In this document: positions 1 to 64,000 of the stretch, piece after piece
Layout of the letters: the number at the start of each line of letters is the position of its first letter
Position numbering within the stretch: position 1 is the first letter of the stretch
Source: Leifsonia xyli
GTDB taxonomy: Bacteria > Actinomycetota > Actinomycetes > Actinomycetales > Microbacteriaceae
NCBI GenBank assembly: GCA_001647635.1
Contig: CP014761.1
Location: 496,001 to 560,000 of the forward strand
Length of the DNA: 64,000 nt
Direction of reading: 5' to 3'
Notes under the pieces: model-generated
The model's database searches: none
Told to the model about the DNA's origin: nothing
Seen by the model: only the letters and a program-made list of their open reading frames with translations
Translations under genes and position numbers: made by a program

Positions 1-2
1 GC

Positions 3-38
3 GTGGTCGTGATCTCCGCCCTGACCAAGGATCCGTAG
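3..38 (+). CDS. 3' end of an unidentified gene (partial)
   Basis: The window opens inside an open frame that reads VVVISALTKDP and stops at a TAG. Only eleven codons are visible, so no function can be assigned, and the call rests only on the frame staying open from the window edge. Confidence 0.25.
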   Translation: MVVISALTKDP

Positions 39-150
39 CTAGCACACATTCGCGCTAGCAGCGATTGTCTGTAGGCCGAAGATTCCCTGCCCTATTCCGA
101 GTTGCTTACAGTCGGCCAGGGATGGTGTCGGGCAACCGCCTCGCGCGGCC

Positions 151-948
151 TCACATCCGGGAGAGAATCTCCTGCTTCTTCGCCGCGAACTCGTCCTCGG
201 TGAGGATACCGGCGTCGCGGAGCTGGGCCAGCTGCTGCAGCTGGGCGACGTGGTCGGGGGCGGTCACGGCTGGCTGCTCCGGGGCGGCGTTCGCGACCTG
301 CACCTGGATTGGTGTGGCGGCGCGGGCCTGCATGAGATTCAGGATCTGCTGACGGAATGCGGCTGCATCGTCACGGTTGACGCGAAATCCGACTGTGCCG
401 CCGGCAGTCTGCACCTCGACCAGGTGGTACAGCATCCCGTCTTTCCGGTTGGAGACTGAGGTGATCTGGTGGATCGGCAACATTTCGTACGCATCCTTGC
501 CGCCCTTCACCCCGGTGGCGAGCAGCGAGAGTCCGCCGGTGAGGACGCCTGCGGTGATCTTCCCACCGGAGACCCCGCGGCCACGTTCCCATTCGATGCG
601 GTCCGGCCACAGCTTCACCTTGGCGTTCTTCCCGTCAATGTGGGAGACGATCTCGTACAGCGGGAGGTCATCTCCGGCGACGACCACCGACACTTCCTGG
701 TCGTTACGGGCGGCGGTCACGGTGGAGACCCCGTATCCGATGTTGGCCCGGGTCTCCGCGGCGACACTAGCGGCAGCGTTCTTCACCTTCGCGAACACCC
801 CCTGCCGCTCGCCGGTGACGACGACCGCGCCGGCCTGGTCGATGACCTGCGGCGTCTGCTGGTCGGAGAAGTGCTCCGTCCACTGGGCGCCGTCCCACCA
901 CCGCTGGCGTCCGGATCCGTCGTCGTACCAACCGGCGGGTGTGCTCAT
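151..948 (-). CDS. DUF2510 / PH-like / SHOCT domain protein
   Basis: A 265-residue protein. The start chosen is the ATG 6 bases after an AAGGAG ribosome site. Residues about 4-25 are a DUF2510 motif (AGWYDDGSG, then RWWDGAQWTEH), a tryptophan-rich module common at the N terminus of actinobacterial envelope proteins. The middle (about 90-200) resembles a bacterial PH-like fold, with WPDRIEW and IHQITSV strands. The last 30 residues are a SHOCT domain (LRDAGILTEDEFAAKKQEIL). There is no signal peptide and no clear membrane helix, so it is probably a cytoplasmic or peripheral membrane adaptor. Function unknown; domain calls are by eye. Confidence 0.8.
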   Translation of the reverse strand: MSTPAGWYDDGSGRQRWWDGAQWTEHFSDQQTPQVIDQAGAVVVTGERQGVFAKVKNAAASVAAETRANIGYGVSTVTAARNDQEVSVVVAGDDLPLYEIVSHIDGKNAKVKLWPDRIEWERGRGVSGGKITAGVLTGGLSLLATGVKGGKDAYEMLPIHQITSVSNRKDGMLYHLVEVQTAGGTVGFRVNRDDAAAFRQQILNLMQARAATPIQVQVANAAPEQPAVTAPDHVAQLQQLAQLRDAGILTEDEFAAKKQEILSRM

Positions 949-1080
949 ATAGATCTCCTTGCTTCTTTGGGGCGAATCCACGCTAGTTGGCGATGATCAA
1001 CCGTTGGCACCCCAGAACAGGGGTGCAGGCTGGCTGCTCAGGTCGAACTCGTTTGTTCTCGATCACGAGCCCGTTAGAAG

Positions 1081-1112
1081 GGCGGCGGCTGGTTCGGGTC
1101 GCAGCCGCCGCC
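1081..1112 (-). terminator. Hairpin downstream of the DUF4352 lipoprotein
   Basis: A perfect 10-bp stem, GGCGGCGGCT with AGCCGCCGCC, and a 12-base loop, lies just past the stop of the lipoprotein gene read leftward. It is followed by CTTCTAAC rather than a strong T run, so it is probably an intrinsic terminator of moderate strength. Confidence 0.55.
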
Positions 1113-1129
1113 CGGTACACCGGCGCTCG

Positions 1130-1669
1130 TCACTTGAGGTTGACGGTCTCCCCCTTGGAGAACGCGTTGTCGGACACCTGGATGCTGGCGGCGGTGGTGC
1201 CGGCGGGGACGTCGAACAGGATGGGGCCAGTGATGGCGTTCCCGGGGTTGATCGCGGCGACCCACGCGGACTGGTTCGGGCTGGCGTAGAGAGTCGCGGT
1301 CGGGTCGGCGTCGTAGGTCTTCCCGGTCCCGTCGACGAGCTTGACGTAGTTGGAGATGAACGTCGCGGCGCTGGTCCCGACGTTCTTGATGGTCAGGTCC
1401 ACCTCGATGAACGTGCCCTGCGCGGTCTTCGTGAGCGGGGAGGCTCCGGCGGTGGTGCCGGCGTCCTTGCTTGCCGTGGCGGTGTACTCGAACGAGCCAA
1501 CCTTCACAGGAGTGTTCAGCCCGGCGGTCGCCGGCGCGGCCGGGGCGGTAGAACCACCACCTCCGGTGGAACCGGCTCCGGCCGTGCCGCTGCCGGCGGA
1601 GCATCCGGTGAGAGCGAGACCGGCGATCAGTGCGACGGTGGCGGAGATGGTGGCGGTGCGACGGAACAT
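1130..1669 (-). CDS. DUF4352-type secreted lipoprotein
   Basis: A 179-residue lipoprotein. The chosen ATG follows AGGAGG at good spacing. The signal peptide ends in the lipobox LTGC (Cys23), followed by a Gly/Ser/Ala/Pro-rich linker. From about residue 55 comes an Ig-like DUF4352 domain (KVGSFEYTA, then FIEVDLTIKNVGTSAATF). DUF4352 proteins are cell-surface proteins of unknown role. The gene is convergent with nothing and divergent from the kinase gene at 1841. It is one of seven or so lipoproteins in this island. Confidence 0.82.
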   Translation of the reverse strand: MFRRTATISATVALIAGLALTGCSAGSGTAGAGSTGGGGSTAPAAPATAGLNTPVKVGSFEYTATASKDAGTTAGASPLTKTAQGTFIEVDLTIKNVGTSAATFISNYVKLVDGTGKTYDADPTATLYASPNQSAWVAAINPGNAITGPILFDVPAGTTAASIQVSDNAFSKGETVNLK

Positions 1670-1828
1670 GGTGTCCTCCTGGTGAGAGTTCTCGGGGCCG
1701 ACGTTCGGCCTCAACCAGGACACCGCGGGGCGACCCTCCTCCGACACGTCGGAACGGTCAGGATGCCGTGTACGAAAGTACGGTTCGGCCCCTCCGAAAG
1801 GTGGTGGGGACCTATCGCAGCCCGCATC

Positions 1829-1834
1829 TACGAT
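1829..1834 (+). promoter_or_regulatory. -10 box TACGAT, leaderless start at 1841
   Basis: TACGAT ends 6 bases before the kinase ATG, so transcription should begin at the start codon itself. No ribosome site is present. Confidence 0.6.
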
Positions 1835-1840
1835 CAGTGC

Positions 1841-3121
1841 ATGACCTCCACCCCACCCCCGACGAGCAGTTGGCCGGCGACCGCGCCCGTCCCGTCCATG
1901 CCGTCAACGGCTCGACGTCGCTGGGCGCTGGTCGGCTCGATCAGCTTGGCGGTGCTGTGTGCGCTGTTCGCGATGTCCGCCGGTGGCAACTACGGGACAA
2001 CCGGTTCGACATTCCCCGCGGCGGTGCAACTCCTGGCGATGGTCGGTGCGTTCGTGATGATCGGTGCGTCCGTGCTGCTGGTCTGGCGGCACCGTTTCCC
2101 GGTTCTTGTGTCCGCGCTCGCGATCGGCGGTGCCATCGTCTTCCCGACGACACCGCTGCCAGCCTTGGTCGCGTGTGCTGCGGCGACCGCTGCGATGACC
2201 GGGTGGCGGCGGTGGGCGATCGTCGCTGGAACGTACGTGGCGGTCTTCGTCTCGTTCTGCTGGGACATCGCCGCTCACGTGTCGATCCTGTCGGACTTCG
2301 TCAACGCGCCCGCGGAGGGAACCCCGGCCCGGCTGGCGATGTTCTGGTCGCTGCCGGTCCTCGCGGCTGTTGCTGTCGCACCGTTCGCTGGGTACGGGTT
2401 CGCCCGGCAGCTGCGCCGGGAACGGGACGCGGCGAGGCGTGGCGCGGTCGAAGCGAACCGGAACGTAGCGGTCCTCCACCACGAGGTGGAGCTAGAACGT
2501 GACCGGCAGGAGCTCGCCCGGGAACTGCACGACACTCTCGCCGCACGGCTCAGCTCCCTGTCCCTTCACGCCGGGGCTCTCGAGCTGACCGTCGACGGCA
2601 GCGATGACCGGGCGGCAGCAGCGGCCCGCGCGGTCCGCGAAACCGCGCAAAGCTCCCTCGACGAGCTGCGCAACGTTGTCCACACTCTCCGCAATCCGAC
2701 CGCCCCCGGTGTCAGCACTGGGCTCGCGGACATCTCCCATCTCATCGACGAAGCCCTTGCCGACGGCGTTGACGTTCGCGCGCAGGTCCTCGTCAACGAC
2801 CCGACATCCTGCGACCCGCAGGTCGCGCACGCCTGCTACCGGATCGTGCAGGAGTCGATCTCCAACGTCCGCCGACACGCGCCCGGCGCTGGTATCCGAG
2901 TCGAGGTCCGCGGAGGGCCCGACACCGGTCTGACCATCACGGCGACCAACTGGCTCACGCGACAGGCTGCGCCGACCTCAGTCGGGGGCGGGCACGGTCT
3001 CGCCGGTATGGGCGAACGGGTCACCCTCGTCGGCGGGTCTTTCCAAGCAGGGCCCACCCCGGACGGGACGTTCACCGTCCTCGTCTGGATGCCGTGGGCT
3101 CCCCGCACAATCGGCGTCTGA
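1841..3121 (+). CDS. NarL/DesK-type sensor histidine kinase
   Basis: A 426-residue kinase. Four or five hydrophobic helices occupy residues about 25-185, followed by a charged coiled segment and a HisKA_3 dimerisation domain with RELHDTL, in which His230 is the expected phosphorylation site. The C terminus has an HATPase fold: an N-box like YRIVQESISNVRRHA and a G-box with GGGHGLAGMGERV. The open frame extends far upstream, but the ATG at 1841 is preferred because of its promoter placement and because upstream residues look non-coding. It precedes the response regulator at 3144 by 22 bases. The signal sensed is unknown; there is no large extracellular domain. Confidence 0.9.
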   Translation: MTSTPPPTSSWPATAPVPSMPSTARRRWALVGSISLAVLCALFAMSAGGNYGTTGSTFPAAVQLLAMVGAFVMIGASVLLVWRHRFPVLVSALAIGGAIVFPTTPLPALVACAAATAAMTGWRRWAIVAGTYVAVFVSFCWDIAAHVSILSDFVNAPAEGTPARLAMFWSLPVLAAVAVAPFAGYGFARQLRRERDAARRGAVEANRNVAVLHHEVELERDRQELARELHDTLAARLSSLSLHAGALELTVDGSDDRAAAAARAVRETAQSSLDELRNVVHTLRNPTAPGVSTGLADISHLIDEALADGVDVRAQVLVNDPTSCDPQVAHACYRIVQESISNVRRHAPGAGIRVEVRGGPDTGLTITATNWLTRQAAPTSVGGGHGLAGMGERVTLVGGSFQAGPTPDGTFTVLVWMPWAPRTIGV

Positions 3122-3130
3122 ACCTCCCGG

Positions 3131-3136
3131 TAGACT
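3131..3136 (+). promoter_or_regulatory. -10 box TAGACT, leaderless start at 3144
   Basis: TAGACT ends 7 bases before the GTG of the response regulator. The regulator may therefore have its own promoter as well as read-through from the kinase gene. Confidence 0.5.
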
Positions 3137-3143
3137 CGCCGGC

Positions 3144-3800
3144 GTGACCGGCAGCCGACCAATCAGTGTCCTCGTCGTCGATGACGACGCGATGGCGGCG
3201 AACGGTCTCACTGCGCTGCTCGAACTGTCCGGAGACATCCGCGTCCTCGGCCGCTGCTCAGACGGGACAGAAGTCGCCGACGCCGTCGTCAACCTGCGCC
3301 CTGACGTCGTCCTGTGCGATGTGCGGATGCCGCGGATGGACGGGGTCGCCGTCGTCAAGCAGCTCGCCGGTACCGGTCCGGTGTTCCTCATGATGACCGC
3401 GTTCGACGAAGACGGACGTGTCCTCGACGCGGTCGCCGCCGGGGCAGCCGGTTTCATGCTCAAAGATGAGGACCCACGTCGGATCATCGACGCTGTCCTC
3501 GAAGTCGCCGCAGGGGACGCCGCGTTTTCCCCGCGCGCGGCGAGGCAACTGACCAGCTGGGTGCGGGACTCCCATGCGTCCGAAGCGCGCCGCGACGCGA
3601 CCGAGAAGATGGGCATGCTCACCGACCGGGAACGGGAGTACGCCATCGGGGTGACCAATGGGGCGTCGGACGCGGAGCTCGCGCAACAGTTCTTCGTCGC
3701 GGAGACCACCGTGAAGTCCGCCCTTGCCGGGATCCGCACGAAGTGGGGTGTGCGAACCCGCACTGAGCTCGCCGTGGTCGTCGCCCGCTCCGGCGCGTGA
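3144..3800 (+). CDS. NarL-family response regulator
   Basis: A 218-residue regulator starting at GTG. The receiver domain has the acidic pocket VVDDD near residues 12-15, phosphoacceptor Asp59 in LCDVRMPRMDG and Lys in LKDEDP. The C-terminal LuxR-type helix-turn-helix reads TDREREYAIG, then DAELAQQFFVAETTVKSAL. It is the obvious partner of the kinase 22 bases upstream. Targets are unknown; the envelope-protein genes around it are candidates by proximity only. Confidence 0.9.
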   Translation: MTGSRPISVLVVDDDAMAANGLTALLELSGDIRVLGRCSDGTEVADAVVNLRPDVVLCDVRMPRMDGVAVVKQLAGTGPVFLMMTAFDEDGRVLDAVAAGAAGFMLKDEDPRRIIDAVLEVAAGDAAFSPRAARQLTSWVRDSHASEARRDATEKMGMLTDREREYAIGVTNGASDAELAQQFFVAETTVKSALAGIRTKWGVRTRTELAVVVARSGA

Positions 3801-3886
3801 CACGTTCGCTCAGCGAAGGGTAGACAGCGCTTCTCACCCTTAGTGGGGGCTGATTGGATCCTATGTGTTCTGACAGGATCGCAAAC

Positions 3887-5047
3887 ATGAGTGACCCGAG
3901 CACCCCCGAATCACAGCAGCCCAACACCCCAGCATCGCCGCAGCCGACCCCTCCGCCGTCGCCCACTCCGAGCACCGACGGAATCGTCCCGCCCGCAGCG
4001 GGTGCGACCCCTCCGCCGCCGGCGCCGAGCCAGGCTCCCGGGGCGTACCCGCCTCCGCCTGCAGCTGGTCAGGCGCCGGGTGCGTACCCGCCACCTCCCG
4101 CCGGGACGGTCCCTCCCGCGCCGTACGGTGTTCCGCAGCCGCCGAAGAAGAGCGGGAACGGGTTCGCTGTCGCCGCTCTCGTTCTCGGCATCATCGGCGT
4201 CGTTTTCGCGTTCACCCCCGCCGCCGGCTTCGGCATCTTCCTCGGCATCCTTGCCCTGATCTTCGGCATCATCGCCCTGGTGCGGAAGCCCGCGAAATCC
4301 GGCGTGCCGATCAGCGGCACCGCGCTTGGAGCGGTCGCGCTCATCATCGGCATCATCTTCGCCGCCGTTTACGCGGGCGGTAAGACCGCACCGTCTGCCG
4401 CGGACGCACCGGCAGCGGCGAACACCGCGGCCGCCACCACCCCGGCGGCGCCGTCCCCGGAGCCTTCGAAGACGCAGACCCCGCCGGACCCGAACGCCGC
4501 GTACGACAAGACGTTCGGGACGTTCGCTCCGGTGAACCAGACCGGCACCGGCGACTCCGTCATCGCCCTCCCCGCCGGTGTGAAAGCTGGTGTCGTCACC
4601 GCGAGCCACCAGGGCTCGTCGAACTTCGTCCTCACCGTCCTCGACGCGTCGAACCAGTCCACCGGTGACCTCCTTGTGAACACCATCGGCAACTACGCCG
4701 GTGTCACCGCGTACGGGCTGAACGGACTCGGCGGTACTGGCGTGAACCTCCAGGTCAAAGCGGACGGCGCGTGGAATATCACCATCTCCCCGATCAGTGC
4801 CGCGCCGGAGCTCGGACTCCCAGGAGGTGCCACCGGCGACCAGGTGTACAAGTACAACGGCGCCGCCGGGAACTGGACGTTCACCAACCAGGGCCAGTCG
4901 AACTTCGTCGTCATCCAGTACGGCGGTGCCATGCCGAACCTCGCCGTGAACACCATCGGCGCGTACTCCGGCAAGGTCCCCATGTTCGCAGGACCGACCG
5001 TCATCACCGTGAAGTCCGACGGCGCCTGGACCGTCGCCGCCGGGTAA
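3887..5047 (+). CDS. Pro-rich DUF4190-like membrane protein with two surface repeats
   Basis: A 386-residue protein. The first 85 residues are Pro/Ala-rich with QAPGAYPPPP repeats. A pair of hydrophobic helices (about 90-145) resembles DUF4190, followed by a third helix. After an Ala/Pro/Thr linker come two tandem beta-rich repeats of about 90 residues, each with a SNFV core, an IGxYxG segment and a closing KxDGAW motif (ADGAWNI and SDGAWTV). The topology suggests a cytoplasmic proline arm and an external repeat domain. A decayed copy of this repeat is recognisable at 39263. Function unknown. An upstream in-frame ATG exists, but the start used follows an AGGA site. Confidence 0.85.
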   Translation: MSDPSTPESQQPNTPASPQPTPPPSPTPSTDGIVPPAAGATPPPPAPSQAPGAYPPPPAAGQAPGAYPPPPAGTVPPAPYGVPQPPKKSGNGFAVAALVLGIIGVVFAFTPAAGFGIFLGILALIFGIIALVRKPAKSGVPISGTALGAVALIIGIIFAAVYAGGKTAPSAADAPAAANTAAATTPAAPSPEPSKTQTPPDPNAAYDKTFGTFAPVNQTGTGDSVIALPAGVKAGVVTASHQGSSNFVLTVLDASNQSTGDLLVNTIGNYAGVTAYGLNGLGGTGVNLQVKADGAWNITISPISAAPELGLPGGATGDQVYKYNGAAGNWTFTNQGQSNFVVIQYGGAMPNLAVNTIGAYSGKVPMFAGPTVITVKSDGAWTVAAG

Positions 5048-5067
5048 CCCACGACCGCAACGCCAAC

Positions 5068-5102
5068 GGGGCGTCTCCATCTGGGAGACGCCCCGTTTCG
5101 TT
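5068..5102 (+). terminator. Intrinsic terminator between convergent genes
   Basis: Stem GGGGCGTCTC with GAGACGCCCC and a short loop, followed by GTTTCGTTT. It lies between the convergent genes ending at 5047 and 5126 and can act on both strands, more strongly on the plus strand. Confidence 0.8.
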
Positions 5103-5125
5103 TGCCCACTATGGGTGGCCCGCCT

Positions 5126-5569
5126 CTACGACAGTTCGGCGAGCCAGTGGTACCGCTCGAGGTCGGAAGCGGTGAGGTAGTCGGTGTCCTGGTATCCGTC
5201 CACATGCAGGCGGTAATACTTCTCTCCTCCTGGCACGCCGTCGATCTTCATCACGTAGTTGCATTCGCCCTGGTTCGCCGCCCACGAGGTAGTCCCCGCG
5301 CCGATCTTCCCCGTCGCGACGACGTCGCCGGACTGGTTCGTGACAGTCACCTGGCGCCCCTGCAGCGGATCCTCGAAGTCGCAGCGGCTGCCTTCCGGGA
5401 ACTGCTGCTTGGTCGCATAACCCAGCCCGAACGTGAACGTCCCATCGACCGTGAACGACGACGAGTGAGTCGCGTCCGGAGTGTCCGGGGCATCGCTTGC
5501 CGGCAGGGTCGTACACCCCGCTAAGAGAAGCGCAGAGGCGACCGCGGCAGAGGCAAACAGGGGTTTCAT
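5126..5569 (-). CDS. Small secreted lipoprotein, unknown
   Basis: A 147-residue lipoprotein with signal peptide and lipobox LAGC (Cys19). The mature part is rich in aromatic and Gly residues, has two Cys besides the lipidated one (CDFED and ECNYVM), and looks like an all-beta domain. I recognise no named family. The ATG start lies 6 bases after a TAGAGT box, so it is probably leaderless. It is convergent with the repeat protein and shares its terminator. Confidence 0.78.
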   Translation of the reverse strand: MKPLFASAAVASALLLAGCTTLPASDAPDTPDATHSSSFTVDGTFTFGLGYATKQQFPEGSRCDFEDPLQGRQVTVTNQSGDVVATGKIGAGTTSWAANQGECNYVMKIDGVPGGEKYYRLHVDGYQDTDYLTASDLERYHWLAELS

Positions 5570-5575
5570 GGTCGC

Positions 5576-5581
5576 ACTCTA
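5576..5581 (-). promoter_or_regulatory. -10 box TAGAGT, leaderless start at 5569
   Basis: Read on the minus strand, TAGAGT ends 6 bases before the lipoprotein ATG. No ribosome site is visible. Confidence 0.5.
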
Positions 5582-5739
5582 GTGTGGGAGCGCAATCGGT
5601 GGGCAGCGCATATCTTCATCCCAGTCCGGCACTGAATCGCAGCGGCCCGGCGGTAAACCTATCGGCGCGCACCGGCATCCGATAACGTCTGGTCAACGCC
5701 CGCCGCAGTGCGGGTCAGCATCTCCCGAAGGAGCTCATG

Positions 5740-6261
5740 ATGGCCGACCCCGGCTGGTACCCGGACCCGAGCGGTGCCCCGCAGCTGCGCTGGTACAACG
5801 GCTCGGGGTGGACAGAGAACACGGCACCGTACGCGGCTCCGACTCCGGCTACTGCACCACAGGTCGCTCGGCAGCCGGCTGCCGGATACCCGGCGACTCC
5901 AGCGCCGACGATTCAGCAGGCGCAGCAGTTCTATTCGCCGGCGGCGTCGCCGACTGTTAGCAAAGACCCTGGGTCCGCGCCGCGCCGTGGGCTCGTTCTC
6001 GGTGTGATCTCCGCCATCCTGGCCGTGCTGACGATTTTCTTCGGCCTGCTCGGCGGCACCGTTTACGCGTTGAACTGGCTCCTCTGGGTTGCACTGGTGG
6101 TCCTCGCTCTCCCCGCAACCGTGCTCGGCATCATCGGCCTCATCCAGTCATCCATCGGTCTCTCACGGTCCGTGGATCCCCAGCAGCGGAGGCAAGCCGG
6201 CATCGGACTCGGAACATCCATCGTCGGCTGCCTCTCAATCGTCCTCCTGTTCGTTCTGTGA
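5740..6261 (+). CDS. DUF2510 membrane protein
   Basis: A 173-residue protein. Two adjacent ATGs exist; the second is used because the GAAGGAG site is then 6 bases away. DUF2510 occupies residues 2-25 (DPGWYPDPSG, LRWYNGSGWTE). A Pro/Ala/Gln linker follows, then three hydrophobic helices like a DUF4190 module. Both this and the similar gene at 9722 probably sit in the membrane with the Trp-rich module inside. It leads a run of small membrane genes up to 6761. Function unknown. Confidence 0.83.
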   Translation: MADPGWYPDPSGAPQLRWYNGSGWTENTAPYAAPTPATAPQVARQPAAGYPATPAPTIQQAQQFYSPAASPTVSKDPGSAPRRGLVLGVISAILAVLTIFFGLLGGTVYALNWLLWVALVVLALPATVLGIIGLIQSSIGLSRSVDPQQRRQAGIGLGTSIVGCLSIVLLFVL

Positions 6262-6270
6262 CAGGGCCCG

Positions 6271-6498
6271 ATGACCGTTGACCCGTCCACGCCGGAAGGG
6301 CGCCGCCGCACCCGCCGTGGGGTCTGGTTGGTCGCCGCGGTCTTCTCGTTCATGGCGGTCCAAGGACTGCTGCTCAAGTGGGCGATCGTCAGCGGCTCAC
6401 CAGTCGCCTGGACCATCTGGGCACTGTTCGTCGCCGCCGCGGTGACCGGGTTCGTGGTCGAGTCGCTGGCGGAGCGGCGGCGCAGACGAGGCGGATAG
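6271..6498 (+). CDS. 75-residue two-helix membrane protein (paralogue of 17572)
   Basis: Begins MTVDPSTPEGRR, has two hydrophobic helices and ends in SLAERRRRRGG. The gene at 17572 encodes a protein of identical length that matches along its whole length, and a third copy survives only as a 3' fragment at 19117. The DNA repeat shared with 19.1 kb begins inside this gene and continues into the next one. No known family; the arginine-rich tail suggests a cytoplasmic C terminus. Confidence 0.72.
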   Translation: MTVDPSTPEGRRRTRRGVWLVAAVFSFMAVQGLLLKWAIVSGSPVAWTIWALFVAAAVTGFVVESLAERRRRRGG

Positions 6499-6505
6499 AG
6501 GCGGG

Positions 6506-6511
6506 TACTAT
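6506..6511 (+). promoter_or_regulatory. -10 box TACTAT, leaderless start at 6519
   Basis: TACTAT ends 7 bases before GTG. The same spacing, with TATTAT, is kept in the duplicate at 19199. Confidence 0.55.
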
Positions 6512-6518
6512 CCGGGGC

Positions 6519-6611
6519 GTGTCCAGGTGGCGGCCATACGAGCGAGCGATCTACACCGTCCTGGCGGTCGTCGCCATCGTGGTCGGGTTGAAGCTCCTCG
6601 GCGTCTGGTGA
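6519..6611 (+). CDS. 30-residue hydrophobic peptide (duplicated at 19212)
   Basis: Reads WRPYERAIYTV followed by an uninterrupted hydrophobic helix ending LKLLGVW. The copy at 19212 has the same protein with one substitution (R3 to M), and silent changes dominate between the two, which argues for a translated gene. The start is GTG, placed for leaderless translation. A single-helix peptide of this size could be a membrane regulator or a small toxin; nothing in the sequence decides. Confidence 0.6.
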   Translation: MSRWRPYERAIYTVLAVVAIVVGLKLLGVW

Positions 6612-6635
6612 ACATCGCACTGAGTGGGGAGACTA

Positions 6636-6761
6636 ATGCTGCTTGCCGGTTCATCCACCCAGGCCGAAGCGGCTGCTGCGCTGCCCTTCGTGTTCATCAT
6701 CGTGATTGTGACCGTCGTCGCTGCCGTCTTCTTTATTCGGAGGTTCGGTCGACGCGGTTAA
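6636..6761 (+). CDS. 41-residue single-helix membrane protein
   Basis: ATG preceded by GGGGAG at good spacing. After a short Ala-rich head come about 20 hydrophobic residues (FVFIIVIVTVVAAVFFI) and the tail RRFGRRG. It lies directly after the 30-residue peptide gene and probably shares its transcript. No family recognised. Confidence 0.55.
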   Translation: MLLAGSSTQAEAAAALPFVFIIVIVTVVAAVFFIRRFGRRG

Positions 6762-6793
6762 CCGGTAGGCCCGTGGGAGCGGTCGCTGGCGGC

Positions 6794-6931
6794 TCAGCGC
6801 CTGCGCCGACGCACCAGCAGCGCAGCACCGACGGCGACTGCGAATAGGAGGGTGATCGCAAGCGGCAGCGCGGGCCACGTTCCCGGAAGCATGACGTACG
6901 CGCCGCCAGTGCGGAGTGTCGTCCCGGTCAC
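6794..6931 (-). CDS. 45-residue membrane protein, coupled to 6928
   Basis: The GTG start overlaps the upstream stop codon as GTGA, the signature of translational coupling. One hydrophobic helix (LPLAITLLFAVAVGAALLV) and a tail of five arginines. Unknown function; the second gene of a two-gene unit. Confidence 0.55.
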   Translation of the reverse strand: MTGTTLRTGGAYVMLPGTWPALPLAITLLFAVAVGAALLVRRRRR

Positions 6932-7155
6932 GTCCGTGGTCCGAAGTCCCGTCCCCGCTTGCCCCGCCGATAGTGGCGGAAGTAGACGATGGCGAGAATG
7001 CTCGACAAGAACCCGAGTCCGATACCGAACCACCCGGTGGTGATGCCCGCGAACAGAACGAGAATGCCGCCGAGCAGGCAGAGCCCGGCAGCGGACGCGT
7101 ACACGAAGCCAATGTTCCGCCAGAACTCGGGGCGGCGCGTTCGCGGGTCGGTCAC
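6928..7155 (-). CDS. 75-residue two-helix membrane protein, VTDPRTRR family
   Basis: Starts at GTG with VTDPRTRRPEFWRN, then two hydrophobic helices and a basic tail (YFRHYRRGKRGRD). The N-terminal VTDPxTxx motif recurs in the unrelated-looking membrane proteins starting at 21454 and 21760, each also with a leaderless -10 box. The shared part spans promoter and first codons, so the three may have been seeded from one duplicated 5' module. Confidence 0.68.
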   Translation of the reverse strand: MTDPRTRRPEFWRNIGFVYASAAGLCLLGGILVLFAGITTGWFGIGLGFLSSILAIVYFRHYRRGKRGRDFGPRT

Positions 7156-7162
7156 GAGACGG

Positions 7163-7168
7163 ACGATA
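7163..7168 (-). promoter_or_regulatory. -10 box TATCGT, leaderless start at 7155
   Basis: On the minus strand TATCGT ends 7 bases before the GTG that opens the VTDPRTRR gene. Confidence 0.55.
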
Positions 7169-7202
7169 CGCCCAACCGGTCGTGCTTGTGCGAGTTCGCG
7201 AC

Positions 7203-7373
7203 CTAGAAGATGTCGACGGAGATGTTCAGGTCCTCGTCTTTGTCCTTGCCGCACCGGATGCAGCGTTGGTAGCGGCCGCCGTCCGGGGTGGTCTCCGTGT
7301 GCCAGCGGTGCCGGTTGAGCCGGCACAGAAGTGGCTTGCGCTGCGCGCTCTTCGTCGAGTTGCGTTCGGGCAT
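7203..7373 (-). CDS. 56-residue putative zinc-binding protein
   Basis: Start ATG with a GAAGGGGG site. Basic N terminus, then Cys17, His22, His25 and later Cys38 and Cys41 in RYQRCIRCGKDKDED, arranged like a small zinc ribbon. It resembles short conserved actinobacterial proteins of unknown role. Same strand as, and just downstream of, the LuxR gene at 7400 (gap 26 bases), so possibly co-transcribed with it. Confidence 0.6.
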   Translation of the reverse strand: MPERNSTKSAQRKPLLCRLNRHRWHTETTPDGGRYQRCIRCGKDKDEDLNISVDIF

Positions 7374-7399
7374 CTGCGTACCCCCTTCGTGTTTCTGTA

Positions 7400-8380
7400 T
7401 CAGCGTCCGATGATGCCGTGCTCGCGGGCGATGGTCACGGCGGTCACTCGGTCGTGGGCGCCGAGTTTCGCGTAGATGTGCTCGAGGTGCTTGTTCACGG
7501 TGGAGAGGCTGATCCGGAGCCTGTCGGCGATTGCTGCTGCGGTGTCGCCGGTGGCGACGGCATCGAGGATCTGGACCTCACGGTCCGTGAGCCCGAGGAG
7601 GTCCGCGATGCGAGCGCGGACGAGTGTCAGCCCGTCTGGTGACGACAACCTCAGGGTGACCCTGTGGGTACGGTCCAGGTTGACGGTCACTCTCCTCGAC
7701 CCGTCGGGTGACTCGACTCGGTCGCGGATGAAGCGCCAGAGGTCGGGGTGGTCTGCGAGCATTTCCGCGAAGCCTTCGGTTTGGTAGAGCACCTGGTCAT
7801 GGTGCTGGTCGAAAAGCAGCAGCATCTGGTTGCCGTCGAGGTAGCCGGTTTCCAAAGCGGTACGGACAAGCGCTGCGGTCCTGAGCTCCTCCACTCGGTC
7901 CCACGCCTTCCGCCACAGTGAGCGGTATCCGTCGAGGCGCTGCCGTTCCTTCTCCGTGAAGTCCCGGCCGCCGCGGTTCAACGACAGGGAGATGACGACC
8001 GGACCCTGAACCCACATCGCCGCGGCAAGCTGTGCCCGCAAACCCGCCGGTCTGAAGACCTCGCGGTAAAGCGGGTGCTCCGTCCATACCCGGCCGGGGA
8101 GCAGATCTTCGATGCTCACCCACTGTGTCGTGCGGGTCTGGAAGTAGTGCCGAATGAGTGGGTGCCCGAGGGGTGCTGCGCGCACGGCCGGCGAGAGGTC
8201 AGCGCCGGCGGTCTTCTGCGCCACCATTTCGTACCCGACTGCGGCTCCCACGGCGAGAGCGGCGACCCGCGTACTGTCAGCGCTGACCAGCGAGGCGGCG
8301 TCCTCCACCGCCGCCTGCGTCAGCTCGTCTTTGGTCCGCACCTCAAGGAGGCGCCCCACCTGCGTGTCGTATCCCGCCAT
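7400..8380 (-). CDS. GAF-type LuxR transcriptional regulator (intact copy)
   Basis: A 326-residue regulator. The N-terminal two thirds resemble a GAF-like sensor, with VVISLSLNRGGRDFTEKE near residue 190 (the xRxxxDFTxxE signature also present in the copies at 23660 and 28276). The last 65 residues are a LuxR helix-turn-helix (LTDREVQILDAVATG, IADRLRISLSTVNKHLEHIYAKLG). The start used has a G-rich ribosome site; the frame is open further upstream. It sits beside the secreted pair at 8461 and 8831, the same neighbours that the second copy has at 24408 and 24956. It probably controls one or both; the ligand is unknown. Confidence 0.85.
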   Translation of the reverse strand: MAGYDTQVGRLLEVRTKDELTQAAVEDAASLVSADSTRVAALAVGAAVGYEMVAQKTAGADLSPAVRAAPLGHPLIRHYFQTRTTQWVSIEDLLPGRVWTEHPLYREVFRPAGLRAQLAAAMWVQGPVVISLSLNRGGRDFTEKERQRLDGYRSLWRKAWDRVEELRTAALVRTALETGYLDGNQMLLLFDQHHDQVLYQTEGFAEMLADHPDLWRFIRDRVESPDGSRRVTVNLDRTHRVTLRLSSPDGLTLVRARIADLLGLTDREVQILDAVATGDTAAAIADRLRISLSTVNKHLEHIYAKLGAHDRVTAVTIAREHGIIGR

Positions 8381-8460
8381 ATCGGCCCCCGCGTGCCCAG
8401 CACCGGGATACTTCCATCGTCCCAGCCGGGAGCCGTCCGCGCGATACCGGATGCGGGTGG

Positions 8461-8712
8461 TCAGAAGGCGCGGCCGAACAACAACGGATGCGCCCGTTGC
8501 GTGTGCAAAACCTGCGACGGCATCTGCGGGCACGCCGGAAGCGTGTGAGCCCACGCTCGAGAACCAGTCAGGCACCGTTGCGGGATCGCGTCGGCGGGCG
8601 CGACGGCGTGTGTCGTCAGCGCGTCCGGTGCCATCGGCAGCTGCTCCGGTAACGGGGTCGGGGTCAGGCAGAAACACGCTGCGACCGCGACCGCGGTCAG
8701 TCCGAGAAGCAT
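8461..8712 (-). CDS. Small cysteine-containing lipoprotein, cassette copy A
   Basis: An 83-residue protein. The ATG is chosen because GGGAGG lies 8 bases upstream and the whole leader (GGGAGGTGATCA-CATG) is conserved in copy B. The hydrophobic leader ends in VAAC (Cys13), a plausible lipobox although the n-region has no positive charge. Conserved with copy B: ACFCLTPxPLPEQ, PADAxPxRCL, RAW and CPxMP. The C termini differ. It is divergent from the peptide gene at 8831. No known family. Confidence 0.68.
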   Translation of the reverse strand: MLLGLTAVAVAACFCLTPTPLPEQLPMAPDALTTHAVAPADAIPQRCLTGSRAWAHTLPACPQMPSQVLHTQRAHPLLFGRAF

Positions 8713-8830
8713 GATGATCACCTCCCTCGTCGAGAGGATGCTCCCTGCCGAGTGTCGGCCGCCATCGGAAGAACTACGAATGGCCCCGCTGCTCCTGCAG
8801 CGTCAGCATCGGAGCTGGGAGGTGAGTTTC

Positions 8831-9067
8831 ATGCTCAAGAGAACCCGCGCTCAGACCGCCGCGGCGGCCCTCGCCGTCTTCGCAGCGCTCACGCTGACGG
8901 TTGCTGCGCCGGCGACCGCTGACGCGAAGATCAAGGGCGAGCCGACGGTCCAAGTAGCGAAGGTCAAAGGCATCGACGGGCAACCGCAGGCGCTGGTCGC
9001 TTCGGGTCAGCCTCCGACGCATTGTGTGCCCGGCCGGTACAAGTGCCCACTCGGGATGGGACTCTGA
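8831..9067 (+). CDS. Secreted RYKCPLG peptide, cassette copy A
   Basis: A 78-residue precursor with a GGAGG site 8 bases before ATG. A typical Sec signal peptide (KRTR, then a long Ala/Leu core) ends near APATA, leaving about 48 residues: repeated acidic/basic PTVQVAKVKG, a GQPQALVASGQPP segment, then CVPGRYKCPLGMGL at the very end. The two cysteines could form a small disulfide loop. Copy B at 24956 keeps the C-x3-RYKCPLG end. Candidate extracellular signal, antimicrobial peptide or surface peptide; no homologous family is known to me. Confidence 0.72.
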   Translation: MLKRTRAQTAAAALAVFAALTLTVAAPATADAKIKGEPTVQVAKVKGIDGQPQALVASGQPPTHCVPGRYKCPLGMGL

Positions 9068-9087
9068 CCGGTCCGGTTGGGGGAACG

Positions 9088-9129
9088 AACCCGGCATCGC
9101 CCAGGTCCCTCCGGCGGTGCCGGGTTCGG
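9088..9129 (+). terminator. Terminator hairpin after peptide gene A
   Basis: A 14-bp stem, AACCCGGCATCGCC with GGCGGTGCCGGGTT (one G-T pair), 21 bases past the stop. No long T run. Its loop and right arm are conserved in copy B at 25209. Confidence 0.7.
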
Positions 9130-9166
9130 TAGGACACCAGGCACCTCGTAGGTCGGCGCCGCGGCG

Positions 9167-9520
9167 CTACTCGAGCAGGTCGGCCGTCATGTCGTAAACG
9201 GCTCGAATTTCTTCGTAGAACCGGTCGGCGATGATCACCGGTGCGGTCGTCGTGGTCAGCCCCAGTGAGTACGGGCGACGTGCTGCAGGGTGGGTGAACG
9301 CACCCTCCTCGTACGCGACCGGCACGGCGAAATAGAGCCTGCCGTCAGATACCAGGTCGAGGAGGACGAAGTTCCCCGCCCGGTCGAACCGGATCTGGGC
9401 GCGGAGCATCCACCCTTCGCCGTACTCGCTTGGGTAGACCCAGAATTGGCCCTGGGGCCACGTTGCCTGTAACCGGGCGAGCATCTGCTCGTAGAGCTTC
9501 CGCTCGAACATGTACGCCAC
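9167..9520 (-). CDS. Conserved hypothetical protein, 117 residues
   Basis: GTG start with GAGGAG 6 bases upstream; an ATG three codons later is an alternative. The protein is soluble, with no signal peptide or helix, and is rich in aromatic residues (WPQGQFWVYPSEYGEGWMLRA). It looks like a compact alpha/beta domain; the short acidic C terminus ends in DLLE. No family recognised. Confidence 0.65.
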   Translation of the reverse strand: MAYMFERKLYEQMLARLQATWPQGQFWVYPSEYGEGWMLRAQIRFDRAGNFVLLDLVSDGRLYFAVPVAYEEGAFTHPAARRPYSLGLTTTTAPVIIADRFYEEIRAVYDMTADLLE

Positions 9521-9721
9521 CGGAACTCCTCAGTTCGTCGGCGATCGTAGCGACTGCAGGAGTGCCGCGGCTAGGGAGCTGGCTCGTACCGGGTTGGAGC
9601 TACCGTAATGCGGCCTGGCTGCCACCCGGAGTAGGGATTGAGCGCACTGAGCAATTCTCACTATCCTGAGCGTCATCTGGGTGCCGCCGCCGCGATACCC
9701 TCCGGCCACTGAGGAGTTCCT

Positions 9722-10228
9722 ATGTCACAGCCGGTCCCACCGGGTTGGTATCCCGACACCGACGACCCGACCGCTGAACGCTGGTGGGAGGGCAACTCCT
9801 GGACTGACCAGCGCCGGCCACGAGGCGTCGTCACCATCGCCGACCAGCCGTACCTCGTGGTCGATCGGACAGAGGACGGGATCAAAACCGCGAGAACCGC
9901 GGTCACCATCGGGTACGTCGGCCTCTGGTTCTGCATCGCCGCTACCATGTTCAGCGTCCTCGGCGCAGGGTTCACCGCGCTCGCGCGGATGCTGATCATC
10001 GGGCTCGGTCTCTTCACCCCCATCGCCACGGTCATCGGCATTGTCGTGATCATCCTCGCCGCGCGAGCATTCGGGATGATCCCGCCCGGACCCGACCGTC
10101 AACCCGCACGGACCGCGATGATCCTCGGCATCGTCTCCGCCGCAACCGGCGTCATCGCGCTCGTCCTCTGCATCCCGCTCGGGCTGCTCTTCCACTACCT
10201 CGGCGCACTCGTCCAGCGACCAAGCTGA
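9722..10228 (+). CDS. DUF2510 membrane protein
   Basis: A 168-residue protein; start ATG with GAGGAG. DUF2510 at residues 4-32 (PPGWYPDTDDP, RWWEGNSWTDQ). After a short beta-like stretch come three strongly hydrophobic segments of the DUF4190 type. It resembles the gene at 5740 in layout but not closely in sequence. It is followed after 45 bases by the PASTA membrane protein on the same strand. Function unknown. Confidence 0.82.
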   Translation: MSQPVPPGWYPDTDDPTAERWWEGNSWTDQRRPRGVVTIADQPYLVVDRTEDGIKTARTAVTIGYVGLWFCIAATMFSVLGAGFTALARMLIIGLGLFTPIATVIGIVVIILAARAFGMIPPGPDRQPARTAMILGIVSAATGVIALVLCIPLGLLFHYLGALVQRPS

Positions 10229-10273
10229 CCAACAGCCAGCCTCACGAGCCGACGGACCAGAAGCGAGAAGGTA

Positions 10274-11302
10274 GTGCGCGGATTTAAAAGAAACCGGACG
10301 TCAGAACCGGCCACGCCGACAGGCGACCCGACCGTTGCCGCGAAGCGGAGCCGGGGTCCGCGCCTGCTCCTCTGGGCGGCCCTCCTTGCGATCGTCGCCC
10401 TTGTCTTGGCGGCCGGCGCCGGTGGCTGGTGGCTAGCCAACCAGACCCTCATCGCGTCAGCAGACACCCACCCGATAGCGGAGACCGCCGCCCCGGTAAG
10501 CCTTGACGACGGCGTCACCATGCCGGACATCAGAGGGCTTGCCCGCGACGACGCCGCTCAGGTTCTCGCGGACGCTGGCATCCCCGCTTCTGCCATCGCT
10601 TTGACCGACTCCCCGTCGGCGGCGCCAGCAGGTGTCATCGTCACGCAGACACCAGCGTTCGGGGAGAAGAACCCGAAGAAGGTCACTCTTGGAGTCGCCA
10701 CCCCGGCGACCATGCCGAACCTCGCCGGGAAGACCCGCGCTGATGCCATCACCGCACTCTCCGGTCTGGGTGTCACCGTCACCGTCGAGTTCGCGTACAG
10801 CCGGGACAACACACCCGGCACCGTCATCGGGTCGAACCCCGCTACCGGTGCCCCACTTGCGCAGGACGCGACCATCACGGTTGCCGGAACCGCATCCACC
10901 ATCTCGCTCAGCAACGTGAACACCCTCCGTGGCGACTGCTCCACCAGTTCCTCCGTGACCGTCAGCGGAACCAGCTACCAGACCGCGGTGGTGTGCGACT
11001 CGAACACCGAGACGGTCCAGAACGTCTGGCTCATCGAAGGGAAAGCGGACAGGCTCACCGGGACCATCGGAATGCCGGACACGACGGCTGCCGGCTCGAC
11101 CGCGCGGGTCCAGATCCTCGCCAACGGAACCCCAATCCTCGACCAGCAGCTGACCTACGGGAAGACCATCCCCGTGGACTTGCCTACGGCGGGTGTGCTG
11201 CAACTCGCGTTCGTCGTCACCGCACCCGCGGACACCCAAGTCGCATTCGCGGCCGCCACCCTCTACGGTGACGATGCCGCCATCTCCGGGCTCAAGCACT
11301 GA
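10274..11302 (+). CDS. Membrane-anchored PASTA-NPCBM protein
   Basis: A 342-residue protein with GTG start and an AGAAGG site. A basic cytoplasmic head is followed by one membrane helix (about 37-60). Two PASTA domains follow (from about 78, TMPDIRGLARDDAAQVL; from about 145, TMPNLAGKTRADAITAL), a module that binds peptidoglycan or muropeptides. The C-terminal 130 residues look like an NPCBM-type carbohydrate-binding beta sandwich (CDSNTETVQNVWLIEGKADR). There is no kinase domain, so this is a wall-sensing or wall-binding membrane protein. Its stop overlaps the next gene's start (TGATG). Confidence 0.85.
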   Translation: MRGFKRNRTSEPATPTGDPTVAAKRSRGPRLLLWAALLAIVALVLAAGAGGWWLANQTLIASADTHPIAETAAPVSLDDGVTMPDIRGLARDDAAQVLADAGIPASAIALTDSPSAAPAGVIVTQTPAFGEKNPKKVTLGVATPATMPNLAGKTRADAITALSGLGVTVTVEFAYSRDNTPGTVIGSNPATGAPLAQDATITVAGTASTISLSNVNTLRGDCSTSSSVTVSGTSYQTAVVCDSNTETVQNVWLIEGKADRLTGTIGMPDTTAAGSTARVQILANGTPILDQQLTYGKTIPVDLPTAGVLQLAFVVTAPADTQVAFAAATLYGDDAAISGLKH

Positions 11303-13755
11303 TGCGACTTCCCCGAACCCTCGCCGCCCTCACGTTGGCGATTGCCGTCGCCCTCACACCGCTTGCCTCGGCCACGGCAGCGACCGCAACGACACCTGCT
11401 GCGGCCACTGCCGCCGAACCCGCGAACACCGGTGCGGACATTGCACCGATCGTCGTCCTCCTGGACACGTCCGGGTCGATGGCTGACGACGACGGCGCCG
11501 GTGTCATCAAGCTCGACGGGGCTAAGAAAGCCGTCAACGGAATCATCCAGTCGCTCGGCGGCACCTCTGTCTTCGGGTTCTGGACGTTCCCCTCCGGCGG
11601 TGACTGCGGGCCGGGACGATTCGCCGTCGAACCGCAACGTCTCACGGATCCGGTCTCCGCGATCGCGAAGGTGAACGCCCAGACTGCTGACGGGCAAACC
11701 CCTACCGGTGACGCGCTGAAGGCCGTCGCGGACGACCTCGAGAAACGCGGGTACAAAGCCGCCACCATCGTCCTCGTCTCCGACGGGCTCAGCAACTGCG
11801 GCGCCCCGCCGTGCGACGTCGCGAAGACCCTGGTGTCCAACGGGTTCGACGTCACCGTTCCCACCATCGGGTTCCGGACGTCCACGGACGGTGCGAAGGA
11901 GCTCGCCTGCATCGCGGAGGCGACCGGCGCGAAAACGTACTCCGCCGGCGACAGCGCCGAACTGAACACCCGGCTCTCGAAACTCGTCGAATCACGCCTC
12001 ACCCTCAGCGTCGATTTCACGCAGCGGGTGACGACAGGTGGGTCAACGACGATCACCGCCAAGGTGAAGCAGGCCGCAGGACAACCCGCGGCGAACGTGC
12101 GGCTGACACTCACCCTCACCGACCGGAACCCGCAGGCGCCGCAACAGGTGGTGATTCCGAAGAGCCCGCAGCGGCGGGCAGCGACCCCACCGCTCGTACG
12201 TCTCGGCAACCTGCCCACCGGTGCCTCCCGCGCCTTCACATGGACTCTCGGGACAAGCGCGACCGAGAGCGCGACAGATTTCCTGGTGAACGCGTGGGGC
12301 GACAACGCCGCCAAAGTCGCATACGGCGGCAGCTATTTCACGTTCCAGCCGTCGAAAGAAGCCAGCCTCGGAGGTCCTCTCAGTGGGATCTCAAACCAAC
12401 ACCCGTTAGTGATCTTCGGAGACTCCTACTCGTCCGGGGAAGGCACCAAGAACTACCTGCCGACTCCAAACGGTGTCAGCGCAGCCTGTCACCGCAGCTC
12501 CGACACATACCTGGCTGACGTCCTCCCCAAGACCCAGTCGGTCGTAGTTGCCTGTTCCGGCGCAGTCACAAACGCGTTGACGACGAGCAGCGATAGGTCG
12601 AACCGGTCGCAGATTCAGGAGATGAACAGCCTCGGTATCGTCCCCAGCGCTGGCGCGATGACATTCGGCGGGAACGACATCGGATTCGCGGGCCTGGTCA
12701 AACTGTGCCTCGACCCGAAGAGCTCGTGCGCCGACGACGACCTTCTCAACACGACGCGGAACAACATCACGGCGTTGGTCCCGAAGTTGCAGGGCACCTA
12801 TCAGACGGCGTGGTCAGCCATGAACACGCCGGAAATGCGGGCGAAGCGCGGCGGGAACTACGCGCCCTTGTTTGTTCTCCCGTATCCGTATGTGGTCAAA
12901 GAAACCAGGTACGGCGGCTGCGACATCATCGCGCAAACCCAATACGGGATCACCCAGACCGTCGGGTTCGACGCCAAAGAGGTCCAGGTGGCGAACACCA
13001 TCGTCGAGGAGCTCGACAAGGCAATCTCCCACGCAGTCGCGGACGCGCGGCGAGACGGATACGCCGTCTACTACGCCACCGACGTCGCCGGGTCCTTTCG
13101 GCCCAACAACACCGCGTGCGAAAAAGGGGACGCGTCGTACATCAACAATGTGTCTGTCGATATGGAGCTGAATGCCTTCTCGGAGACCATGCATCCCAAG
13201 GCGACCGGCTACCACGCTGAGACGACAGCCTTCCTTCGATGGCTTCCCACCGCGGGCACCATCAAGCCGGACGTGTCAGACTCACGGATCAACGACAACC
13301 TCGCCCATGTCGGGCCGTCCACCCAGATCGTCTGGCCGACCCGGTACACGCCGGACAGCAGCATGCTGCTCGCCCCTGGCGGGACATTGCAGGTGAACTC
13401 CGGCGGATACCAGCCGGGCTCCCCGGTCACGTTCACGATTCATTCGACGCCGACCGTCCTCGGAACCATCACCGCCGACAAGGACGGGGACGCCCGCGGC
13501 TGGCTGACCATCCCGGATGACGTGCAGCTCGGCGCGCACCAGCTCGTGGTCAGCAGCATCTCTAAGGCTGGCGCCTTCCAGGTGAAGACGACGCCCGCGG
13601 CGGTGATCGCACCGACACCGTGGTGGGTTCCCATCGCGCTCGGAGCGGCGGTGCTCGCCCTACTCGCGGCCGCGGTGCTGGCCGTCGTCGGCCTCGTGCG
13701 GCGTCGACGGGCCGCCCCAGTGGCGCAGCTGAGCACGGTGAGTGAGCCCACCTGA
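11302..13755 (+). CDS. Secreted VWA-SGNH hydrolase fusion, membrane anchored
   Basis: An 817-residue protein with a signal peptide of about 27 residues. A von Willebrand A domain follows with a complete MIDAS start (Asp55, Ser57, Ser59 in LDTSGSM) to about residue 230, then a beta-rich linker. An SGNH/GDSL hydrolase domain from about 368 has nucleophile Ser375 in FGDSYSSGEG, block III GGND (456-459) and catalytic His631 in ETMHP, where the usual Asp is replaced by Glu628. A further beta domain, one C-terminal helix and RRRRA follow. It probably removes acyl groups from a wall or lipid substrate while binding a protein or metal through VWA. Translationally coupled to the PASTA protein. Confidence 0.85.
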   Translation: MRLPRTLAALTLAIAVALTPLASATAATATTPAAATAAEPANTGADIAPIVVLLDTSGSMADDDGAGVIKLDGAKKAVNGIIQSLGGTSVFGFWTFPSGGDCGPGRFAVEPQRLTDPVSAIAKVNAQTADGQTPTGDALKAVADDLEKRGYKAATIVLVSDGLSNCGAPPCDVAKTLVSNGFDVTVPTIGFRTSTDGAKELACIAEATGAKTYSAGDSAELNTRLSKLVESRLTLSVDFTQRVTTGGSTTITAKVKQAAGQPAANVRLTLTLTDRNPQAPQQVVIPKSPQRRAATPPLVRLGNLPTGASRAFTWTLGTSATESATDFLVNAWGDNAAKVAYGGSYFTFQPSKEASLGGPLSGISNQHPLVIFGDSYSSGEGTKNYLPTPNGVSAACHRSSDTYLADVLPKTQSVVVACSGAVTNALTTSSDRSNRSQIQEMNSLGIVPSAGAMTFGGNDIGFAGLVKLCLDPKSSCADDDLLNTTRNNITALVPKLQGTYQTAWSAMNTPEMRAKRGGNYAPLFVLPYPYVVKETRYGGCDIIAQTQYGITQTVGFDAKEVQVANTIVEELDKAISHAVADARRDGYAVYYATDVAGSFRPNNTACEKGDASYINNVSVDMELNAFSETMHPKATGYHAETTAFLRWLPTAGTIKPDVSDSRINDNLAHVGPSTQIVWPTRYTPDSSMLLAPGGTLQVNSGGYQPGSPVTFTIHSTPTVLGTITADKDGDARGWLTIPDDVQLGAHQLVVSSISKAGAFQVKTTPAAVIAPTPWWVPIALGAAVLALLAAAVLAVVGLVRRRRAAPVAQLSTVSEPT

Positions 13756-13763
13756 GCACCACC

Positions 13764-14108
13764 GTGGGAAAGAGGGAGATCTTGCGAAAAGTATCTGGAG
13801 TGACCGGAGCCCTACTGCTGTGTCTCGTCGCGCTCTCAGGCTGCAGCGCTGCCCCGGCCGCTCCGGACATTACCTTCGACGCTAATTCGCATTCCGATCC
13901 GAACGCACCACACAGCTGCGCACAGTACTCCGGCGACGACGTCGCCGCGTGCCATCAGGGTGAAACATACGCGAAGTCGGACGGGGCGACAGAGTCGTCC
14001 GCTCGTGAGCAGTGCAAGCAGCAGCCGCTCGCCGGTCAGCCTTCGTCGGTGGAGCTCATCACCGCGTGCGAGTACGGGGTGCTGTTCGTCTTCCACCCCG
14101 GGGCGTAA
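13764..14108 (+). CDS. Cysteine-rich small lipoprotein
   Basis: A 114-residue lipoprotein. Lipobox LSGC follows a good hydrophobic core. The start is uncertain: GTG at 13764, or TTG at 13782, which sits close behind GAGGGAG. The mature part has three or four further Cys (CAQYSG, ACHQG, EQCKQQ, TACEY) that could form disulfides. It directly follows the VWA-SGNH gene and is probably in the same operon. No named family. Confidence 0.72.
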   Translation: MGKREILRKVSGVTGALLLCLVALSGCSAAPAAPDITFDANSHSDPNAPHSCAQYSGDDVAACHQGETYAKSDGATESSAREQCKQQPLAGQPSSVELITACEYGVLFVFHPGA

Positions 14109-14453
14109 TCAATACCGCCCCTGACTGAGGTAGTACGGGACGACGAAGATGAGGATGATGGTGACGGCGATGCTGACGTACCCGATCCATAGCGCGGCGA
14201 CGGCGAACCCGCGGCCGCTGTCTCCGGTCCGGTTGATCTGCGCGAGGCCGACGTGGGCGAGGACGACGGCGGGGACGGCGAGGAAGAACGACATGACGAA
14301 CCCGACGACCGCGAGCACGTTCGTCCGCCCGGACGGTGTCACCGTCCCGCCAGGCGTCGGCCGGTTCCTTCTCCGGACTGCCCAGATGATGAGCGCGACG
14401 ACCGCCGCGACGATGACGATGAGGACCGTGAGAGTGATCGGGTCAATAGCCAC
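14109..14453 (-). CDS. DUF4190-type membrane protein
   Basis: A 114-residue protein with one helix at the N terminus, an RRRNRPTPGG linker, then two more helices with the DUF4190 pattern (NVLAVVGFVMSFFLAVPAVVLAHVG). The GTG start lies 6 bases after TAAGCT. Its stop abuts the convergent lipoprotein stop with no gap. Function unknown; likely an integral membrane accessory protein. Confidence 0.78.
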   Translation of the reverse strand: MAIDPITLTVLIVIVAAVVALIIWAVRRRNRPTPGGTVTPSGRTNVLAVVGFVMSFFLAVPAVVLAHVGLAQINRTGDSGRGFAVAALWIGYVSIAVTIILIFVVPYYLSQGRY

Positions 14454-14459
14454 GACCGC

Positions 14460-14465
14460 AGCTTA
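14460..14465 (-). promoter_or_regulatory. -10 box TAAGCT, leaderless start at 14453
   Basis: On the minus strand TAAGCT ends 6 bases before the GTG of the DUF4190-type gene. Confidence 0.5.
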
Positions 14466-14531
14466 GTTGAGCGTCGCTCACCCGCCGGTAGTCCCAGCAC
14501 GGGGTACAGCCCGGCACTACCGGTTCGGATG

Positions 14532-15182
14532 CTACTTCGGCTCTTCGCTTCCGGCGAGCACCCCGTCCCAGCAGGTAGACCCGCGGTCGGGGAAGGTAGC
14601 TTGGATGAGGATGCAGTCGCCCATGACCGGGCCGTTGTCCACGTAGAAGTTCACGTTCGGGACAGCCGGGTTGTACGCCTCGTACACGCCGGGTGCGACC
14701 GCGACCAGTTGAGTGACCGCTGACCCGCCCATCCCGGCCCAGTTCTGCACGCGGGAGTCCACACTGCCGACGGACACCACCAGCGGGTAGCCGGGGAACT
14801 GCGCCTTGATCTTCTGCACCAGCGGGGACTCAGCGACCGCCGGCGGCGTCGCGTCCGCCGCGGGGACATCCTCGAACGTCAGCGAAACCGTCTCACCCTC
14901 CTGCACCTTCGAGCCGGCGGCGGGGTCTTGGGCGGTGACCTTAGGGTCCGTCCCCGTCGGTGCGACGTTCCCGTCCACGGCGGCGAACCCACGGTTCTGC
15001 AACGTCCGCCTCGCGGCATCCCGGGTCTGCCCGACAACGTCGGGGACGGTCACCTTCTCCGCGGCTGTGGATGAGGTGATGGCCTTCGGCGAACCATCCT
15101 CCGGCGTTGAGCTCGAGCACGCAGCCAACCCGGTGACGGTCAGCGCGGCCGCGACCAGGGCGGTGAGGAACCGGCGGTTCAT
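14532..15182 (-). CDS. PASTA-domain lipoprotein
   Basis: A 216-residue lipoprotein. The signal peptide ends in LAAC. One PASTA domain begins near residue 45 (VTVPDVVGQTRDAARRTL), followed by a novel C-terminal domain of about 100 residues with two Cys (CILIQ, STCWDG). The start codon overlaps the upstream stop (ATGA), so it is coupled to the lipoprotein at 15179. PASTA points to peptidoglycan binding outside the membrane. Confidence 0.82.
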   Translation of the reverse strand: MNRRFLTALVAAALTVTGLAACSSSTPEDGSPKAITSSTAAEKVTVPDVVGQTRDAARRTLQNRGFAAVDGNVAPTGTDPKVTAQDPAAGSKVQEGETVSLTFEDVPAADATPPAVAESPLVQKIKAQFPGYPLVVSVGSVDSRVQNWAGMGGSAVTQLVAVAPGVYEAYNPAVPNVNFYVDNGPVMGDCILIQATFPDRGSTCWDGVLAGSEEPK

Positions 15183-15718
15183 GAGCAGGCCATCGGGTCG
15201 GCGGGAAGGCCCAGCCGGGACCGGATCCGCTGGCTGGCGGCGGACGCGGCGTCCTGGATGGGGAACTGGTTCGCGATCGCAGCCTCCCAACTGGTCGCTG
15301 TCGCAATCTGAGACAGGGTGGACGCGGCAGCGAAGTCAGCGTCACGGACGACAGCGATGTCGTCTTTCACCTCGCCCGGCCATGTCGCCTGGTCGAGCTT
15401 CGTCGCGGTCGCGGACGACGCGTCCCGGGCCGCAGCCGCTGCGGCACGCAACCCGTCGATGTCGCCGGAGTTCCCCTGCCAGATGGTGTTGAACGCCTGC
15501 CCGGTGGTGTTGACCGCGCACGCGCTCGCCTTGTACAGCGCCGCCGCTTCCGCGGTCGTCATCACCGTCGGGGTCGGGGTCGGGGTCGGGGTCGGAGACG
15601 TGACCGTGGTGGCCTTCACCGTAGGAGTGGATGCGGTGGTGACGGTCTGGGCGGAGCAGCCGGCAAGCCCGGCGACGAGCAGGACAGCGGTGGCGACACG
15701 GGCGGTGCGAGTAAACAT
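15179..15718 (-). CDS. Lipoprotein with Thr-Pro linker
   Basis: A 179-residue lipoprotein with lipobox LAGC, a Thr-Val-Thr-Pro linker including a PTPTPTPTP run, then a helical domain of about 125 residues that ends SRLGLPADPMACS. A decayed relative of this C terminus survives at 39089. Of two ATGs the second is preferred, 6 bases after GAGAGG. First gene of a two-gene unit with the PASTA lipoprotein. Family unknown. Confidence 0.8.
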   Translation of the reverse strand: MFTRTARVATAVLLVAGLAGCSAQTVTTASTPTVKATTVTSPTPTPTPTPTVMTTAEAAALYKASACAVNTTGQAFNTIWQGNSGDIDGLRAAAAAARDASSATATKLDQATWPGEVKDDIAVVRDADFAAASTLSQIATATSWEAAIANQFPIQDAASAASQRIRSRLGLPADPMACS

Positions 15719-15793
15719 GAGCATCCTCTCAACCTATGAAGATCCCATGACCGTCCCCCACCCCCACAATGCGGGACGGTGTTCGCTAGACGA

Positions 15794-16183
15794 TCACCAC
15801 AGGCGGGCCGGAGCGCCCGCGAGCTGGCGCGGGAACGTCTCATCCTCCGGGACGGTGACCCGGCTGATGAGTCGTCCGGTCGCCTCAATGAAGTCAATCA
15901 GCCCGTCGCCTTCGTGGTCGTCGATGAACACGTCAGCGCGGTCGCAGCCGGCAGTGTCAGGGCCGTACGCATAAACGTCGGGGATCAGGTCAGGGGCGGT
16001 GTCCGCGCAGGTCACCATCACGTGGACGTCAGCCTCACCCGACTGGGACACCACGGCGACGACCGCCCGAAACGGGACACCACCGAAGGTATCCTTCTGC
16101 CAGGTGAAGTGGATGGTGAACTCGTCCCACGACCAGGGGCGGTTCAGAGCTTGCATGGCGGTCTCACGGTTCAGTCGGGCCAC
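15794..16183 (-). CDS. Hypothetical protein, 129 residues
   Basis: GTG start with a GAGGTG site. Soluble and acidic, no signal peptide, rich in short beta strands (FRAVVAVVSQSGEADVHVMV). Middle part contains AYGPDTAGCDRADVFIDDHEGDG. No family recognised. It stands alone, convergent with nothing and upstream of a short helix protein on the other strand. Confidence 0.6.
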   Translation of the reverse strand: MARLNRETAMQALNRPWSWDEFTIHFTWQKDTFGGVPFRAVVAVVSQSGEADVHVMVTCADTAPDLIPDVYAYGPDTAGCDRADVFIDDHEGDGLIDFIEATGRLISRVTVPEDETFPRQLAGAPARLW

Positions 16184-16376
16184 GGCGGCACCTCACTTTC
16201 TGTCCCCACAGTTATGCGCGGGTCAGGCGGCTCAGCTGTAACAGCGTCACCGGAGGTCCCCGTCGGAAGAGACATCAACTGCCGTCGCCTACCGCTCCGA
16301 CCATCGGCTCCCGGTGTCCCAAAACTGGGGTGAGTGTTGTGGTCCGAGAACCCGCGCCGCGCTCATCGACCCCCGA

Positions 16377-16382
16377 TACGCT
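16377..16382 (+). promoter_or_regulatory. -10 box TACGCT, leaderless start at 16389
   Basis: TACGCT ends 6 bases before ATG; there is no ribosome site. Confidence 0.5.
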
Positions 16383-16388
16383 GGCGGA

Positions 16389-16568
16389 ATGGTCTCACCA
16401 AACACCCCGGTCCTCATGATCATTGCCACGATCGCGGCCTCGCTGCTCGGCATCATCATCTGGGTGTTGATCTGGTGGGCAATCATCCGTGGGGCAGTGT
16501 TGTCCGCGCTCAGAAAACACCATGCAGAGGTCCGCGGACCGGTTCAGGAGCTCTACCGCGGCGAGTAG
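16389..16568 (+). CDS. 59-residue single-helix membrane protein
   Basis: MVSPNTP then one long hydrophobic helix (LMIIATIAASLLGIIIWVLI) and a charged tail HHAEVRGPVQELYRGE. The frame is open upstream, but the ATG after the TACGCT box gives the natural protein. No family recognised. Confidence 0.6.
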   Translation: MVSPNTPVLMIIATIAASLLGIIIWVLIWWAIIRGAVLSALRKHHAEVRGPVQELYRGE

Positions 16569-16609
16569 CAATCTACTGGTGCTCGCGGGGCGAAGCGGTG
16601 ACTCTTGAT

Positions 16610-16849
16610 ATGGCCGTTCCGTCGTTCACGAGTCGATTTCGGCGGCGCTGTTGGTTACCGACCGCTGGCAGAACGCGCTTCGAAGGCGGTGAGCAGCTCG
16701 GCGACACGTTCGACACGGAGGAGGACGCGGTCGCTGACGGTCGGGAGGAAGCACAGTCTCGAGGCGCTGAGCATACGATTCGGAACAGCGACGGGACCAT
16801 CGGGGAGAAGAACTCGCACGGTCACGACCAGCGGAACATCCCCGGCTGA
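16610..16849 (+). CDS. DUF2188-like small protein
   Basis: A 79-residue protein. The C-terminal 55 residues match the DUF2188 pattern: FDTEEDAVADGREEAQSRGA, then EHTIRNSDGTIGEKNSHG. DUF2188 proteins are short and of unknown function. The usual N-terminal strand (HVVPxxGGW) is not clear here, so the head may be diverged or another small indel may be present. The start is uncertain; ATG and an upstream GTG are both possible. Confidence 0.55.
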   Translation: MAVPSFTSRFRRRCWLPTAGRTRFEGGEQLGDTFDTEEDAVADGREEAQSRGAEHTIRNSDGTIGEKNSHGHDQRNIPG

Positions 16850-16980
16850 CAGCTGCCTTTCGCGGCTGCCCCTGGTGGGGCATGGTGGATCTCGCCCGGG
16901 GCGGCGCCGCGTCCACCCTTCTCCCGGCCGGTGCGGCGCCGCTCACGGCCCAGCGTGCAGCGTGCAGACTGGCACGGGCG

Positions 16981-16986
16981 TACCAT
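16981..16986 (+). promoter_or_regulatory. -10 box TACCAT, leaderless start at 16994
   Basis: TACCAT ends 7 bases before ATG of the first gene in a four-gene overlapping run. Confidence 0.5.
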
Positions 16987-16993
16987 CTGCCGC

Positions 16994-17119
16994 ATGCCGC
17001 TACTCCTGGTACTGGGCATCGTTGCCTTGATGGCTGTCTTCGCCGTCACCGGCGGCCGCGACGAGGCCCGCGCGCTCCGGAAAGCGGCAACTGCACGAGC
17101 GCGGAGGAATAGGCCGTGA
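16994..17119 (+). CDS. 41-residue membrane protein, first of an overlapping run
   Basis: One hydrophobic helix (LLLVLGIVALMAVFAV) then a basic tail (RALRKAATARARRNRP). Leaderless start. Its stop overlaps the next start as GTGA. The run 16994-17799 packs four small membrane genes with overlaps at each junction, which suggests fixed stoichiometry. Confidence 0.6.
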   Translation: MPLLLVLGIVALMAVFAVTGGRDEARALRKAATARARRNRP

Positions 17120-17328
17120 CTGCCTTGCCGCGCCGCAACGGCGGGATGCTGTACCTCCAGATCGGAACGGCGATGGTGCTCGGTATCGGTGCCGTCCTCC
17201 TCGGAGTGCTCGCACCCCCGCCCAACGGACTGGGGTGGCTCGTCATCCTCATCGGCGGAGTCATGATCCTGGCCGGACTAGGCGGCGCCGTCTACGCGTT
17301 CGCCCGGACCCGTGGCGGCACCCGGTGA
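17116..17328 (+). CDS. 70-residue two-helix membrane protein
   Basis: GTG start coupled to the preceding stop. Two hydrophobic helices separated by PPPNGLG, and a short basic tail FARTRGGTR. Its own stop overlaps the next GTG in the same way. Unknown function. Confidence 0.62.
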   Translation: MTALPRRNGGMLYLQIGTAMVLGIGAVLLGVLAPPPNGLGWLVILIGGVMILAGLGGAVYAFARTRGGTR

Positions 17329-17582
17329 GTTCCCGGCACGTGGCAACCCGCTCTCGTCGTGACACCGTCGTCGGCTGGTGGCTGATCGCGGGCGGCCTGG
17401 CTGTCGCCGCTGTTGGTCTCACGTGTCTGGCGACGTACCGGGCCGCGGGTGACGGCACGTGGCTGTCGGCCACGCTCCACTTCGCTGGGTTCGCTTCCGC
17501 GGCGGGTGCGTCGGCCTTGGTCGGTACCGGGGTCCGAACGCTACGGCAGCGCGACGGAGATCGAGCGCCTGATGACCGTTGA
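17325..17582 (+). CDS. 85-residue two-helix membrane protein
   Basis: GTG start overlapping the previous stop (GTGA). Basic head, helix GWWLIAGGLAVAAVGLTCLA, an external loop and a second helix, then an acidic-basic tail. It overlaps the next gene by 11 bases. Unknown function. Confidence 0.6.
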   Translation: MSSRHVATRSRRDTVVGWWLIAGGLAVAAVGLTCLATYRAAGDGTWLSATLHFAGFASAAGASALVGTGVRTLRQRDGDRAPDDR

Positions 17583-17799
17583 CCCGTCTACGCCAGAAGG
17601 GCGTCCCCGGACTCGGCGCGGCATCTGGGTCGTCGCCGCCGTGCTCGTCTTCTTCGTGCTGCAGGGCCTGCTGTATCGTTGGGCGCTCACAACTGGGTCG
17701 CCCGGCGCATGGGTCTCCTGGGCCTTGTTCGTGGCCGCCGCGGCGGCGGGGTTCGTGGTCGAGTCGCTGGCGGAGCGGCGGCGGCGGCGTCAACGGTGA
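17572..17799 (+). CDS. 75-residue two-helix membrane protein (paralogue of 6271)
   Basis: Same length and layout as the protein at 6271: MTVDPSTPEGRPRTRRG, two helices, then FVVESLAERRRRRQR. Here it ends a four-gene overlapping run, whereas the other copy follows a DUF2510 gene. Retention of the family in two settings suggests a portable unit of unknown role. Confidence 0.7.
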   Translation: MTVDPSTPEGRPRTRRGIWVVAAVLVFFVLQGLLYRWALTTGSPGAWVSWALFVAAAAAGFVVESLAERRRRRQR

Positions 17800-17842
17800 G
17801 CTGAGGTGCTCTCTGCTACGTTTCGAGCAGGGGGGTAGACCG

Positions 17843-18259
17843 ATGCGACGAACGATCTTCACGGTGGTGCTGGCAGCGTCGGCCGTCATGTTGAGCGGGT
17901 GTGTTGGTGCGGCGACACCGTTCGATCAGGCTCGCACCGCTGACGACACGGTCCCGCCGGTCGCGGTGAAGTACATCGAGAACGCCGACATCAACTCGTC
18001 CAGGTATCAGGGTGACGCGGACGGTCACGCGCTGTACCTGCTGCGGGGCACCGGTGAGATGAAGGCCTGCCTCGTCTACACAGACGGGACAGCGGACGGG
18101 TCGTTCGCGTCGTGCAGCGGTGGCGGCTGGTTGAAAGTGTCTCCATCGGACGGCGCGGAGTTCGTAGTGCAGCTTTCCGGTTTCAGTGACCAGCCTGGTG
18201 CGGGCGAAGTCCAGGTCTCACCGTGGGTACGGCAGACCAGGCAGGGGCGAGACGAGTAG
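17843..18259 (+). CDS. Secreted lipoprotein, unknown
   Basis: A 138-residue lipoprotein. Strong ribosome site (AGGGGGG) 7 bases before ATG and a TACGTT box about 20 bases upstream, so this one has a leader. Lipobox LSGC. The mature domain has two Cys (KACLVY, ASCSGGG) and a beta-rich character. No family recognised. Confidence 0.75.
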   Translation: MRRTIFTVVLAASAVMLSGCVGAATPFDQARTADDTVPPVAVKYIENADINSSRYQGDADGHALYLLRGTGEMKACLVYTDGTADGSFASCSGGGWLKVSPSDGAEFVVQLSGFSDQPGAGEVQVSPWVRQTRQGRDE

Positions 18260-18293
18260 TCGCGATCGCGCCGGCAAGCAGCGGCCGCCAGGG

Positions 18294-19049
18294 TCATCGT
18301 CCGCCGAAGAGCCGGCGCAGCCATCCCTTCGACGGCTCCGGGGTGGGCGCTTCCGCAGAGACCGGCTTCGGTTCCGGTTCCGGTTCCTCAGCTTCCGGTT
18401 CACCGACGACGAGGAGGTCGATGTGGATTGCCGTGACCGTTCCGTCGGCGGCAACTGACTGCAGGAGTGGGTAGAAGCCGTCGCCCCAGCCGGAGTGGGA
18501 GAGCACGAGGTTCTCACCGTCGGTGGCCCGCGGAAGGACAATGTTGGCGGTGCCCGCCGGGTATGGGCTGTCGGCGTCCATCTGCGCGAACCACCCGTCG
18601 GCCCCGCCGGTGTCGAACACATCTGAGTACCAGTCCGAGTCCTCGGCAGGCATGCACCGCGGGATCGCGTCCGCGTCGACGAACGCGACGGTACCCGCGT
18701 CAACACCGACGCCCCAGAACCGCCCGTCACCCGGCCTACCGGTTTCCTTCGGCGCCGCTTCGACCAAGGCCGGCTCGGCACCGGAAAGCAACACGGAGAG
18801 GTACGCCTCCCGCATGTGCGATCCGTCCTGGGCCTGCGACACATCGGCGACGGTCACGAACACCGGATACCGGCCCGGCCGGACCGGAACCACGACCTGG
18901 TCCTCTAGATACGCGAACGGATCACACACGCCGAGACGGCCAGACGCGACATTTAACTCACCGAGGTCTACGACGGAGAGTCGAACTCGACGCCCATCGG
19001 GAAGGGGTGCCAGGCCAGTCGAGAGGGCGTGAAGTTCGCTGAGGTCCAC
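18294..19049 (-). CDS. DUF4241-like protein
   Basis: A 251-residue soluble protein with GTG start. Features that recall DUF4241: RPGRYPVFVTVADV near residue 57, the REAYLSVLLS strand, and GVGVDAGTVAFVDADAI followed by an acidic DSDWYSDVFD segment. The C terminus carries a Pro/Glu-rich linker and the basic end GWLRRLFGGR. DUF4241 proteins often behave like immunity or toxin-associated proteins in other bacteria; no toxin is recognisable next to it. Confidence 0.7.
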   Translation of the reverse strand: MDLSELHALSTGLAPLPDGRRVRLSVVDLGELNVASGRLGVCDPFAYLEDQVVVPVRPGRYPVFVTVADVSQAQDGSHMREAYLSVLLSGAEPALVEAAPKETGRPGDGRFWGVGVDAGTVAFVDADAIPRCMPAEDSDWYSDVFDTGGADGWFAQMDADSPYPAGTANIVLPRATDGENLVLSHSGWGDGFYPLLQSVAADGTVTAIHIDLLVVGEPEAEEPEPEPKPVSAEAPTPEPSKGWLRRLFGGR

Positions 19050-19116
19050 GCTTCATAATCGCGGTGCATGCATTCCGCCCGCCCACGACACGCTCGGCAT
19101 CGGTTGGAGGTGCGCC

Positions 19117-19190
19117 AGGTCGTCGCCGCTGCGGTAGCCGGGTTCGTGGTCGACTCGCTGGCGGAGCGGCGACGCAGACGGGGCGGATAG
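19117..19190 (+). pseudogene. 3' fragment of the 6271-family membrane gene
   Basis: The end of the family is recognisable (VAGFVVDSLAERRRRRGG, then TAG), but the start codon and first helix are missing. It belongs to the repeat of about 180 bp shared with 6436-6611. Confidence 0.65.
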
Positions 19191-19198
19191 CGTGCGGG

Positions 19199-19204
19199 TA
19201 TTAT
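19199..19204 (+). promoter_or_regulatory. -10 box TATTAT, leaderless start at 19212
   Basis: Near-consensus TATTAT ends 7 bases before GTG, matching TACTAT at 6506. Confidence 0.55.
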
Positions 19205-19211
19205 CCGGGGC

Positions 19212-19304
19212 GTGTCCATGTGGCGGCCATACGAGCGAGCGATCTATACCGTCCTGGCGGTCGTCGCGATCGTGGTCGGTCTGAAGCTGTTGGGTGTTTG
19301 GTAA
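19212..19304 (+). CDS. 30-residue hydrophobic peptide, second copy
   Basis: Same protein as at 6519 apart from residue 3 (Met for Arg), so an internal ATG at 19218 is also possible (28 residues). Conservation of the peptide with silent drift, and of the promoter spacing, supports expression. The flanking 75-residue partner is broken here, so the peptide is kept without it. Confidence 0.58.
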   Translation: MSMWRPYERAIYTVLAVVAIVVGLKLLGVW

Positions 19305-19319
19305 GCGGGTTCCGTCGTC

Positions 19320-19547
19320 TTAGGGATCGCGGCGGAGAACCAGAAGGCGCACAGCAGCTCCTGCGGCGACCACCACGAAGACGGCCGCGATCGCCAATCC
19401 CACGAACGGCCCCTTTGGGTCCGTGAACGCGAGCAGCACCCCCAGCCCGGCCGCGATTACCGCGAAGAACACGGTGAGTCGGGCTGCGAAGACCTGGAAC
19501 TCCTGGTTGCCGCGACGCCCGCCATCGCGACGGGCTGGACCGCTCAT
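19320..19547 (-). CDS. 75-residue membrane protein, last gene of a six-gene operon
   Basis: ATG overlaps the upstream stop (ATGA). Basic head MSGPARRDGGRRGNQEFQ, then two helices and the tail VLRRDP. It closes a leftward operon of six small membrane genes that begins at 20922. Confidence 0.65.
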   Translation of the reverse strand: MSGPARRDGGRRGNQEFQVFAARLTVFFAVIAAGLGVLLAFTDPKGPFVGLAIAAVFVVVAAGAAVRLLVLRRDP

Positions 19548-19971
19548 CGGGATTGCCTGTCGTCGGTGGCCTTGCGGAGGAGGAAGTACCCACCGACTGC
19601 GAGGGCGATGAAGAACAGCCCGGTGAGTACGCCGCGCGTGGAGGCGCCGATGACGCCGAGGACGAGGAGAACGATTCCGCTGAGAAGGAACCCGGCGGAG
19701 ACCACGTACGGAATCCACTTGTTGATCGCGGATGGTTTCCCGTCCGGCGCTCGCCCGCACGACGGCCGCCGGTGCGGATGTTGGCTCGCCCGCTGATACC
19801 GAGTAGGACGAAGCCCGCGAGCATGATCGCAACCGACACGAGGGCGAGCCATAGACCCGCGTGCAACGCCCCGATCACGGCGAGCCCGATAAGCCCGACC
19901 ACGATGACGCCGACGGACACCCACATGGTCGGGCGGATCCATGCCGGTTGCGGTTCGCTGCTATTCGTCAT
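19544..19971 (-). pseudogene. Four-helix membrane protein split by a frameshift
   Basis: The first part (MTNSSEPQPAW, two helices, SGRANIRTGGRR) and the second (DGKPSAINKW, two helices, LLRKATDDRQSR) lie in different frames. One missing base between about 19740 and 19790 would join them into a 142-residue protein. Total length is one short of a multiple of three, and both ends overlap their operon neighbours normally. Pseudogene or assembly error. Confidence 0.6.
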
Positions 19972-20218
19972 CGTCAGAACTCGCATTCGATTCGTTCTGC
20001 AACTCGCGTCGACGCCGGCGCCACAGAGCCGTCAGCTGAACGGCGCTTCCCAAGACGATGAGGGCGAAGACGGTCGTGATGATGGCGGGAGCCCACTGGT
20101 GAGTCCCGGAGATTCTGATCCAGCCGAGGATGCCGGTCACCACGATGAGAGCCCCGCACGCCCAAATGAGCCCGAGAAGGATACGAATGCTCCACCGTGG
20201 GTCCCGTGGCTTGATCAT
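19961..20218 (-). CDS. 85-residue two-helix membrane protein
   Basis: MIKPRDPRWSIR start overlapping the upstream stop as ATGA. Two helices, then a basic RRRRREL stretch and an acidic end SSDDDE. Overlaps the following gene's start by 11 bases. Unknown function. Confidence 0.68.
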   Translation of the reverse strand: MIKPRDPRWSIRILLGLIWACGALIVVTGILGWIRISGTHQWAPAIITTVFALIVLGSAVQLTALWRRRRRELQNESNASSDDDE

Positions 20219-20433
20219 GAGCGGTTCCAACGGCGGGCCAGGTACCAGACCGCCCACCACGAGTAGGCGGTGAGCACGATGAGCACGACATACACGCTAG
20301 CCACAAACCAGTTCTTCCCGGGGAGCCACACGATCGTGAAGAACAGCAGCAGCAGCGTGGACAGGGCTGCGTAGAACCACGCTATCTGTGGGTTCGACCA
20401 CGCCAGCCACCACGGCCGTCTACCGTTAGCCAT
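20215..20433 (-). CDS. 72-residue two-helix membrane protein
   Basis: MANGRRPWWLAWSNPQ head with three Trp, two helices and YLARRWNRS tail. Overlaps the upstream gene by 8 bases and the downstream gene by 4. Unknown function. Confidence 0.66.
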   Translation of the reverse strand: MANGRRPWWLAWSNPQIAWFYAALSTLLLLFFTIVWLPGKNWFVASVYVVLIVLTAYSWWAVWYLARRWNRS

Positions 20434-20683
20434 CGTCGCGGTCCCCGATTTGAGGCGGCCGGCCGTCTAAGGCACGGCCACGATCTCGTCGCCGCCATCC
20501 GAGCGTTGTGCCGGCGAACGTCAGGAGCGCTGAGGCGATGAGGATTAAACAGGCAGTCCAGAGCGCCGTGCTGTGCCGTTCCGCCGCTTGGATGCTGGCG
20601 TAGACGGCGATGTTGAGAGCGACCACACCACCGGCACTTGCCCAGATGATGAAGGAGGGCCTCGGGGCGTTGCGTCGGGTCAC
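20426..20683 (-). CDS. 85-residue two-helix membrane protein
   Basis: GTG start overlapping the upstream stop (GTGA). Two helices and a long basic-acidic tail (GWRRRDRGRALDGRPPQ). It shares no clear family with its neighbours beyond size and topology. Confidence 0.66.
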   Translation of the reverse strand: MTRRNAPRPSFIIWASAGGVVALNIAVYASIQAAERHSTALWTACLILIASALLTFAGTTLGWRRRDRGRALDGRPPQIGDRDDG

Positions 20684-20922
20684 GATGCGTCCCCGTCCTC
20701 ACGGTGCCGCTGCTCCCAGAGCGCGACAGCCCACAACCAGATGGCGAGAATCGCCCCGACGACGCTGATGGCAGCGAACCACCAATTGCCGTGTCTCAGC
20801 GAGGTCAACAGCCCGCTGCCCGCAGAGATGGTCAGGAACAGCGCCATGAGCAGCGTGTACCAGCGTCCGCGCCCGCCGCGGGCTCGCGCCCACCACGGCT
20901 TCTTCGTCGGCGCACCGGTCAC
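20680..20922 (-). CDS. 80-residue membrane protein, first gene of the six-gene operon
   Basis: GTG start 7 bases after TACAGT. Head VTGAPTKKPWWARARGGRGR, two helices, tail WEQRHREDGDAS. It opens the operon 20922 to 19320 in which every junction overlaps. The frame is open upstream, but the promoter placement fixes the start. Confidence 0.68.
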   Translation of the reverse strand: MTGAPTKKPWWARARGGRGRWYTLLMALFLTISAGSGLLTSLRHGNWWFAAISVVGAILAIWLWAVALWEQRHREDGDAS

Positions 20923-20929
20923 GGGTCGG

Positions 20930-20935
20930 ACTGTA
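20930..20935 (-). promoter_or_regulatory. -10 box TACAGT for the six-gene operon
   Basis: TACAGT on the minus strand ends 7 bases before the GTG at 20922. It faces the box at 20965 across 29 bases, so the two divergent promoters overlap. Confidence 0.55.
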
Positions 20936-20964
20936 CTCCCGAGCTGCGCGCCTGGGGGCGGGCG

Positions 20965-20970
20965 TAGCAT
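20965..20970 (+). promoter_or_regulatory. -10 box TAGCAT, leaderless start at 20977
   Basis: TAGCAT ends 6 bases before ATG. Divergent from the six-gene operon promoter. Confidence 0.55.
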
Positions 20971-20976
20971 GCCTTC

Positions 20977-21243
20977 ATGGCAGAGCCCCAGTCACCGCGT
21001 GGATTTCTCGGGTGGCTTCGTGAGCACTATGTCGGCTGGCAGATCGGTGTGGCCTGCTTCTGGGGCCTGTTCGCTGTCTGTTACGCGTTCCTTGTCGTCG
21101 CGGACCCCTCGGACGGCCTCCACGTCTTCATGCTCGTCCTCGCCATTGTGGTCTGCGGCCTGACGACGGCCGGGGTTCTGCTCGAGCGCCGCCGACGGCG
21201 AAAGCAGCCAAGCGGGGAAAAGACAGACGACGCGGGCGGATAA
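20977..21243 (+). CDS. 88-residue two-helix membrane protein
   Basis: MAEPQSPRGFLGWLREHY, two helices joined by the loop VVADPSDGLH, then ERRRRRKQPSGEKTDD. Divergent from the six-gene operon with a shared promoter region of 54 bases, so probably co-regulated. Unknown function. Confidence 0.68.
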   Translation: MAEPQSPRGFLGWLREHYVGWQIGVACFWGLFAVCYAFLVVADPSDGLHVFMLVLAIVVCGLTTAGVLLERRRRRKQPSGEKTDDAGG

Positions 21244-21262
21244 GAGGCGGTTCCCGCGCCTG

Positions 21263-21454
21263 TCATGGACGGCGTTTGTCTCGGAAGCCTGCCCATAGAC
21301 AGAGCCCGATGCCTGCGGCGAACGGGACCGCACCGGCAAGCCGCCAAGCCACCTCGGGACCGAAGGCCAGCAGCAGCGCGCCACCAAGCCACAGCAGCAC
21401 CCCCAACACGAACCAGAGCTTGAGGTCGGCGCGGCGCGTCTTCGGGTCGGTCAC
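21263..21454 (-). CDS. 63-residue membrane protein, VTDPKTRR family
   Basis: GTG start. VTDPKTRRADLKLW head, two helices and the tail FRDKRRP. Shares the head motif and promoter spacing with the genes at 7155 and 21760. Unknown function. Confidence 0.66.
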   Translation of the reverse strand: MTDPKTRRADLKLWFVLGVLLWLGGALLLAFGPEVAWRLAGAVPFAAGIGLCLWAGFRDKRRP

Positions 21455-21462
21455 GAGACGCG

Positions 21463-21468
21463 ACTGTA
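21463..21468 (-). promoter_or_regulatory. -10 box TACAGT, leaderless start at 21454
   Basis: TACAGT ends 8 bases before the GTG on the minus strand. Confidence 0.5.
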
Positions 21469-21493
21469 CTCCCGGGGGACAGGACGGTGGTCG

Positions 21494-21760
21494 TTACAGG
21501 AAGATGAGCAGCGTCCCGGCGATGATGGCGGCGATGCACACCCCGATGACGAAGCCTTGCACGCGGCGGCTCTTCCAGGCGCTGCCGCGGGCCCGGCCGA
21601 CGAGCGCTGCGATAACGCCGACGGCCAGCGCGACCAGAAGCACGGTGAGCAGAATGCTTGTGAGCCGGCCTCCGCTGTCTCTTGCAGCCGTCTGCGCGCC
21701 CAGCATGCCGGCGCCGGCCCACGCGGCCGCATGGAGGGCGTGCGTTTTCGGGTCGGTCAC
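21494..21760 (-). CDS. 88-residue membrane protein, VTDPKT family
   Basis: VTDPKTHALHAAAW head, then three hydrophobic segments with a basic loop (GSAWKSRRVQ) between the last two. GTG start 7 bases after TAAAGT. Beyond the head it does not resemble the other VTDPKT proteins. Confidence 0.65.
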   Translation of the reverse strand: MTDPKTHALHAAAWAGAGMLGAQTAARDSGGRLTSILLTVLLVALAVGVIAALVGRARGSAWKSRRVQGFVIGVCIAAIIAGTLLIFL

Positions 21761-21767
21761 GGCTCGC

Positions 21768-21773
21768 ACTTTA
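21768..21773 (-). promoter_or_regulatory. -10 box TAAAGT, leaderless start at 21760
   Basis: TAAAGT ends 7 bases before the GTG on the minus strand. Confidence 0.55.
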
Positions 21774-21791
21774 CCCGCGGCCCTCCCCGGT

Positions 21792-22406
21792 TCACCCGAA
21801 CAGCGACTGCAGTAGCCTCGGCGTGTACGTTTCCGGGCCGGCGTTGTTCCAGTTGGACGCGATCCAGTCGCCGTGACCGAGGTACTGCGATTCGCCGATC
21901 GACCGGCCCGTGTGGGAGTCGTTCGTCAAGCACCACTCGCCGTCGTAGATCGCGCTGCATCCCCAGTTGAGCTGTTCCATGCGGGTGATCGCCGCTTGCG
22001 CGGTTGCCGCGTCGACGTGGCGGAACTGGGTGGTCAAGAACGTGTCGGTCGGGCCGTTCGCCGGCGCCCAGTCGCAGATGATGCCGGGGTCCTGGGACAG
22101 CATCGGGGCGAGTGTCGAGTCGTAGCTGCCGTAGCCGCTCGCATCCGCCCGAGGTGCCCGCGACCCGGACTTCCAGGGCGGGTTGAGGACGAGCGACCCG
22201 TCCGGTGACACGAACGTGGTGAGTCCGGAGAAGAACGCCTTGCAGCTCGTGGGTAGCCCGTCCACGACGGCGGGCGTTGCCGACCCCGTCGGAGAGCTCG
22301 GGCCGTGGGCCACCGCGGATTGGGTCGGCGCGCTCGTTGCCGCCGCGGTGCAGCCAGCGAGGGAAAGCGCGATGAGACCGACGACCGCTGACCTTGCGAG
22401 CTTCAC
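21792..22406 (-). CDS. Secreted lipoprotein, 204 residues
   Basis: GTG start; signal peptide with lipobox LAGC; Ala/Ser/Thr/Pro linker; then a mature domain of about 150 residues with four Cys (PTSCKAFF, IICDW, WGCSAIYDGEWCL). The C terminus reads NWNNAGPETYTPRLLQSLFG. It looks like a compact secreted domain stabilised by disulfides. No family recognised. Confidence 0.76.
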   Translation of the reverse strand: MKLARSAVVGLIALSLAGCTAAATSAPTQSAVAHGPSSPTGSATPAVVDGLPTSCKAFFSGLTTFVSPDGSLVLNPPWKSGSRAPRADASGYGSYDSTLAPMLSQDPGIICDWAPANGPTDTFLTTQFRHVDAATAQAAITRMEQLNWGCSAIYDGEWCLTNDSHTGRSIGESQYLGHGDWIASNWNNAGPETYTPRLLQSLFG

Positions 22407-22413
22407 GCGGGCA

Positions 22414-22419
22414 ACCCTA
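22414..22419 (-). promoter_or_regulatory. -10 box TAGGGT, leaderless start at 22406
   Basis: TAGGGT ends 7 bases before the GTG on the minus strand. Confidence 0.45.
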
Positions 22420-22436
22420 GCGGACGCCGTCCCTTC

Positions 22437-22673
22437 CTATCGGCGACGTTGCGTCCTCGCCACGAGCACGATAACGACCACCACGACAGCAATCGTGGCG
22501 AGGACTGAAAGCCAGACCGCGTCCGGAATCGGGCCGTATGCCACCGTGTCGTGGCATTCTTGCCCTTGGGGCGGCGCTGTCGCGCACGACGCTCGCAGCA
22601 GCAGCTGGGTCATCGCTCCGACACCTGTGACTGCGCCCGGCGCGCGGATACCGTCGAGCCGGATCCTGCACAT
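22437..22673 (-). CDS. 78-residue membrane protein
   Basis: The ATG starts 3 bases after the upstream stop. A Cys-containing head (CATAPPQGQEC) probably lies outside, then one helix and the tail ARTQRRR. An internal ATG at 22613 is the alternative start. Third gene of the unit that begins at 23539. Confidence 0.55.
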   Translation of the reverse strand: MCRIRLDGIRAPGAVTGVGAMTQLLLRASCATAPPQGQECHDTVAYGPIPDAVWLSVLATIAVVVVVIVLVARTQRRR

Positions 22674-22676
22674 GCG

Positions 22677-23027
22677 TCATCGCCGCAGCCACCCGAGGAC
22701 TGATAGTCCTGCGTTGGAGAACCGGACCCAGTAGAGGATCGCGAGCAGTGCGCACGCGGGCAGCCCGACAGCGAGCGGCAACGCCCGCGCCCAAGCCGGC
22801 AGGAGTGTCATCGCACCGACAGTGCCCGCCAGGACGTAGCCGAACACTGCGAGCAAGACGACGCCGATCGACAGATCACGTCGCTGCGCGACCGTGTCAT
22901 CCTTCGGTGCGGCAAAGCGCACCAGCACGGTGACGATCCGTCGACGGAAGAGGATCACGGCGGTTGCCACGATCAGCACCCAGCCGGTCGAGGCGAGCGT
23001 CGCGATCGGGGAGGCGAGGGCGTTCAC
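22677..23027 (-). CDS. 116-residue membrane protein
   Basis: GTG overlaps the upstream stop (GTGA). One helix (TGWVLIVATAVILF), a basic-acidic loop (RFAAPKDDTVAQRRD) and two or three further helices. Unknown; coupled to the DUF-like protein at 23024. Confidence 0.65.
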   Translation of the reverse strand: MNALASPIATLASTGWVLIVATAVILFRRRIVTVLVRFAAPKDDTVAQRRDLSIGVVLLAVFGYVLAGTVGAMTLLPAWARALPLAVGLPACALLAILYWVRFSNAGLSVLGWLRR

Positions 23028-23539
23028 TGGGTCGCTCCTTCGGGGTGAGCCGAGACGATCGCCCGTGGCTCGTCCGGCCATCCGAGCCACCCGCGGACGT
23101 CCATCTCGTAAGGGGTACCGACGTGGAGTGACCGCCCGAGCGTTTCTGCTTCCTGTTCGTCGAGCCCGCCGCCGCCTCCGGTGACTTGCAGCTGCCCGCA
23201 GGTGGTGGTGTCGATGTCGTAGACGGTGCCGAGGTACCCAGACTTCCCGTAGGTGTCGTGGTGGGTGTTCCCGTCGACGACGCAGACCATGTCTGTTTTG
23301 GTCTGCCACCAGATGTTCGATGCGACAGCCTCCACACCGAGGCCGACGAAAGTGAGACCGACCACGGTGATTGCGGTGATGCTCGTAATGAAGCTGAGCC
23401 GTCGCACCCACGGTTTCGTATTCGGTCCGAACCCTTGTCGGGCATCCAGTGAGTTCGCGAACTGCTCCGGCGTCCGCTTGTCCAGCGGGACCATCTCCAA
23501 CCCGGCCTGCAACCGGTCCGCGAGCGTCTTGCGTGGCAT
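23024..23539 (-). CDS. 171-residue membrane protein, paralogue of 27502
   Basis: ATG with a strong GAGGAGG site. Head KTLADRLQAGLEMVPLDKRT, one helix near residue 60, then an external domain with VCVVDGNTHH, YGKSGYLGT, CGQLQVT, RSLHVG and RGWLGWPDEPRAI. The protein at 27502 shares all of these blocks (YSKSGFLGT, CGDLQVT, RSLHVGETY, RGWNGWP), so they form a family. Two conserved Cys flank the middle of the external part. Function unknown. Confidence 0.75.
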   Translation of the reverse strand: MPRKTLADRLQAGLEMVPLDKRTPEQFANSLDARQGFGPNTKPWVRRLSFITSITAITVVGLTFVGLGVEAVASNIWWQTKTDMVCVVDGNTHHDTYGKSGYLGTVYDIDTTTCGQLQVTGGGGGLDEQEAETLGRSLHVGTPYEMDVRGWLGWPDEPRAIVSAHPEGATQ

Positions 23540-23659
23540 GTACCCTCCTCAACCGATCGTATGCGGCCGCGCGGTATCAGCTCGCTCAGATCATGCGTTC
23601 CGAAGAAGGCGGACACCGCGGTAACCTAGTCGCCGTCACGCACCTGGGGAGGTTCCCGC

Positions 23660-24386
23660 ATGAGCGTAGACCCGACGGCCACCCTCACGCTGTACGCACA
23701 ACCGGGCGTCACCCGCGCCGATTACCTCTCTGCGGCCCTCGACGCACTTTCTCACACCTTTCCTGGCGAGTCCGTCGGCTGGAATCGCTTCGACGCGGTC
23801 ACCGGAGAGGTCGAGATGGTCGGCACCCCGCCGGAAGTGTTCGGCCCAGACGCTGCGACGGCAGCCGCGCTCGCCCGAGTGCAGGACCATCCGATGGTCG
23901 TGAGCTACATGATCAACCTTGAAGGCATGGAGCCACGTCGGCTCAGCGACCTGGTGAGCCTAACCGACCTTCATCGCACGGACGCGTACCACGAGCTGCT
24001 GCACCCGGTCGGCGCGGAGTACCAGCTCACCGTGTTGTCTCACCGGCCGGCGAGGACGGCTGCCGCCACCTGGACGTTCAACCGCACCAGTCATGACTTC
24101 ACCGACAACGAGCTCGAACTTGCCACACACCTCCAACGAATACTCGTGCTCATCGAGCAGACCTGGGGCGTCACCGATCATCTGCCCGAGGAGTCGCCGC
24201 TCACCCCGCGGAGGCGCAAGTACTCGCCCTCATCGGTCACGGCATGACCGCCCGCGCTATCGGGTTCCGGCTTGGATCTCCGAAGGCACCATCCACAAGC
24301 ACGTCGAACACCTCTATCGGAAGCTCGGCGTCACCGACCGGGTCCTCGCTGTCGCCGCCGGCCGCCGTCTCGGCATCATCCCGTAA
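23660..24386 (+). pseudogene. GAF-LuxR regulator with two frameshifts (cassette copy B)
   Basis: Starts MSVDPTATLTLYAQPG after GGGGAGG. The sensor part ends with the signature RTSHDFTDNE and runs into LTPR, where the frame breaks. Adding one base at about 24210 and one at about 24275 restores LTPREAQVLALIGHG and LGISEGTIHKHVEHLYRKLG to the final stop, giving 242 residues. The length is two short of a multiple of three, in agreement. Without these fixes the protein lacks its DNA-binding domain. Confidence 0.75.
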
Positions 24387-24407
24387 TTAGACGGCCGACG
24401 GCAGCGG

Positions 24408-24665
24408 TCAGCGAACTCGTCCGAGCATGAACAGTCGAGGGCCGGCGTGCGTAACCGGCTGGACCGGCATTCGTGGACACACGGCGGCCAGACGCGACCA
24501 GGCCCTAGCTGATGCCAGGCACCGTTCCGGTACCGCATCGGCGGGCACCGCGGCGTGGACCGGAATCTCGAACGCGTCGGGCGTCACCGGAATCTGTTCC
24601 GGCAGAGGGGCCGGGGTGAGGCAGAAGCACGCGGCGACAACTGTCGCTGTGACTGCAAGCAGCAT
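24408..24665 (-). CDS. Small cysteine-containing lipoprotein, cassette copy B
   Basis: An 85-residue homologue of the protein at 8461, with the same leader DNA before ATG. Shared blocks: AACFCLTPAPLPEQ, PADAVPERCL, RAW, CPRMP. The lipobox-like VAAC is kept. It is convergent with the LuxR gene (gap 21 bases) and divergent from the peptide gene. Conservation of both sequence and spacing suggests a real functional unit. Confidence 0.68.
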   Translation of the reverse strand: MLLAVTATVVAACFCLTPAPLPEQIPVTPDAFEIPVHAAVPADAVPERCLASARAWSRLAAVCPRMPVQPVTHAGPRLFMLGRVR

Positions 24666-24812
24666 GGTGATCACCTCCCATCACCCGTGATGCTCGCGTT
24701 TTCCTTATCCAGCCACCATTGGCATATCTGCCCACCCGGCTCTGCCTACGCAGTTCTACCCATACCGCCCGCCTGTCGGAGAGCGCGAGCATCAGCGGTG
24801 GAGGTGGTCACC

Positions 24813-24953
24813 GTGAACGACGAGCACCCGCGGGACGACATCGACTGCATCGTCACGGACTGGTCGAGGATTGCCTTCCCGACCGTCGCCCTGCCGGTGA
24901 TGGCGGGCGCCCACGCTGCAGCTGCAACCAGCCCACTCCCGGAACGGAGATAG
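24813..24953 (+). CDS. 46-residue small protein between the cassette genes
   Basis: GTG preceded by GGAGGTGG. Reads VNDEHPRDDIDCIVTDWSR, then a hydrophobic stretch and ends PLPERR; its stop lies 2 bases before the peptide ATG. There is no counterpart in copy A. It may be a leader that couples translation to the peptide, or a remnant. Confidence 0.4.
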   Translation: MNDEHPRDDIDCIVTDWSRIAFPTVALPVMAGAHAAAATSPLPERR

Positions 24954-24955
24954 TG

Positions 24956-25188
24956 ATGAGCACGAAACCCCGCGCTGCCGCGGCGACCCTCGCCGTCCTC
25001 GCAGCGCTCACTCTCACCGTCACCGCGCCGGCTACCGCCGAAGCGAAGGTCAAAGGCGACCCCACGATCCGGATCGCGAAGATCAAGGACGTCGTCGGGC
25101 AGCCGGAGGCCCTCGTCGCTCCTGGGCAACCGCCGACGCCGTGCAAGCCCGATCGGTACAAGTGCCCGCTCGGGGCGGGCTGCTCTGA
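24956..25188 (+). pseudogene. Secreted RYKCPLG peptide, cassette copy B (probable frameshift at the end)
   Basis: MSTKPRAAA signal peptide ending APATA, then AKVKGDPTIRIAKIK, GQPEALVAPGQPP and CKPDRYKCPLG, closely matching copy A. As written the frame runs on past the terminator. If one G is added in the run near 25172-25178, it ends PLGGGLL at the TGA at 25188, where copy A stops. The read-through form would be a chimera through the hairpin, so the short form is more likely. Confidence 0.65.
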
Positions 25189-25208
25189 CCGGTCCGGATG
25201 GGGGAGAG

Positions 25209-25247
25209 CTCGGCACCGCCACCGTCCCTCCGGCGGTGCCGAGTTTC
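25209..25247 (+). terminator. Terminator hairpin after peptide gene B
   Basis: A perfect 12-bp stem, CTCGGCACCGCC with GGCGGTGCCGAG, 11-base loop, followed by TTTCG. Same position and related sequence as the hairpin at 9088. Confidence 0.75.
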
Positions 25248-25251
25248 GCCG

Positions 25252-25646
25252 TCAGCTGCTCGAAGATGCCAGCGGTGGTGTGAGTAGCACCGCGACACCT
25301 AGAAGGATGAGGGTCGTGACGACCAGTCCGACGAGGACGACCAGCCACACTCGTTGACCTGCTGAGCGGGCGGCGAACCCAGCCCCGACCGCCGCGCCGA
25401 ACAGGATCAGCACGGACGGGATGACCCAGAGCCCGATCTTGAACTCGGTTTCACCGGCGTTGGCCTCGGCGATGCCGGAGTCGTAGGGTCCGGGCCACCC
25501 GTATCGGAGCAGGTGCTGCCATTCTCCGTAGGCGGAAGCGACGGGTACGAGGAGGAGGACTGCCGCGATGCCGTAGATGATCGCGGGGTGGCCGCTTTGT
25601 TCCGTTCTGTCTGCGACCTGGGGCCGCTGGGGCCTGGAACCGTCAT
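25252..25646 (-). pseudogene. Membrane protein with a frameshift
   Basis: The head (MTVPGPSGPRSQTERNKAATP) and the body (AIIYGIAAVLLLVPVASAYG, then two further helices, ending PPLASSSS) are in different frames. One C missing from the run at 25585-25588 joins them into 131 residues. The body has three helices and one external loop (YGWPGPYDSGIAEANAGE). No known family. Confidence 0.6.
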
Positions 25647-25793
25647 GTCAACGGAACCTACACCGCGCGGCGGGAAACAATCCGACCAGTACAGCTGCTC
25701 CTAGCACCACCCCAGGTGGTCGCCCGGCAATCGGGGGACGGGCGCCACCACCCCGGAATGGAACCTTCTCAAGCGGTCGGACATTACATCAGC

Positions 25794-26396
25794 ATGGAGA
25801 GCATGGACGGTCTCACCGACGCGGAACTCTGGTCCCGTGTCCGCGCTGGCGACGGAGCCGCGTTCGGTGTCGTCTACGACCGGCACGTCAACCGAGTGTT
25901 CGGCTTCTGCCGTCGCGCGACAGACTCTATCGACGCCGCCGACGACCTGACCGCACTGGTGTTCCTCGAAGCATGGCGGAAACGCTCCGCCGTCCGCGTC
26001 GTCGGCGACTCAGTGATCGGGTGGCTGCTCGTCACCGCAGGATACGTCGTCCGGAACCACACTCGCGCGGAACGCCGGTACCGCCGCTACCTTGCTGCCG
26101 TCCCACCAGCCGAGCACATCCCAGACCCCAGCGACCAGGTGCTCACACGCCTGGACGGTCAGGCACAGTCAGAACGTGTCCAATACGCGTTCACCCGGCT
26201 CAGCGCACACGACCAGCAGGTGCTGACACTCTGCGTCCTCGAGGAAATCCCCCTCGCCGAGGTAAGCAGCGTGCTCCATGTGCCTTTGGGGACAGTGAAG
26301 TCCCGACTCAGTCGGGCAAAGGCCAGGTTGGCGCAGCTGCTCAGCGAACCAGCCGGGGACACCCCAGCTCGAACTGTCGAAGAAGGAGGAATCTGA
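25794..26396 (+). CDS. ECF-type RNA polymerase sigma factor
   Basis: About 200 residues. Region 2 reads VYDRHVNRVFGFCRRA with DLTALVFLEAWRKR; region 4 reads LCVLEEIPLAEVSSVL and LGTVKSRLSRAKARL. The start is uncertain (ATG at 25758, 25794 or 25803); the middle one is given. Its stop overlaps the ATG of the membrane protein at 26396, a common layout for sigma and anti-sigma genes. The regulon is unknown. Confidence 0.86.
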   Translation: MESMDGLTDAELWSRVRAGDGAAFGVVYDRHVNRVFGFCRRATDSIDAADDLTALVFLEAWRKRSAVRVVGDSVIGWLLVTAGYVVRNHTRAERRYRRYLAAVPPAEHIPDPSDQVLTRLDGQAQSERVQYAFTRLSAHDQQVLTLCVLEEIPLAEVSSVLHVPLGTVKSRLSRAKARLAQLLSEPAGDTPARTVEEGGI

Positions 26397-26911
26397 TGCC
26401 CGCAACACAGCAGGAACGGCGCGCCGCCATCCGGGAAGCGCTCGTCACCGTCGCGGAGAAGAACACTGCAGCGAACCGGCGGCTGCGGAACATCCGCCGA
26501 GCATGGATCCTCATCCCTACCGCCGCAGCTGCCGTGGCACTTACCGCCGGCGGGCTCGCCTTCGCCCAGTACGCCAACGTCACCGACAAGAGCAACGTGG
26601 CCTGCTTCGCGCGGGCAGAGCTGGACCCATTCGGCAACTTCCCCGGCACGCACGCTGCCGTCGCAGACGAGAGCGGAAACGGACCCGCATCCGTCGAGGA
26701 CGCCCGCGCACTCTGCTCCGACCTGTGGGCCCAGAACATCCTCGACGCTCAGACCCCGAACGGGACCGCCCCGCATGACGCCTACGACCGGAGCTTCTCC
26801 CACCCTGTCCCACCAGAACTCGCCGTCTGCGTCATGCACGACGGGACAGCCGCAGTCGTCCCCGGTGATGACAGCGTCTGCGCGAAGCTGGGCCTGTCAG
26901 TCAAACACTGA
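26396..26911 (+). CDS. Membrane protein partner of the sigma factor (possible anti-sigma)
   Basis: A 171-residue protein; ATG after GAAGGAGG and overlapping the sigma stop. Cytoplasmic basic head of about 35 residues (RRAAIREALVTVAEKNTAANRRLRNIRR), one helix, then an external domain with four Cys (NVACFARAE, ALCSDLW, LAVCVMHD, DSVCAKLG). There is no HxxxCxxC zinc anti-sigma motif, so the anti-sigma role is inferred from position and topology only. Confidence 0.72.
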   Translation: MPATQQERRAAIREALVTVAEKNTAANRRLRNIRRAWILIPTAAAAVALTAGGLAFAQYANVTDKSNVACFARAELDPFGNFPGTHAAVADESGNGPASVEDARALCSDLWAQNILDAQTPNGTAPHDAYDRSFSHPVPPELAVCVMHDGTAAVVPGDDSVCAKLGLSVKH

Positions 26912-27023
26912 TCGGCGGGACATGGTCCGAGCAGCGGTCACCGGGCCTACCGTAACCGTGACGCCGACTATCAATAAACCGCGTCTTAGACGGCTAAGCA
27001 CCGTTTTACTGAACATCGGGGCG

Positions 27024-27431
27024 TCACCGGAGGTCCCCGTCGGCGGTGACATCCACCGCCACTGCCGGTTGTGCGCACGTTGCCCGGGACACCTGGAAGG
27101 TTCGGGTCCGCTGGGTCGCGACACCACGGTCCGTCAGCTCCACGGTGACCTCAACCTGCTGCGGGACGATCCGCGCGTCCGGGAACGCCACCCATTCCAC
27201 AGTCCCACCCGCGGTGACATCCCGGCACCCACCGCCGGCGCAGACAGTCACTCCCGTGCCCGGGTGAGCGCGGACAAACGCGGACGGGTCCACCGTAACC
27301 AGCGGTCCCACCGACACCGCGGCAGCGCATGTTCCCGGCTGCGCCGACATCTGCGCGGTCACCACCAGAAGAACCACCGCGATAGCGGCCACCACCACTG
27401 ACACCCCGACGACCAGTCTCCCCCGCACCAC
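27024..27431 (-). CDS. Secreted or membrane-anchored protein, 135 residues
   Basis: GTG start (two in tandem). One N-terminal helix, uncleaved or signal, then a beta-rich external domain with Cys at GTCAAAV, TVCAGGGCRD and ATCAQPA. It is divergent from the paralogue of 23024. A 23-base stretch at its 3' end (27021-27043) is repeated at 16244. No family recognised. Confidence 0.65.
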   Translation of the reverse strand: MVRGRLVVGVSVVVAAIAVVLLVVTAQMSAQPGTCAAAVSVGPLVTVDPSAFVRAHPGTGVTVCAGGGCRDVTAGGTVEWVAFPDARIVPQQVEVTVELTDRGVATQRTRTFQVSRATCAQPAVAVDVTADGDLR

Positions 27432-27501
27432 CGCACGGTAACACTAGACGGCCCGTGATGGTCGAAACCGTGACCCCGCTACGATCAGTCCGGGAGGGGA
27501 T

Positions 27502-27972
27502 ATGGGGCGCAGGACGCTGGCGGAGCGGATCCAGGACGGGTTCGAGTCCCGGCCGTTGACCGAACACCATCCGATGTCTCCGGCACGGCCGGTCACCCCG
27601 GCTCGGCGACGCCAGGCGAAGTTCTACTTCATCGCCTCAGGAGTCGTGTTCGCAATGGTCGCCTTCGTTCTGGCATTCCTCGCTGTGGACGGGGTGTGGT
27701 GGAACGTGCAGTCCCAGGCGGTCTGCACGATCACATCCGCACAGCATCACCCGGTGTACTCGAAGTCCGGGTTCCTCGGCACCGACTGGAACATCGGGAC
27801 CGCGCAATGCGGAGACCTGCAAGTGACCCGGAACGGGGAACGGTTCCCGGACGCGGCCGCGCAGCACGTCGCCCGGTCACTCCACGTCGGCGAAACCTAC
27901 CGGCTGTACCTGCGCGGGTGGAACGGCTGGCCGGAGCCGGCGAAGGCGATCATCGGCGCAACCCACCTCTGA
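27502..27972 (+). CDS. 156-residue membrane protein, paralogue of 23024
   Basis: ATG with GGGAGGGG and a TACGAT box about 17 bases before it. Head RTLAERIQDGFESRPLTEHH, helix near residue 40, then the external blocks VCTITSAQHH, YSKSGFLGTDW, CGDLQVTRNGE, ARSLHVGETYRLYLRGWNGWP. The same blocks in the same order occur in the protein at 23024. Both conserved Cys are present. Function unknown. Confidence 0.75.
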   Translation: MGRRTLAERIQDGFESRPLTEHHPMSPARPVTPARRRQAKFYFIASGVVFAMVAFVLAFLAVDGVWWNVQSQAVCTITSAQHHPVYSKSGFLGTDWNIGTAQCGDLQVTRNGERFPDAAAQHVARSLHVGETYRLYLRGWNGWPEPAKAIIGATHL

Positions 27973-28003
27973 CGGCGGCTCCCCACCGGGGAACATGAGG
28001 GTT

Positions 28004-28009
28004 TATCGT
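28004..28009 (+). promoter_or_regulatory. -10 box TATCGT, leaderless start at 28016
   Basis: TATCGT ends 6 bases before ATG. Confidence 0.5.
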
Positions 28010-28015
28010 TCGCGT

Positions 28016-28246
28016 ATGCGGTTCTTTGTCATCGTCCCCATCGGCCTCGTCGCCACCGGGGTCATCCTCGCAGCTCAGGGTGCGTTCTGGGTCGCGGTCA
28101 CCGCACTCATCATCGCCGCGCCGTGCCTGGTCATCGCGGTCGCGCACGGGGCGATCGCCCGCTGGTGGGAACGCCGCTCCTTCGCGAAAACCATCGAGCA
28201 GCAGCAGAACGGCACCTACGTCGAAGAGTGGCGCCGCCACGTCTGA
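28016..28246 (+). CDS. 76-residue two-helix membrane protein
   Basis: MRFFVIVPIGLVATGVIL and a second helix, then a soluble tail WWERRSFAKTIEQQQNG and YVEEWRRHV. An upstream ATG at 27995 is possible, but the promoter placement favours this one. Unknown function. Confidence 0.62.
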   Translation: MRFFVIVPIGLVATGVILAAQGAFWVAVTALIIAAPCLVIAVAHGAIARWWERRSFAKTIEQQQNGTYVEEWRRHV

Positions 28247-28275
28247 CAAGCGGTAACCGACCCGGCCGGGGCAGT

Positions 28276-29066
28276 TCACGTCTGCGGCGGCGTGAAATCC
28301 ACTCGAACGTCCCAGTTGAACTCCCCGGCGAGGTCCCCCTCCCGGAGAAGCCCGACCTCCCGCGCGCGAAGGACCGCGCTAAGACGGTCAGGGACTCCGA
28401 GCTTCAGATAGATGTTCTCCAGGTGCTTGTGGACGGTCCCGACGCTGATGCTGAGTCTGCTGCCGATCTCCTTCGCGGTATCTCCATGCGCCAACGCCAG
28501 AAGCACCTGCAATTCCCGCGGGTGACAGCGACGGCGGACGAGGCGATCCGGTTGAACGCTCGGAACACAGACACGAGGGCCGGCTGGACGTCGACCGCGA
28601 AGCGGAGTTCGGAATCAGTGAAGTCACTCGATGCGCGGTTGACTGCGAGATAGACCCAGGTGCCGGAACCGGTGAACGGCGACAGGGGGATGAAGGTGCT
28701 GAACCGGGCCCCGATCGGGTCCAGGTCCTCTCGGTATAGGCGGGAGGCCCTCAGCTCGTCGAACCCGATGGTGTCACTCATCCGCGCCGGCGCCCACCCC
28801 GGGTGCTGGTCGTACCACTGGAACACGGGATGCTCGGCGAGGTATCTCGCGACCGCGTCCACGGCCAGCGCTTGACGTTCAAGATAGGGGCGGAGCACGA
28901 CGCTCGCCGTTCCTCGGTCGAAGTCCATCTCGTTGTAGGACACGAGATCGGCTTCCAGCGTCGTGTCCAGCAGGTTCAGCGTCGAATCGACGAGCGCACC
29001 GAAGCTGCTCGCACCGGCGATCCGGTCCAGCTCGCTCAGCAACTGCTGCCTGTCGGGCATGCCCAT
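28276..29066 (-). pseudogene. GAF-LuxR regulator with one frameshift (third copy)
   Basis: MGMPDRQQLLSELDRIAG opens a sensor part with the family signature NRASSDFTDSELRF. The frame breaks at VAVT; one C added to the run at 28520-28522 gives TPRELQVLLALAHGD and LSISVGTVHKHLENIYLKLG to the stop, 263 residues in all. The break falls at the same TPRE junction as in the copy at 23660. No secreted cassette lies beside this copy. Confidence 0.72.
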
Positions 29067-29407
29067 CCGGTCACCGCCCGCCACACACGCGCATACGACC
29101 CTCCCCCACTGAAACGGCGGAATGATACTGCGACACCCACGCCTCCCACCACCGACGCTTGACCGGTCGGACGCCACCTCCGCCCGGCGATAGCCGTTGC
29201 GTCGAAAACCCAACCCCGGGACGCGACAGCGGCCCGCCCCGGCGATAGCCGCGGGTCCGTGCGCTAGCCGGCCCGATTCTTAAGAGGGAGAGTCGACAGA
29301 CACTCCCTCAACCACGGCGGAATCCGAAGGCCCCACGGGAACACGACCACACCCGTAAACAAGAAGGCAACCTCCATCAGAACCGACGCTCTCCCTACCC
29401 AACCCAG

Positions 29408-29484
29408 CCACCCCGAAAACCGACACCCGGTCTACGAAACCCAGCCACCTCGAAAACGACCCGCACCACCCCGAAAACCGACAC
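29408..29484 (+). repeat. 19-bp direct repeats (iteron-like)
   Basis: CCACCCCGAAAACCGACAC occurs exactly at 29408-29426 and 29466-29484, with a degraded copy between (CACCTCGAAAACGAC, from about 29446). They lie at the left edge of a 1.6 kb stretch without a convincing gene. Confidence 0.7.
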
Positions 29485-29519
29485 GTCATCATTCACCGGT
29501 CCCTCCTTCGTCGGGACCT

Positions 29520-29537
29520 CTCGTCGCTGCGCTCCTC
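29520..29537 (+). repeat. Left arm of an 18-bp inverted repeat
   Basis: CTCGTCGCTGCGCTCCTC is the exact reverse complement of 30428-30445. Seventeen of these bases are also repeated directly at 29690-29706. Confidence 0.85.
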
Positions 29538-30427
29538 ACGCGACTCGTCACGGGGATCTCTTCGACCCGTGTGCCGGTTCCCTCGCTCCTCGGGAACCTC
29601 TCGTCGTCGCTGGCGCTCCTCCTCACGCCGGGCCACTTCGTGTCCCTCTCGCTGCGCCTCGTTCCTCGGCTTCGCTCACGGTCCAGTGGTCGTCGCTGCG
29701 CTCCTCCCCTGCCCCTATTCCGGAGGCCGCTGGCGCGTCCTCCTCTCGCTGCCTTCTCCTCCCTTCGGTCGTCGTCGTTCGCTCACGTTCGTCGTCGGCT
29801 GGCGCCTCCTCCTCAGTCGTCGGCTGCGCCTCCTCCGTTCGCTACGCTCACAGCTCCGGCTCGTCTCGTTTCCGGCACGCTTCATCTCGTCCACGCATCG
29901 GTTGTCGGTTCGTTCCGGGACGTCTTCGGTGTGACCTCGTCGCGGTGTCTTGGACGTGACGGTGACCGGGACGAACTCGATTCGATTCCTGCGTTCCGAC
30001 TCGGGACGACGCGGGACGATCAACGAAGCGCTGCGCGCCGCTTCGATGGAGACATTCGCAGAGACAGTCACCACCTCGGGATGGGACGGAACGGGACGAC
30101 ACGATACGACCACGAGCCGGAGACGATACGAACCACCGGGAGGCGACACAGCGGGGACAACCTATGAGACTCAGCCACAGGACCGCGCGCAGCGCCACCA
30201 CCCGTCAACGGAGGCAACCTGGAGCACACAGCCAGAGCCGACGGAGACGCACCGAAGACGTCCCGAAACGTAACGTGCAGGAGCGCGGAGTCGGAAGAGA
30301 ACCATGAGCCTGCGAAATGGTTCTCTGAAGCGCAGCGCGCGAGCCAGCGAAGAGAGCGCCAGCGAACGAAGCGCCGCGAGCGGAGGCCGCAGCGAAGCAG
30401 AGGCCGACAAGCCAGCCACAGGCCAGC

Positions 30428-30445
30428 GAGGAGCGCAGCGACGAG
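30428..30445 (-). repeat. Right arm of the 18-bp inverted repeat
   Basis: GAGGAGCGCAGCGACGAG, pairing with 29520-29537 across about 890 bases. Confidence 0.85.
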
Positions 30446-30685
30446 CTGACGAGCCGACACGTCACGTCGGCGAGTCAAGGACATTCAAGGGCACAAGTAA
30501 CCACTGACATATCGAAGGCACTCGTCAACACACAGGGGCGGCGGCCGGCGGGCTGAACGGATTGGGCGAACAACGACCCGTGAACAGCCGGTTTTCTGCC
30601 GAGGAACCGGGTGTTTTCCGCCGCATCTTCTCGGGTGAGGACACCGCCGGGTTTCAGGGCGGTTCCGGAAGCTCAAGGAGACGCA

Positions 30686-31106
30686 TTGACCGCAGTGATT
30701 CCGCCGCGCGGAACAGTGACCGAACTCGGCGTGACCGAGCTGGATTCCGTGACGCCCGGGAGCGTGCTCGTAACCTGCACGAATGGCATCTTCCGGGTGG
30801 CGGTTTACACCACCCCGACGCTCGGCATTTCCACGGGTGTCACCGCCTGGTATCTCGGGCAGGAGATCGTCGAGCTGGAGGACGTTCTCCACGACGAGCT
30901 CATCGACGATGTCCGGGAGCTCATCCACGCGATCGGTGACGGGACCCTGTACGCGATCGACGGAAGCGCGCACTCGTCGGTGACGGGACACCGTGTACTT
31001 GATCGGTGGCACGTTCATCGGTGTCCAGGCCGCGGACCCAACCGGTGAACGGGAAGGAATCATGGACACGGCGGCTTTAGCCATCCCCGCGATAGAGCCC
31101 GGCTAG
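30686..31106 (+). pseudogene. 139-residue protein with a frameshift
   Basis: TTG start after AAGGAG. Soluble protein: LTAVIPPRGTVTELGVTE, TTPTLGISTGVTAWYLGQE, acidic HDELIDDVRELIHAIGDG. The frame ends at 31048, but the neighbouring frame continues VYLIGGTFIGVQAADPTG and ends AIPAIEPG at 31106. Removing one G at 30985-30987 joins them. This is the only break that needs a deletion rather than an insertion. No family recognised. Confidence 0.55.
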
Positions 31107-31597
31107 ACCTCGCCGATCCAGGACCGGCTCCCCGACCCAAGCGGCGATATCAGCTTGGGAACGGCAACTCGACCGAAGGCTCGTGCCAGAGGCACTGCTG
31201 GGCGGAACGCGATCGAGTTCGATGTGAACGAGCAAGAGCTGCGAGCATCTTGAATGCTTACTTGAATGCTTACTTGAATGAATTCTTGAATGATTTGTGA
31301 ATGCTCTGGTGATCTATTCCCGATCACTCACTGACATGACTGTGGGTGAACCCGTTTTGGGGGGTTCGGACAGAGGAGCCCACTTGCAAAGGTGAATAGC
31401 CACATTGCCCATACACCCCAAGGATCACGTGACGAACACTTTCACTGGCCGCTCCCCAGCACTGAGCAGCACTGCAATGAACTTCGGCGAAACCTTGCGC
31501 GGTGTACTGATCAACGTGCTGACTGTCCCGAAGGACCAGCAAGCGACGAGCCCGAAAGACATTCCCGCTCGCTGCCTAACCTCTAACGGCTAGCACA
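31107..31597. other. Intergenic region, no gene seen
   Basis: 491 bases with lower GC than the surroundings. It contains the TTGAATG iterons (31249-31305) and otherwise only short frames without start signals or family resemblance. Confidence 0.5.
31249..31305 (+). repeat. 12-bp TTGAATG direct repeats
   Basis: CTTGAATGCTTA occurs twice in tandem, then CTTGAATGAATT, CTTGAATGATTT and GTGAATGCTCT, giving about five units at a 12-base period. AT-rich for this genome. Candidate binding array for a repressor or replication-type protein. Confidence 0.8.
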
Positions 31598-34189
31598 ATG
31601 GCAACCAGCTACTCCGCGGCGACAAGCAAGAGCATTCCGCTCATCGTTCAGGCGGGTTCACCTGACCCCAAGGTCAGGGCGGCGGCACTCAACCAAGGGC
31701 ACGCGCATCGCGAGATCCCCGAGCCTGTTCTGACACTTCTCGAGTGGGACGAGGACTCAGATGTCTGCTTCGCGGCGGCGGATTTCAGACGGTCGTCACA
31801 GGAACGTGAGCAGGCATACGGCCGCTTGTACGCAGACCCTCGGTTGAGCGCCCATGAGGTGTTTCGTCGAGCCCCATATCTATTGCCCAAGCATGCGCTG
31901 GAAACGTCCGCGCTCTGGCACGAGCCCGAGTTTCGGATTCGGGTCGCCGAAATGGCCCGCTACCCAGACCACCGAATCCTCTATGTTTTGTCACGGGACG
32001 CCGTCAACGGCGTTAGGCGAGCTGTCGCATCGAGCAGGGACGTTCCGGACTCTGTCCTACGGGAGCTGAAGCGCGACGGAGAACCCACCGTTGCGCAGCT
32101 CGCGAAGAAGCACATCAAGGACCGAAGACGCGGCATAGATGCGCTCAGCAAGTCCCAAACGGAACGGGGAGAGCTCGCTGCGTGGAGCCTTGCCGTCGAC
32201 CGGTTACTCAAAGCATCGGATGCAAGCGTCGGAGAACTCGTCGAGTTGTTAATCGCCGAGTCCCTGGCGTTACCCACAGCGAGGATCATAGAGCAGTCGT
32301 GGGTTCCATCCCGGATTCTCGCCTCACTCGTCTCTGGTCGCGACAAACAGCGTCAGGTTGTCCTGACCGCCATCGCCGCCCATCCGAACACCCCCGGTGA
32401 GACGCTGGATGAACTTGCGCACGGAATCTGGGGCGAGGAGCCTGCGCTCCTCGCACTCCGCAACCCAAGCCTTCCCACGCAGACTCTGATCGAGCTCGCG
32501 AGCACGGCCCGGCAGCCCGGGCGATGGAAGCTCGAAGCACTATGGGCCAACCCCTCCATGCCCGAAAGTCTGATCCTCAGTAAGCCCGCGAATGTCGGCG
32601 CGCGGATCGGCATAGCCCAAAATAGTGCCGCACCCGACTTCGTTCTTGCGGCACTCGCACGGGATGAAGACATCTCCGTCCGCGCGGCCGTCGCCACAAA
32701 TCCGGCCGCGCCCGTAGATGTTCTGCTCAAGTTGGCCGGCAATTCCGAGGAGGAGTTCTTCACCTCGATTGTTGGCGCGCTTGCGTCCAACGTCCGGCTT
32801 CCCCGCATCGCGCTCGACACCCTGCTCTCACATCCCACCGCGAAGGTCTGGATAGCGCAAGCACCGCACACTCCCTCCGACGTACTAGTCCAGCTCGCAA
32901 CTGACGACGATCCTCAGGTGCGTTGGACCGCCGCAAGCAACCCGTCAACACCGGAGTCGGTACTCGAAGGGCTCTCTAACGACGAGGCCGTCAGATTCGT
33001 CAACAAGACCTGGTCCCCTGATCTGGTTCGCATGACAGAAGCGACGAGACGCGCAAGGGAAGCATATGAGTCCTCGCCACTGCCAAAGCCGTCATCCCCG
33101 GCAGAAGCAGCAGCGGTTTTCATTGCCGCGCTGCCCGAAGATGAGCGCGGCGACCTTGTGACGCATGGTTCACCGCCCGACATTGCCCAGTCGGAGTTCA
33201 TCCTCGCGGCCCTCGTGAATGACCCTTCGCCCTCCGTGCGGGGTTCGGTTGTACACAGGGCCGGTGAAGAGGTCCTGACGGTCCTTTCCTCTGACCCCGA
33301 TCAGAGCGTCCGCTTTGCCGTCGCGTGGACAACCGCGAACCCCGCCCTGTTGAATACGATGTCGCGGGATCCGTACGCGAAGAACGCCGTCGTGGCCAAC
33401 CCCGCCACACCCGCTAGCGTCCTGTGGACGTTCATGGACTCGAGCTCAGAGCTCGACCTTGAGCTTCTGGCACAACACCCGAACGCAACCGCCGAGGTGC
33501 TCGACCGATTGGCCCGTTTGGAGCACTCCAGCGAAAAGGTGCGCAGCATCATCGCCAAACACCCAAACGTCGGACCTGAAACGCTAACGATGCTCGCTAA
33601 CGACGGCCAGGCTATCGTCCGGCAGTTCGTCGCCGCCAATCGTAGAACTCCCACTTCTGTGCTCGCCCGTCTCAGCACCGACGACGATCAACTTGTCCGG
33701 GCGATCCTGGCGCTGAACAAGCACACGCCCGTGCCCACTCTCGAGCACCTTTCGACGGACCCCGTGGATCAAGTACGCCAACTCATCGCCATCAACCGTC
33801 GCGCGCCAGGACGCCTCTGGGGCGCACTCACGCTCGACGCTGATCCCGTCGTCCGCTCGTTAGCCGATGAGAATATGACCCCTGCCATCGAAGAGCGCCG
33901 TCGGCTTGCCGCGGACCCTCGAACGGCCAAGGACCTGCTCGACCTCTTGGCGAGCGACCACGACCCCGACGTTCGGCGGGCGGTCGCCGCCAACCCTAGC
34001 TCGCCCGCCGATGCGCTTGCGCGGCTGTCCAGCGACGTCGACGTCGGGATCCGGCTCCTTGTCGCTCGACGAGCCGACGCGACGGGAGAAATCATCTCTA
34101 AGCTCACAACCGACGTGAAGTGGTCCGTGCGAAGAACAGCTCGATCCACGCAGCGTCGCAACATCGCCCAGACAAACTGGCCTGTCTAA
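31598..34189 (+). CDS. Variant leucine-rich repeat (LRV) protein, 863 residues
   Basis: Almost the whole length consists of repeats of about 24 residues of the LRV type, each with a turn like NPxTPxxVLxxLAxDxDxxVR (for example NPSTPESVLEGLSND, HPNTPGETLDELAHG, NPSSPADALARLSSD). They form a curved helical solenoid that usually binds proteins. The middle (about 475-510) has a non-repeat acidic linker (RRAREAYESSPLPKPSSPAEAA). No signal peptide or membrane helix, so cytoplasmic. No ribosome site is evident before ATG. Role unknown; possible scaffold or recognition protein. Confidence 0.85.
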   Translation: MATSYSAATSKSIPLIVQAGSPDPKVRAAALNQGHAHREIPEPVLTLLEWDEDSDVCFAAADFRRSSQEREQAYGRLYADPRLSAHEVFRRAPYLLPKHALETSALWHEPEFRIRVAEMARYPDHRILYVLSRDAVNGVRRAVASSRDVPDSVLRELKRDGEPTVAQLAKKHIKDRRRGIDALSKSQTERGELAAWSLAVDRLLKASDASVGELVELLIAESLALPTARIIEQSWVPSRILASLVSGRDKQRQVVLTAIAAHPNTPGETLDELAHGIWGEEPALLALRNPSLPTQTLIELASTARQPGRWKLEALWANPSMPESLILSKPANVGARIGIAQNSAAPDFVLAALARDEDISVRAAVATNPAAPVDVLLKLAGNSEEEFFTSIVGALASNVRLPRIALDTLLSHPTAKVWIAQAPHTPSDVLVQLATDDDPQVRWTAASNPSTPESVLEGLSNDEAVRFVNKTWSPDLVRMTEATRRAREAYESSPLPKPSSPAEAAAVFIAALPEDERGDLVTHGSPPDIAQSEFILAALVNDPSPSVRGSVVHRAGEEVLTVLSSDPDQSVRFAVAWTTANPALLNTMSRDPYAKNAVVANPATPASVLWTFMDSSSELDLELLAQHPNATAEVLDRLARLEHSSEKVRSIIAKHPNVGPETLTMLANDGQAIVRQFVAANRRTPTSVLARLSTDDDQLVRAILALNKHTPVPTLEHLSTDPVDQVRQLIAINRRAPGRLWGALTLDADPVVRSLADENMTPAIEERRRLAADPRTAKDLLDLLASDHDPDVRRAVAANPSSPADALARLSSDVDVGIRLLVARRADATGEIISKLTTDVKWSVRRTARSTQRRNIAQTNWPV

Positions 34190-34640
34190 GCCCGACCTGA
34201 GTCAATCTCACATGCCCGGGACGACGTCTTCCACTGTTGAGCACGCCTCGGCATCCAAGGCTCCGCTTGCCCGATTTCTGCCAAACGTGAAACTCCGGCA
34301 ACTGGCACTTGAACCCGCCCCGCATACGGCTGTCTTCATGCCAATCCGCATGAAAACGGGGCCTCTCGCGCTGCTTCCCCGATAGTTGTTTTGTCACAGA
34401 AGCCGCGGCCTCCAGGCTCCAACCGCTCCCTTGCCAGACCGCTCGCCTCCGCTAGGTCTCGATCGTTGCACGCGCTGCCGACATTCTGCAAACACCGTCT
34501 CCGACTTGCGCTGGCTCAGTTCCAAGTGCCCGACCCGGTAACGACAGATCTTTGGCTAGTTAGCTAGCTATAGAGCCCCTGGCTATCTAGCTCTAAAGCT
34601 CCGTGGCTAGCTAGCTAGCTAGCTAGCTCTATAGTCCCCA
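34190..34640. other. Intergenic region, no gene seen
   Basis: 451 bases between the LRV gene and a gene remnant. The first 350 bases show nothing recognisable; the end holds the CTAG array. Confidence 0.5.
34555..34633 (+). repeat. CTAG/TAGC array with 9-bp inverted repeat
   Basis: Eight CTAG tetramers within about 80 bases, five of them in tandem at 34604-34626. CTATAGAGC at 34567-34575 and GCTCTATAG at 34625-34633 are exact inverted repeats that enclose the array. CTAG is normally rare in bacterial DNA. Confidence 0.8.
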
Positions 34641-34912
34641 ACACGGCCAGATGACACCGTCCGCTACCTGCACGACGAGGTGCTCCCTGCATATCGCGCG
34701 TACTCGGACTCGTTGGCGAAAATCGAACCGGATACCGCCGACCTGGCAGACGCCCACGCGACCCTCGGACAGGCGGTGACCGAGATGACCACCGCAATCG
34801 GATCGTGCGTGCGAGCACCATCGACGGCGACCTGCGCCGATGCGTTGACAGAACCGACCCACGCGACCGGATTGGATCGAGGCCGTCATGCACGCCGACG
34901 CGGGTCTCTGAC
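34641..34912 (+). pseudogene. C-terminal remnant of an unknown gene
   Basis: An open stretch reads DDTVRYLHDEVLPAYRAYSD, KIEPDTADLADAHATLGQAV, then a frame change near 34870 leads to IEAVMHADAGL and a stop. It has no start codon or promoter and is bordered by the CTAG array. It looks like the 3' part of a helical protein gene cut off by rearrangement. Confidence 0.4.
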
Positions 34913-35626
34913 ACGCTCAGGGCGCACGCGGAGCGCGCCGAGCACGAACAGTCCGAAGACGAGCAGGACGGTGTCTCCGCCGATCATCAGCCCCCAGCGC
35001 CAACTCGCGCTGACGTTGCCGAGGGCGAGTGCCATGTCGGTGACGGCGTGGATGAGGATGAGGGGCCACATGGCGAGCCCGCGCAGTCGGAGCCCGGCGA
35101 GTCCTACTCCGTAGCACGCTGCGCCGACGACCTGAGCTGCCGTGACCGCGACGTTCGCTCCGAATGCGATGTTGGACAGATGAGCGAGGCCGAACAGGGC
35201 CGAGGAGAGCAGTGCCGCACGGAGCGGAGTCCAGGTGCGGAGGGCGTCCAGGACGAGTCCGCGGAACCACAGCTCCTCGTACACCCCCGTGGCGAGGTAG
35301 CCGATGACCAGCACGACCACGGCCTGGGCGCTCGCGTCCTTCAGTCCGCCGGCGAACGGGGCCAGCACGACCAGGAGGGGCAGGACGAGGAGTGCCGGAG
35401 GGCAGGATCCATTCCGCAGGAGTCGCGGCTTGCGGACGAGGACGACGACGACAGCGAAGACGGCGAGCAGCAGGACGGCGATGAACCTCTGGGTCATCAT
35501 GTCGAGCTGCGGCGCGACGAGCGCGAGCAGGCCTGCGCTGGCGATGGTGGCGGCGACGGTGAGGATCCAGAGGGAGATCGCGGTGGCCGCAGGTCGTCGG
35601 ACGACGGCGTTGACTGGGGTGAGCAT
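34886..35626 (-). CDS. CPBP-family intramembrane metalloprotease
   Basis: A 246-residue protein with about seven hydrophobic helices. It has the CPBP/Abi motifs: EExxxR in YEELWFRG, FGLAHL with a conserved His, and HAVTDM. These form the metal site in the membrane-embedded (Rce1-like) protease family. Substrate unknown; bacterial members are often linked to bacteriocin immunity or maturation. The leaderless ATG is preceded by TACTGT. It lies downstream of a two-component pair on the same strand (gap 95 bases). Confidence 0.86.
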   Translation of the reverse strand: MLTPVNAVVRRPAATAISLWILTVAATIASAGLLALVAPQLDMMTQRFIAVLLLAVFAVVVVLVRKPRLLRNGSCPPALLVLPLLVVLAPFAGGLKDASAQAVVVLVIGYLATGVYEELWFRGLVLDALRTWTPLRAALLSSALFGLAHLSNIAFGANVAVTAAQVVGAACYGVGLAGLRLRGLAMWPLILIHAVTDMALALGNVSASWRWGLMIGGDTVLLVFGLFVLGALRVRPERVRDPRRRA

Positions 35627-35632
35627 GCGCCG

Positions 35633-35638
35633 ACAGTA
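35633..35638 (-). promoter_or_regulatory. -10 box TACTGT, leaderless start at 35626
   Basis: TACTGT ends 6 bases before the protease ATG on the minus strand. Confidence 0.55.
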
Positions 35639-35721
35639 TCCGCGCAGGGAAGGCCCTCGGATCGTGCCGGAGTCGGATTACCGGCTGATCGTACCTCCGC
35701 CCTCGGTAGGAGGGTGAGGCG

Positions 35722-36378
35722 TCAAACCGCGCCGGTACGGAAGGCGTAGATCACCAGCTGAGCGCGGTCGCGACTGCCCGTCTTGGAGAGCAGGCTCCCG
35801 ATGTGCGTCTTCGCGGTCGCCATGCTGATGTGGAGCCGCGCGGTGATCTCGTCGTTGGAGAGGCCCTCGGCGATGAGCTGCAGCACCTCCTGTTCCCGAG
35901 CGGTGAGCGCCACCGCGGTAGGCGCATCGGAGGCCGGGGTGCTGGCAGGCTGTTGCGTTGCGAGGGCGTCGAGCAGCCGCCGCTGCACCGACGGGTCGAG
36001 TTGGGCGTCGCCGGCCGCGACGGAGCGGAGCGCGCGTTCGATGTCCTCGGCGGACGAGTCTTTGGTGAGGTAGCCGCGGGCGCCCGCGCGGAGTGCCCGG
36101 AATACCCAGGCGTCGTCGTCGTAGGTGGTCATCACGACGACGCGGATGTGCGGCAGCTCGGCGAGGATCTGCGCGGTCGCCTCGACGCCATCGAGGTGGG
36201 GCATGTTGAGGTCCATCAGGACCAGATCCGGTTGGCTGGTTCGAGCTTGGCGCACGGCGTCGTCGCCGTCGATGGCGGTGCCGACGACGGTGATGCCCTC
36301 GATGAGCCCGAGCAGCAAGGCGACGCCGTCGCGCACGATCTTCTGGTCATCGGCGACCAGCACGCGGAGCTCATTCAC
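35722..36378 (-). CDS. NarL-family response regulator
   Basis: A 218-residue regulator; its GTG overlaps the kinase stop (GTGA). Receiver with VLVADDQ, phosphoacceptor Asp in LVLMDLNMPHLDG and Lys in LTKDSSAED. An Ala/Thr/Pro linker is followed by the LuxR HTH LTAREQEVLQLIAEG, LSNDEITARLHISMATAKTHIGSLL. It may control the CPBP protease gene downstream. Confidence 0.92.
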   Translation of the reverse strand: MNELRVLVADDQKIVRDGVALLLGLIEGITVVGTAIDGDDAVRQARTSQPDLVLMDLNMPHLDGVEATAQILAELPHIRVVVMTTYDDDAWVFRALRAGARGYLTKDSSAEDIERALRSVAAGDAQLDPSVQRRLLDALATQQPASTPASDAPTAVALTAREQEVLQLIAEGLSNDEITARLHISMATAKTHIGSLLSKTGSRDRAQLVIYAFRTGAV

Positions 36379-37520
36379 GCGGGCACTTCCGTTCGCGACA
36401 GGGGCAGGGAACAGCTGGTCTCGAAGCCGTCCTCGGTGGGTCCGCCAGTGAACTCGCCTCCGAGGGCCTGGGCGCGCTCGGCCAGGCCGGAGAGGCCGAA
36501 CCCGGTGGCGAGCATTTCCGACGGGGCACTGCCGGCGTTTCGGACACTGACGACGACCTCGTCGGGTGACCACCGCAGTTCGATGGCCACGGATCGGCTG
36601 TCGGCGGCGTGCTTGCGGACATTGCTCAGTGACTCCTGGACGGTGCGGAACACCGCGAGACCGATATCGCCGTCCACGGCCACCGGCTCGCCCGATTGGT
36701 GCAATCGAGCGGGGATCCCCGTGTCCCGGGAGAAGGAGGTCACCAGAGTCGGAAGGTCAGCGAGATTCGCGAGCGCCTCGCCGCGCAGCGCTGCGATGGC
36801 CCGCTTGCCCTCGGCGACCCCGTCGCGGGCCGACTTCTGCGCCAGCGCGAGTTGCTCCAGGACGCGCGGGTCCGTGTGCGTCCGCTCGCCCAGCAGGCGG
36901 GCGGCTTCCAGCTGCAGGCTCAGGCCCGACAGCGTGTGCGCGAGGACGTCGTGCAGTTCTCGCGCGAGGCGGGCCCGCTCGCCGAGCGCTGCCGCGTCGT
37001 CGCGCGCCTTGCGGGTCTCCGCCTCCTGCCGCAGCAGCTGCTCGGCGCGCACCGTGGCGTCGCGCTTGAGGGCCGCGAAAGAGGAGGCCGCGAAGAAGAA
37101 CAGGAGGCCCAGCACGATGTTGAGCAGCGCGTTCCAGGGGTGGTCGCTGGTGACCGCCTCAGCCGCGGCGACTAGAACGAGCACCGGGATCGACGCGAGC
37201 AACGCCGGTCGCGGCGGCATGCTCAGCGCGATGGCGGACACGGCGACGAATCCGGCGACGAAGCCAGGGCCCCACGGTTGCCAGAGGTCGAGGACGGCGC
37301 CGGCCAGGCCGTACAGCGCGAACCCCGCAACGCGCCAGCGCATCAGCGAGGTGGGGAGGAGCAGGGCAGGGGTCCAGATCCCCGCGGATAGGAGGACGAC
37401 GAGCACAAACAGCTCGCGCGGCACGGACTGCGGCGGTTCCGAGAGCAGGCACACGGCGGCGACGACGCCTGCCACCGCCGCACCCAGCTGCGTGAAGGAG
37501 AAGGTCAGGTATCGCCTCAT
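36375..37520 (-). CDS. NarL/DesK-type sensor histidine kinase
   Basis: A 381-residue kinase with five or six helices in the first 145 residues, a coiled segment, the HisKA_3 box RLARELHDVLAHTLSGLSLQ with the phosphoacceptor His, and an HATPase domain (FRTVQESLSNVRKHA, GFGLSGLAERAQALGG). ATG 6 bases after TAGTGT. Overlaps its regulator. Confidence 0.92.
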   Translation of the reverse strand: MRRYLTFSFTQLGAAVAGVVAAVCLLSEPPQSVPRELFVLVVLLSAGIWTPALLLPTSLMRWRVAGFALYGLAGAVLDLWQPWGPGFVAGFVAVSAIALSMPPRPALLASIPVLVLVAAAEAVTSDHPWNALLNIVLGLLFFFAASSFAALKRDATVRAEQLLRQEAETRKARDDAAALGERARLARELHDVLAHTLSGLSLQLEAARLLGERTHTDPRVLEQLALAQKSARDGVAEGKRAIAALRGEALANLADLPTLVTSFSRDTGIPARLHQSGEPVAVDGDIGLAVFRTVQESLSNVRKHAADSRSVAIELRWSPDEVVVSVRNAGSAPSEMLATGFGLSGLAERAQALGGEFTGGPTEDGFETSCSLPLSRTEVPA

Positions 37521-37526
37521 GCTCCA

Positions 37527-37532
37527 ACACTA
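37527..37532 (-). promoter_or_regulatory. -10 box TAGTGT, leaderless start at 37520
   Basis: TAGTGT ends 6 bases before the kinase ATG on the minus strand. Confidence 0.55.
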
Positions 37533-37702
37533 GAAGAGTCGGAATACGCCGGATCGGCCCGAGGTAGGAGAACTTTGGCACGCGGAATCCAACTCTGGGC
37601 CGAGGACCCTCGGGCCCGGCACAGACACGATCGACTCATGACGACCCCGGAACGCTTCGAAGGTGCGCACGCACGCCTTATTCACCGTCAAGGAAAGACA
37701 CT

Positions 37703-38212
37703 ATGACCGTCGACCAATATCTCCTGAACATCGGGCTTCTCGCCTTCATTTTGATCTCCAACCTTGGCGCGCGAAAAGTGTCGTCGCTCCGGCTTCTCCT
37801 TCCCGTGCTGATCGCCGCAGTGTGCGGTGGTTTGTTCCTCACCGACGTCCCCACTGCTGGCAACGATGTTCTGCTCGAGGCCATCGGAATTGGCGCGGGG
37901 ATGGCTTTAGGAGTCGCCGCAGGGTTCTTCATGCGAGCGGACGTGCGTGACGGTGTGACCGTGCTGCGTGCGGGGTGGTCATATGCGCTGCTGTGGATAG
38001 TCGTCATCGGCGGACGAATGCTTTTCGCCTACGGTGCGGACCATTGGTTCCCCGCACAGATCGCCGATTTCTCGATGTCTGCGCGAATTACAGGTGCGCC
38101 AGCATGGGCGGCTACCTTCATTCTGATGGCCTTGGCGATGGTCGTGGCGAGGGTCGCGACCACCACTCTGCGCACATGGCCCCTCAGGCCGTGGCGCGCG
38201 ACGACCCGATGA
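37703..38212 (+). CDS. 169-residue membrane protein
   Basis: ATG with AAGGAAAG. Five hydrophobic helices and short loops (ISNLGARKVSSLRLL, FFMRADVRDGVTVLRAG). The layout resembles small DUF1453/CcdC-like membrane proteins, but I cannot assign it. Its stop overlaps the acetyltransferase start (ATGA). Confidence 0.7.
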   Translation: MTVDQYLLNIGLLAFILISNLGARKVSSLRLLLPVLIAAVCGGLFLTDVPTAGNDVLLEAIGIGAGMALGVAAGFFMRADVRDGVTVLRAGWSYALLWIVVIGGRMLFAYGADHWFPAQIADFSMSARITGAPAWAATFILMALAMVVARVATTTLRTWPLRPWRATTR

Positions 38213-38970
38213 GCGCTGACATGAGACAGAACACCGCGCGAAGCGCGCCACTGAGGAGGGCCCGGGAACTGTTCACCTCGACGCATCTCGTGCGCGGAGG
38301 GACCGTTGGTCAAGACAGCGGGCTGACATGGTTCCGTACGGACGCTCCTCACGAAGAGCTGAACGCGGTGCTTGCGGTGACCGGCGACCGCATCGACGAT
38401 GCCGTCCGGGCGATGGGCGATGCTCCGGCGCTCTGGCATTCCTGGCCAGGCGACCCGCGCTTCGACGTCGAAGCTCGCCTCCGGCAGCGTGGCTTCCGGT
38501 TCGTCGAAGAGGAACCGGTGATGGTGCTTTCACTGGACGACGGCCACGCGTTGCCGCCTGTCCGGTCTGTGCCGGGGCTGCGAATCCAACTGGTCGCAGA
38601 CAGGGAGTCCCTCGCGGAGTGGGTTCGCGTCTGGACGGGCCGCACTGATCCCGATCTCGTGGCCGCCCTCGCTGATACGGGTCTCGGACGCCCCGCAGCC
38701 GTCCACCACCTTCTCGCTCGGTTGAACGGGGAACCGATCGGCTGCGCAGCGGCCGTCGTCACCGACTCCGTCGTCGGGGTCGAGCATGTGATCACCTCCG
38801 AGGCACACCGCGGGAAAGGGGTCGGAACGGCGCTCACCATCGCCGCGGTCGAGGAAGGAACCACGCGCGGCGCGATCGCGGCGGTGTTGACCGCCTCTCC
38901 CGATGGGCTCGGGATCTATCGGCGACTCGGATTCGAGGAACATGCAGCTGTGCGCCGACTCGCTCTGTGA
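38209..38970 (+). CDS. GNAT-family N-acetyltransferase
   Basis: A 253-residue protein. The C-terminal half is a GNAT fold: PIGCAAAVVTDSVVGVEHVI (strands 3-4), the acetyl-CoA loop HRGKGVGTALT, and YRRLGFEEH near the end. The N-terminal half appears to be a second, degenerate GNAT-like domain that may set substrate choice. ATG overlaps the preceding stop, so it is coupled to the membrane protein. Substrate unknown. Confidence 0.85.
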   Translation: MSADMRQNTARSAPLRRARELFTSTHLVRGGTVGQDSGLTWFRTDAPHEELNAVLAVTGDRIDDAVRAMGDAPALWHSWPGDPRFDVEARLRQRGFRFVEEEPVMVLSLDDGHALPPVRSVPGLRIQLVADRESLAEWVRVWTGRTDPDLVAALADTGLGRPAAVHHLLARLNGEPIGCAAAVVTDSVVGVEHVITSEAHRGKGVGTALTIAAVEEGTTRGAIAAVLTASPDGLGIYRRLGFEEHAAVRRLAL

Positions 38971-39088
38971 ACTGGTGTGTCAGCTGACTCCCCCGTGGTC
39001 AAGATGGCGGGTTCCGCAGACAAGACCCAGAGGCCGCGCTTGGAACTTCCGAGATTCCCCAAATCCGAGGAGAGCAGCCTTGGTCGTT

Positions 39089-39235
39089 TCAGCAAGCCAA
39101 GGGGTCGGCGGGAAGCCCGAGCCGGGATTGGAGACGCTGTGACGCTGCGGCGGCTGCGTCGTTGGGCGCGAACGCGACCTGCATCGCCGCTTCCCAGGTC
39201 GGTGCGGCGACCATCTGGGTGAGCGTCGCCGGGGC
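39089..39235 (-). pseudogene. C-terminal fragment of a 15179-family lipoprotein
   Basis: Reads TLTQMVAAPTWEAAMQ then SQRLQSRLGLPADPLAC and a stop, matching the end of the lipoprotein at 15179 (TSWEAAI, SRLGLPADPMACS). The remainder of the gene, including start and lipobox, is absent. Confidence 0.65.
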
Positions 39236-39262
39236 CCGTTCGCCCCGGTGAACTAGAGGGGA

Positions 39263-39371
39263 ATCGGCGACTCGGTCGTCGCTGTCCCCGCTGGCGCAGA
39301 AGCAATCATAGTCATCGCCAGCCATCAGGGTTCCACCTTCGTCCTCAAGGTCATCGACGCGAGAAGAAGAG
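39263..39371 (+). pseudogene. Fragment of the 3887-family surface repeat
   Basis: IGDSVVAVPAGAEAIIVIAS then HQGSTFVLKVIDAR corresponds to GDSVIALPAGVKAGVVTAS and HQGSSNFVLTVLDAS in the protein at 3887. No start or rest of the gene is present. Confidence 0.65.
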
Positions 39372-39556
39372 CGCACGCACCTCAGCGCCGCCAAAGATCT
39401 ATGTCTGTGGCGGGAAGGGGCTCGGGCGGGACGGGAAGCTCCACTGGAACACGATCGGCTGACGCCCCCTACACTCGCCCCGGAATGGGGGCACATCGCA
39501 GGATGAGGATGTGTCAGGATTATGCCGCCGGCTCAGTTGAGATGGAAGGCCGCTCC

Positions 39557-40609
39557 ATGAATCGACGCACCCCGCTCCTCCTCATCTCTGTAGCCGTCCT
39601 AGCATGCATGATCGTTTCGGGGTGCTCGAGAGATGCCTCCCGGCTCGACACGTCGGGCGGCGGCACCGACATCTCTCGGGTTGACCTGTGCGGCTGGGTG
39701 AACGCATCGACAGCGGCAATGGGTGGGACCTTTGGCGTCGCCGGGCCTGCAGCTGCGGCAACAGCGCAGACCATCCGCCGTTCAGGGGACGTGACCGCCG
39801 TGACATGCGAGGTCCGCAGCCTCGGAACCGGCGGCATCGGCCAAGACGAGACGCTCGGCGAGGTGACCCTTATCCGTGGCGGCGAGGCGGTGAAGGACGC
39901 CAATCCGCGAGGAGTCGCGAAGAAGTACTCCCACGGGTCATACGAAGGGCTCTCCGCCGAGGCGGACTACCCGCCGGCCGCGCTGGTAGCCGTGCAGCTC
40001 GAGGACGGCCTCGTTCTCAACGTCGAAGGCTTCCGCGCCGGTAGCAACGTCGACATGTCGACAACCTCAGCGGCCGGCACCGAACCGCTTATGGCTCAGC
40101 TGCTCGACCAGCGCGACAGCCACCACATCGGCGAAATCCCGAAGGACTCGATGGCAGATGCCTGGGCCTTCTGCGACTCGCTCGGTATCCCGTCCTCACG
40201 CGACAACTTGGGCGTCTCTGCCGGCGACAAGCTCGTAATCAGCGCGACCGGCGAGCCGAACACAAACGGTTCAACCCTCGGCGGCGTGGTGGACCGCGGC
40301 CGGCGTGACTGCAAGATGACGCTCGTCGACCCCAACCCAGGCTCGGCGGACATCTGGCCTTGGAATTCGCCATTCGGCCAGGAGCGAGAGGTCGTAGACA
40401 TCGAGTTCTTCGGCTTCGGCAGCGATGACGACGCAGCCTCGGCCGCCGCCGGAGCGTCGACCTTCCCTCCAGGTAAGGTAGCAGCCGGCAAATGGGCGTA
40501 CGGGGCAAGCCCGTTGGTGCAGAACCCGGGAACCCAAGAACTCTTGCAGCAGCTCAGCGAGAAGGTCGCCGCTGCTGCGGTGCCGGAAGCCCCAGCCGCT
40601 GGCGACTAA
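39557..40609 (+). CDS. Large lipoprotein, 350 residues
   Basis: ATG with GAAGG 7 bases upstream; another in-frame ATG lies five codons earlier. Lipobox VSGC. Two similar halves are likely: DLCGWVNASTAAMGG, VTAVTCEVRSLGTGG in the first and AWAFCDSLGIPSSRD, VDRGRRDCKMTLVD in the second, each with paired Cys, resembling tandem DUF3558-like domains. The C terminus is Ala-rich. Surface-exposed; function unknown. Confidence 0.78.
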   Translation: MNRRTPLLLISVAVLACMIVSGCSRDASRLDTSGGGTDISRVDLCGWVNASTAAMGGTFGVAGPAAAATAQTIRRSGDVTAVTCEVRSLGTGGIGQDETLGEVTLIRGGEAVKDANPRGVAKKYSHGSYEGLSAEADYPPAALVAVQLEDGLVLNVEGFRAGSNVDMSTTSAAGTEPLMAQLLDQRDSHHIGEIPKDSMADAWAFCDSLGIPSSRDNLGVSAGDKLVISATGEPNTNGSTLGGVVDRGRRDCKMTLVDPNPGSADIWPWNSPFGQEREVVDIEFFGFGSDDDAASAAAGASTFPPGKVAAGKWAYGASPLVQNPGTQELLQQLSEKVAAAAVPEAPAAGD

Positions 40610-40866
40610 CTGGCCGATCCGCCGCATATCCCTTTCCGCCCAGGAAGGACCCGCGGGATACCCGAGCTCACCTTCCCGGACGGTGTAGCTGAGGTCTGAA
40701 AGCGCTAGCTGGCTTAACAGGTCTCCGACGTTCACGAGGGGCTTTCCTGGCGTTCCTTGAGGAGACTTCGCATCACGTCGGCGAGGACTTGCCGAGGCGC
40801 CGCTACAGGCGGCGTCGGGATTCAATGCGTGTTGGCCGAGTCACGCCCTTCGATGTGCGCGGCGCG

Positions 40867-41523
40867 TCAGCGAAACGCGTGAAGCATCTCCTCCAACGCT
40901 GTCACGCCAGCGTCCGCTTCCCGAGGGTCTAGCGACAGCGCTAGGTCAGCAGCGACTGCAGCTGGAAGCGGTTCCACAAGCGGCACAGGCGACGTGTTCT
41001 CCCGAATGACGTCCGGCCCGTCGGGATCTTCGACCAGCAGGAACCGCTGAGCCAACTGCTCGAACCTCACACTCGGACGGAGGTAACCGTCCACCCGGCG
41101 GAGGTCCTCGATGAGGTCTGACGAGATCACTGAAGCAGCAGCCCTCCCAGACGCCACCAGCTCAGACTGCACTGCCGCGCCATCGGCATGAACCCGCCAC
41201 GTCCTCGAACGCGAACCGACAGCGCGGTAGAGAACGCCAGCGGAGACATCACGAAGACGGGCGTGAAGACGCGAACGGGTCCGCGAGGTGAGCCAGGTAG
41301 GGGTCACGCCGGAAAGCTCGTACAGGGCCGCCCACGCGACGGGAATGCTGAGAGGACGACCCGCCGGCATCCGACGACGCTGGTACTCGTGGACGGAGTC
41401 GGAGGACACCAGGTACACGCCGGACAACTTCCGGCTGGCGAGGACTCCGGTGGTGACGAGGTCGTTCGCGTGGCGGCGTGAGATGCCGAGCAGGTCGGCG
41501 GCGTCAGCGACGGAGATGTCCAC
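40867..41523 (-). CDS. HTH DNA-binding protein divergent from a PIN-like nuclease
   Basis: A 218-residue protein starting at GTG 6 bases after TATTGT. The N terminus is an excisionase/MerR-like helix-turn-helix (VADAADLLGISRRHANDLV, TTGVLASRKLSGVYLVSSDS). The rest is a helical domain with Arg-rich SRTRSRLHARLRD and an acidic C terminus. Divergent from the PIN-like gene at 41763 across 239 bases. It could be the repressor or antitoxin of a pair, or a general regulator. Confidence 0.72.
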   Translation of the reverse strand: MDISVADAADLLGISRRHANDLVTTGVLASRKLSGVYLVSSDSVHEYQRRRMPAGRPLSIPVAWAALYELSGVTPTWLTSRTRSRLHARLRDVSAGVLYRAVGSRSRTWRVHADGAAVQSELVASGRAAASVISSDLIEDLRRVDGYLRPSVRFEQLAQRFLLVEDPDGPDVIRENTSPVPLVEPLPAAVAADLALSLDPREADAGVTALEEMLHAFR

Positions 41524-41529
41524 GACGCC

Positions 41530-41535
41530 ACAATA
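41530..41535 (-). promoter_or_regulatory. -10 box TATTGT, leaderless start at 41523
   Basis: TATTGT ends 6 bases before the HTH-protein GTG on the minus strand. Confidence 0.55.
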
Positions 41536-41762
41536 CCCCCAAGAGTGGAGGTCATGTGGCCCATAAAGCAAGAACCGCCCGGGGGCGGACCAACGACACC
41601 CTAGGCGGTTCTCGGACGGATTCGGGCCCGTCTCTACCCCTATGCGCGGCAGTCAACGTCGGCTGTCGCTCCGGTTGAAAGCCCCCAAGCTCAACCGTTC
41701 AACAACGTAAATGCGGCGATTCTTGCTGATAGGTTCACGTCAGGCCGGCAAAGGGGGCAATC

Positions 41763-42620
41763 GTGACATCACTGCGCGCTGACAGCAACCCAGCTAAAGC
41801 CGTGGACGCGCTTCGTATGGCCCTGGGGCGATTCGAGTACGCGCAGCGCATCGCAAACGTTCAGGAGCGATACGACTCCTACTTGCGTACCGCGGTCGAA
41901 GCGGAAGCCTCGTTGTTGAAGTACTACAGCCCCGCAGAAGTAGATCGCCTGGTGCTGGGTCCGACCTTCCAGCAGTTCAGCGACTCAAACCTCGCAGCCT
42001 TCGGCTGGACGCACCAGCGGCTCGACAACGAGCTCGAGCGCCGGGTGGAAACCCTGACAAACGAAATCACTGACCTTCAAGAAGAGATTGCGCGATGGGC
42101 GTACCAGGTGCCCGAAGGCGCCTTCGCTGACCACCGGCTACATGCGCTGGTGATTGACACTGGCGTACTCGAAGAGCACCCCGACCGCGCCGAACTGGCA
42201 GACCTGGCTCCCAAGTGGCTGGAGCAGGCGAGGCGTCCGTCAGGAGGGATAGCTCTCGCGTTCGCCTCAGTAACCCTTGATGAGATCGATCGCCACAAGA
42301 CGGTCGCTCAGAAGATGCACGGTGGGGACAAACTCCTCAAGACGGAGGCGCGTCGGGCTCAGAAGCTACTGGGCTCGCTCTTCGATGGTGGTGTGCAACG
42401 ATCAGAAATCGACAGCTCGTGGCACGGCATCTACGGGTTCCTCCAAGCGCGCCCACTCGGGCACGTCCCGTTTGCGATCGCCGACAACGAGATCATCTCC
42501 TATGCCCTCGACCTGGTGCCGTTCGCCGCGAGTGTCACTTTCGTTACCTACGACCTGGGTCCCTCGATCACTGCCGAGCAGCAGAATCTTCGCGCTCTAC
42601 GTCTGGATTACGCAGACTAA
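41763..42620 (+). CDS. PIN-like (DUF4935-type) ribonuclease candidate
   Basis: A 285-residue protein; GTG start with AAGGGGG. Residues 1-125 are helical with long charged stretches. From about 128 comes a PIN-like fold with the expected acidic positions: Asp132 in VIDTGVL, Asp173/Glu174/Asp176 in TLDEIDRHK, Asp241/Glu243 in IADNEII and Asp264 in TYDLG. PIN proteins are metal-dependent RNases and many are toxins. It ends 5 bases before the tRNA-Met gene. Confidence 0.75.
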   Translation: MTSLRADSNPAKAVDALRMALGRFEYAQRIANVQERYDSYLRTAVEAEASLLKYYSPAEVDRLVLGPTFQQFSDSNLAAFGWTHQRLDNELERRVETLTNEITDLQEEIARWAYQVPEGAFADHRLHALVIDTGVLEEHPDRAELADLAPKWLEQARRPSGGIALAFASVTLDEIDRHKTVAQKMHGGDKLLKTEARRAQKLLGSLFDGGVQRSEIDSSWHGIYGFLQARPLGHVPFAIADNEIISYALDLVPFAASVTFVTYDLGPSITAEQQNLRALRLDYAD

Positions 42621-42625
42621 ATCCG

Positions 42626-42700
42626 TGGGGCCTCAGGGACTCGAACCCTGGACCTGACCAGTTATGAGCTGGCTGCTCTAACCTGCTGAGCTAAGACCCC
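42626..42700 (-). tRNA. tRNA-Met (CAT)
   Basis: Full cloverleaf on the minus strand: acceptor GGGGTCT with AGGCCCC, D arm TAGCTCAGCAGGTTAGAGCA, anticodon loop CTCATAA (anticodon at 42664-42666), T arm CAGGG-TTCGAGT-CCCTG, discriminator A. No initiator-type mismatch at the first pair, so elongator Met (or Ile with modified CAT). Confidence 0.93.
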
Positions 42701-42768
42701 GAAGCGGTTTTTACCCTACAGGACGGACACCGCTGATCCCGGCCAAAGGGACGCTTTCCGGGCACCAT

Positions 42769-42788
42769 GTGTACCCTTGCGTGTACCC
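42769..42788 (+). repeat. Tandem GTGTACCC repeats beside the tRNA
   Basis: GTGTACCC at 42769-42776 and 42781-42788, spaced 12 bases. Short direct repeats like these near a tRNA integration site could be arm-type sites for a tyrosine integrase. Confidence 0.45.
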
Positions 42789-42821
42789 TGCGGCCAGAAA
42801 TTCCGCTAAAACACTGGGATG

Positions 42822-42879
42822 TGACTCTTGATCCAGAGAGTTATGAGTTCCCTGCTCTGACCAGCTGAGCTACCGCCCC
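42822..42879 (-). pseudogene. Half tRNA-Met remnant
   Basis: On the minus strand the 5' part is intact: GGGGCGG acceptor strand, TAGCTCAGCTGGTCAGAGCA D arm and the CTCATAA anticodon loop. The T arm lacks the TTCGA loop and the matching CCGCCCC acceptor strand is missing. Its 5' half differs from the intact tRNA-Met, so it is a separate gene that lost its 3' half. Confidence 0.75.
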
Positions 42880-42895
42880 GAGCGTGCCGGGCCCG

Positions 42896-44149
42896 TCACT
42901 CCGGGGCGGGCACGCTGGAGGCCGCGTCCGTCACCGGGTCGGCCACCGGCTCACCACGATACAGGCTCTCGAAGGTGCTGATCGTCGTCTGGATGTCGTG
43001 CGCGGCCACGATGCGGAGCGAGGCTCGCTTGAGCACGTCGAGCTCGTCCTGCGGCAGGCGGAGGACGCTCTCCAGCTTGTCCGCGAGGTCCTGCGCGTCG
43101 CCCGGGCGGAACAGGTGCCCGTTCTCGCCGTCGTGCACCAGGTGCGGCAGCGCCATGGCGTTCGCGGCGACGACCGGCAGGCCCGAGGCCATCGCCTCCA
43201 TGGTCGCGATGGACTGCAGCTCGGCGATCGACGGCATCGCGAAGATCGTCGCGCGCGTGTACGCCTCCCGCAGCTCCTGGTCGCTCACGTAGCCGAGGAA
43301 CTCGACGCGGTCAGCGATCCCGAGGGTCTCGGCCAGCGACTGCAGGTTCTTCAGCTGGTCGCCGCCGCCGACGATCTGCAGGCGCGCATCCAGGTCGGCG
43401 GGGAGCAGCTTGATGGCGTTGAGGAGCACGTCGATGTGCTTCTCGCCGGTGACGCGGCCCACGAACAGGATGCGGTTCGCCGTGCGCGGGGTGAAGTCGG
43501 GCGTGTAGTTCTGCGCCTCGATGCCGCAGGAGATCGCGTGCACTCCGCGCAGGCCGGTGGCGTTCTCGAGGAAGTCGGCGGCCTTGCGCGTGGGCGTCGT
43601 GACGGCCTCGGCGCGGTCGAAGCTCTTGCGGGCGTCGCGCCACTCGATCGCGATGAGCGCCTTCTGCAGGAACTTGGGGATGACCGTGAACTCCATGATG
43701 TTCTCGGGCATGACGTGGTTGGTGGCGACGATGCGGATGCCGCGCTTCTGCGCCTCGTACGCGAGCCCGCGGCCGACCACGATGTGCGACTGGAAGTGGA
43801 CGACGTCCGGCTTGACCTCGTCGAGGATGCGGCGGGCGTTCGCCTTGCTCATCCACGGCAGGGCGAAGCGGAGCCAGTCGTGCGGGTACCAGCGCCAGCT
43901 GCGCAGGCGGTGGGCCGTCATCTTCTGGCCCTCGTGCTCCTCGATCCAGGTGCCGTGCTTGCGGCTGGCCGCCGGAGCGACGATGTGGACGTCGTGGCCG
44001 CGCTCGACCAGGCCGGCGGCGAGGCGCTCGGCGAAGCGCGCCGCTCCGTTGACGTCGGGGGCGAAGGTGTCGCAACCCATGACGATGGTCAGCGGCTTCT
44101 TGGCTGCCGGGGCGGGCGGGGTGTGATGCGGTCCGCTCGTATCAGGCAC
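42896..44149 (-). CDS. GT4-family glycosyltransferase
   Basis: A 417-residue protein. N-terminal Rossmann domain with PDVNGAARFAERLAAGL and DVVHFQSHIVVGRGLAYEAQ; C-terminal domain with FVGRVTGEKHIDVLLNA and the GT4 nucleotide-sugar motif E-x7-E in AELQSIATMEAMASGLPVV. It resembles the mannosyl- and glucosyltransferases of actinobacterial glycolipid or phosphatidylinositol mannoside assembly. Retaining enzyme, cytoplasmic side of the membrane. The exact acceptor is not decidable. GTG start. First core gene right of the tRNA. Confidence 0.88.
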   Translation of the reverse strand: MPDTSGPHHTPPAPAAKKPLTIVMGCDTFAPDVNGAARFAERLAAGLVERGHDVHIVAPAASRKHGTWIEEHEGQKMTAHRLRSWRWYPHDWLRFALPWMSKANARRILDEVKPDVVHFQSHIVVGRGLAYEAQKRGIRIVATNHVMPENIMEFTVIPKFLQKALIAIEWRDARKSFDRAEAVTTPTRKAADFLENATGLRGVHAISCGIEAQNYTPDFTPRTANRILFVGRVTGEKHIDVLLNAIKLLPADLDARLQIVGGGDQLKNLQSLAETLGIADRVEFLGYVSDQELREAYTRATIFAMPSIAELQSIATMEAMASGLPVVAANAMALPHLVHDGENGHLFRPGDAQDLADKLESVLRLPQDELDVLKRASLRIVAAHDIQTTISTFESLYRGEPVADPVTDAASSVPAPE

Positions 44150-44241
44150 GTGGTTCGTTCCCTACGGTCGAAGTATTCGGATGGCGAACGGGCACAGCGC
44201 TCGCGGTCCGGGCTGCAGGTGGGCCCGGTCGATTCAACGGC

Positions 44242-45207
44242 CTAGTCTAGGCGGCTTTCGCCCGCCACGTCCGCAATGCGGTCGGCGACCGGCGCGTCCG
44301 ACGCCGACTGCGGGTGGTACTTCGCGAGCTGGAACACGCCCAGGATGGCGACCGCGCCGGTGATCGCGAAACCGACCATCGCCCACCACGGAGCCCCCGC
44401 GGCCTCGTTGAGGACGACGATGCCGATGGTGACCGCGACCAGCGGGTCGATGACCGTCAGACCCGCGATCACGAGGTCCGGAGGACCGGACGAGTAGGCG
44501 TTCTGGACGAAGTACGCGCCGAGCACGGCGGCCAGCAGGAGGGCCACGATGCAGGCGACGAGCAGCCAGTCCCACTCCTGGTTCGAGATGCGGTCGATGG
44601 CGACCTTCGCGAGCGTGGCGACGAAACCGTAGAGCACCCCGGCGCCGACGATGTACATGATCGCCTTGAACCGGTGCCGCAGGAAGGCGAACAGGAGCCC
44701 GAAGGCGATCAGCACGACGGCCAGGATGATGAGGATGACGACCAGCGCACGGCTCGTCACCGGCAGGTCGCGCGCGAAGACGGCGGCCAGCAGCACGAAC
44801 GCGCCGACGCCGCTGACGCAGAGGGTCACGGCGATCACCGACTGGTGATTGAGCTTCACCCCGCTGACCCGGGCGTTCAGGATGCTCGTGATGACGAGCC
44901 CGACGACGCCGAGCGGCTGCACGAGAATGATCGGCGACAGCTTCAGGCTGACGAGCTGGAAGACGATGGCGAGGCCGAGCAGCAGCGTCCCGATGACCCA
45001 GGACGGGCGAGCGAGCAGCAGACCGAGTTGGCGCACGTTCAGGCCGCTCTCGGCGTGGCCGGCGGTCGCCTCGACCTTGGCGACGCCGTGGTGCTGCAGC
45101 TGGGCTCCGACGGAGAGGAAGACGGCACCGACGAGCGCGACCGGGATGCCCAGGAGCTGGCTGGGCTGATACGACAGGTCGAACGCGTCCATCAGTTCCG
45201 TACCCAC
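44242..45207 (-). CDS. DMT/NIPA-like membrane transporter
   Basis: A 321-residue protein with about nine helices, including LVQPLGVVGLVITSILNARV and NEAAGAPWWAMVGFAITGAVAIL, as in the EamA/NIPA branch of the drug-metabolite transporter superfamily. The leaderless GTG follows TAGGGT. The promoter is back-to-back with that of def. Substrate unknown (magnesium or a metabolite are options). Confidence 0.78.
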   Translation of the reverse strand: MGTELMDAFDLSYQPSQLLGIPVALVGAVFLSVGAQLQHHGVAKVEATAGHAESGLNVRQLGLLLARPSWVIGTLLLGLAIVFQLVSLKLSPIILVQPLGVVGLVITSILNARVSGVKLNHQSVIAVTLCVSGVGAFVLLAAVFARDLPVTSRALVVILIILAVVLIAFGLLFAFLRHRFKAIMYIVGAGVLYGFVATLAKVAIDRISNQEWDWLLVACIVALLLAAVLGAYFVQNAYSSGPPDLVIAGLTVIDPLVAVTIGIVVLNEAAGAPWWAMVGFAITGAVAILGVFQLAKYHPQSASDAPVADRIADVAGESRLD

Positions 45208-45214
45208 CTGAACG

Positions 45215-45220
45215 ACCCTA
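45215..45220 (-). promoter_or_regulatory. -10 box TAGGGT, leaderless start at 45207
   Basis: TAGGGT ends 7 bases before GTG on the minus strand; only 16 bases separate it from the divergent def -10 box. Confidence 0.5.
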
Positions 45221-45236
45221 CCGGGAATGATCCGGA

Positions 45237-45242
45237 TAGTCT
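45237..45242 (+). promoter_or_regulatory. -10 box TAGTCT, leaderless start of def
   Basis: TAGTCT ends 6 bases before the ATG of the deformylase gene. Confidence 0.55.
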
Positions 45243-45248
45243 TGCCGA

Positions 45249-45815
45249 ATGGCCGTCCTCCCGATCCGGATCACCGGTGACCCCGTCCTCCACTCCCCCG
45301 CCCGCCCGATCGAGCAGATCGACGACGAGCTGCGCACCCTGGTCGCTGACATGTTCGAGACGATGGACGAGGCGCCCGGCGTCGGGCTGGCCGGCCCGCA
45401 GGTGGGCGTGCCGCTCCGCCTCTTCGTGTACGGCTGGACCGACGACGACGACGTCCAGCACCGCGGCGTCGCGATCAACCCGACGCTCTGGCTCAGTCCG
45501 GCCGCGGTGGGCGAGCTGGATGAGGACACCGAGTCCGAGGGCTGCCTCTCGTTCCCGGGCGAGCGCTTCCCGCTCCGCCGGTCCGACCGCGCCATCCTGC
45601 AGGCGACCGACCTCGAGGGGAACGACTACGAGGTCCGCGCCGAGGGCTGGCTCGCCCGTATCTTCCAGCACGAGTACGACCACCTCGACGGCGTGCTCTA
45701 CGTGGACCGGCTGACGCATACGTTCGGCAAGTCGGCGCAGAAGGTCCAGCGCAAGAACAGCTGGGGCGTCCCCGGGCTGAGCTGGCTGCCCGGCCGCGAC
45801 CACCTCGAGGACTGA
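45249..45815 (+). CDS. def: Peptide deformylase
   Basis: A 188-residue enzyme that removes the formyl group from N-terminal Met of nascent proteins. All three family motifs are present: GVGLAGPQVG, EGCLSFPG (metal Cys) and QHEYDHLDG (HExxH-type metal and catalytic residues). Length is normal for the family. Leaderless ATG. Convergent with the kinase-like gene at 45827 with only 11 bases between stops. Confidence 0.95.
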   Translation: MAVLPIRITGDPVLHSPARPIEQIDDELRTLVADMFETMDEAPGVGLAGPQVGVPLRLFVYGWTDDDDVQHRGVAINPTLWLSPAAVGELDEDTESEGCLSFPGERFPLRRSDRAILQATDLEGNDYEVRAEGWLARIFQHEYDHLDGVLYVDRLTHTFGKSAQKVQRKNSWGVPGLSWLPGRDHLED

Positions 45816-45826
45816 GCCGCCGCGCC

Positions 45827-46702
45827 CTAGCGGCGCAGGTCGACTCCGTGCACGCCGTTGTGGTGGCGCAGCGCGGGGAACACGACCGACAACGTGAAGC
45901 CGACGCCCGGCACGGTCTGGGCGTGCAGCGTGCCCCCGAACAGCGCGGCGCGATCGCGCATCTCGATGATGCCCGCACCCTCGTAGTGCTCGGTCAGCGC
46001 GCGCACGTCGTCGGTGATGGAGTAGGCGGTCGCCTGGTCGACGCCGTCGCGGTCGAGCCCCAGGCGCCGTGCGGCGGCGCGGATGCCGTCGTCCTCGACG
46101 CTGACCTGGAGGCCGTCTGCCGTCCAGGCGAAGGCCACGGACGCGTTGGTGCCCGGGCCGCCGTGCTTGAGGGCGTTCTCCAGGCTGGTCTGCAGGATGC
46201 GGAACACGGCCAGCTCGGCGCCCTGCCGCAGTTCGAACCGCTCCCCCGTCTCGGTGAAGGAGACCGCGAGTCCGGCATCCCGCAGCACCCGGAACAGGTC
46301 GCGTGCGGAATGGAGGCTCGGCTGCGGGAGGGACGCGTCCTGGGCCTCGCGCGCGACCGCCTGCAGCCGGCGCAGGTCGCCAAGCGCATCGCGGGCGGAC
46401 GTCTCGAGCGCGCCGGCGGACCGGACGGCCGCGGCGGGGTCGGCGTCGGCGGCGTACCGCACGCCCTCGGCCTGCGACACCAGCCGCGACACGGACTGGA
46501 TGGCGACGTCGCCCAGGTCGCCGATGATCCGGAAGCGACCGGCCTGCTCGGCGAGGTCGAGCTCACGGTCGATGCGGTCCCACTCGGACTCCTGGCGGGC
46601 GTCGCGCAGCCGGCGGTGCCGGGCGCGTTCGGTGAGCCACAGCACGAGGAGGATCAGGGCGGCGACCACCGCGATCGCGGCGATCACTGCGGCGGCGTCC
46701 AT
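45827..46702 (-). CDS. Histidine-kinase-like protein lacking the usual phosphoacceptor His
   Basis: A 291-residue protein with one N-terminal helix (AAAVIAAIAVVAALILLVLWL), a coiled segment, and a dimerisation-like helix reading GDLGDVAIQSVSRLVSQAEG where kinases have ELHD-H. The C terminus keeps an HATPase-like fold: LAVFRILQTSLENALKHGG (N-box) and GAGIIEMRDRAALFGG. It may bind ATP but probably cannot autophosphorylate in the standard way. Neighbouring kinase 47586 and regulator 48824 are possible partners. Confidence 0.8.
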   Translation of the reverse strand: MDAAAVIAAIAVVAALILLVLWLTERARHRRLRDARQESEWDRIDRELDLAEQAGRFRIIGDLGDVAIQSVSRLVSQAEGVRYAADADPAAAVRSAGALETSARDALGDLRRLQAVAREAQDASLPQPSLHSARDLFRVLRDAGLAVSFTETGERFELRQGAELAVFRILQTSLENALKHGGPGTNASVAFAWTADGLQVSVEDDGIRAAARRLGLDRDGVDQATAYSITDDVRALTEHYEGAGIIEMRDRAALFGGTLHAQTVPGVGFTLSVVFPALRHHNGVHGVDLRR

Positions 46703-46782
46703 CCCGTGCTCCTTCCGGCCGCACGCTCGCGCGGCCCCGTCGATCGTACCGGGGCCGCGCGAGGGTCGTCTCTTCGTGCGGA

Positions 46783-47106
46783 TCAGGCGGTGCTGTCGCG
46801 GTTCGCGCGCAGCACCTCGAGGCGGGCGCGGTACTCCTGCTCGTCGATGTCGCCGTTCGCGTAGCGCTGGGCGAGGGTCTGCTCGGCGGAGCGGGTCGCG
46901 CCTCGCGGTCCCCAGGGGCCGTAGCCGCCGTACCCTCCGCGTTCCGCGGCCGCGCGCCGCCAGCGCCGGCCGAGGAGGCCGAACAGGAGCACGAAGACGA
47001 GGATCCAGAAGATCGGGATGAAGATCCACCACCAGCCGACGAACGGCGGTCCGTACGCGACGACGCAGGGCGCTGCGGCGACGGCGGTGGCCAGTGTGCT
47101 GAGCAT
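46783..47106 (-). CDS. SHOCT-domain membrane protein
   Basis: A 107-residue protein. Hydrophobic N terminus with a WWWIFIPIFWILVFVLLFG helix, a Gly/Tyr-rich linker (RGGYGGYGPWGPRG) and a C-terminal SHOCT module (LAQRYANGDIDEQEYRARLEVL). SHOCT domains often mediate oligomerisation. Same strand as the kinase-like gene 80 bases downstream. Confidence 0.8.
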   Translation of the reverse strand: MLSTLATAVAAAPCVVAYGPPFVGWWWIFIPIFWILVFVLLFGLLGRRWRRAAAERGGYGGYGPWGPRGATRSAEQTLAQRYANGDIDEQEYRARLEVLRANRDSTA

Positions 47107-47267
47107 GATGTGTCCAATCGGTGTGGTCCGCGCCTGTCGCGGACGTCACTGTCAGCCTCGTCGCGACGGGGCGTTCGCGAATCCGCCGCAGGGAGCGACC
47201 CGCGCTACTCCGCCGGGAGCAGGCGGCGACCGGGAATGCCCTCTGCCGGGAGGCGGCCCGGGCGACG

Positions 47268-47273
47268 TACGAT
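47268..47273 (+). promoter_or_regulatory. -10 box TACGAT, leaderless start at 47280
   Basis: TACGAT ends 6 bases before ATG. Confidence 0.5.
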
Positions 47274-47279
47274 GCGCCC

Positions 47280-47480
47280 ATGGAGCACGAGGACGGACGC
47301 CACGACTCTCCGGACGAGGAGCCGGACGAGGAGCTGAGCGAGTACGAGAACGACGATGCCGAGATCCGGGCGTCGGAGGAACGCGAGGCCGGGCTGACGG
47401 CGCTCGGCGGCCCGGGGTTCGGCGGCCTCTTCGGCCACCACCGGGACGACGACGGCTTCAACGCGCAGAACAACCCGTGA
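47280..47480 (+). CDS. 66-residue acidic protein
   Basis: Very acidic N-terminal two thirds (DEEPDEELSEYENDDAEI), then a Gly-rich segment GLTALGGPGFGGLFGHH and DDDGFNAQNNP. No signal or helix; probably unstructured. Placed before the kinase/regulator pair on the same strand. Function unknown. Confidence 0.55.
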   Translation: MEHEDGRHDSPDEEPDEELSEYENDDAEIRASEEREAGLTALGGPGFGGLFGHHRDDDGFNAQNNP

Positions 47481-47573
47481 GCTGGCCGGGCGCGCGCCGC
47501 GTACTCCCCGGGGAGTAGCCCCGCAGGCGCCGTGAGACAACCCACGGCGGATGTGTGCCCCTTGCCGCGTGAT

Positions 47574-47579
47574 TAGCAT
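47574..47579 (+). promoter_or_regulatory. -10 box TAGCAT before the kinase at 47586
   Basis: TAGCAT ends 6 bases before ATG; the spacer GAGGAG could also serve as a ribosome site. Confidence 0.45.
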
Positions 47580-47585
47580 GAGGAG

Positions 47586-48827
47586 ATGCCCTGGACTCCG
47601 CCCGCCGATCGAGGCGAGGGCGCGCGCCCGGTGAACGCGCACCCGGGTCCGGAGAGCTGGACGCGCGGGCCGTGGTCCGACCGGACGCCGCCGCAGGGAG
47701 TGCGCTGGTTCGCGGCAGTGCTCGCCGCGCTGCTCCAGCTGCCCGCGATCGCGATCGCCGGGAGCAACGCCGCGGCCGATCCGCTGGCGCTCGGTTTCGC
47801 GCTGCTCGCGTTCGCGGCCTCCTTCGTGCTGCTGCTCGCCCGCCGTCATCCCGGGCTCACCGTCGTGGTGATCGCCGCGCTCTGCGCCCCCGCCATCGCG
47901 ATCACGACCGGGCCGCCGTTCTCCGTGGTGCCGCTGGCGTTCGCCGTGGTGAGCGCCGTCGTGCGCGGAGCACGCGTCTGGGCGTGGTGGACGCTCGCGG
48001 GCTTCGCCGTCGTGGGGCCCGCCGCGGCCTACCTGCTGCGCGGGAACCCTGCGGCCATGATCCGGCCACTCATCGTCGCGCTCATCCTGTGCCTCCTCGT
48101 CGGCGTCGGCGAGGCGCTGCGCAACCGCGGTGAGCGCTATCGGGAGGTCGCGCGCGCCGTCGCCGCGCGTCGCGAGGCCGCCGCCGAGGCCGAGCGGCTC
48201 CGCATCGCCCGGGAGCTGCACGACGTGCTGGCGCACTCGCTGTCGCAGATCAGCGTCCAGGCCGGCGTCGGGCTGCACCTGTTCGACTCGCGGCCGGAGA
48301 AGGCGCGCGAGAGCCTCGAGGCGATCAAGACGACGAGCAGCCAGGCGCTGGAGGAGGTGCGCGGGGTCCTCGGATTCCTCCGCGGGCCGGACGGCTACGC
48401 CGAACGCTCCCCCGAGCCTGACCTGGCGCGCATCCCGGTGTTGGTGGAGACGTACCAGCGCGCGGGACTGCGCATCGACTATGCGAACAGGATCGCGTCC
48501 ACCCCGTCGGCCGCCGCGCAGCTCGCCCTGTACCGGATCGTGCAGGAGTCGCTCACCAACATCGGTCGGCACGCGCAGGCGACGCGGGTCGCCATCCAGC
48601 TGGACGAGGCCGACGGCTGGTACGTGCTCACCGTCCAGGACGACGGACGAGGGCTCGCCGAGTCGCAGGGCCCCGGCTCGGACGGCGGCGGCAGGGGCAT
48701 GCTCGGGATGCGCGAACGCGCGGAGCTGCTCGGCGGCCGGTTCGAGACGCGCACGCCCGAGGGCGGCGGGCTGATCGTGGAGGCGCGCATCCCCGTCACC
48801 CCGGTGGCCGAGGCGGCCGCCTCGTGA
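47586..48827 (+). CDS. NarL/DesK-type sensor histidine kinase
   Basis: A 413-residue kinase. After a hydrophilic head of about 40 residues come five helices, then the HisKA_3 box LRIARELHDVLAHSLSQISV with the phosphoacceptor His, an HATPase N-box (YRIVQESLTNIGRHA) and G-box (GGRGMLGMRERAELLGG). Its stop overlaps the regulator start (GTGA). Signal unknown. Confidence 0.92.
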   Translation: MPWTPPADRGEGARPVNAHPGPESWTRGPWSDRTPPQGVRWFAAVLAALLQLPAIAIAGSNAAADPLALGFALLAFAASFVLLLARRHPGLTVVVIAALCAPAIAITTGPPFSVVPLAFAVVSAVVRGARVWAWWTLAGFAVVGPAAAYLLRGNPAAMIRPLIVALILCLLVGVGEALRNRGERYREVARAVAARREAAAEAERLRIARELHDVLAHSLSQISVQAGVGLHLFDSRPEKARESLEAIKTTSSQALEEVRGVLGFLRGPDGYAERSPEPDLARIPVLVETYQRAGLRIDYANRIASTPSAAAQLALYRIVQESLTNIGRHAQATRVAIQLDEADGWYVLTVQDDGRGLAESQGPGSDGGGRGMLGMRERAELLGGRFETRTPEGGGLIVEARIPVTPVAEAAAS

Positions 48828-49486
48828 TCCGCGTGCTGGTGGCCGACGACCAGCTGCTGGTCCGTGCGGGCTTCCGGGCGCTGCTGGAGTCGGAGGACGA
48901 CGTGGAGGTGGTCGGCGAGGCCGGCACGGGACGCGAGGCGGTCGAGCTGGTGCGGCGGACGCATCCCGACGTCGTGCTCATGGACATCCGGATGCCCGAC
49001 GGCGACGGCCTGTGGGCGACCGAGGAGATCGTGGCCGACCCGGAGCTGGCCGGCACGCGGATCGTGATCGTGACGACGTTCGAGCTGGACGAGTACGTCG
49101 CCCAGGGGATCGTCGCCGGCGCGAGCGGCTTCCTGGTGAAGGACACGGAGCCGGTCGAGCTCATCCGCGCGGTGCGGGTGGTCGCGGCGGGGGATGCGCT
49201 GCTTTCCCCCGGCGTGACCCGCCGCCTCATCGAACGCGTCTCGGGCGGCCTGCGCCCCGCGCCCGACTCCGCACAGCTGGCGCAGCTGACGGAGCGCGAG
49301 CGCGAGGTCCTGGCGCTGGTGGCGCACGGACTGACGAACACCGAGATCGGCGAGCGGCTCTACCTCAGCCCGCTCACCGCGAAGACGCACGTCTCGCGCA
49401 TCATGACCAAGCTCGACGCGCGCGACCGCGTCCACCTCGTCGTCCTCGCCTACGAGACCGGTCTGGTGCAGCCCGGCTGGCAGTAG
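48824..49486 (+). CDS. NarL-family response regulator
   Basis: A 220-residue regulator with receiver (VLVADDQLLVRAGF, Asp in VVLMDIRMPDGDG, Lys in LVKDTEPVE) and LuxR HTH (LTEREREVLALVAHG, LTNTEIGERLYLSPLTAKTHVSRI). GTG start coupled to the kinase. Confidence 0.93.
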   Translation: MIRVLVADDQLLVRAGFRALLESEDDVEVVGEAGTGREAVELVRRTHPDVVLMDIRMPDGDGLWATEEIVADPELAGTRIVIVTTFELDEYVAQGIVAGASGFLVKDTEPVELIRAVRVVAAGDALLSPGVTRRLIERVSGGLRPAPDSAQLAQLTEREREVLALVAHGLTNTEIGERLYLSPLTAKTHVSRIMTKLDARDRVHLVVLAYETGLVQPGWQ

Positions 49487-49501
49487 CCCCGCGCAAACGA
49501 A

Positions 49502-49530
49502 AAGGCCCCCACCCGAAGGTGAGGGCCAGA
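49502..49530 (-). terminator. Terminator of tRNA-Asn (bidirectional)
   Basis: On the minus strand GGCCCTCACC, a TTCG loop, GGGTGGGGGCC (one internal mismatch) and then TTTTCGTTT. It also stands 16 bases past the regulator stop on the plus strand. Confidence 0.8.
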
Positions 49531-49532
49531 CG

Positions 49533-49605
49533 CTCCCCGACTTGGACTCGAACCAAGAACCTGCCGGTTAACAGCCGGCTGCTCTGCCAATTGAGCTATC
49601 GAGGA
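49533..49605 (-). tRNA. tRNA-Asn (GTT)
   Basis: Acceptor TCCTCGA with TCGGGGA, D arm TAGCTCAATTGGCAGAGCA, anticodon loop CTGTTAA, T arm CTTGG-TTCGAGT-CCAAG. CCA is not encoded. Confidence 0.95.
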
Positions 49606-49684
49606 ATGCTTGATCAGCGAAGCTACTCTAGCAAGCTTCCCGGCTGCTCGTGAAATCGGCCGGGCGGCCCGGGTGCGTCGCCGC

Positions 49685-50698
49685 TCAGTAGCCCGCCGAC
49701 GGGTCCACGACGCCGACGAAACGCCCGTCGTCGAGGAACGCCCGCACGTTCTGCCGGATGCGCTCCGCCAGCAACGGCGCCGTCATCTCGGGGGTGTCCG
49801 CCTGGTGCGGAGTGATGATGACGGTCGGCTCGTCCCAGAGCGGATGTCCGTCCGGCAGCGGCTCGGGGTCGGTCACATCCAGCCCCGCACCGGCGATCGA
49901 GCCCGACCGCAGCGCGTCGAGCAGGGCGTCCGTGTCCACGAGGCCGCCGCGGGCGATGTTCACGAGATACGCCGTGTCCTTCATCGCCGCGAGCTCCGTG
50001 GCGCCGAACAGGTGCCGCGTGCCCTCGGTGAGCGCCGCGGCGACGACGACGAGGTCGGCCGAGGGCAGCACCTCCCCCAGCTGGGATGCGGTCACCGTGC
50101 GGACAGCACCCGGTACCGGAGCGGACGAGCGGCGGACGATGGTCACGCGGGCGCCGAACGGCTCCAGCAGCCGCATCAGCTCCAGCGCGATGCCGCCGGC
50201 GCCGACGATCACCACGTCGAGGCCGTAGAGCGAGCGCCCCTCCGGCTCGGTGGCCCACGACCGTGCGCGGACCCGCTTCGGGATGACACGCAGCAGGGCC
50301 AGGCTCAGCACGAGCGCGTGCTCGGCGACCGGCTGGGCGTATGCGCCCTTCGCGCTGGTCCAGACGAGCCCGGGGCGGTCCTCCGAGGCGAGGATGCCCG
50401 CGAAGGCATCCACCCCGGCGAACGGGAGCTGCACCCAGCCGATGCCGGGATGCGCCTCCAGAACCGGCGGGAACGCCGCCGCATCCTTGTTCGACAGCCA
50501 GACCACACCGCGCGTGCGGTCGGACAGCGGCTCGACCGTGCCGCCGGCCGCCTCGACGGCATCCACGAACTGCTGCTCCGGCTCCGGCAGCACGGCGATC
50601 GGGCCGGACTCGGGGCGGCGGTCCGCCGGGAGGGCGGTCACCTCGTCCGCCAGGACGGCGCGGTGCCGCGGGGCGCCAGCGGTCTCGTCGGTGCTCAT
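49685..50698 (-). CDS. D-isomer 2-hydroxyacid dehydrogenase family protein
   Basis: A 337-residue NAD(P)-dependent oxidoreductase. Nucleotide-binding loop LDVVIVGAGGIALELMRLL (GxGxxx-type), catalytic Arg in VNIARGGLVDTDALLDAL, Glu in DVTDPEPLPDGHPLW and His in IITPHQADT. Residues 1-105 form the split substrate domain. ATG overlaps the stop of the ABC ATPase gene (ATGA), so it is part of the transporter operon; it may act on an imported compound. Confidence 0.88.
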   Translation of the reverse strand: MSTDETAGAPRHRAVLADEVTALPADRRPESGPIAVLPEPEQQFVDAVEAAGGTVEPLSDRTRGVVWLSNKDAAAFPPVLEAHPGIGWVQLPFAGVDAFAGILASEDRPGLVWTSAKGAYAQPVAEHALVLSLALLRVIPKRVRARSWATEPEGRSLYGLDVVIVGAGGIALELMRLLEPFGARVTIVRRSSAPVPGAVRTVTASQLGEVLPSADLVVVAAALTEGTRHLFGATELAAMKDTAYLVNIARGGLVDTDALLDALRSGSIAGAGLDVTDPEPLPDGHPLWDEPTVIITPHQADTPEMTAPLLAERIRQNVRAFLDDGRFVGVVDPSAGY

Positions 50699-51582
50699 GC
50701 GGTCTCTCCTCGTCCGTCCTTCTGCGCAGCCCGGCGGGCCGCCGCTCGCTGGGGCCGCCGCTCCGTGCGCTGCTGCGGCGGGTTGAGGGCCTTCGCGAGG
50801 CCGGCGACGAACGGATGCGCGGGATCGGCGAGCACCTCCTCGATGGGCCCGTAGCCGACCGGGCGGCCGGCCTGCAGCACCAGCGAGGTGTCCGTGGCGC
50901 GCCGCAGCACGGCGAGGTCGTGGCTGACCACGACCGCCGAGAAGTCCGCGTGCGTCCGCAGCTGGGAGAGCAGGTCGATCACCGCGTCCCGGACGGTCGC
51001 GTCGATCCCGGCCGTCGGCTCGTCCGCGATCAGGATGCTCGGGCCGAGCACGAGCGCCCGGGCGAGCGCCACGCGCTGCCGCTGGCCCGAGCTCAACTCG
51101 TACGGGTACTTGTTCAGCACCGAGAGCGGCAGGTGGACGGTGTCGAGCATCGTCGCGGCGCGCGCTCCCGCGGCCCGCTTCGGGTAGTGCGCGTCGCGCT
51201 CGAAGATCGGCAGCGCGACGTTGTCCTGGACGCTGAGCGACGGCTCCAGCGTCGCCGCGGCCTCCTGCGGCAGGTAGCCGACGTGGAAGGTCACCTCGGC
51301 CAGGTCGCGCTTGCGGGCCTTGCGGAGCTTGTGCCCCAGCACCGACGCCTCGCCGCCGCTGATGCGCGGCCCTGGGTCGGAGGCACGCGCCGGGAGCACA
51401 TGCCCGGCGAGCACCTGCGCGAGAGTGCTCTTGCCGGAGCCGGTCTCGCCGAGCACCCCCAGCACCTGCCCCCGCTCGAGACGGAAGCTCACCCCGCGCA
51501 GGGCCACGCACGATGTGCTGGGGCCCCGCGCGGGGTATTCGACCGAAAGGTCGCTGACGACGATGGCGGGCTCGGAACTCAC
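50695..51582 (-). CDS. ABC transporter ATP-binding protein
   Basis: A 295-residue ATPase. Walker A GETGSGKST, signature LSSGQRQRVALARAL, Walker B ILIADEP, and the switch His in VVSHDLAVL. It is an additional ATPase of the peptide/nickel type after the fused double ATPase gene; the C terminus has a basic Arg/Ala-rich tail. GTG start. Confidence 0.9.
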   Translation of the reverse strand: MSSEPAIVVSDLSVEYPARGPSTSCVALRGVSFRLERGQVLGVLGETGSGKSTLAQVLAGHVLPARASDPGPRISGGEASVLGHKLRKARKRDLAEVTFHVGYLPQEAAATLEPSLSVQDNVALPIFERDAHYPKRAAGARAATMLDTVHLPLSVLNKYPYELSSGQRQRVALARALVLGPSILIADEPTAGIDATVRDAVIDLLSQLRTHADFSAVVVSHDLAVLRRATDTSLVLQAGRPVGYGPIEEVLADPAHPFVAGLAKALNPPQQRTERRPQRAAARRAAQKDGRGETA

Positions 51583-51592
51583 ACCATCGACC

Positions 51593-53281
51593 CTAAGCGG
51601 TCGGCGCGCTCAACCTCCGCAGTTCCTCCCGCCGGTCGGCCTGTTCGGCCGGATCCGGGACCGGGAGGGATGCGAGCAGCCGCTGCGTGTACGGCTCGCG
51701 CGGGTTGCCGAGGACCTCCGCGCCCGTGCCCTCCTCGACCAGGCGGCCGCGATGCAGCACCGCGATCCGGTCGGCGAGCAGGTCGACCACCGCGAGGTCG
51801 TGGCTGATGAACAGCGACGCGAAGCCGAACTCCCCCTGCAGGTCGGAGAACAGTTCCAGCACGCGGGCCTGAACCGAGACGTCGAGCGCCGAGGTCGGCT
51901 CGTCCGCGATGAGGAGGGTCGGCTCCAGAGCGAGCGCTCGTGCGAGGCTGGCGCGCTGGCGCTGGCCGCCGGACAGCTCGTGCGGGAAGCGGTCCCCGTA
52001 CGCGCGCGGCAGCTGCACCGCCTCCAGCAGCTCGTACACGCGCTTGCGCGCCTCGGCCGGCGACGACGCGCGTCCGTGCACCACCAACGGCTCGGCCACG
52101 CACTCGGCGATGGTCAGCAGCGGGTTGAAGCTGGACGCCGGATCCTGGAACACGAACCCGATGTCGCTGCGCACGCCGCGGAACTGCCGCTCGCGGACGC
52201 CGTTCATCTCGACCCCGAGCACCTCGAGCGATCCGCCGGTCACCTTGTTGAGGCCGGCGATCGCGCGCCCGATCGTGGTCTTGCCGGAGCCGGACTCGCC
52301 CACCAGGCCGAGCACCTCGCCCGGGCGGATCTCGAACGAGACGCCGTCCACGGCGACGAACCCCGGGCGGCCGAGACGGCCCGGGTACTGGATGCGCAGG
52401 TCGCGCGCTCGCACGACCGGCGCCAGCTGCGGGCGCTCGGCGCGGGCGATGGCGCGCTCCTGCGTCGCGACGGCGCCCTGTCCGATCTTCGGGACGGCGG
52501 CGAGCAGCTTCTGCGTGTACTCCGCTTTCGGCGACGCGAACAGCGTGCGCACGTCGGCCTGCTCCACGAGCTTGCCCTGGTACATCACGGCGACGCGGTC
52601 GGCCAGGTCGGCGACCACGCCCATGTTGTGCGTGATCAGCACGATGGCGGCGCCGAACTCGTCGCGGCAGCGGCGCAGCAGGTCGAGGATCTCGGCCTGC
52701 ACGGTCACGTCCAGCGCCGTGGTCGGCTCGTCGGCGACGATCAGCCCGGGGTTCAGCACGAGCGCCATCGCGATGACGATGCGCTGCTTCTGCCCGCCCG
52801 AGAACTGGTGCGGGTAGTATTTGACCCGCTTCTCCGGCTCCGGGATGCCGACCCGCTCGAGGATCTCGATCGCCTTCGCCTGCGCCTCCTTCTTCGACAG
52901 CTTGCCGTGGGCGCGCAGGCCCTCGGCGATCTGCCAGCCGACCGGATAGACGGGGTTGAGGGCGGTTGACGGCTCCTGGAACACCATGGCCACGTCGGTG
53001 CCGCGCACCTCGCGCAGCGTGCGCTTGTCGATGGAGACGATGTCCGCCTGGGACGCGCCGTCCTTGCTGCGCAGGATGACCGCGCCGGACGCCGTCGCGG
53101 TCTCCGGCAGGAGTCCGAGGATGGTCTTGGCGGTGACCGTCTTGCCCGAGCCGGACTCGCCGACGATCGCGAGGACCTCGCCCGGGGCGACGTTCAGGCT
53201 CACGCCGTCGACCGCCTTGACGACGCCGGAGTCGGTGGCGAAGCTCACCGAGAGGTCGTCGATCTTCACCACGTCGCTCAT
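51593..53281 (-). CDS. Fused double ATPase of a peptide-type ABC importer
   Basis: A 562-residue protein with two complete ATPase modules, equivalent to DppD plus DppF. First: GESGSGKTVT, FSGGQKQRIVIAMAL, LIVADEPTTALD. Second: GESGSGKTTI, LSGGQRQRASLARAL, LLIADEPTSALD. Each has the oligopeptide-transporter C-terminal extension. It hydrolyses ATP for the permeases encoded upstream. Overlaps the permease stop (ATGA). Confidence 0.94.
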   Translation of the reverse strand: MSDVVKIDDLSVSFATDSGVVKAVDGVSLNVAPGEVLAIVGESGSGKTVTAKTILGLLPETATASGAVILRSKDGASQADIVSIDKRTLREVRGTDVAMVFQEPSTALNPVYPVGWQIAEGLRAHGKLSKKEAQAKAIEILERVGIPEPEKRVKYYPHQFSGGQKQRIVIAMALVLNPGLIVADEPTTALDVTVQAEILDLLRRCRDEFGAAIVLITHNMGVVADLADRVAVMYQGKLVEQADVRTLFASPKAEYTQKLLAAVPKIGQGAVATQERAIARAERPQLAPVVRARDLRIQYPGRLGRPGFVAVDGVSFEIRPGEVLGLVGESGSGKTTIGRAIAGLNKVTGGSLEVLGVEMNGVRERQFRGVRSDIGFVFQDPASSFNPLLTIAECVAEPLVVHGRASSPAEARKRVYELLEAVQLPRAYGDRFPHELSGGQRQRASLARALALEPTLLIADEPTSALDVSVQARVLELFSDLQGEFGFASLFISHDLAVVDLLADRIAVLHRGRLVEEGTGAEVLGNPREPYTQRLLASLPVPDPAEQADRREELRRLSAPTA

Positions 53282-54348
53282 GGACGCACCTCGATTCCGT
53301 GCTGGTCGAATGATTCCCCGCCCTCGAGTCCGTCGACTCCCCCGGGACCCGCGGTCAGCGGACCGCCCGGGACGACGGACGTCTCGGCGACCTGACCCGA
53401 CGCGACCGCGGCGCGACGGCGACCGCGCAGGCGCGGGTCGGCCAGGTCGTTGAGGCTCTCGCCGACGAGCGTGATGCCGAGGACGGCCAGCACGATCGCG
53501 AGACCCGGGTAGATGGCGGTCCACCAGATGCCGGAGGTCACGTCGTCCACGGCCTTGTTGAGGTCGTAGCCCCACTCCGCGGCGGCCGTCGGCTCGATGC
53601 CGAAGCCGAGGAAGCCGAGGCCCGCGAGGGTCAGGATGGCCTCCGACGAGTTGAGCGTGAAGATCAGCGGCAGGGTGCGGGTCGAGTTGCGCAGGACGTG
53701 ACGGAACATGATCCGCCCGTTGCTCGCCCCGACGACCTTCGCCGCCTCGACGTACGCCTCGGCCTTGATGCGGACCACCTCGGAGCGGATGACCCGGAAG
53801 TACTGCGGGATGTAGACCACCGTGATCGAGATCGCGGCGGCGAAGATGCCGCCCCACAGACTCGACTGGCCGCCGCTGATGGCGATGGCAACGACGATCG
53901 CCAGCAGCAGGGACGGGAACGCGTAGATCGCGTCGCAGACCACGACGAGCACGCGGTCCAACCAGCCGCCGAAGTAGCCGGAGACGAGACCGAGCAGTAC
54001 GCCGATGAAGATCGACAGGATGACGGCGACGATGATCACGAGGATCGCGGTCTGCGCTCCCCAGATCACCCGCGAGAACACGTCGTAGCCGCCGGAGGTG
54101 GTGCCCCAGATGTGCGCGGCGCTCGGCGGCTGCTGCGCGCCGAACGATTTTCCGTCGGCCTTGCTCTGGGCGAAACCGTAGGGTGCGATCAGCGGGGCGA
54201 AGACGGCGACCAGGATGAACACGACCGTGAGCACGAGGCCCACGACGAGCATCCCGCGCTGCAGCCCGACGCTCTGACGGAGCTGATGGACGATCGGCAG
54301 GCGGTCCCAGAGGGAACGCTTGCGGGAGGTGAGTGCTGCGTTCGACAT
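53278..54348 (-). CDS. ABC transporter permease (DppC type)
   Basis: A 356-residue protein. Six helices with the binding-protein-dependent permease EAA-like loop (YVEAAKVVGASNGRIMFRHV). The N terminus has the OppC-like head (QLRQSVGLQRG). Unusual: a hydrophilic C-terminal tail of about 50 residues. The upstream stop and this start are separated by one base. Confidence 0.92.
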   Translation of the reverse strand: MSNAALTSRKRSLWDRLPIVHQLRQSVGLQRGMLVVGLVLTVVFILVAVFAPLIAPYGFAQSKADGKSFGAQQPPSAAHIWGTTSGGYDVFSRVIWGAQTAILVIIVAVILSIFIGVLLGLVSGYFGGWLDRVLVVVCDAIYAFPSLLLAIVVAIAISGGQSSLWGGIFAAAISITVVYIPQYFRVIRSEVVRIKAEAYVEAAKVVGASNGRIMFRHVLRNSTRTLPLIFTLNSSEAILTLAGLGFLGFGIEPTAAAEWGYDLNKAVDDVTSGIWWTAIYPGLAIVLAVLGITLVGESLNDLADPRLRGRRRAAVASGQVAETSVVPGGPLTAGPGGVDGLEGGESFDQHGIEVRP

Positions 54349-54349
54349 C

Positions 54350-55447
54350 TCAGTACCTCACTCTCGGGTCGATGAGGGCCGCGATGACGTCGACCACGAA
54401 GTTGGTCAGGGTGACGATCACCGCGAGCAGCACCACCATGCCCTGCACCGCGACGAAGTCGCGCGCCTGCAGGTAGTGCACCAGCTGGAAGCCGAGGCCC
54501 TTCCACTCGAACGTCGACTCGGTCAGCACCGCGCCGCCGAGCAGCAGCGCGATCTGCAGGCCGATGACCGTGATGATCGGGATGAGGGCCGGCCGGTAGG
54601 CGTGCTTGCGGAGCAGCCGCGACTCGGGCACGCCGCGCGAGCGCGCCGCATCCACGTAGTCCGTCGACAGCGTCCCGATGACGTTCGTGCGGACGAGACG
54701 CAGGAAGATGCCCGCCGTCAGCAGGCCGAGTGCGATGCCCGGCAGGATCGCGTGGAGCAGCACGTCGCCGATGACGTCCGGGTCCCCGGTCTGGAACGCG
54801 TCGATCAAGTAGATGCCTGTCTTGTTGTCGAGCGTCTGCATCTCCAGTTCCGAACCGGTGGACGCTCGCCCGGACACCGGGAGCCACCCCAGCCAGATCG
54901 AGAAGATCAGCTTCAGCACCAGGCCGACGAAGAACACGGGCGTGGCGTAGAAGAGGATGGCGAAGATGCGCAGGGTCGCATCCTGGGCCTTGTCGCGGTA
55001 ATACGCGGCGATCAGCCCGAGCGGGATGCCGACGATGAAGGCGACGATGAGAGCGTAGAAGGCGAGCTCCAGCGTGGCGGCGCCGTAGTGGATGAGCACC
55101 TGCGTGACCGGCTGGTTGTCGGTGAAGGTCGTGCCGAAGTCGCCGCGCAGCAGTTGGCCGAGGTACTCGAAGTACTGGACGATGATCGGCCGGTCGTAGC
55201 CGGCCTCGTGCACCCGCTCCGCGAGCTGCGCGGGCGGCAGTTTGCCGCCGAGCGACGCGGTGATGGGGTCGCCGGTCGACCGCATCAGAAAGAAGACGAC
55301 GGTGACCAGGATGAAGATGGTGGGGATGATCAGGAGAGCGCGGATCAGGAGGTAGCGGCCGAGGCCGCCTCCGGAGCGCCGCTTCGCCCTGGTCCGCTCG
55401 GGGCCGGGGGTCGTCCCGGCGTCGGCGGTGCTGACAGTCGCTGTCAT
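54350..55447 (-). CDS. ABC transporter permease (DppB type)
   Basis: A 365-residue protein. N-terminal helix RYLLIRALLIIPTIFILVTV and FFLMRSTGDP typical of DppB/OppB, a large external loop with GRASTGSELEMQTLDNKTG, and the EAA loop YVDAARSRGVPESRLLRKHA. ATG used; an in-frame TTG lies three codons upstream. Forms the channel with the DppC-type permease. Confidence 0.92.
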   Translation of the reverse strand: MTATVSTADAGTTPGPERTRAKRRSGGGLGRYLLIRALLIIPTIFILVTVVFFLMRSTGDPITASLGGKLPPAQLAERVHEAGYDRPIIVQYFEYLGQLLRGDFGTTFTDNQPVTQVLIHYGAATLELAFYALIVAFIVGIPLGLIAAYYRDKAQDATLRIFAILFYATPVFFVGLVLKLIFSIWLGWLPVSGRASTGSELEMQTLDNKTGIYLIDAFQTGDPDVIGDVLLHAILPGIALGLLTAGIFLRLVRTNVIGTLSTDYVDAARSRGVPESRLLRKHAYRPALIPIITVIGLQIALLLGGAVLTESTFEWKGLGFQLVHYLQARDFVAVQGMVVLLAVIVTLTNFVVDVIAALIDPRVRY

Positions 55448-55475
55448 GGAAGCCAATCGTGGTGGTCGTGGAGAG

Positions 55476-55506
55476 GGGGTGGCTCGCTGCGTCAGCGAGC
55501 CACCCC
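55476..55506 (-). terminator. Hairpin between binding-protein and permease genes
   Basis: A perfect 14-bp stem, GGGGTGGCTCGCTG with CAGCGAGCCACCCC, and a three-base loop; no T run. It is in the 96-base gap inside the operon and may partly terminate or stabilise the mRNA so that more binding protein than permease is made. Confidence 0.7.
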
Positions 55507-55542
55507 CCGGTTCAGCTCAGAGCGTGTCGCTCGTCGCCGAGG

Positions 55543-57171
55543 TTACTTCGAAAGCGCCCCGTAACGGAACTTGAAGGAGGCGTCGAGCGTCTTGTCCGCG
55601 CCCGACACGCCCTTGGCGACGACAGCGACCTGCGAGCCCTGCAGCAGCGGCAGCGTGCTGAGGTCGGCGCCCACCTTGGCCTGGATCTCCTCGATCAGCT
55701 TGGTGCGCTCGGCCTTGTCGGTCGTGCCCGCCTGCTTCGCGATGAGGTCCTGGACCTCGGCGTTGTCGTAGTGGTTCGCCAGGAAGTTGTCCTTGATGAA
55801 GAACGGCGACAGGTAGTTGTCCGCGTCGGAGTAGTCCGGGAACCAGCCGAGCTGGTAGGCCGGGTACGTGTCCTTGGTGCGGTCCTTCGAGTACTGCACC
55901 CACTCGGTCGACTGCAGGTTGACCTTGAACAGGCCGCCGTTCTCCAGCTGCTCCTTGACCAGCGCGTACTCGTCACCGGAGGACGGGCCGTAGTGGTCCG
56001 GGTTGTACTGGAGGTTCAGCGACACGGGCGTGGTCACGCCGGCCGCCTGCAGGGCCGCCTTCGCCTTGTCGAGGCTGGGGCCGCCGTTGCCGTCGCCGTA
56101 GAGGTCCTTGAGCACCTTGGTGGCGCCGGTCAGGCCGTCCGGGACGTAGGAGTACAGCGGGGTGTAGGTGCCCTTGTAGACCTGGTCGGCGATGGCCGCG
56201 CGGTCGACGAGGTCGGCCGCCGCCTGGCGCACCGCGAGGGCCTTCTTCGGGTCCGCCTCAGAGGTGGTGGCGCCGAACGGCTGGGTGTTGAAGTTGAACA
56301 CGATGTAGCGGATCTCGCCACCCGGGCCCTTGACGACCTTGACCTTGTTGTTGCCCTCGAGGCTCGCGATGTCGGTGGCCGAGAGGCTGCGGAAGGCCAC
56401 GTCGATCGCGTTCTTCTGGATGTCGAGCTTCAGGTTCGAGGACTCGGCGTAGTACTTGACGTTGACCTTCTGCGTCGCCGGCTTGCCGAGGATGCCCTTG
56501 TAGCCGTCGAACGCCTTGTACGCGATGAGGTTGTTGAAGTCGTAGCTCGTGATGTCGTACTGACCGGCGAAGGGGTGGCCCTTCACGATCGTGTTGTCCG
56601 GCGTGACCTTGTCGGCCGAGAAGACCTGCTCGTCGACGATCGGACCGGCCGGGCTCGAGAGCACCTGGGCGAAGGTCTGGTCGTTCGGGACCTTGAGCTT
56701 GAAGACGACCGTCGTCTTGTCCGGCGTCGAGACGCTGTCGAGGTTGGCGAGCAGCGACGCGGGGCCGTTGGGGTCGTTGATCTTGATCTGGCGGTCGAAG
56801 GTGAACTTCACATCCGACGAGGTCAGGTCGTGGCCGTTCGCGAACTTCAGGCCCGGCTTGAGCTTGACCGTGAACTCGGTCGGCGACGTGAAGTCGGCGC
56901 TCTCGGCGATGTCCGGCTTGACGTCCGGGCTGCCGTAGGGGCTGTTGAGCAGGAACGGGTAGACCTGGTTCATCACGGCGAAGGAGCCGTTGTCGTACGA
57001 GCCCGCCGGGTCGATCGACGTGATCTTGTCGGTCGTGCCGACGGTGATCGCACCGCCACCGCCGCCGGATCCGTTGTTGCTGCCCGAGCAGCCGGCGAGC
57101 ACCAGTGCCGCGGCCGCGAACGCGGCGGATACGGCGAGCAGGCGCCGTCCACCGTTGTGTGCGGATGTCAT
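55543..57171 (-). CDS. Family 5 extracellular solute-binding lipoprotein
   Basis: A 542-residue protein with lipobox LAGC, a Ser/Gly/Asn linker, then the SBP_bac_5 fold (KITSIDPAGSYDNGSFAVMN, LKPGLKFANGHDLTSSDVKF, IRYIVFNFNTQPFG). It captures a peptide-like substrate outside the membrane for the permeases. First gene of the importer operon. Exact substrate not decidable. Confidence 0.94.
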   Translation of the reverse strand: MTSAHNGGRRLLAVSAAFAAAALVLAGCSGSNNGSGGGGGAITVGTTDKITSIDPAGSYDNGSFAVMNQVYPFLLNSPYGSPDVKPDIAESADFTSPTEFTVKLKPGLKFANGHDLTSSDVKFTFDRQIKINDPNGPASLLANLDSVSTPDKTTVVFKLKVPNDQTFAQVLSSPAGPIVDEQVFSADKVTPDNTIVKGHPFAGQYDITSYDFNNLIAYKAFDGYKGILGKPATQKVNVKYYAESSNLKLDIQKNAIDVAFRSLSATDIASLEGNNKVKVVKGPGGEIRYIVFNFNTQPFGATTSEADPKKALAVRQAAADLVDRAAIADQVYKGTYTPLYSYVPDGLTGATKVLKDLYGDGNGGPSLDKAKAALQAAGVTTPVSLNLQYNPDHYGPSSGDEYALVKEQLENGGLFKVNLQSTEWVQYSKDRTKDTYPAYQLGWFPDYSDADNYLSPFFIKDNFLANHYDNAEVQDLIAKQAGTTDKAERTKLIEEIQAKVGADLSTLPLLQGSQVAVVAKGVSGADKTLDASFKFRYGALSK

Positions 57172-57337
57172 ATCCGAGTACCTCTTCCTGGTGTGGGATG
57201 CGCGGCGGCGTCGTTGCAGGCGTGCGTGATCGCCGTTCGCGTGAGAACTTTCCTAGCACGGAATCCTCGTGGAACATGCATTCGAATGCGGATCCGGGCG
57301 CGATCTTCACACAAGCGCAACAAAAGAGCGCGGGAAC

Positions 57338-59191
57338 CTACTCGCCGCGGAGACGCCGCCGTTCGGACTCGATCGCGACCATGGCGATCGAGATCTGCCG
57401 TCGCAGCTCCGGGTCCTCGGTGCGGCCGAGGCGCGAGGTCAGCTCGGCCTTCTCGCGGAGCAGATCGCGGTCGATGAGTCCGTCGACGATCGAGCGGGCG
57501 TAGCGTCCGGTGTCGCCGTCCTGCGGGAGGGCCGCGACGGCGAGGGCGTTGACCGTCGGGGCGTAGGCCTGGGGCACTTCGGCGAGCACGCGATCCACCC
57601 AGCCCGGCTGCGTCAGCGTGGGGAGCTGGCTCGCGATGGCGTCGCGGACCACGGCGTGGGTCGGGTTCACGAACGGGACCTGGACGGCGCGGGCCGCGCG
57701 CTCGGGGCCCACCTCGCCCGGGAGCTGCAGGAGCACCATGAGGCTCTCGCGCTCGGTGCGCTGGGTGGGATCGGCGAGGTCGGCCTGCGGCAGCGGGCGC
57801 GCCTGCTCGCGGGCCGTGTCTGCAGTCGACGGCGTGCGCTCACGGGAGTCGCCGCCGCGCTGGCCGCCGCCGCGCTGGGCCGCGCGGACGGCTCGCGTCG
57901 CATCCTGCAGCTCCGCACCGGAGAGGCGGGCCAGCTCGCGGGTGTAGCCGCTCTGCGAGGCGGGATCGCGGATGGTCGCGACGATCGGAGCGCCGGCGCG
58001 CAGGGCGGCCATGCGCCCCTCCACCGAGTCGAGGTCGAAGCGCTCGACCACCTGGCGGATCATGAACTCGTACATCGGCTTGCGGGAGTCGATCATCCGC
58101 CGGACGGCGTCGTCGCCCTTCGCGAGCCGGAGGTCGCACGGGTCGAGGCCGTCCGGGCCGACGGCGACATAGGTCTGGGCGGAGAAGCGCTGCTCCTCGC
58201 CGAAGGCGCGGGTCGCGGCCTTCTGGCCCGCCGCATCCGGGTCGAAGGTGAAGATGACGGAGCCCTGGCTGCTGTCGTCGCCCATCACCCGGCGGATCAC
58301 CTTGATGTGGTCGACGCCGAACGAGGTGCCGCAGGTCGCGACGGCGGTCGTGATACCCGCGAGGTGGCAGGCCATGACATCGGTGTACCCCTCGACGACG
58401 ACCACCTGATCCTGGCGGGAGATGTCGCGCTTGGCGAGGTCGAGGCCGTAGAGCACCTGTGCCTTCTTGTAGACGGCGGTCTCGGGGGTGTTGAGGTACT
58501 TCGGACCCTTGTCGTCGTCGAGCAGGCGGCGGGCGCCGAAACCGATGGTCTGGCCCGTCACATCCCGGATCGGCCAGATCAGCCGGCCGCGGAAGCGGTC
58601 GTACACGCCGCGGTCGCCCTGGGAGACCAGGCCGGCGGCGAGCAGTTCGTCCTGCGTGAAGCCCTTGCCGCGCAGGTGCTTGGTGAGCTCGTCCCAGCTC
58701 TTCGGGGCGAAGCCGACGCCGAAGTGGGCCGCGGCGTTCGCGTCGAAGCCGCGCTCCCCGAGGAATCGGCGGCCGGGATCCGCGTCCGGGGCGGACAGCC
58801 GGTCGCGGAAGAACTCCTCGGCGGCCGAATTGGCCGCCAGCAGGCGGGCGCGGTTGCCCGAGCCCTCCGATGGTCCGCCGCCGCCCTCCTCGTAGTGGAG
58901 CTGGTAGCCGATCCGCCCGGCGAGGCGCTCGACGGCGTCGGTGAAGGACACGTGGTCCATCTTGAGGAGGAACTCGTAGACGTCGCCGCCCTCGCCGCAG
59001 CCGAAGCAGTGGTACCGGCCGACGCCCGGGCGTACGTAGAAGCTGGGGCTCTTCTCGTCGTGGAACGGGCAGAGACCCTTGAGCGCGCCGACACCGCCGG
59101 TCTTGAGGCTGACGTAGTCGCCGACGATGTCGGCGATGTTGGTGCGGGCCTTGACCTCTTCGATGTCGCTCTGTCGAATCCGGCCGGCCAT
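57338..59191 (-). CDS. dnaG: DNA primase
   Basis: A 617-residue protein that makes RNA primers for replication. CHC2 zinc site: Cys41, His44, Cys62, Cys65 (CPFHDEKSPSF, HCFGCGEGGD). RNA polymerase core with GFGARRLLDDDKGPKYLN and TOPRIM with VVVEGYTDVMACHLAG plus IFTFDPDAAGQKA. The C-terminal DnaB-interaction region is present. Leaderless ATG after TAGAAT. Confidence 0.97.
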   Translation of the reverse strand: MAGRIRQSDIEEVKARTNIADIVGDYVSLKTGGVGALKGLCPFHDEKSPSFYVRPGVGRYHCFGCGEGGDVYEFLLKMDHVSFTDAVERLAGRIGYQLHYEEGGGGPSEGSGNRARLLAANSAAEEFFRDRLSAPDADPGRRFLGERGFDANAAAHFGVGFAPKSWDELTKHLRGKGFTQDELLAAGLVSQGDRGVYDRFRGRLIWPIRDVTGQTIGFGARRLLDDDKGPKYLNTPETAVYKKAQVLYGLDLAKRDISRQDQVVVVEGYTDVMACHLAGITTAVATCGTSFGVDHIKVIRRVMGDDSSQGSVIFTFDPDAAGQKAATRAFGEEQRFSAQTYVAVGPDGLDPCDLRLAKGDDAVRRMIDSRKPMYEFMIRQVVERFDLDSVEGRMAALRAGAPIVATIRDPASQSGYTRELARLSGAELQDATRAVRAAQRGGGQRGGDSRERTPSTADTAREQARPLPQADLADPTQRTERESLMVLLQLPGEVGPERAARAVQVPFVNPTHAVVRDAIASQLPTLTQPGWVDRVLAEVPQAYAPTVNALAVAALPQDGDTGRYARSIVDGLIDRDLLREKAELTSRLGRTEDPELRRQISIAMVAIESERRRLRGE

Positions 59192-59198
59192 GCTCTCG

Positions 59199-59204
59199 AT
59201 TCTA
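59199..59204 (-). promoter_or_regulatory. -10 box TAGAAT, leaderless start of dnaG
   Basis: TAGAAT ends 7 bases before the dnaG ATG on the minus strand. Confidence 0.55.
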
Positions 59205-59238
59205 GTAAGCCGGACCGACGCTCACGGCGGCCTGTGGA

Positions 59239-60474
59239 TTACTCGTTCGGTGGGCGGCGACGTCGTGTGTTCTGGGCGATCTCGATGATGGCGCAGAACA
59301 CCTCGATGCCGACGCGCAGCAGGAGCACCGCCAGCATCGCTCCCACCAGGGTGATCAGCACGCCGAACAGGAACACGAACGCCCCGATCGGAGCGTGCGT
59401 CGCGATCGCGGAGGTCAGCGAGTTGGCGAAGCCGACGACGATCCCGAGCCCGATGAGGACGAGGCCCACCACGTACACCGGTCCGGCCAGCTTGCGCGTG
59501 ACGTAGTTGGTGAACGTGAAGTCGAAGAGCGACGAGAAGAACCGGGAGTCGTCGAGCCGATCGGCGAGGTCGTTCACGGTGCGGCCGTGGGCGCCGGGAT
59601 GGGCCGTGCTGGGCTGGGCGGTGTCGCCGGTGGAGTGGGGCGCGGCCTCCGGTACCGGCTCCAGCCGCTCAGTGCTCGCGGTGGCCGTTGTGGCCGCCGG
59701 GACTGTCGATTCGCGGCCAGCCCCCGGCGCCGGCGATGCGTCGGGTGCCGTGTCGAATCCGGACACGTCGGGACCCGTCGCCGCGATCGGCTCGACCGGT
59801 TCGGACGTCTCGAGCCGTTCGGTCGACTCCGTGCGTGCCGTGACCGGCTCGGGCGGCGCGATGGTCTCGTCCGACGCCACCGCGGACGCCGTGGCGGCGC
59901 CCTCGGCGTCGCCGGCCGCAGGCGCGCCCGCGTAGACCTCTTCCGCGGTGGGGAGGCGCTTCGTCGCCGCGATCTCCGTCTCCGCCGGCGGCTCGGCCGG
60001 CGACGTCGACGTATCGGCGGGCATCGCAGCCGCCCGGGAGCGCCCGGCCAGCGGCTCGCGCGCGCCGAGGGTCGCATCCATGATGTCGGGCGCTTCACCC
60101 TCGGGGGCGATAGGCGCCGGCTTCACCGTGGTGCGACGCGTGCGCGGCGCAGCCGGCTTCTTGGCGGCCCCGCCGGCGGTGGTGCCGGCGCTCTTCGAGC
60201 CCGTGGTCTTGCGTGCGGTGGCCGGCTTGGCGGTCGCCGCCTGGGGAGCGGTCGTCTCGGATGCCGCGGCACCGTCGGCAGCCACCGTCTCCTCACCCGC
60301 TGCCGTCGACGCCGGCTTCCGCGTCGTCGAGCGGGAGGCGGTCGTGCGCCCGGCACCCGTTCCGGTCGACGCGCGCGATGTGCGGCGGGGCTTCTCCGGC
60401 GGGGCCGGGGTCGCCTCCGGCGACTCGCCACCGGCGGGGCGGTCGTCGTCCGACGGCGGTAGTGGGGTGCTCAT
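59239..60474 (-). CDS. Ala/Thr/Pro-rich DUF4282 membrane protein
   Basis: A 411-residue protein. The first 300 residues are low-complexity Ala/Thr/Pro/Glu with basic patches. The C-terminal 110 residues are DUF4282: RFFSSLFDFTFTNYVTRKLA, two helices with GLGIVVGFANSL and FLFGVLITLVGAMLAVLLLR, ending in a basic tail. It lies between dgt and dnaG on their strand. The role is unknown. Confidence 0.82.
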   Translation of the reverse strand: MSTPLPPSDDDRPAGGESPEATPAPPEKPRRTSRASTGTGAGRTTASRSTTRKPASTAAGEETVAADGAAASETTAPQAATAKPATARKTTGSKSAGTTAGGAAKKPAAPRTRRTTVKPAPIAPEGEAPDIMDATLGAREPLAGRSRAAAMPADTSTSPAEPPAETEIAATKRLPTAEEVYAGAPAAGDAEGAATASAVASDETIAPPEPVTARTESTERLETSEPVEPIAATGPDVSGFDTAPDASPAPGAGRESTVPAATTATASTERLEPVPEAAPHSTGDTAQPSTAHPGAHGRTVNDLADRLDDSRFFSSLFDFTFTNYVTRKLAGPVYVVGLVLIGLGIVVGFANSLTSAIATHAPIGAFVFLFGVLITLVGAMLAVLLLRVGIEVFCAIIEIAQNTRRRRPPNE

Positions 60475-60547
60475 GCGTCTCCTCCTGAGGGCCTGCCCCC
60501 CAGCATTCTGCACGGAGCGGCCGTATTCAAGCCCGGTCGTCCGAGCG

Positions 60548-61870
60548 TCAGTGCTGAACCAGTCGTTCGTACCAGCTGAGTGCGGACTGGTCCGTGAGGC
60601 TGGCGACCTGGTCGACGACCACTCGCCGGCGCTGCGCGTCGGTCTCGGCGTCGCGCCAGTCCTCGGCGAACCCCGGGTCGAGCTCCGCCGGGCCCCGCTG
60701 GTACAGCAGGTCGGCCAGCGTCGTCAGAATCTGCCGCTGCTGCGCGTAGATCGGCTGCCGCGTGTTCCGTGACATGACGAACGTCGCGACGATGCCCTTG
60801 AGCACTGCGATCTCGGCGCGGATCCCGAGCGGCACGACGACGTCGGCGCCGAAGCGGATGAGGTCGGACCGACCCGCCGACTCCTTCGTCGCGTGGACAG
60901 CGGCGTGGGCGAACCGGCCGATCAGCTGGCTAGTCAGGTTCTTCAGGCGCGCCTGCGAGCGGCGCGAACCGTCCCAGCCGTCCAGCCAGATGTCCATCGA
61001 GTCGAGCCGGTCGAACGCCTCGATCAGCTCCTGGTGGCTGACCTCACCGCCGACCCACTCGTGCATCGACTGCACGAGGTCTTCGTGGTCGACGCGGCTG
61101 CCGAGCGCGGCGACGTCGATGTAGCCGTTGACCACGGCGTCCTCGAAGTCGTGCACCGAGTAGGCGATATCGTCGGAGAGGTCCATGACCTGGGCCTCGA
61201 TGCACCGCTGGCGCTCGGGCGCGCCGGCGCGCATCCACTCGAAGACGGCGTGGTCGTCGTCGTAGAAGCCGAACTTGGCGCGGCCGCTCGGGTCGGGCAC
61301 CGACGACGACGCGGGCCACGGGTACTTGCAGCTCGCGTCGAGGCTGGCGCGGGTCAGGTTGAGGCCGTACGGACGTCCGTCGCGTCCGAACACCTTCGGC
61401 TCCAAGCGGGTGAGCAGCCGGAGCGTCTGCGCGTTGCCCTCGAAGCCGCCGATGTCCTCTGCCCACGAATTGAGCGCGCGCTCGCCGTTGTGCCCGAACG
61501 GCGGGTGGCCGATGTCGTGGGCGAGGCAGGCGGTGTCGACGATGTCGGGGTCGAGCCCGAGGCTGTTGGCGAGCTCGCGGCCGACCTGCGCGACCTCGAG
61601 GGAGTGCGTCAGCCGGTTGCGGGCGAAGTCGAGGCCCGCGGTGGGGCTGAGCACCTGCGTCTTTGCCGCCAGCCGGCGCAGGGCGCTGGAGTGCAGCAGG
61701 CGTGCGCGGTCGCGCGCGAAGTCGCTGCGGCGGTTGGAGTGGTGCTCGGGCAGCCAGCGCTCGCTGTCGTACTCGGTGTAGCCGTCGGCGGCCGCCGCAC
61801 GGGCGTCCCGCTCTGCACCGCCCCCGCGCTCGGCGTCGTTGCGGGTGGTCGCCGCCACGTCATCCACCAC
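60548..61870 (-). CDS. dgt: Deoxyguanosinetriphosphate triphosphohydrolase-like protein
   Basis: About 440 residues, HD superfamily. Metal site residues in NRLTHSLEVAQVGREL and LAHDIGHPPFGHNGE, a further Asp in MDLSDDIAYSVHD. Cleaves dNTPs to nucleoside and triphosphate, controlling the pool. The start is one of two adjacent GTGs that overlap the end of dusB; a GGAGG site lies 8-9 bases before the first. Confidence 0.93.
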   Translation of the reverse strand: MVDDVAATTRNDAERGGGAERDARAAAADGYTEYDSERWLPEHHSNRRSDFARDRARLLHSSALRRLAAKTQVLSPTAGLDFARNRLTHSLEVAQVGRELANSLGLDPDIVDTACLAHDIGHPPFGHNGERALNSWAEDIGGFEGNAQTLRLLTRLEPKVFGRDGRPYGLNLTRASLDASCKYPWPASSSVPDPSGRAKFGFYDDDHAVFEWMRAGAPERQRCIEAQVMDLSDDIAYSVHDFEDAVVNGYIDVAALGSRVDHEDLVQSMHEWVGGEVSHQELIEAFDRLDSMDIWLDGWDGSRRSQARLKNLTSQLIGRFAHAAVHATKESAGRSDLIRFGADVVVPLGIRAEIAVLKGIVATFVMSRNTRQPIYAQQRQILTTLADLLYQRGPAELDPGFAEDWRDAETDAQRRRVVVDQVASLTDQSALSWYERLVQH

Positions 61871-63050
61871 TGTTGTGCACCTCCGCGTCGGCGACCTCGG
61901 CGCGCTGGGCGCCGTCGAGGTCTCGGCTCTGCAGCCAGCCGTCCGGCAGCGCGGGCCGTTTCGGCGAGCCCGCTCGCCCGCGCTGGCCCTCGGCCGCCTC
62001 GCCCGGGTACTCCTGGTCCCAGTCGAGCGTCGCGAGCAGGTCGTCGAGGTGCTGCAGGGTGTCGACCGTGGCGAGGCTCGCCCGGAGGTCGCCGCCCACG
62101 GGGTAGCCCTTGAAGTACCAGGCGACGTGCTTGCGGATGTCGCGGCAGCCGCGCTCCTCGCTCTCGAAGAACTCGACCAGCAGCTCGGCGTGCCGGCGGA
62201 ACGTCTGCGCCACCTGGCCCAGCGTCGGGTGCGCCTGCGCCGCCTCGGCCTCGACCGCGCTGATCTCGCCGGCCTTCGCACGGAAGGCTGCGGCGAGGTC
62301 GCCGAAGAGCCACGGGCGTCCGAGGCAGCCGCGGCCGACGACGACACCGTCGCATCCTGTCTCTTCCACCATCCGGATCGCGTCGGCCGCCGACCAGATG
62401 TCGCCGTTGCCGAGCACCGGCGTCGAGGTGATCGTCTCTTTCAGCTTCGCGATGGCCGACCAGTCGGCGTGCCCCGAGTAGAACTCGGCGGCGGTGCGCG
62501 CGTGCAGGGCCATGGACGCGACGCCCGCGCCCTCGGCGATGCGGCCCGCCTCGAGGTAGGTGAGGTGGTCGCTGTCGATGCCCTTGCGCATCTTGATGGT
62601 CAGCGGGATGTCGCCCGCCGCCTTCACGGCGCCCTCGACGATCTCGCGGAACAGGCCGAGCTTCCAGGGAAGCGCCGCTCCCCCGCCCTTGCGCGTGACC
62701 TTGGGCACCGGGCAGCCGAAGTTGAGGTCGATGTGGTCGGCGCGGTCCTCCGCGACGAGCATCGTGACGGCCTCGCGCACGGTGACCGGATCGACGCCGT
62801 AGAGCTGGATGGAGCGCGGCGTCTCGGACTCGTGGTGGGTGATTAGGCGCAGGGATTCGGGCGTGCGTTCGACAAGGGCGCGCGAGGTGATCATCTCGCT
62901 CACGTACAGGCCTGCGCCGAACTCGCGGCACAGCCTCCGGAAGGCGGTGTTCGTGATCCCGGCCATCGGCGCCAGGACGACGGGCACGTCGAGCCCCAGC
63001 GGACCGATGGTCAGCTGAGGGGCGTGGCTTAGGGTGGCAGTGGTAGACAT
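61860..63050 (-). CDS. dusB: tRNA-dihydrouridine synthase
   Basis: A 396-residue flavoenzyme that reduces uridine in the D loop of tRNA. FMN-barrel signatures: VVLAPMAGITNTAFRRLC, LNFGCPVPKVTRKGGGAAL, LHARTAAEFYSGHADW, VVVGRGCLGRPWLFGDL. The C-terminal helical tRNA-binding domain is present. Overlaps dgt, so the two are probably co-transcribed. Confidence 0.95.
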   Translation of the reverse strand: MSTTATLSHAPQLTIGPLGLDVPVVLAPMAGITNTAFRRLCREFGAGLYVSEMITSRALVERTPESLRLITHHESETPRSIQLYGVDPVTVREAVTMLVAEDRADHIDLNFGCPVPKVTRKGGGAALPWKLGLFREIVEGAVKAAGDIPLTIKMRKGIDSDHLTYLEAGRIAEGAGVASMALHARTAAEFYSGHADWSAIAKLKETITSTPVLGNGDIWSAADAIRMVEETGCDGVVVGRGCLGRPWLFGDLAAAFRAKAGEISAVEAEAAQAHPTLGQVAQTFRRHAELLVEFFESEERGCRDIRKHVAWYFKGYPVGGDLRASLATVDTLQHLDDLLATLDWDQEYPGEAAEGQRGRAGSPKRPALPDGWLQSRDLDGAQRAEVADAEVHNSGG

Positions 63051-63083
63051 CTCATTCGATTCTCCCAGAAAGCGTGCTGAGCC

Positions 63084-63611
63084 ATGGCCGAGAGCTCGGA
63101 ATCGGTGGACAACTCATCCACTTCGCCCGTCGGTGGAGAACTTCCGCCCGGCCGCGAACGTGTGAGCGCGGATGCGGCGGCACGCGGTGTCGACATCCGC
63201 ATCGTCGAGCGCCCGGCCGCCCGCAGCCTGCAGGAGGCGGCGTCTCTGCTCGGTCTGCAGCCGTCGGACATCGTCAAGACGCTGGTCGTCAAGCGCAGCG
63301 ACGACACGTTCGTGTTCGCGCTGGTGCCCGGCGGCCGCAAGATCGCCTGGCCGAAACTGCGCGGCGTCCTCGGCGTCAACAAGCTGCAGCTGCCGGACGC
63401 GTCGGTCGCCCTCTCCGCCACCGGCTACGAGCGCGGCACCATCACCCCCTTCGGCAGCACGACCGCATGGCCCGTCGTCGCCGACGCGACCATCCCGGGA
63501 CGGACGGTCTCGATGGGCGCTGGCGAGCACGGCTACTCGCTCTTCGTCGACGCCGACGCCCTCATCGCCGCCTACGGCGCCACCGTCGCCGACATCACCG
63601 ACCCCGAATAA
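63084..63611 (+). CDS. ybaK: YbaK/EbsC-type aminoacyl-tRNA deacylase
   Basis: A 175-residue protein. After a disordered acidic head of about 30 residues come the YbaK blocks: IVKTLVVKRSDDTFVFALVPGG, LRGVLGVNKLQLPD, ATGYERGTITPFG and GAGEHGYSLFVDADAL. The family hydrolyses mischarged tRNAs such as Cys-tRNA(Pro). Divergent from dusB. The long acidic head is unusual. Confidence 0.9.
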   Translation: MAESSESVDNSSTSPVGGELPPGRERVSADAAARGVDIRIVERPAARSLQEAASLLGLQPSDIVKTLVVKRSDDTFVFALVPGGRKIAWPKLRGVLGVNKLQLPDASVALSATGYERGTITPFGSTTAWPVVADATIPGRTVSMGAGEHGYSLFVDADALIAAYGATVADITDPE

Positions 63612-63613
63612 GC

Positions 63614-63675
63614 GTCTAGTTGACGCAACACGCCTCGCGCGCTTGTCTTCACGCGGCGTGTTGCGTCAACCAGAC
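63614..63675. terminator. Long inverted repeat after ybaK
   Basis: GTTGACGCAACACGCC at 63619-63634 and its exact reverse complement at 63655-63670, extended by GTCT/AGAC after one mismatch. The loop is 20 bases. No T run; probably a terminator for ybaK, although a protein-binding site is possible. Confidence 0.6.
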
Positions 63676-63731
63676 GGAGGGACTGTGGAGAGTCACCGGC
63701 GCAGTGGGTGCGGAGGTGGCAGGGTGGCCGG

Positions 63732-64000
63732 ATGCACGACGCGCGACTCGGCGACAACTTCCACACGACGACGGCCCAGCGATTGGGCGTATCGCGCCAG
63801 CGGCTCCGCCGAGCGGACCTGGTGGCGCCGCACTTCGGCGTGCGCGCCACGCACACGGCTGACGACCTCGTAGGCCGTTGCCATGCATTCCTCCCCGCGA
63901 TGTCCTCACGGATGGCGTTCAGCCATGCGACCGCCGCGCTGATTCACGGCCTGCCGTTACCACCGAGACTCGCCCGTGACCCGACACTGCACGTGTCCTC
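63732..64000 (+). CDS. N-terminal part of a hypothetical HTH/DUF559-type protein (runs off the window)
   Basis: The first 89 residues are visible: TAQRLGVSRQRLRRADLV looks like a helix-turn-helix, followed by LVAPHFGVRATHTADDLVG and SHATAALIHGLPLPPRL. This is the usual N terminus of actinobacterial AbiEi-like or DUF559 endonuclease-domain proteins; the deciding C terminus is outside the window. Confidence 0.6.
   Translation, partial: MHDARLGDNFHTTTAQRLGVSRQRLRRADLVAPHFGVRATHTADDLVGRCHAFLPAMSSRMAFSHATAALIHGLPLPPRLARDPTLHVS

What the first reader, a model, noticed from the sequence alone, without database searches (positions are those of the whole stretch)
7400..9130. Duplicated regulator/lipoprotein/secreted-peptide cassette with a conserved C-x3-RYKCPLG end
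Seen directly: a GAF-LuxR regulator, an 83-85 residue Cys lipoprotein and a divergent secreted peptide occur together here and again at 23660-25247. The peptide pair agrees best at its last residues (CVPGRYKCPLG and CKPDRYKCPLG), the lipoprotein leader DNA is nearly identical, and both peptide genes end in related hairpins. Signal peptides predict export. Inference: a short disulfide-looped peptide plus surface lipoprotein and one-component regulator may be a peptide signalling or peptide antimicrobial/immunity system. I know of no described family that fits.
Basis: partly seen in the sequence, partly recalled or inferred. Interest (0 to 1): 0.8.

Follow-up and report, generated by a model that had tools for sequence, protein, structure and literature searches.

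The report
LuxR-box-linked secreted peptide cassettes in Leifsonia
Soil bacteria of the genus Leifsonia carry undescribed gene cassettes for small exported proteins, one with a short cysteine loop, each preceded by the same short DNA box that also lies beside a quorum-sensing-type regulator; this looks like an unknown chemical weapon or signal.

Summary
The cassette is real; its anatomy is only partly as described. A Sec-type secreted peptide (CxPxRYKCPLG end) and a divergent small Cys protein lie at 8461-9067 and again at 24408-25180. Both evolve under purifying selection and give 25 and 37 database hits, the window's own included, all named ones Leifsonia, with no Pfam, NCBIfam or PADLOC family.

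Corrections: the two regulators are not copies of each other and the second is broken. A strict lipobox is met in 15 of 33 'lipoproteins'.

The copy-2 regulator is 80% identical to an intact one beside the G019 cassette, modelled as a GAF-LuxR fold.

Most likely a GAF-LuxR-controlled exported peptide with a surface partner, bacteriocin-like or a signal. Regulation is supported by sequence only; function is inferred.

The parts
7400..8380 (-). LuxR-type regulator P0003 (326 aa), downstream of and co-directional with the small Cys protein of copy 1
   Evidence: GerE E 5.3e-16 at residues 264-318; full-length relative in G006 and HTH relative in G019 without cassette
   Evidence: (P0011 identical)
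8761..8777 (-). 17-bp box facing the small Cys protein, 48 nt before its ATG (GTAGTTCTTCCGATGGC)
8768..8784 (+). 17-bp box facing peptide 1, 46 nt before its ATG (GAAGAACTACGAATGGC)
8831..9067 (+). secreted peptide 1, class A, ends CVPGRYKCPLGMGL
9086..9128 (+). hairpin after peptide 1, 16-bp stem, loop with GTCCCTCC
23660..24247 (+). GAF part of the broken copy-2 regulator (195-aa frame, P0069); 80% identical to P0068 of G019
24093..24386 (+). ORF in another frame that carries the HTH end of the copy-2 regulator
   Evidence: GerE remnant E 5.3e-5 at residues 62-87; 61% identical over 36 residues to L054
24408..24665 (-). small Cys protein, type I, copy 2 (85 aa)
   Evidence: (P0008 identical)
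24715..24731 (-). weak 17-bp box facing the small Cys protein, 49 nt before its ATG; chosen by eye, not found by the patterns
24750..24766 (+). 17-bp box, 46 nt before the leaderless small ORF (GCAGTTCTACCCATACC)
24813..24953 (+). leaderless small ORF of the DC-IDW type (46 aa, GTG start), ends 2 nt before the peptide-2 ATG
   Evidence: similar ORFs in G021 and G007
24956..25180 (+). secreted peptide 2, class A, to CKPDRYKCPLG(AG); the frame as assembled runs on to 25357
25206..25246 (+). hairpin after peptide 2, 15-bp stem, loop with GTCCCTCC

Best explanation
An accessory small-protein module of Leifsonia. A GAF-LuxR transcription factor of quorum-sensing fold senses an unknown cue and binds a palindromic 17-bp box (core GYAG-WW-CTRC, then NNATRSC). 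The box stands 44-50 nt before the first gene of each small transcription unit, so the peptide unit and the divergent small Cys protein are switched on together. The peptide is exported by the Sec route and cut after A-x-A; its conserved C-terminal ~25 residues (PGQPPxPCxPGR[YW]KCPLG, or YKPGPPPVWCGIVRFCPY), closed by one disulfide loop, act outside the cell. The small Cys protein is the membrane or surface partner. I think a bacteriocin-like peptide with its immunity or anchoring partner is most likely, a signal peptide second. Shown by sequence: the genes, their selection, the boxes and their spacing, the hairpin loop, the regulator's predicted fold and its linkage. Inferred: binding of the box by the regulator, cleavage, disulfide, and the activity of the peptide.
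For: Box: 14 of 14 small transcription units read have it 44-50 nt before the start codon (two sites, copy-2 small Cys protein and G021 MSEPE, are weak and were chosen by eye). A relaxed pattern, widened after the sites were seen, gives 14 hits in 268 kb of held loci: 13 before small genes, 1 behind a GAF-LuxR of another genus; ten Markov shuffles gave 0-1. The strict pattern gave 12 hits in 28 genus genomes against 4 for the reversed control; 8 were known sites, and 2 of the 4 new ones lie at or within about 15 nt of a GAF-LuxR stop codon and before a small gene (G006, G007). Regulator: profile matches at E<=1e-20 in 5 of 28 genomes, the five that have box-linked small genes; the P0068 GAF region has 10 database matches at E<=1e-6 (itself included), 5 of them on contigs whose length equals that of a cassette contig. 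Fold: RhlR, TraR, SdiA, VqsR. Export, read by eye: K/R n-region, long hydrophobic core, AxA. Divergent partner is type I for class A (copy 1, copy 2, G019) and type II for class B (G007). Patchy spread: 3 of 28 genus genomes have the peptide (G007 only at E 6.8e-4, confirmed by context).
Against: With an earlier 18-bp pattern at up to 2 mismatches the reversed control hit more often than the pattern (52 against 22 in six genomes), so only close matches mean anything. The patterns were derived from sites they then mark, and orthologous loci are not independent (G006 resembles G021). In G007 no intact regulator is near the cassette; one of the two G007 GAF-LuxR genes has no box in 10 kb (L144). 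The small Cys protein gave no usable model (pLDDT 61). No transporter or processing enzyme was seen in the ORF lists, but none was systematically searched for. Cleavage, disulfide and activity are untested.
Confidence: 0.45

Rival explanations
1. Peptide quorum sensing: the exported loop peptide, or a re-imported fragment, is the cue that the GAF-LuxR answers to, with classes A and B as pherotypes and the small Cys protein as receptor or processing partner.
For: Quorum-sensing fold of the regulator; same box before the small units; two mature sequences behind one kind of signal peptide; divergent partner type changes with peptide class in the four loci read.
Against: A GAF sensor sits in the cytosol and no importer was seen. 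The mature sequence is well conserved within a class, unlike many pheromones (recalled). No box was found before regulator genes in the held loci.
Confidence: 0.25
2. Envelope or host-interaction module: surface or secreted factors switched on by a plant or soil metabolite sensed by a LuxR solo, with no toxin or signal role.
For: LuxR solos are numerous in Gram-positive bacteria (PMC5539150, passages). Box-linked genes differ widely (CPLG peptide, DPF-GARP proteins, leaderless ORFs); in G149 the ORF behind regulator and box reads, by eye, like a nitroreductase-type enzyme.
Against: A peptide and a class-linked partner in one divergent promoter fit a dedicated pair better.
Confidence: 0.25
3. 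Decaying remnant of an island module.
For: Copy-2 regulator broken, peptide-2 frame runs on, type-II relic in G024, HTH remnant in G007.
Against: dN below dS, conserved C-termini, boxes and hairpin loops across species. Some frame breaks may be assembly errors (P0043 ends normally).
Confidence: 0.05

Closest known systems
LuxR-type quorum-sensing regulators and their lux/tra boxes (RhlR, TraR, SdiA, VqsR)
   Same: GAF-like ligand domain plus GerE HTH; palindromic box with a GCAG-NN-CTGC core as in the tra box (tra box recalled; the search for it found no paper).
   Different: Targets would be Sec-exported small peptides in an actinobacterium; LuxI was not searched for; full-length superposition is loose (rmsd about 12 A, so domain arrangement differs).
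Sec-exported unmodified bacteriocins of Gram-positive bacteria (lactococcin 972 type; recalled)
   Same: Small precursor with a Sec-type signal peptide.
   Different: No match above cut-off in Pfam, NCBIfam or PADLOC; the conserved part is ~25 aa with one Cys loop; the partner gene is divergent.
RRNPP and agr-type peptide signalling of Firmicutes (recalled)
   Same: Short secreted peptide near a regulator gene.
   Different: The regulator is GAF-LuxR; no kinase or AgrB-like enzyme belongs to the recurring part.

Membership tests
GAF-LuxR regulators (quorum-sensing LuxR fold) | C-terminal GerE/LuxR HTH | tested here: met
   P0003 GerE 58.4 bits; P0068 carries PF00196
GAF-LuxR regulators (quorum-sensing LuxR fold) | N-terminal GAF-like domain | tested here: met
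GAF-LuxR regulators (quorum-sensing LuxR fold) | binds an acyl-homoserine lactone | not testable with these tools
   no binding data
Bacterial lipoproteins (Lsp substrates) | basic n-region, hydrophobic core, lipobox ending in Cys | tested here: inconclusive
   strict lipobox 15 of 33; 25 of 33 without K/R before the Cys; some members may be lipidated
Sec-exported bacteriocins | cleavable Sec signal peptide | tested here: inconclusive
   all parts visible by eye in alignment A4; no signal-peptide predictor was run
Sec-exported bacteriocins | growth inhibition of relatives and self-immunity | not testable with these tools
   needs an assay
Known curated protein families | match to a Pfam, NCBIfam or PADLOC model | tested here: not met
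   none for the small Cys proteins given; of the peptides only P0004 has a match, below cut-off (DUF4148, E 0.086)

The most novel reading that the evidence does not exclude
A quorum-sensing circuit in which a LuxR-fold GAF receptor, known elsewhere for small diffusible ligands, answers to and drives Sec-exported disulfide-loop peptides through lux/tra-like boxes, with class A and class B peptides as pherotypes matched to partner types I and II.
Probability: 0.18. Interest if true: 0.85.

Novelty: new variant of a known kind. Interest (0 to 1): 0.6.

Why it matters
Most LuxR-type regulators of Gram-positive bacteria have no known ligand or target: one survey counts 68,769 LuxR solos against 11 LuxI (PMC5539150, passages), and a review lists Leifsonia only with a putative AHL signal (PMC4748050, passages). 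Here a defined box gives such regulators a testable target set of small proteins without a curated family. If the peptide kills or signals, it is a new unmodified peptide class.

Tried and rejected
Relatives of the small Cys protein in genome contigs, viral contigs, plasmids and phages: none found, so a plasmid or phage home is not supported; the tools note that records near the window's genome may be left out. Family hits of the small-Cys-protein profile outside the genus (G062, G136, G283, G320; 4 of the 6 of 299 genomes with a match): G062 and G320 were opened and the match lies among long overlapping frames with no similar small ORF; G136 and G283 were not opened. Peptide-profile hits in the family (10 of 398 genomes): 8 besides G000 and G019, all weak (E 1e-4 to 7e-4), over the first 33-60 of 76 positions and inside frames of 366-785 aa; judged signal-peptide matches from the table, not opened.

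GTCCCTCCG hairpin as a general terminator: the 9-mer occurs 72 times in the genome (reversed control 48) and 4 times in the window against 2 expected. Of the 72 sites, 30 loci (32 occurrences) were examined; a strong stem was found at the two cassettes and one place where the motif is shifted off the loop. A role of the CCUCC loop as anti-Shine-Dalgarno RNA is left open; Rfam gave no gathering-level match there, one chance-level one.

Homology of MSEPE and DC-IDW ORFs: not shown (hhalign probability 0.8%). The copy-2 ORF shows no constraint when aligned with the G019 MSEPE ORF (dN 0.76, dS 0.93). Island insertion repeat at tRNA-Met: none of 14 bases or more in 104 kb. Structure of the small Cys protein: unusable. 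CPLG as in oxytocin (recalled): four residues, treated as chance. Literature: seven searches listed no paper whose title or abstract start describes these genes; only PMC4748050 and PMC5539150 were opened, as passages.

Rows left out before counts: A3 holds 33 of 37 hits (P0031, P0033, P0034, P0042 left out as extended, fused or atypical). A4 holds 21 of 25 peptide hits plus P0004, P0005 and the G007 peptide (P0043, P0044, P0063, P0065 left out as near-duplicates or truncated). A7 leaves out P0069, P0073 and other fragments.

Full report
The window lies at 496001-560000 of a 3.60-Mb single-contig genome. Its genus is most likely Leifsonia: every database relative of the small proteins that bears an organism name comes from Leifsonia, and the contig of strain fls2-241-R2A-40a has the length (3,749,333) of contig 1 of G019, a genome of the same genus.

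The genes. Peptide 1 (8831-9067) and peptide 2 (24956 on) are related at E 2.6e-29; the small Cys proteins at 8461-8712 and 24408-24665 are 52% identical. dN is well below dS for both families among copy 1, copy 2 and G019 (and G007 for the small Cys protein). The class B peptide of G007 is more diverged (dN 0.49-0.53, dS 0.68-0.94). The database search gave 37 small Cys proteins and 25 peptides, the window's own included. Of the 25 peptide hits, 11 share a longest-contig length with a small-Cys-protein hit (878, 1152, 1742, 2045, 2280, 3089, 3311, 7197, 10506, 29341, 3749333); equal length stands in for identity, as contig names are not shown.

Two peptide classes exist. Class A ends PGQPPxPCxPGR[YW]KCPLG; class B ends YKPGPPPVWCGIVRFCPY or, in G007 and P0050, the shorter WCGSVRLCS. 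Both start with the same kind of signal peptide, followed by a spacer of variable length, so the conserved C-terminal part is the likely mature peptide. Two main types of small Cys protein exist: type I (about 85 aa) and the shorter type II ending DPFESVGARLWLLHVR. In the four loci read as DNA the divergent partner of class A is type I (copy 1, copy 2, G019) and of class B type II (G007).

Is it a lipoprotein? The hydrophobic start is short, lacks a basic residue in 25 of 33 and meets a strict lipobox in 15 of 33. Two distant ORFs in G021 and G006 share the DPF..GA[RH]P end (C-terminal profile E 5.4e-4 and 1.4e-4, next hit 0.15, among 2555 ORFs; the full-length profile gives only E 0.05-0.09). 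They have ordinary-looking signal peptides and no Cys there. I therefore call it a small exported or membrane-bound protein.

The regulator. The copy-2 regulator is broken in this assembly but 80% identical over 184 residues to the intact P0068 beside the G019 cassette. P0068 models well (pLDDT 86.6) as a GAF domain plus LuxR HTH; the best solved matches are RhlR, TraR, SdiA and VqsR by Foldseek, VqsR and phytochrome GAF domains by VIA-align. A search with its GAF part gives 10 proteins, itself included, 5 of them on contigs matching cassette contigs by length (3749333, 3596761, 6032, 2280, 971236). Profile matches at E<=1e-20 occur in 5 of 28 genus genomes and at E<=1e-35 in 5 of 398 sampled family genomes, two of them of other genera. 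P0003 of copy 1 is a different, longer regulator whose relatives in G006 and G019 have no cassette beside them. The regulator link rests on the P0068 group rather than on P0003.

The box. The divergent regions hold outward-facing 17-bp sites with a palindromic core GYAG-WW-CTRC and a flank NNATRSC. The distance from site to start codon is 44-50 nt in 14 of 14 small transcription units read; two of these sites are weak and were picked by eye. In 268 kb of held loci a relaxed pattern, widened after seeing the sites, hits 14 times: 13 before small genes and once behind a GAF-LuxR of another genus, G149, where the distance is 31 nt; ten Markov shuffles gave 0-1. A strict pattern, written from 12 sites of which 8 match it, hit 12 times in 28 genus genomes against 4 for its reverse. 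The four new hits are G006 and G007 at or just behind GAF-LuxR stop codons, and G002 and G023, which by eye look like chance. Behind the G006 box lies a DPF-GAHP protein, behind the G007 box a DC-IDW ORF. Against this, an earlier 18-bp pattern at up to two mismatches hit 22 times in six genomes while its reverse hit 52 times; its five hits with 0-1 mismatch comprise four at cassettes and one elsewhere in G007. The five genomes with box-linked small genes (G000, G006, G007, G019, G021) are the five with the regulators; the G021 locus was found through its regulator, so this agreement is partly built in.

More parts. A leaderless small ORF precedes the peptide gene and overlaps or nearly touches it in G019, G007 (MSEPE type) and copy 2 (DC-IDW type); copy 1 has none. 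The same two ORF types recur behind boxes in G021 (both) and at a second place in G007 (DC-IDW). Hairpins after the peptide genes keep the loop GTCCCTCCG in 4 of 4 loci while stems differ; behind the MSEPE ORF of G021 a similar inverted repeat carries GGCCCTCCG (by eye). The 9-mer itself is not rare (72 sites).

Distribution. The peptide is found in 3 of 28 genus genomes: G000, G019 and, weakly but with context, G007. In samples of 398 family and 396 order genomes no convincing hit lies outside the genus. The cassette sits in different neighbourhoods in G000, G019 and G007. The window's part of lower third-position GC ends at a tRNA-Met gene, which fits an accessory island.

Mechanism. The sequence makes a good case that box, GAF-LuxR and small exported proteins form one regulated unit. 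That the regulator binds the box, that the peptide is cut and disulfide-closed, and that it kills or signals are inferences. Patchy spread, two mature-sequence classes behind one kind of signal peptide, and a partner that tends to follow the class fit a bacteriocin with partner slightly better than a pheromone; neither is shown. The seven paper searches listed nothing that describes these genes.

Noticed in passing
window 42625-42700: tRNA-Met gene at the change from lower third-position GC (1-42620) to high (42896 on), a likely edge of an accessory island; no flanking repeat of 14 bases or more in 104 kb.
   Followed up: partly
window 28276-29213 (-): Another LuxR-type gene of the same wider group, split over two frames, so more than one LuxR gene here is broken or misassembled.
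   Followed up: no
L145 (G021) 4162-5792: Compact relative without a Cys-loop peptide: box + DC-IDW ORF, box + MSEPE ORF + inverted repeat, GAF-LuxR, box + DPF-GARP protein.
   Followed up: partly
L163 (G149) 1501-2640: In another genus a GAF-LuxR is followed by the same box and an enzyme-like ORF instead of a small peptide gene.
   Followed up: no
L040 (G024) 1498-1665 (-): Relic of a type-II small Cys protein end (CPRLPRDPFDSVEARLRLLHVR) beside a Val-Cys-Gly-Val tRNA cluster; in G019 a P0003-like HTH lies beside the same kind of cluster (L098).
   Followed up: partly
P0034 and P0073 (Leifsonia sp. NPDC077715, contig length 971236): Start of a small Cys protein fused in frame to a LuxR HTH, and a regulator cut short on a contig of the same length: probably a rearrangement between the neighbouring genes.
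   Followed up: no
window 8713-8726 and 24666-24679, L004, L005: Very strong ribosome-binding sites: GGAGGTG stands before 11 of the 14 small units.
   Followed up: no
window 959-3800 and 36375-37520: Histidine kinase genes of the HisKA_3 type, the first with a response regulator; only distant similarity to the pair next to the G019 cassette.
   Followed up: partly
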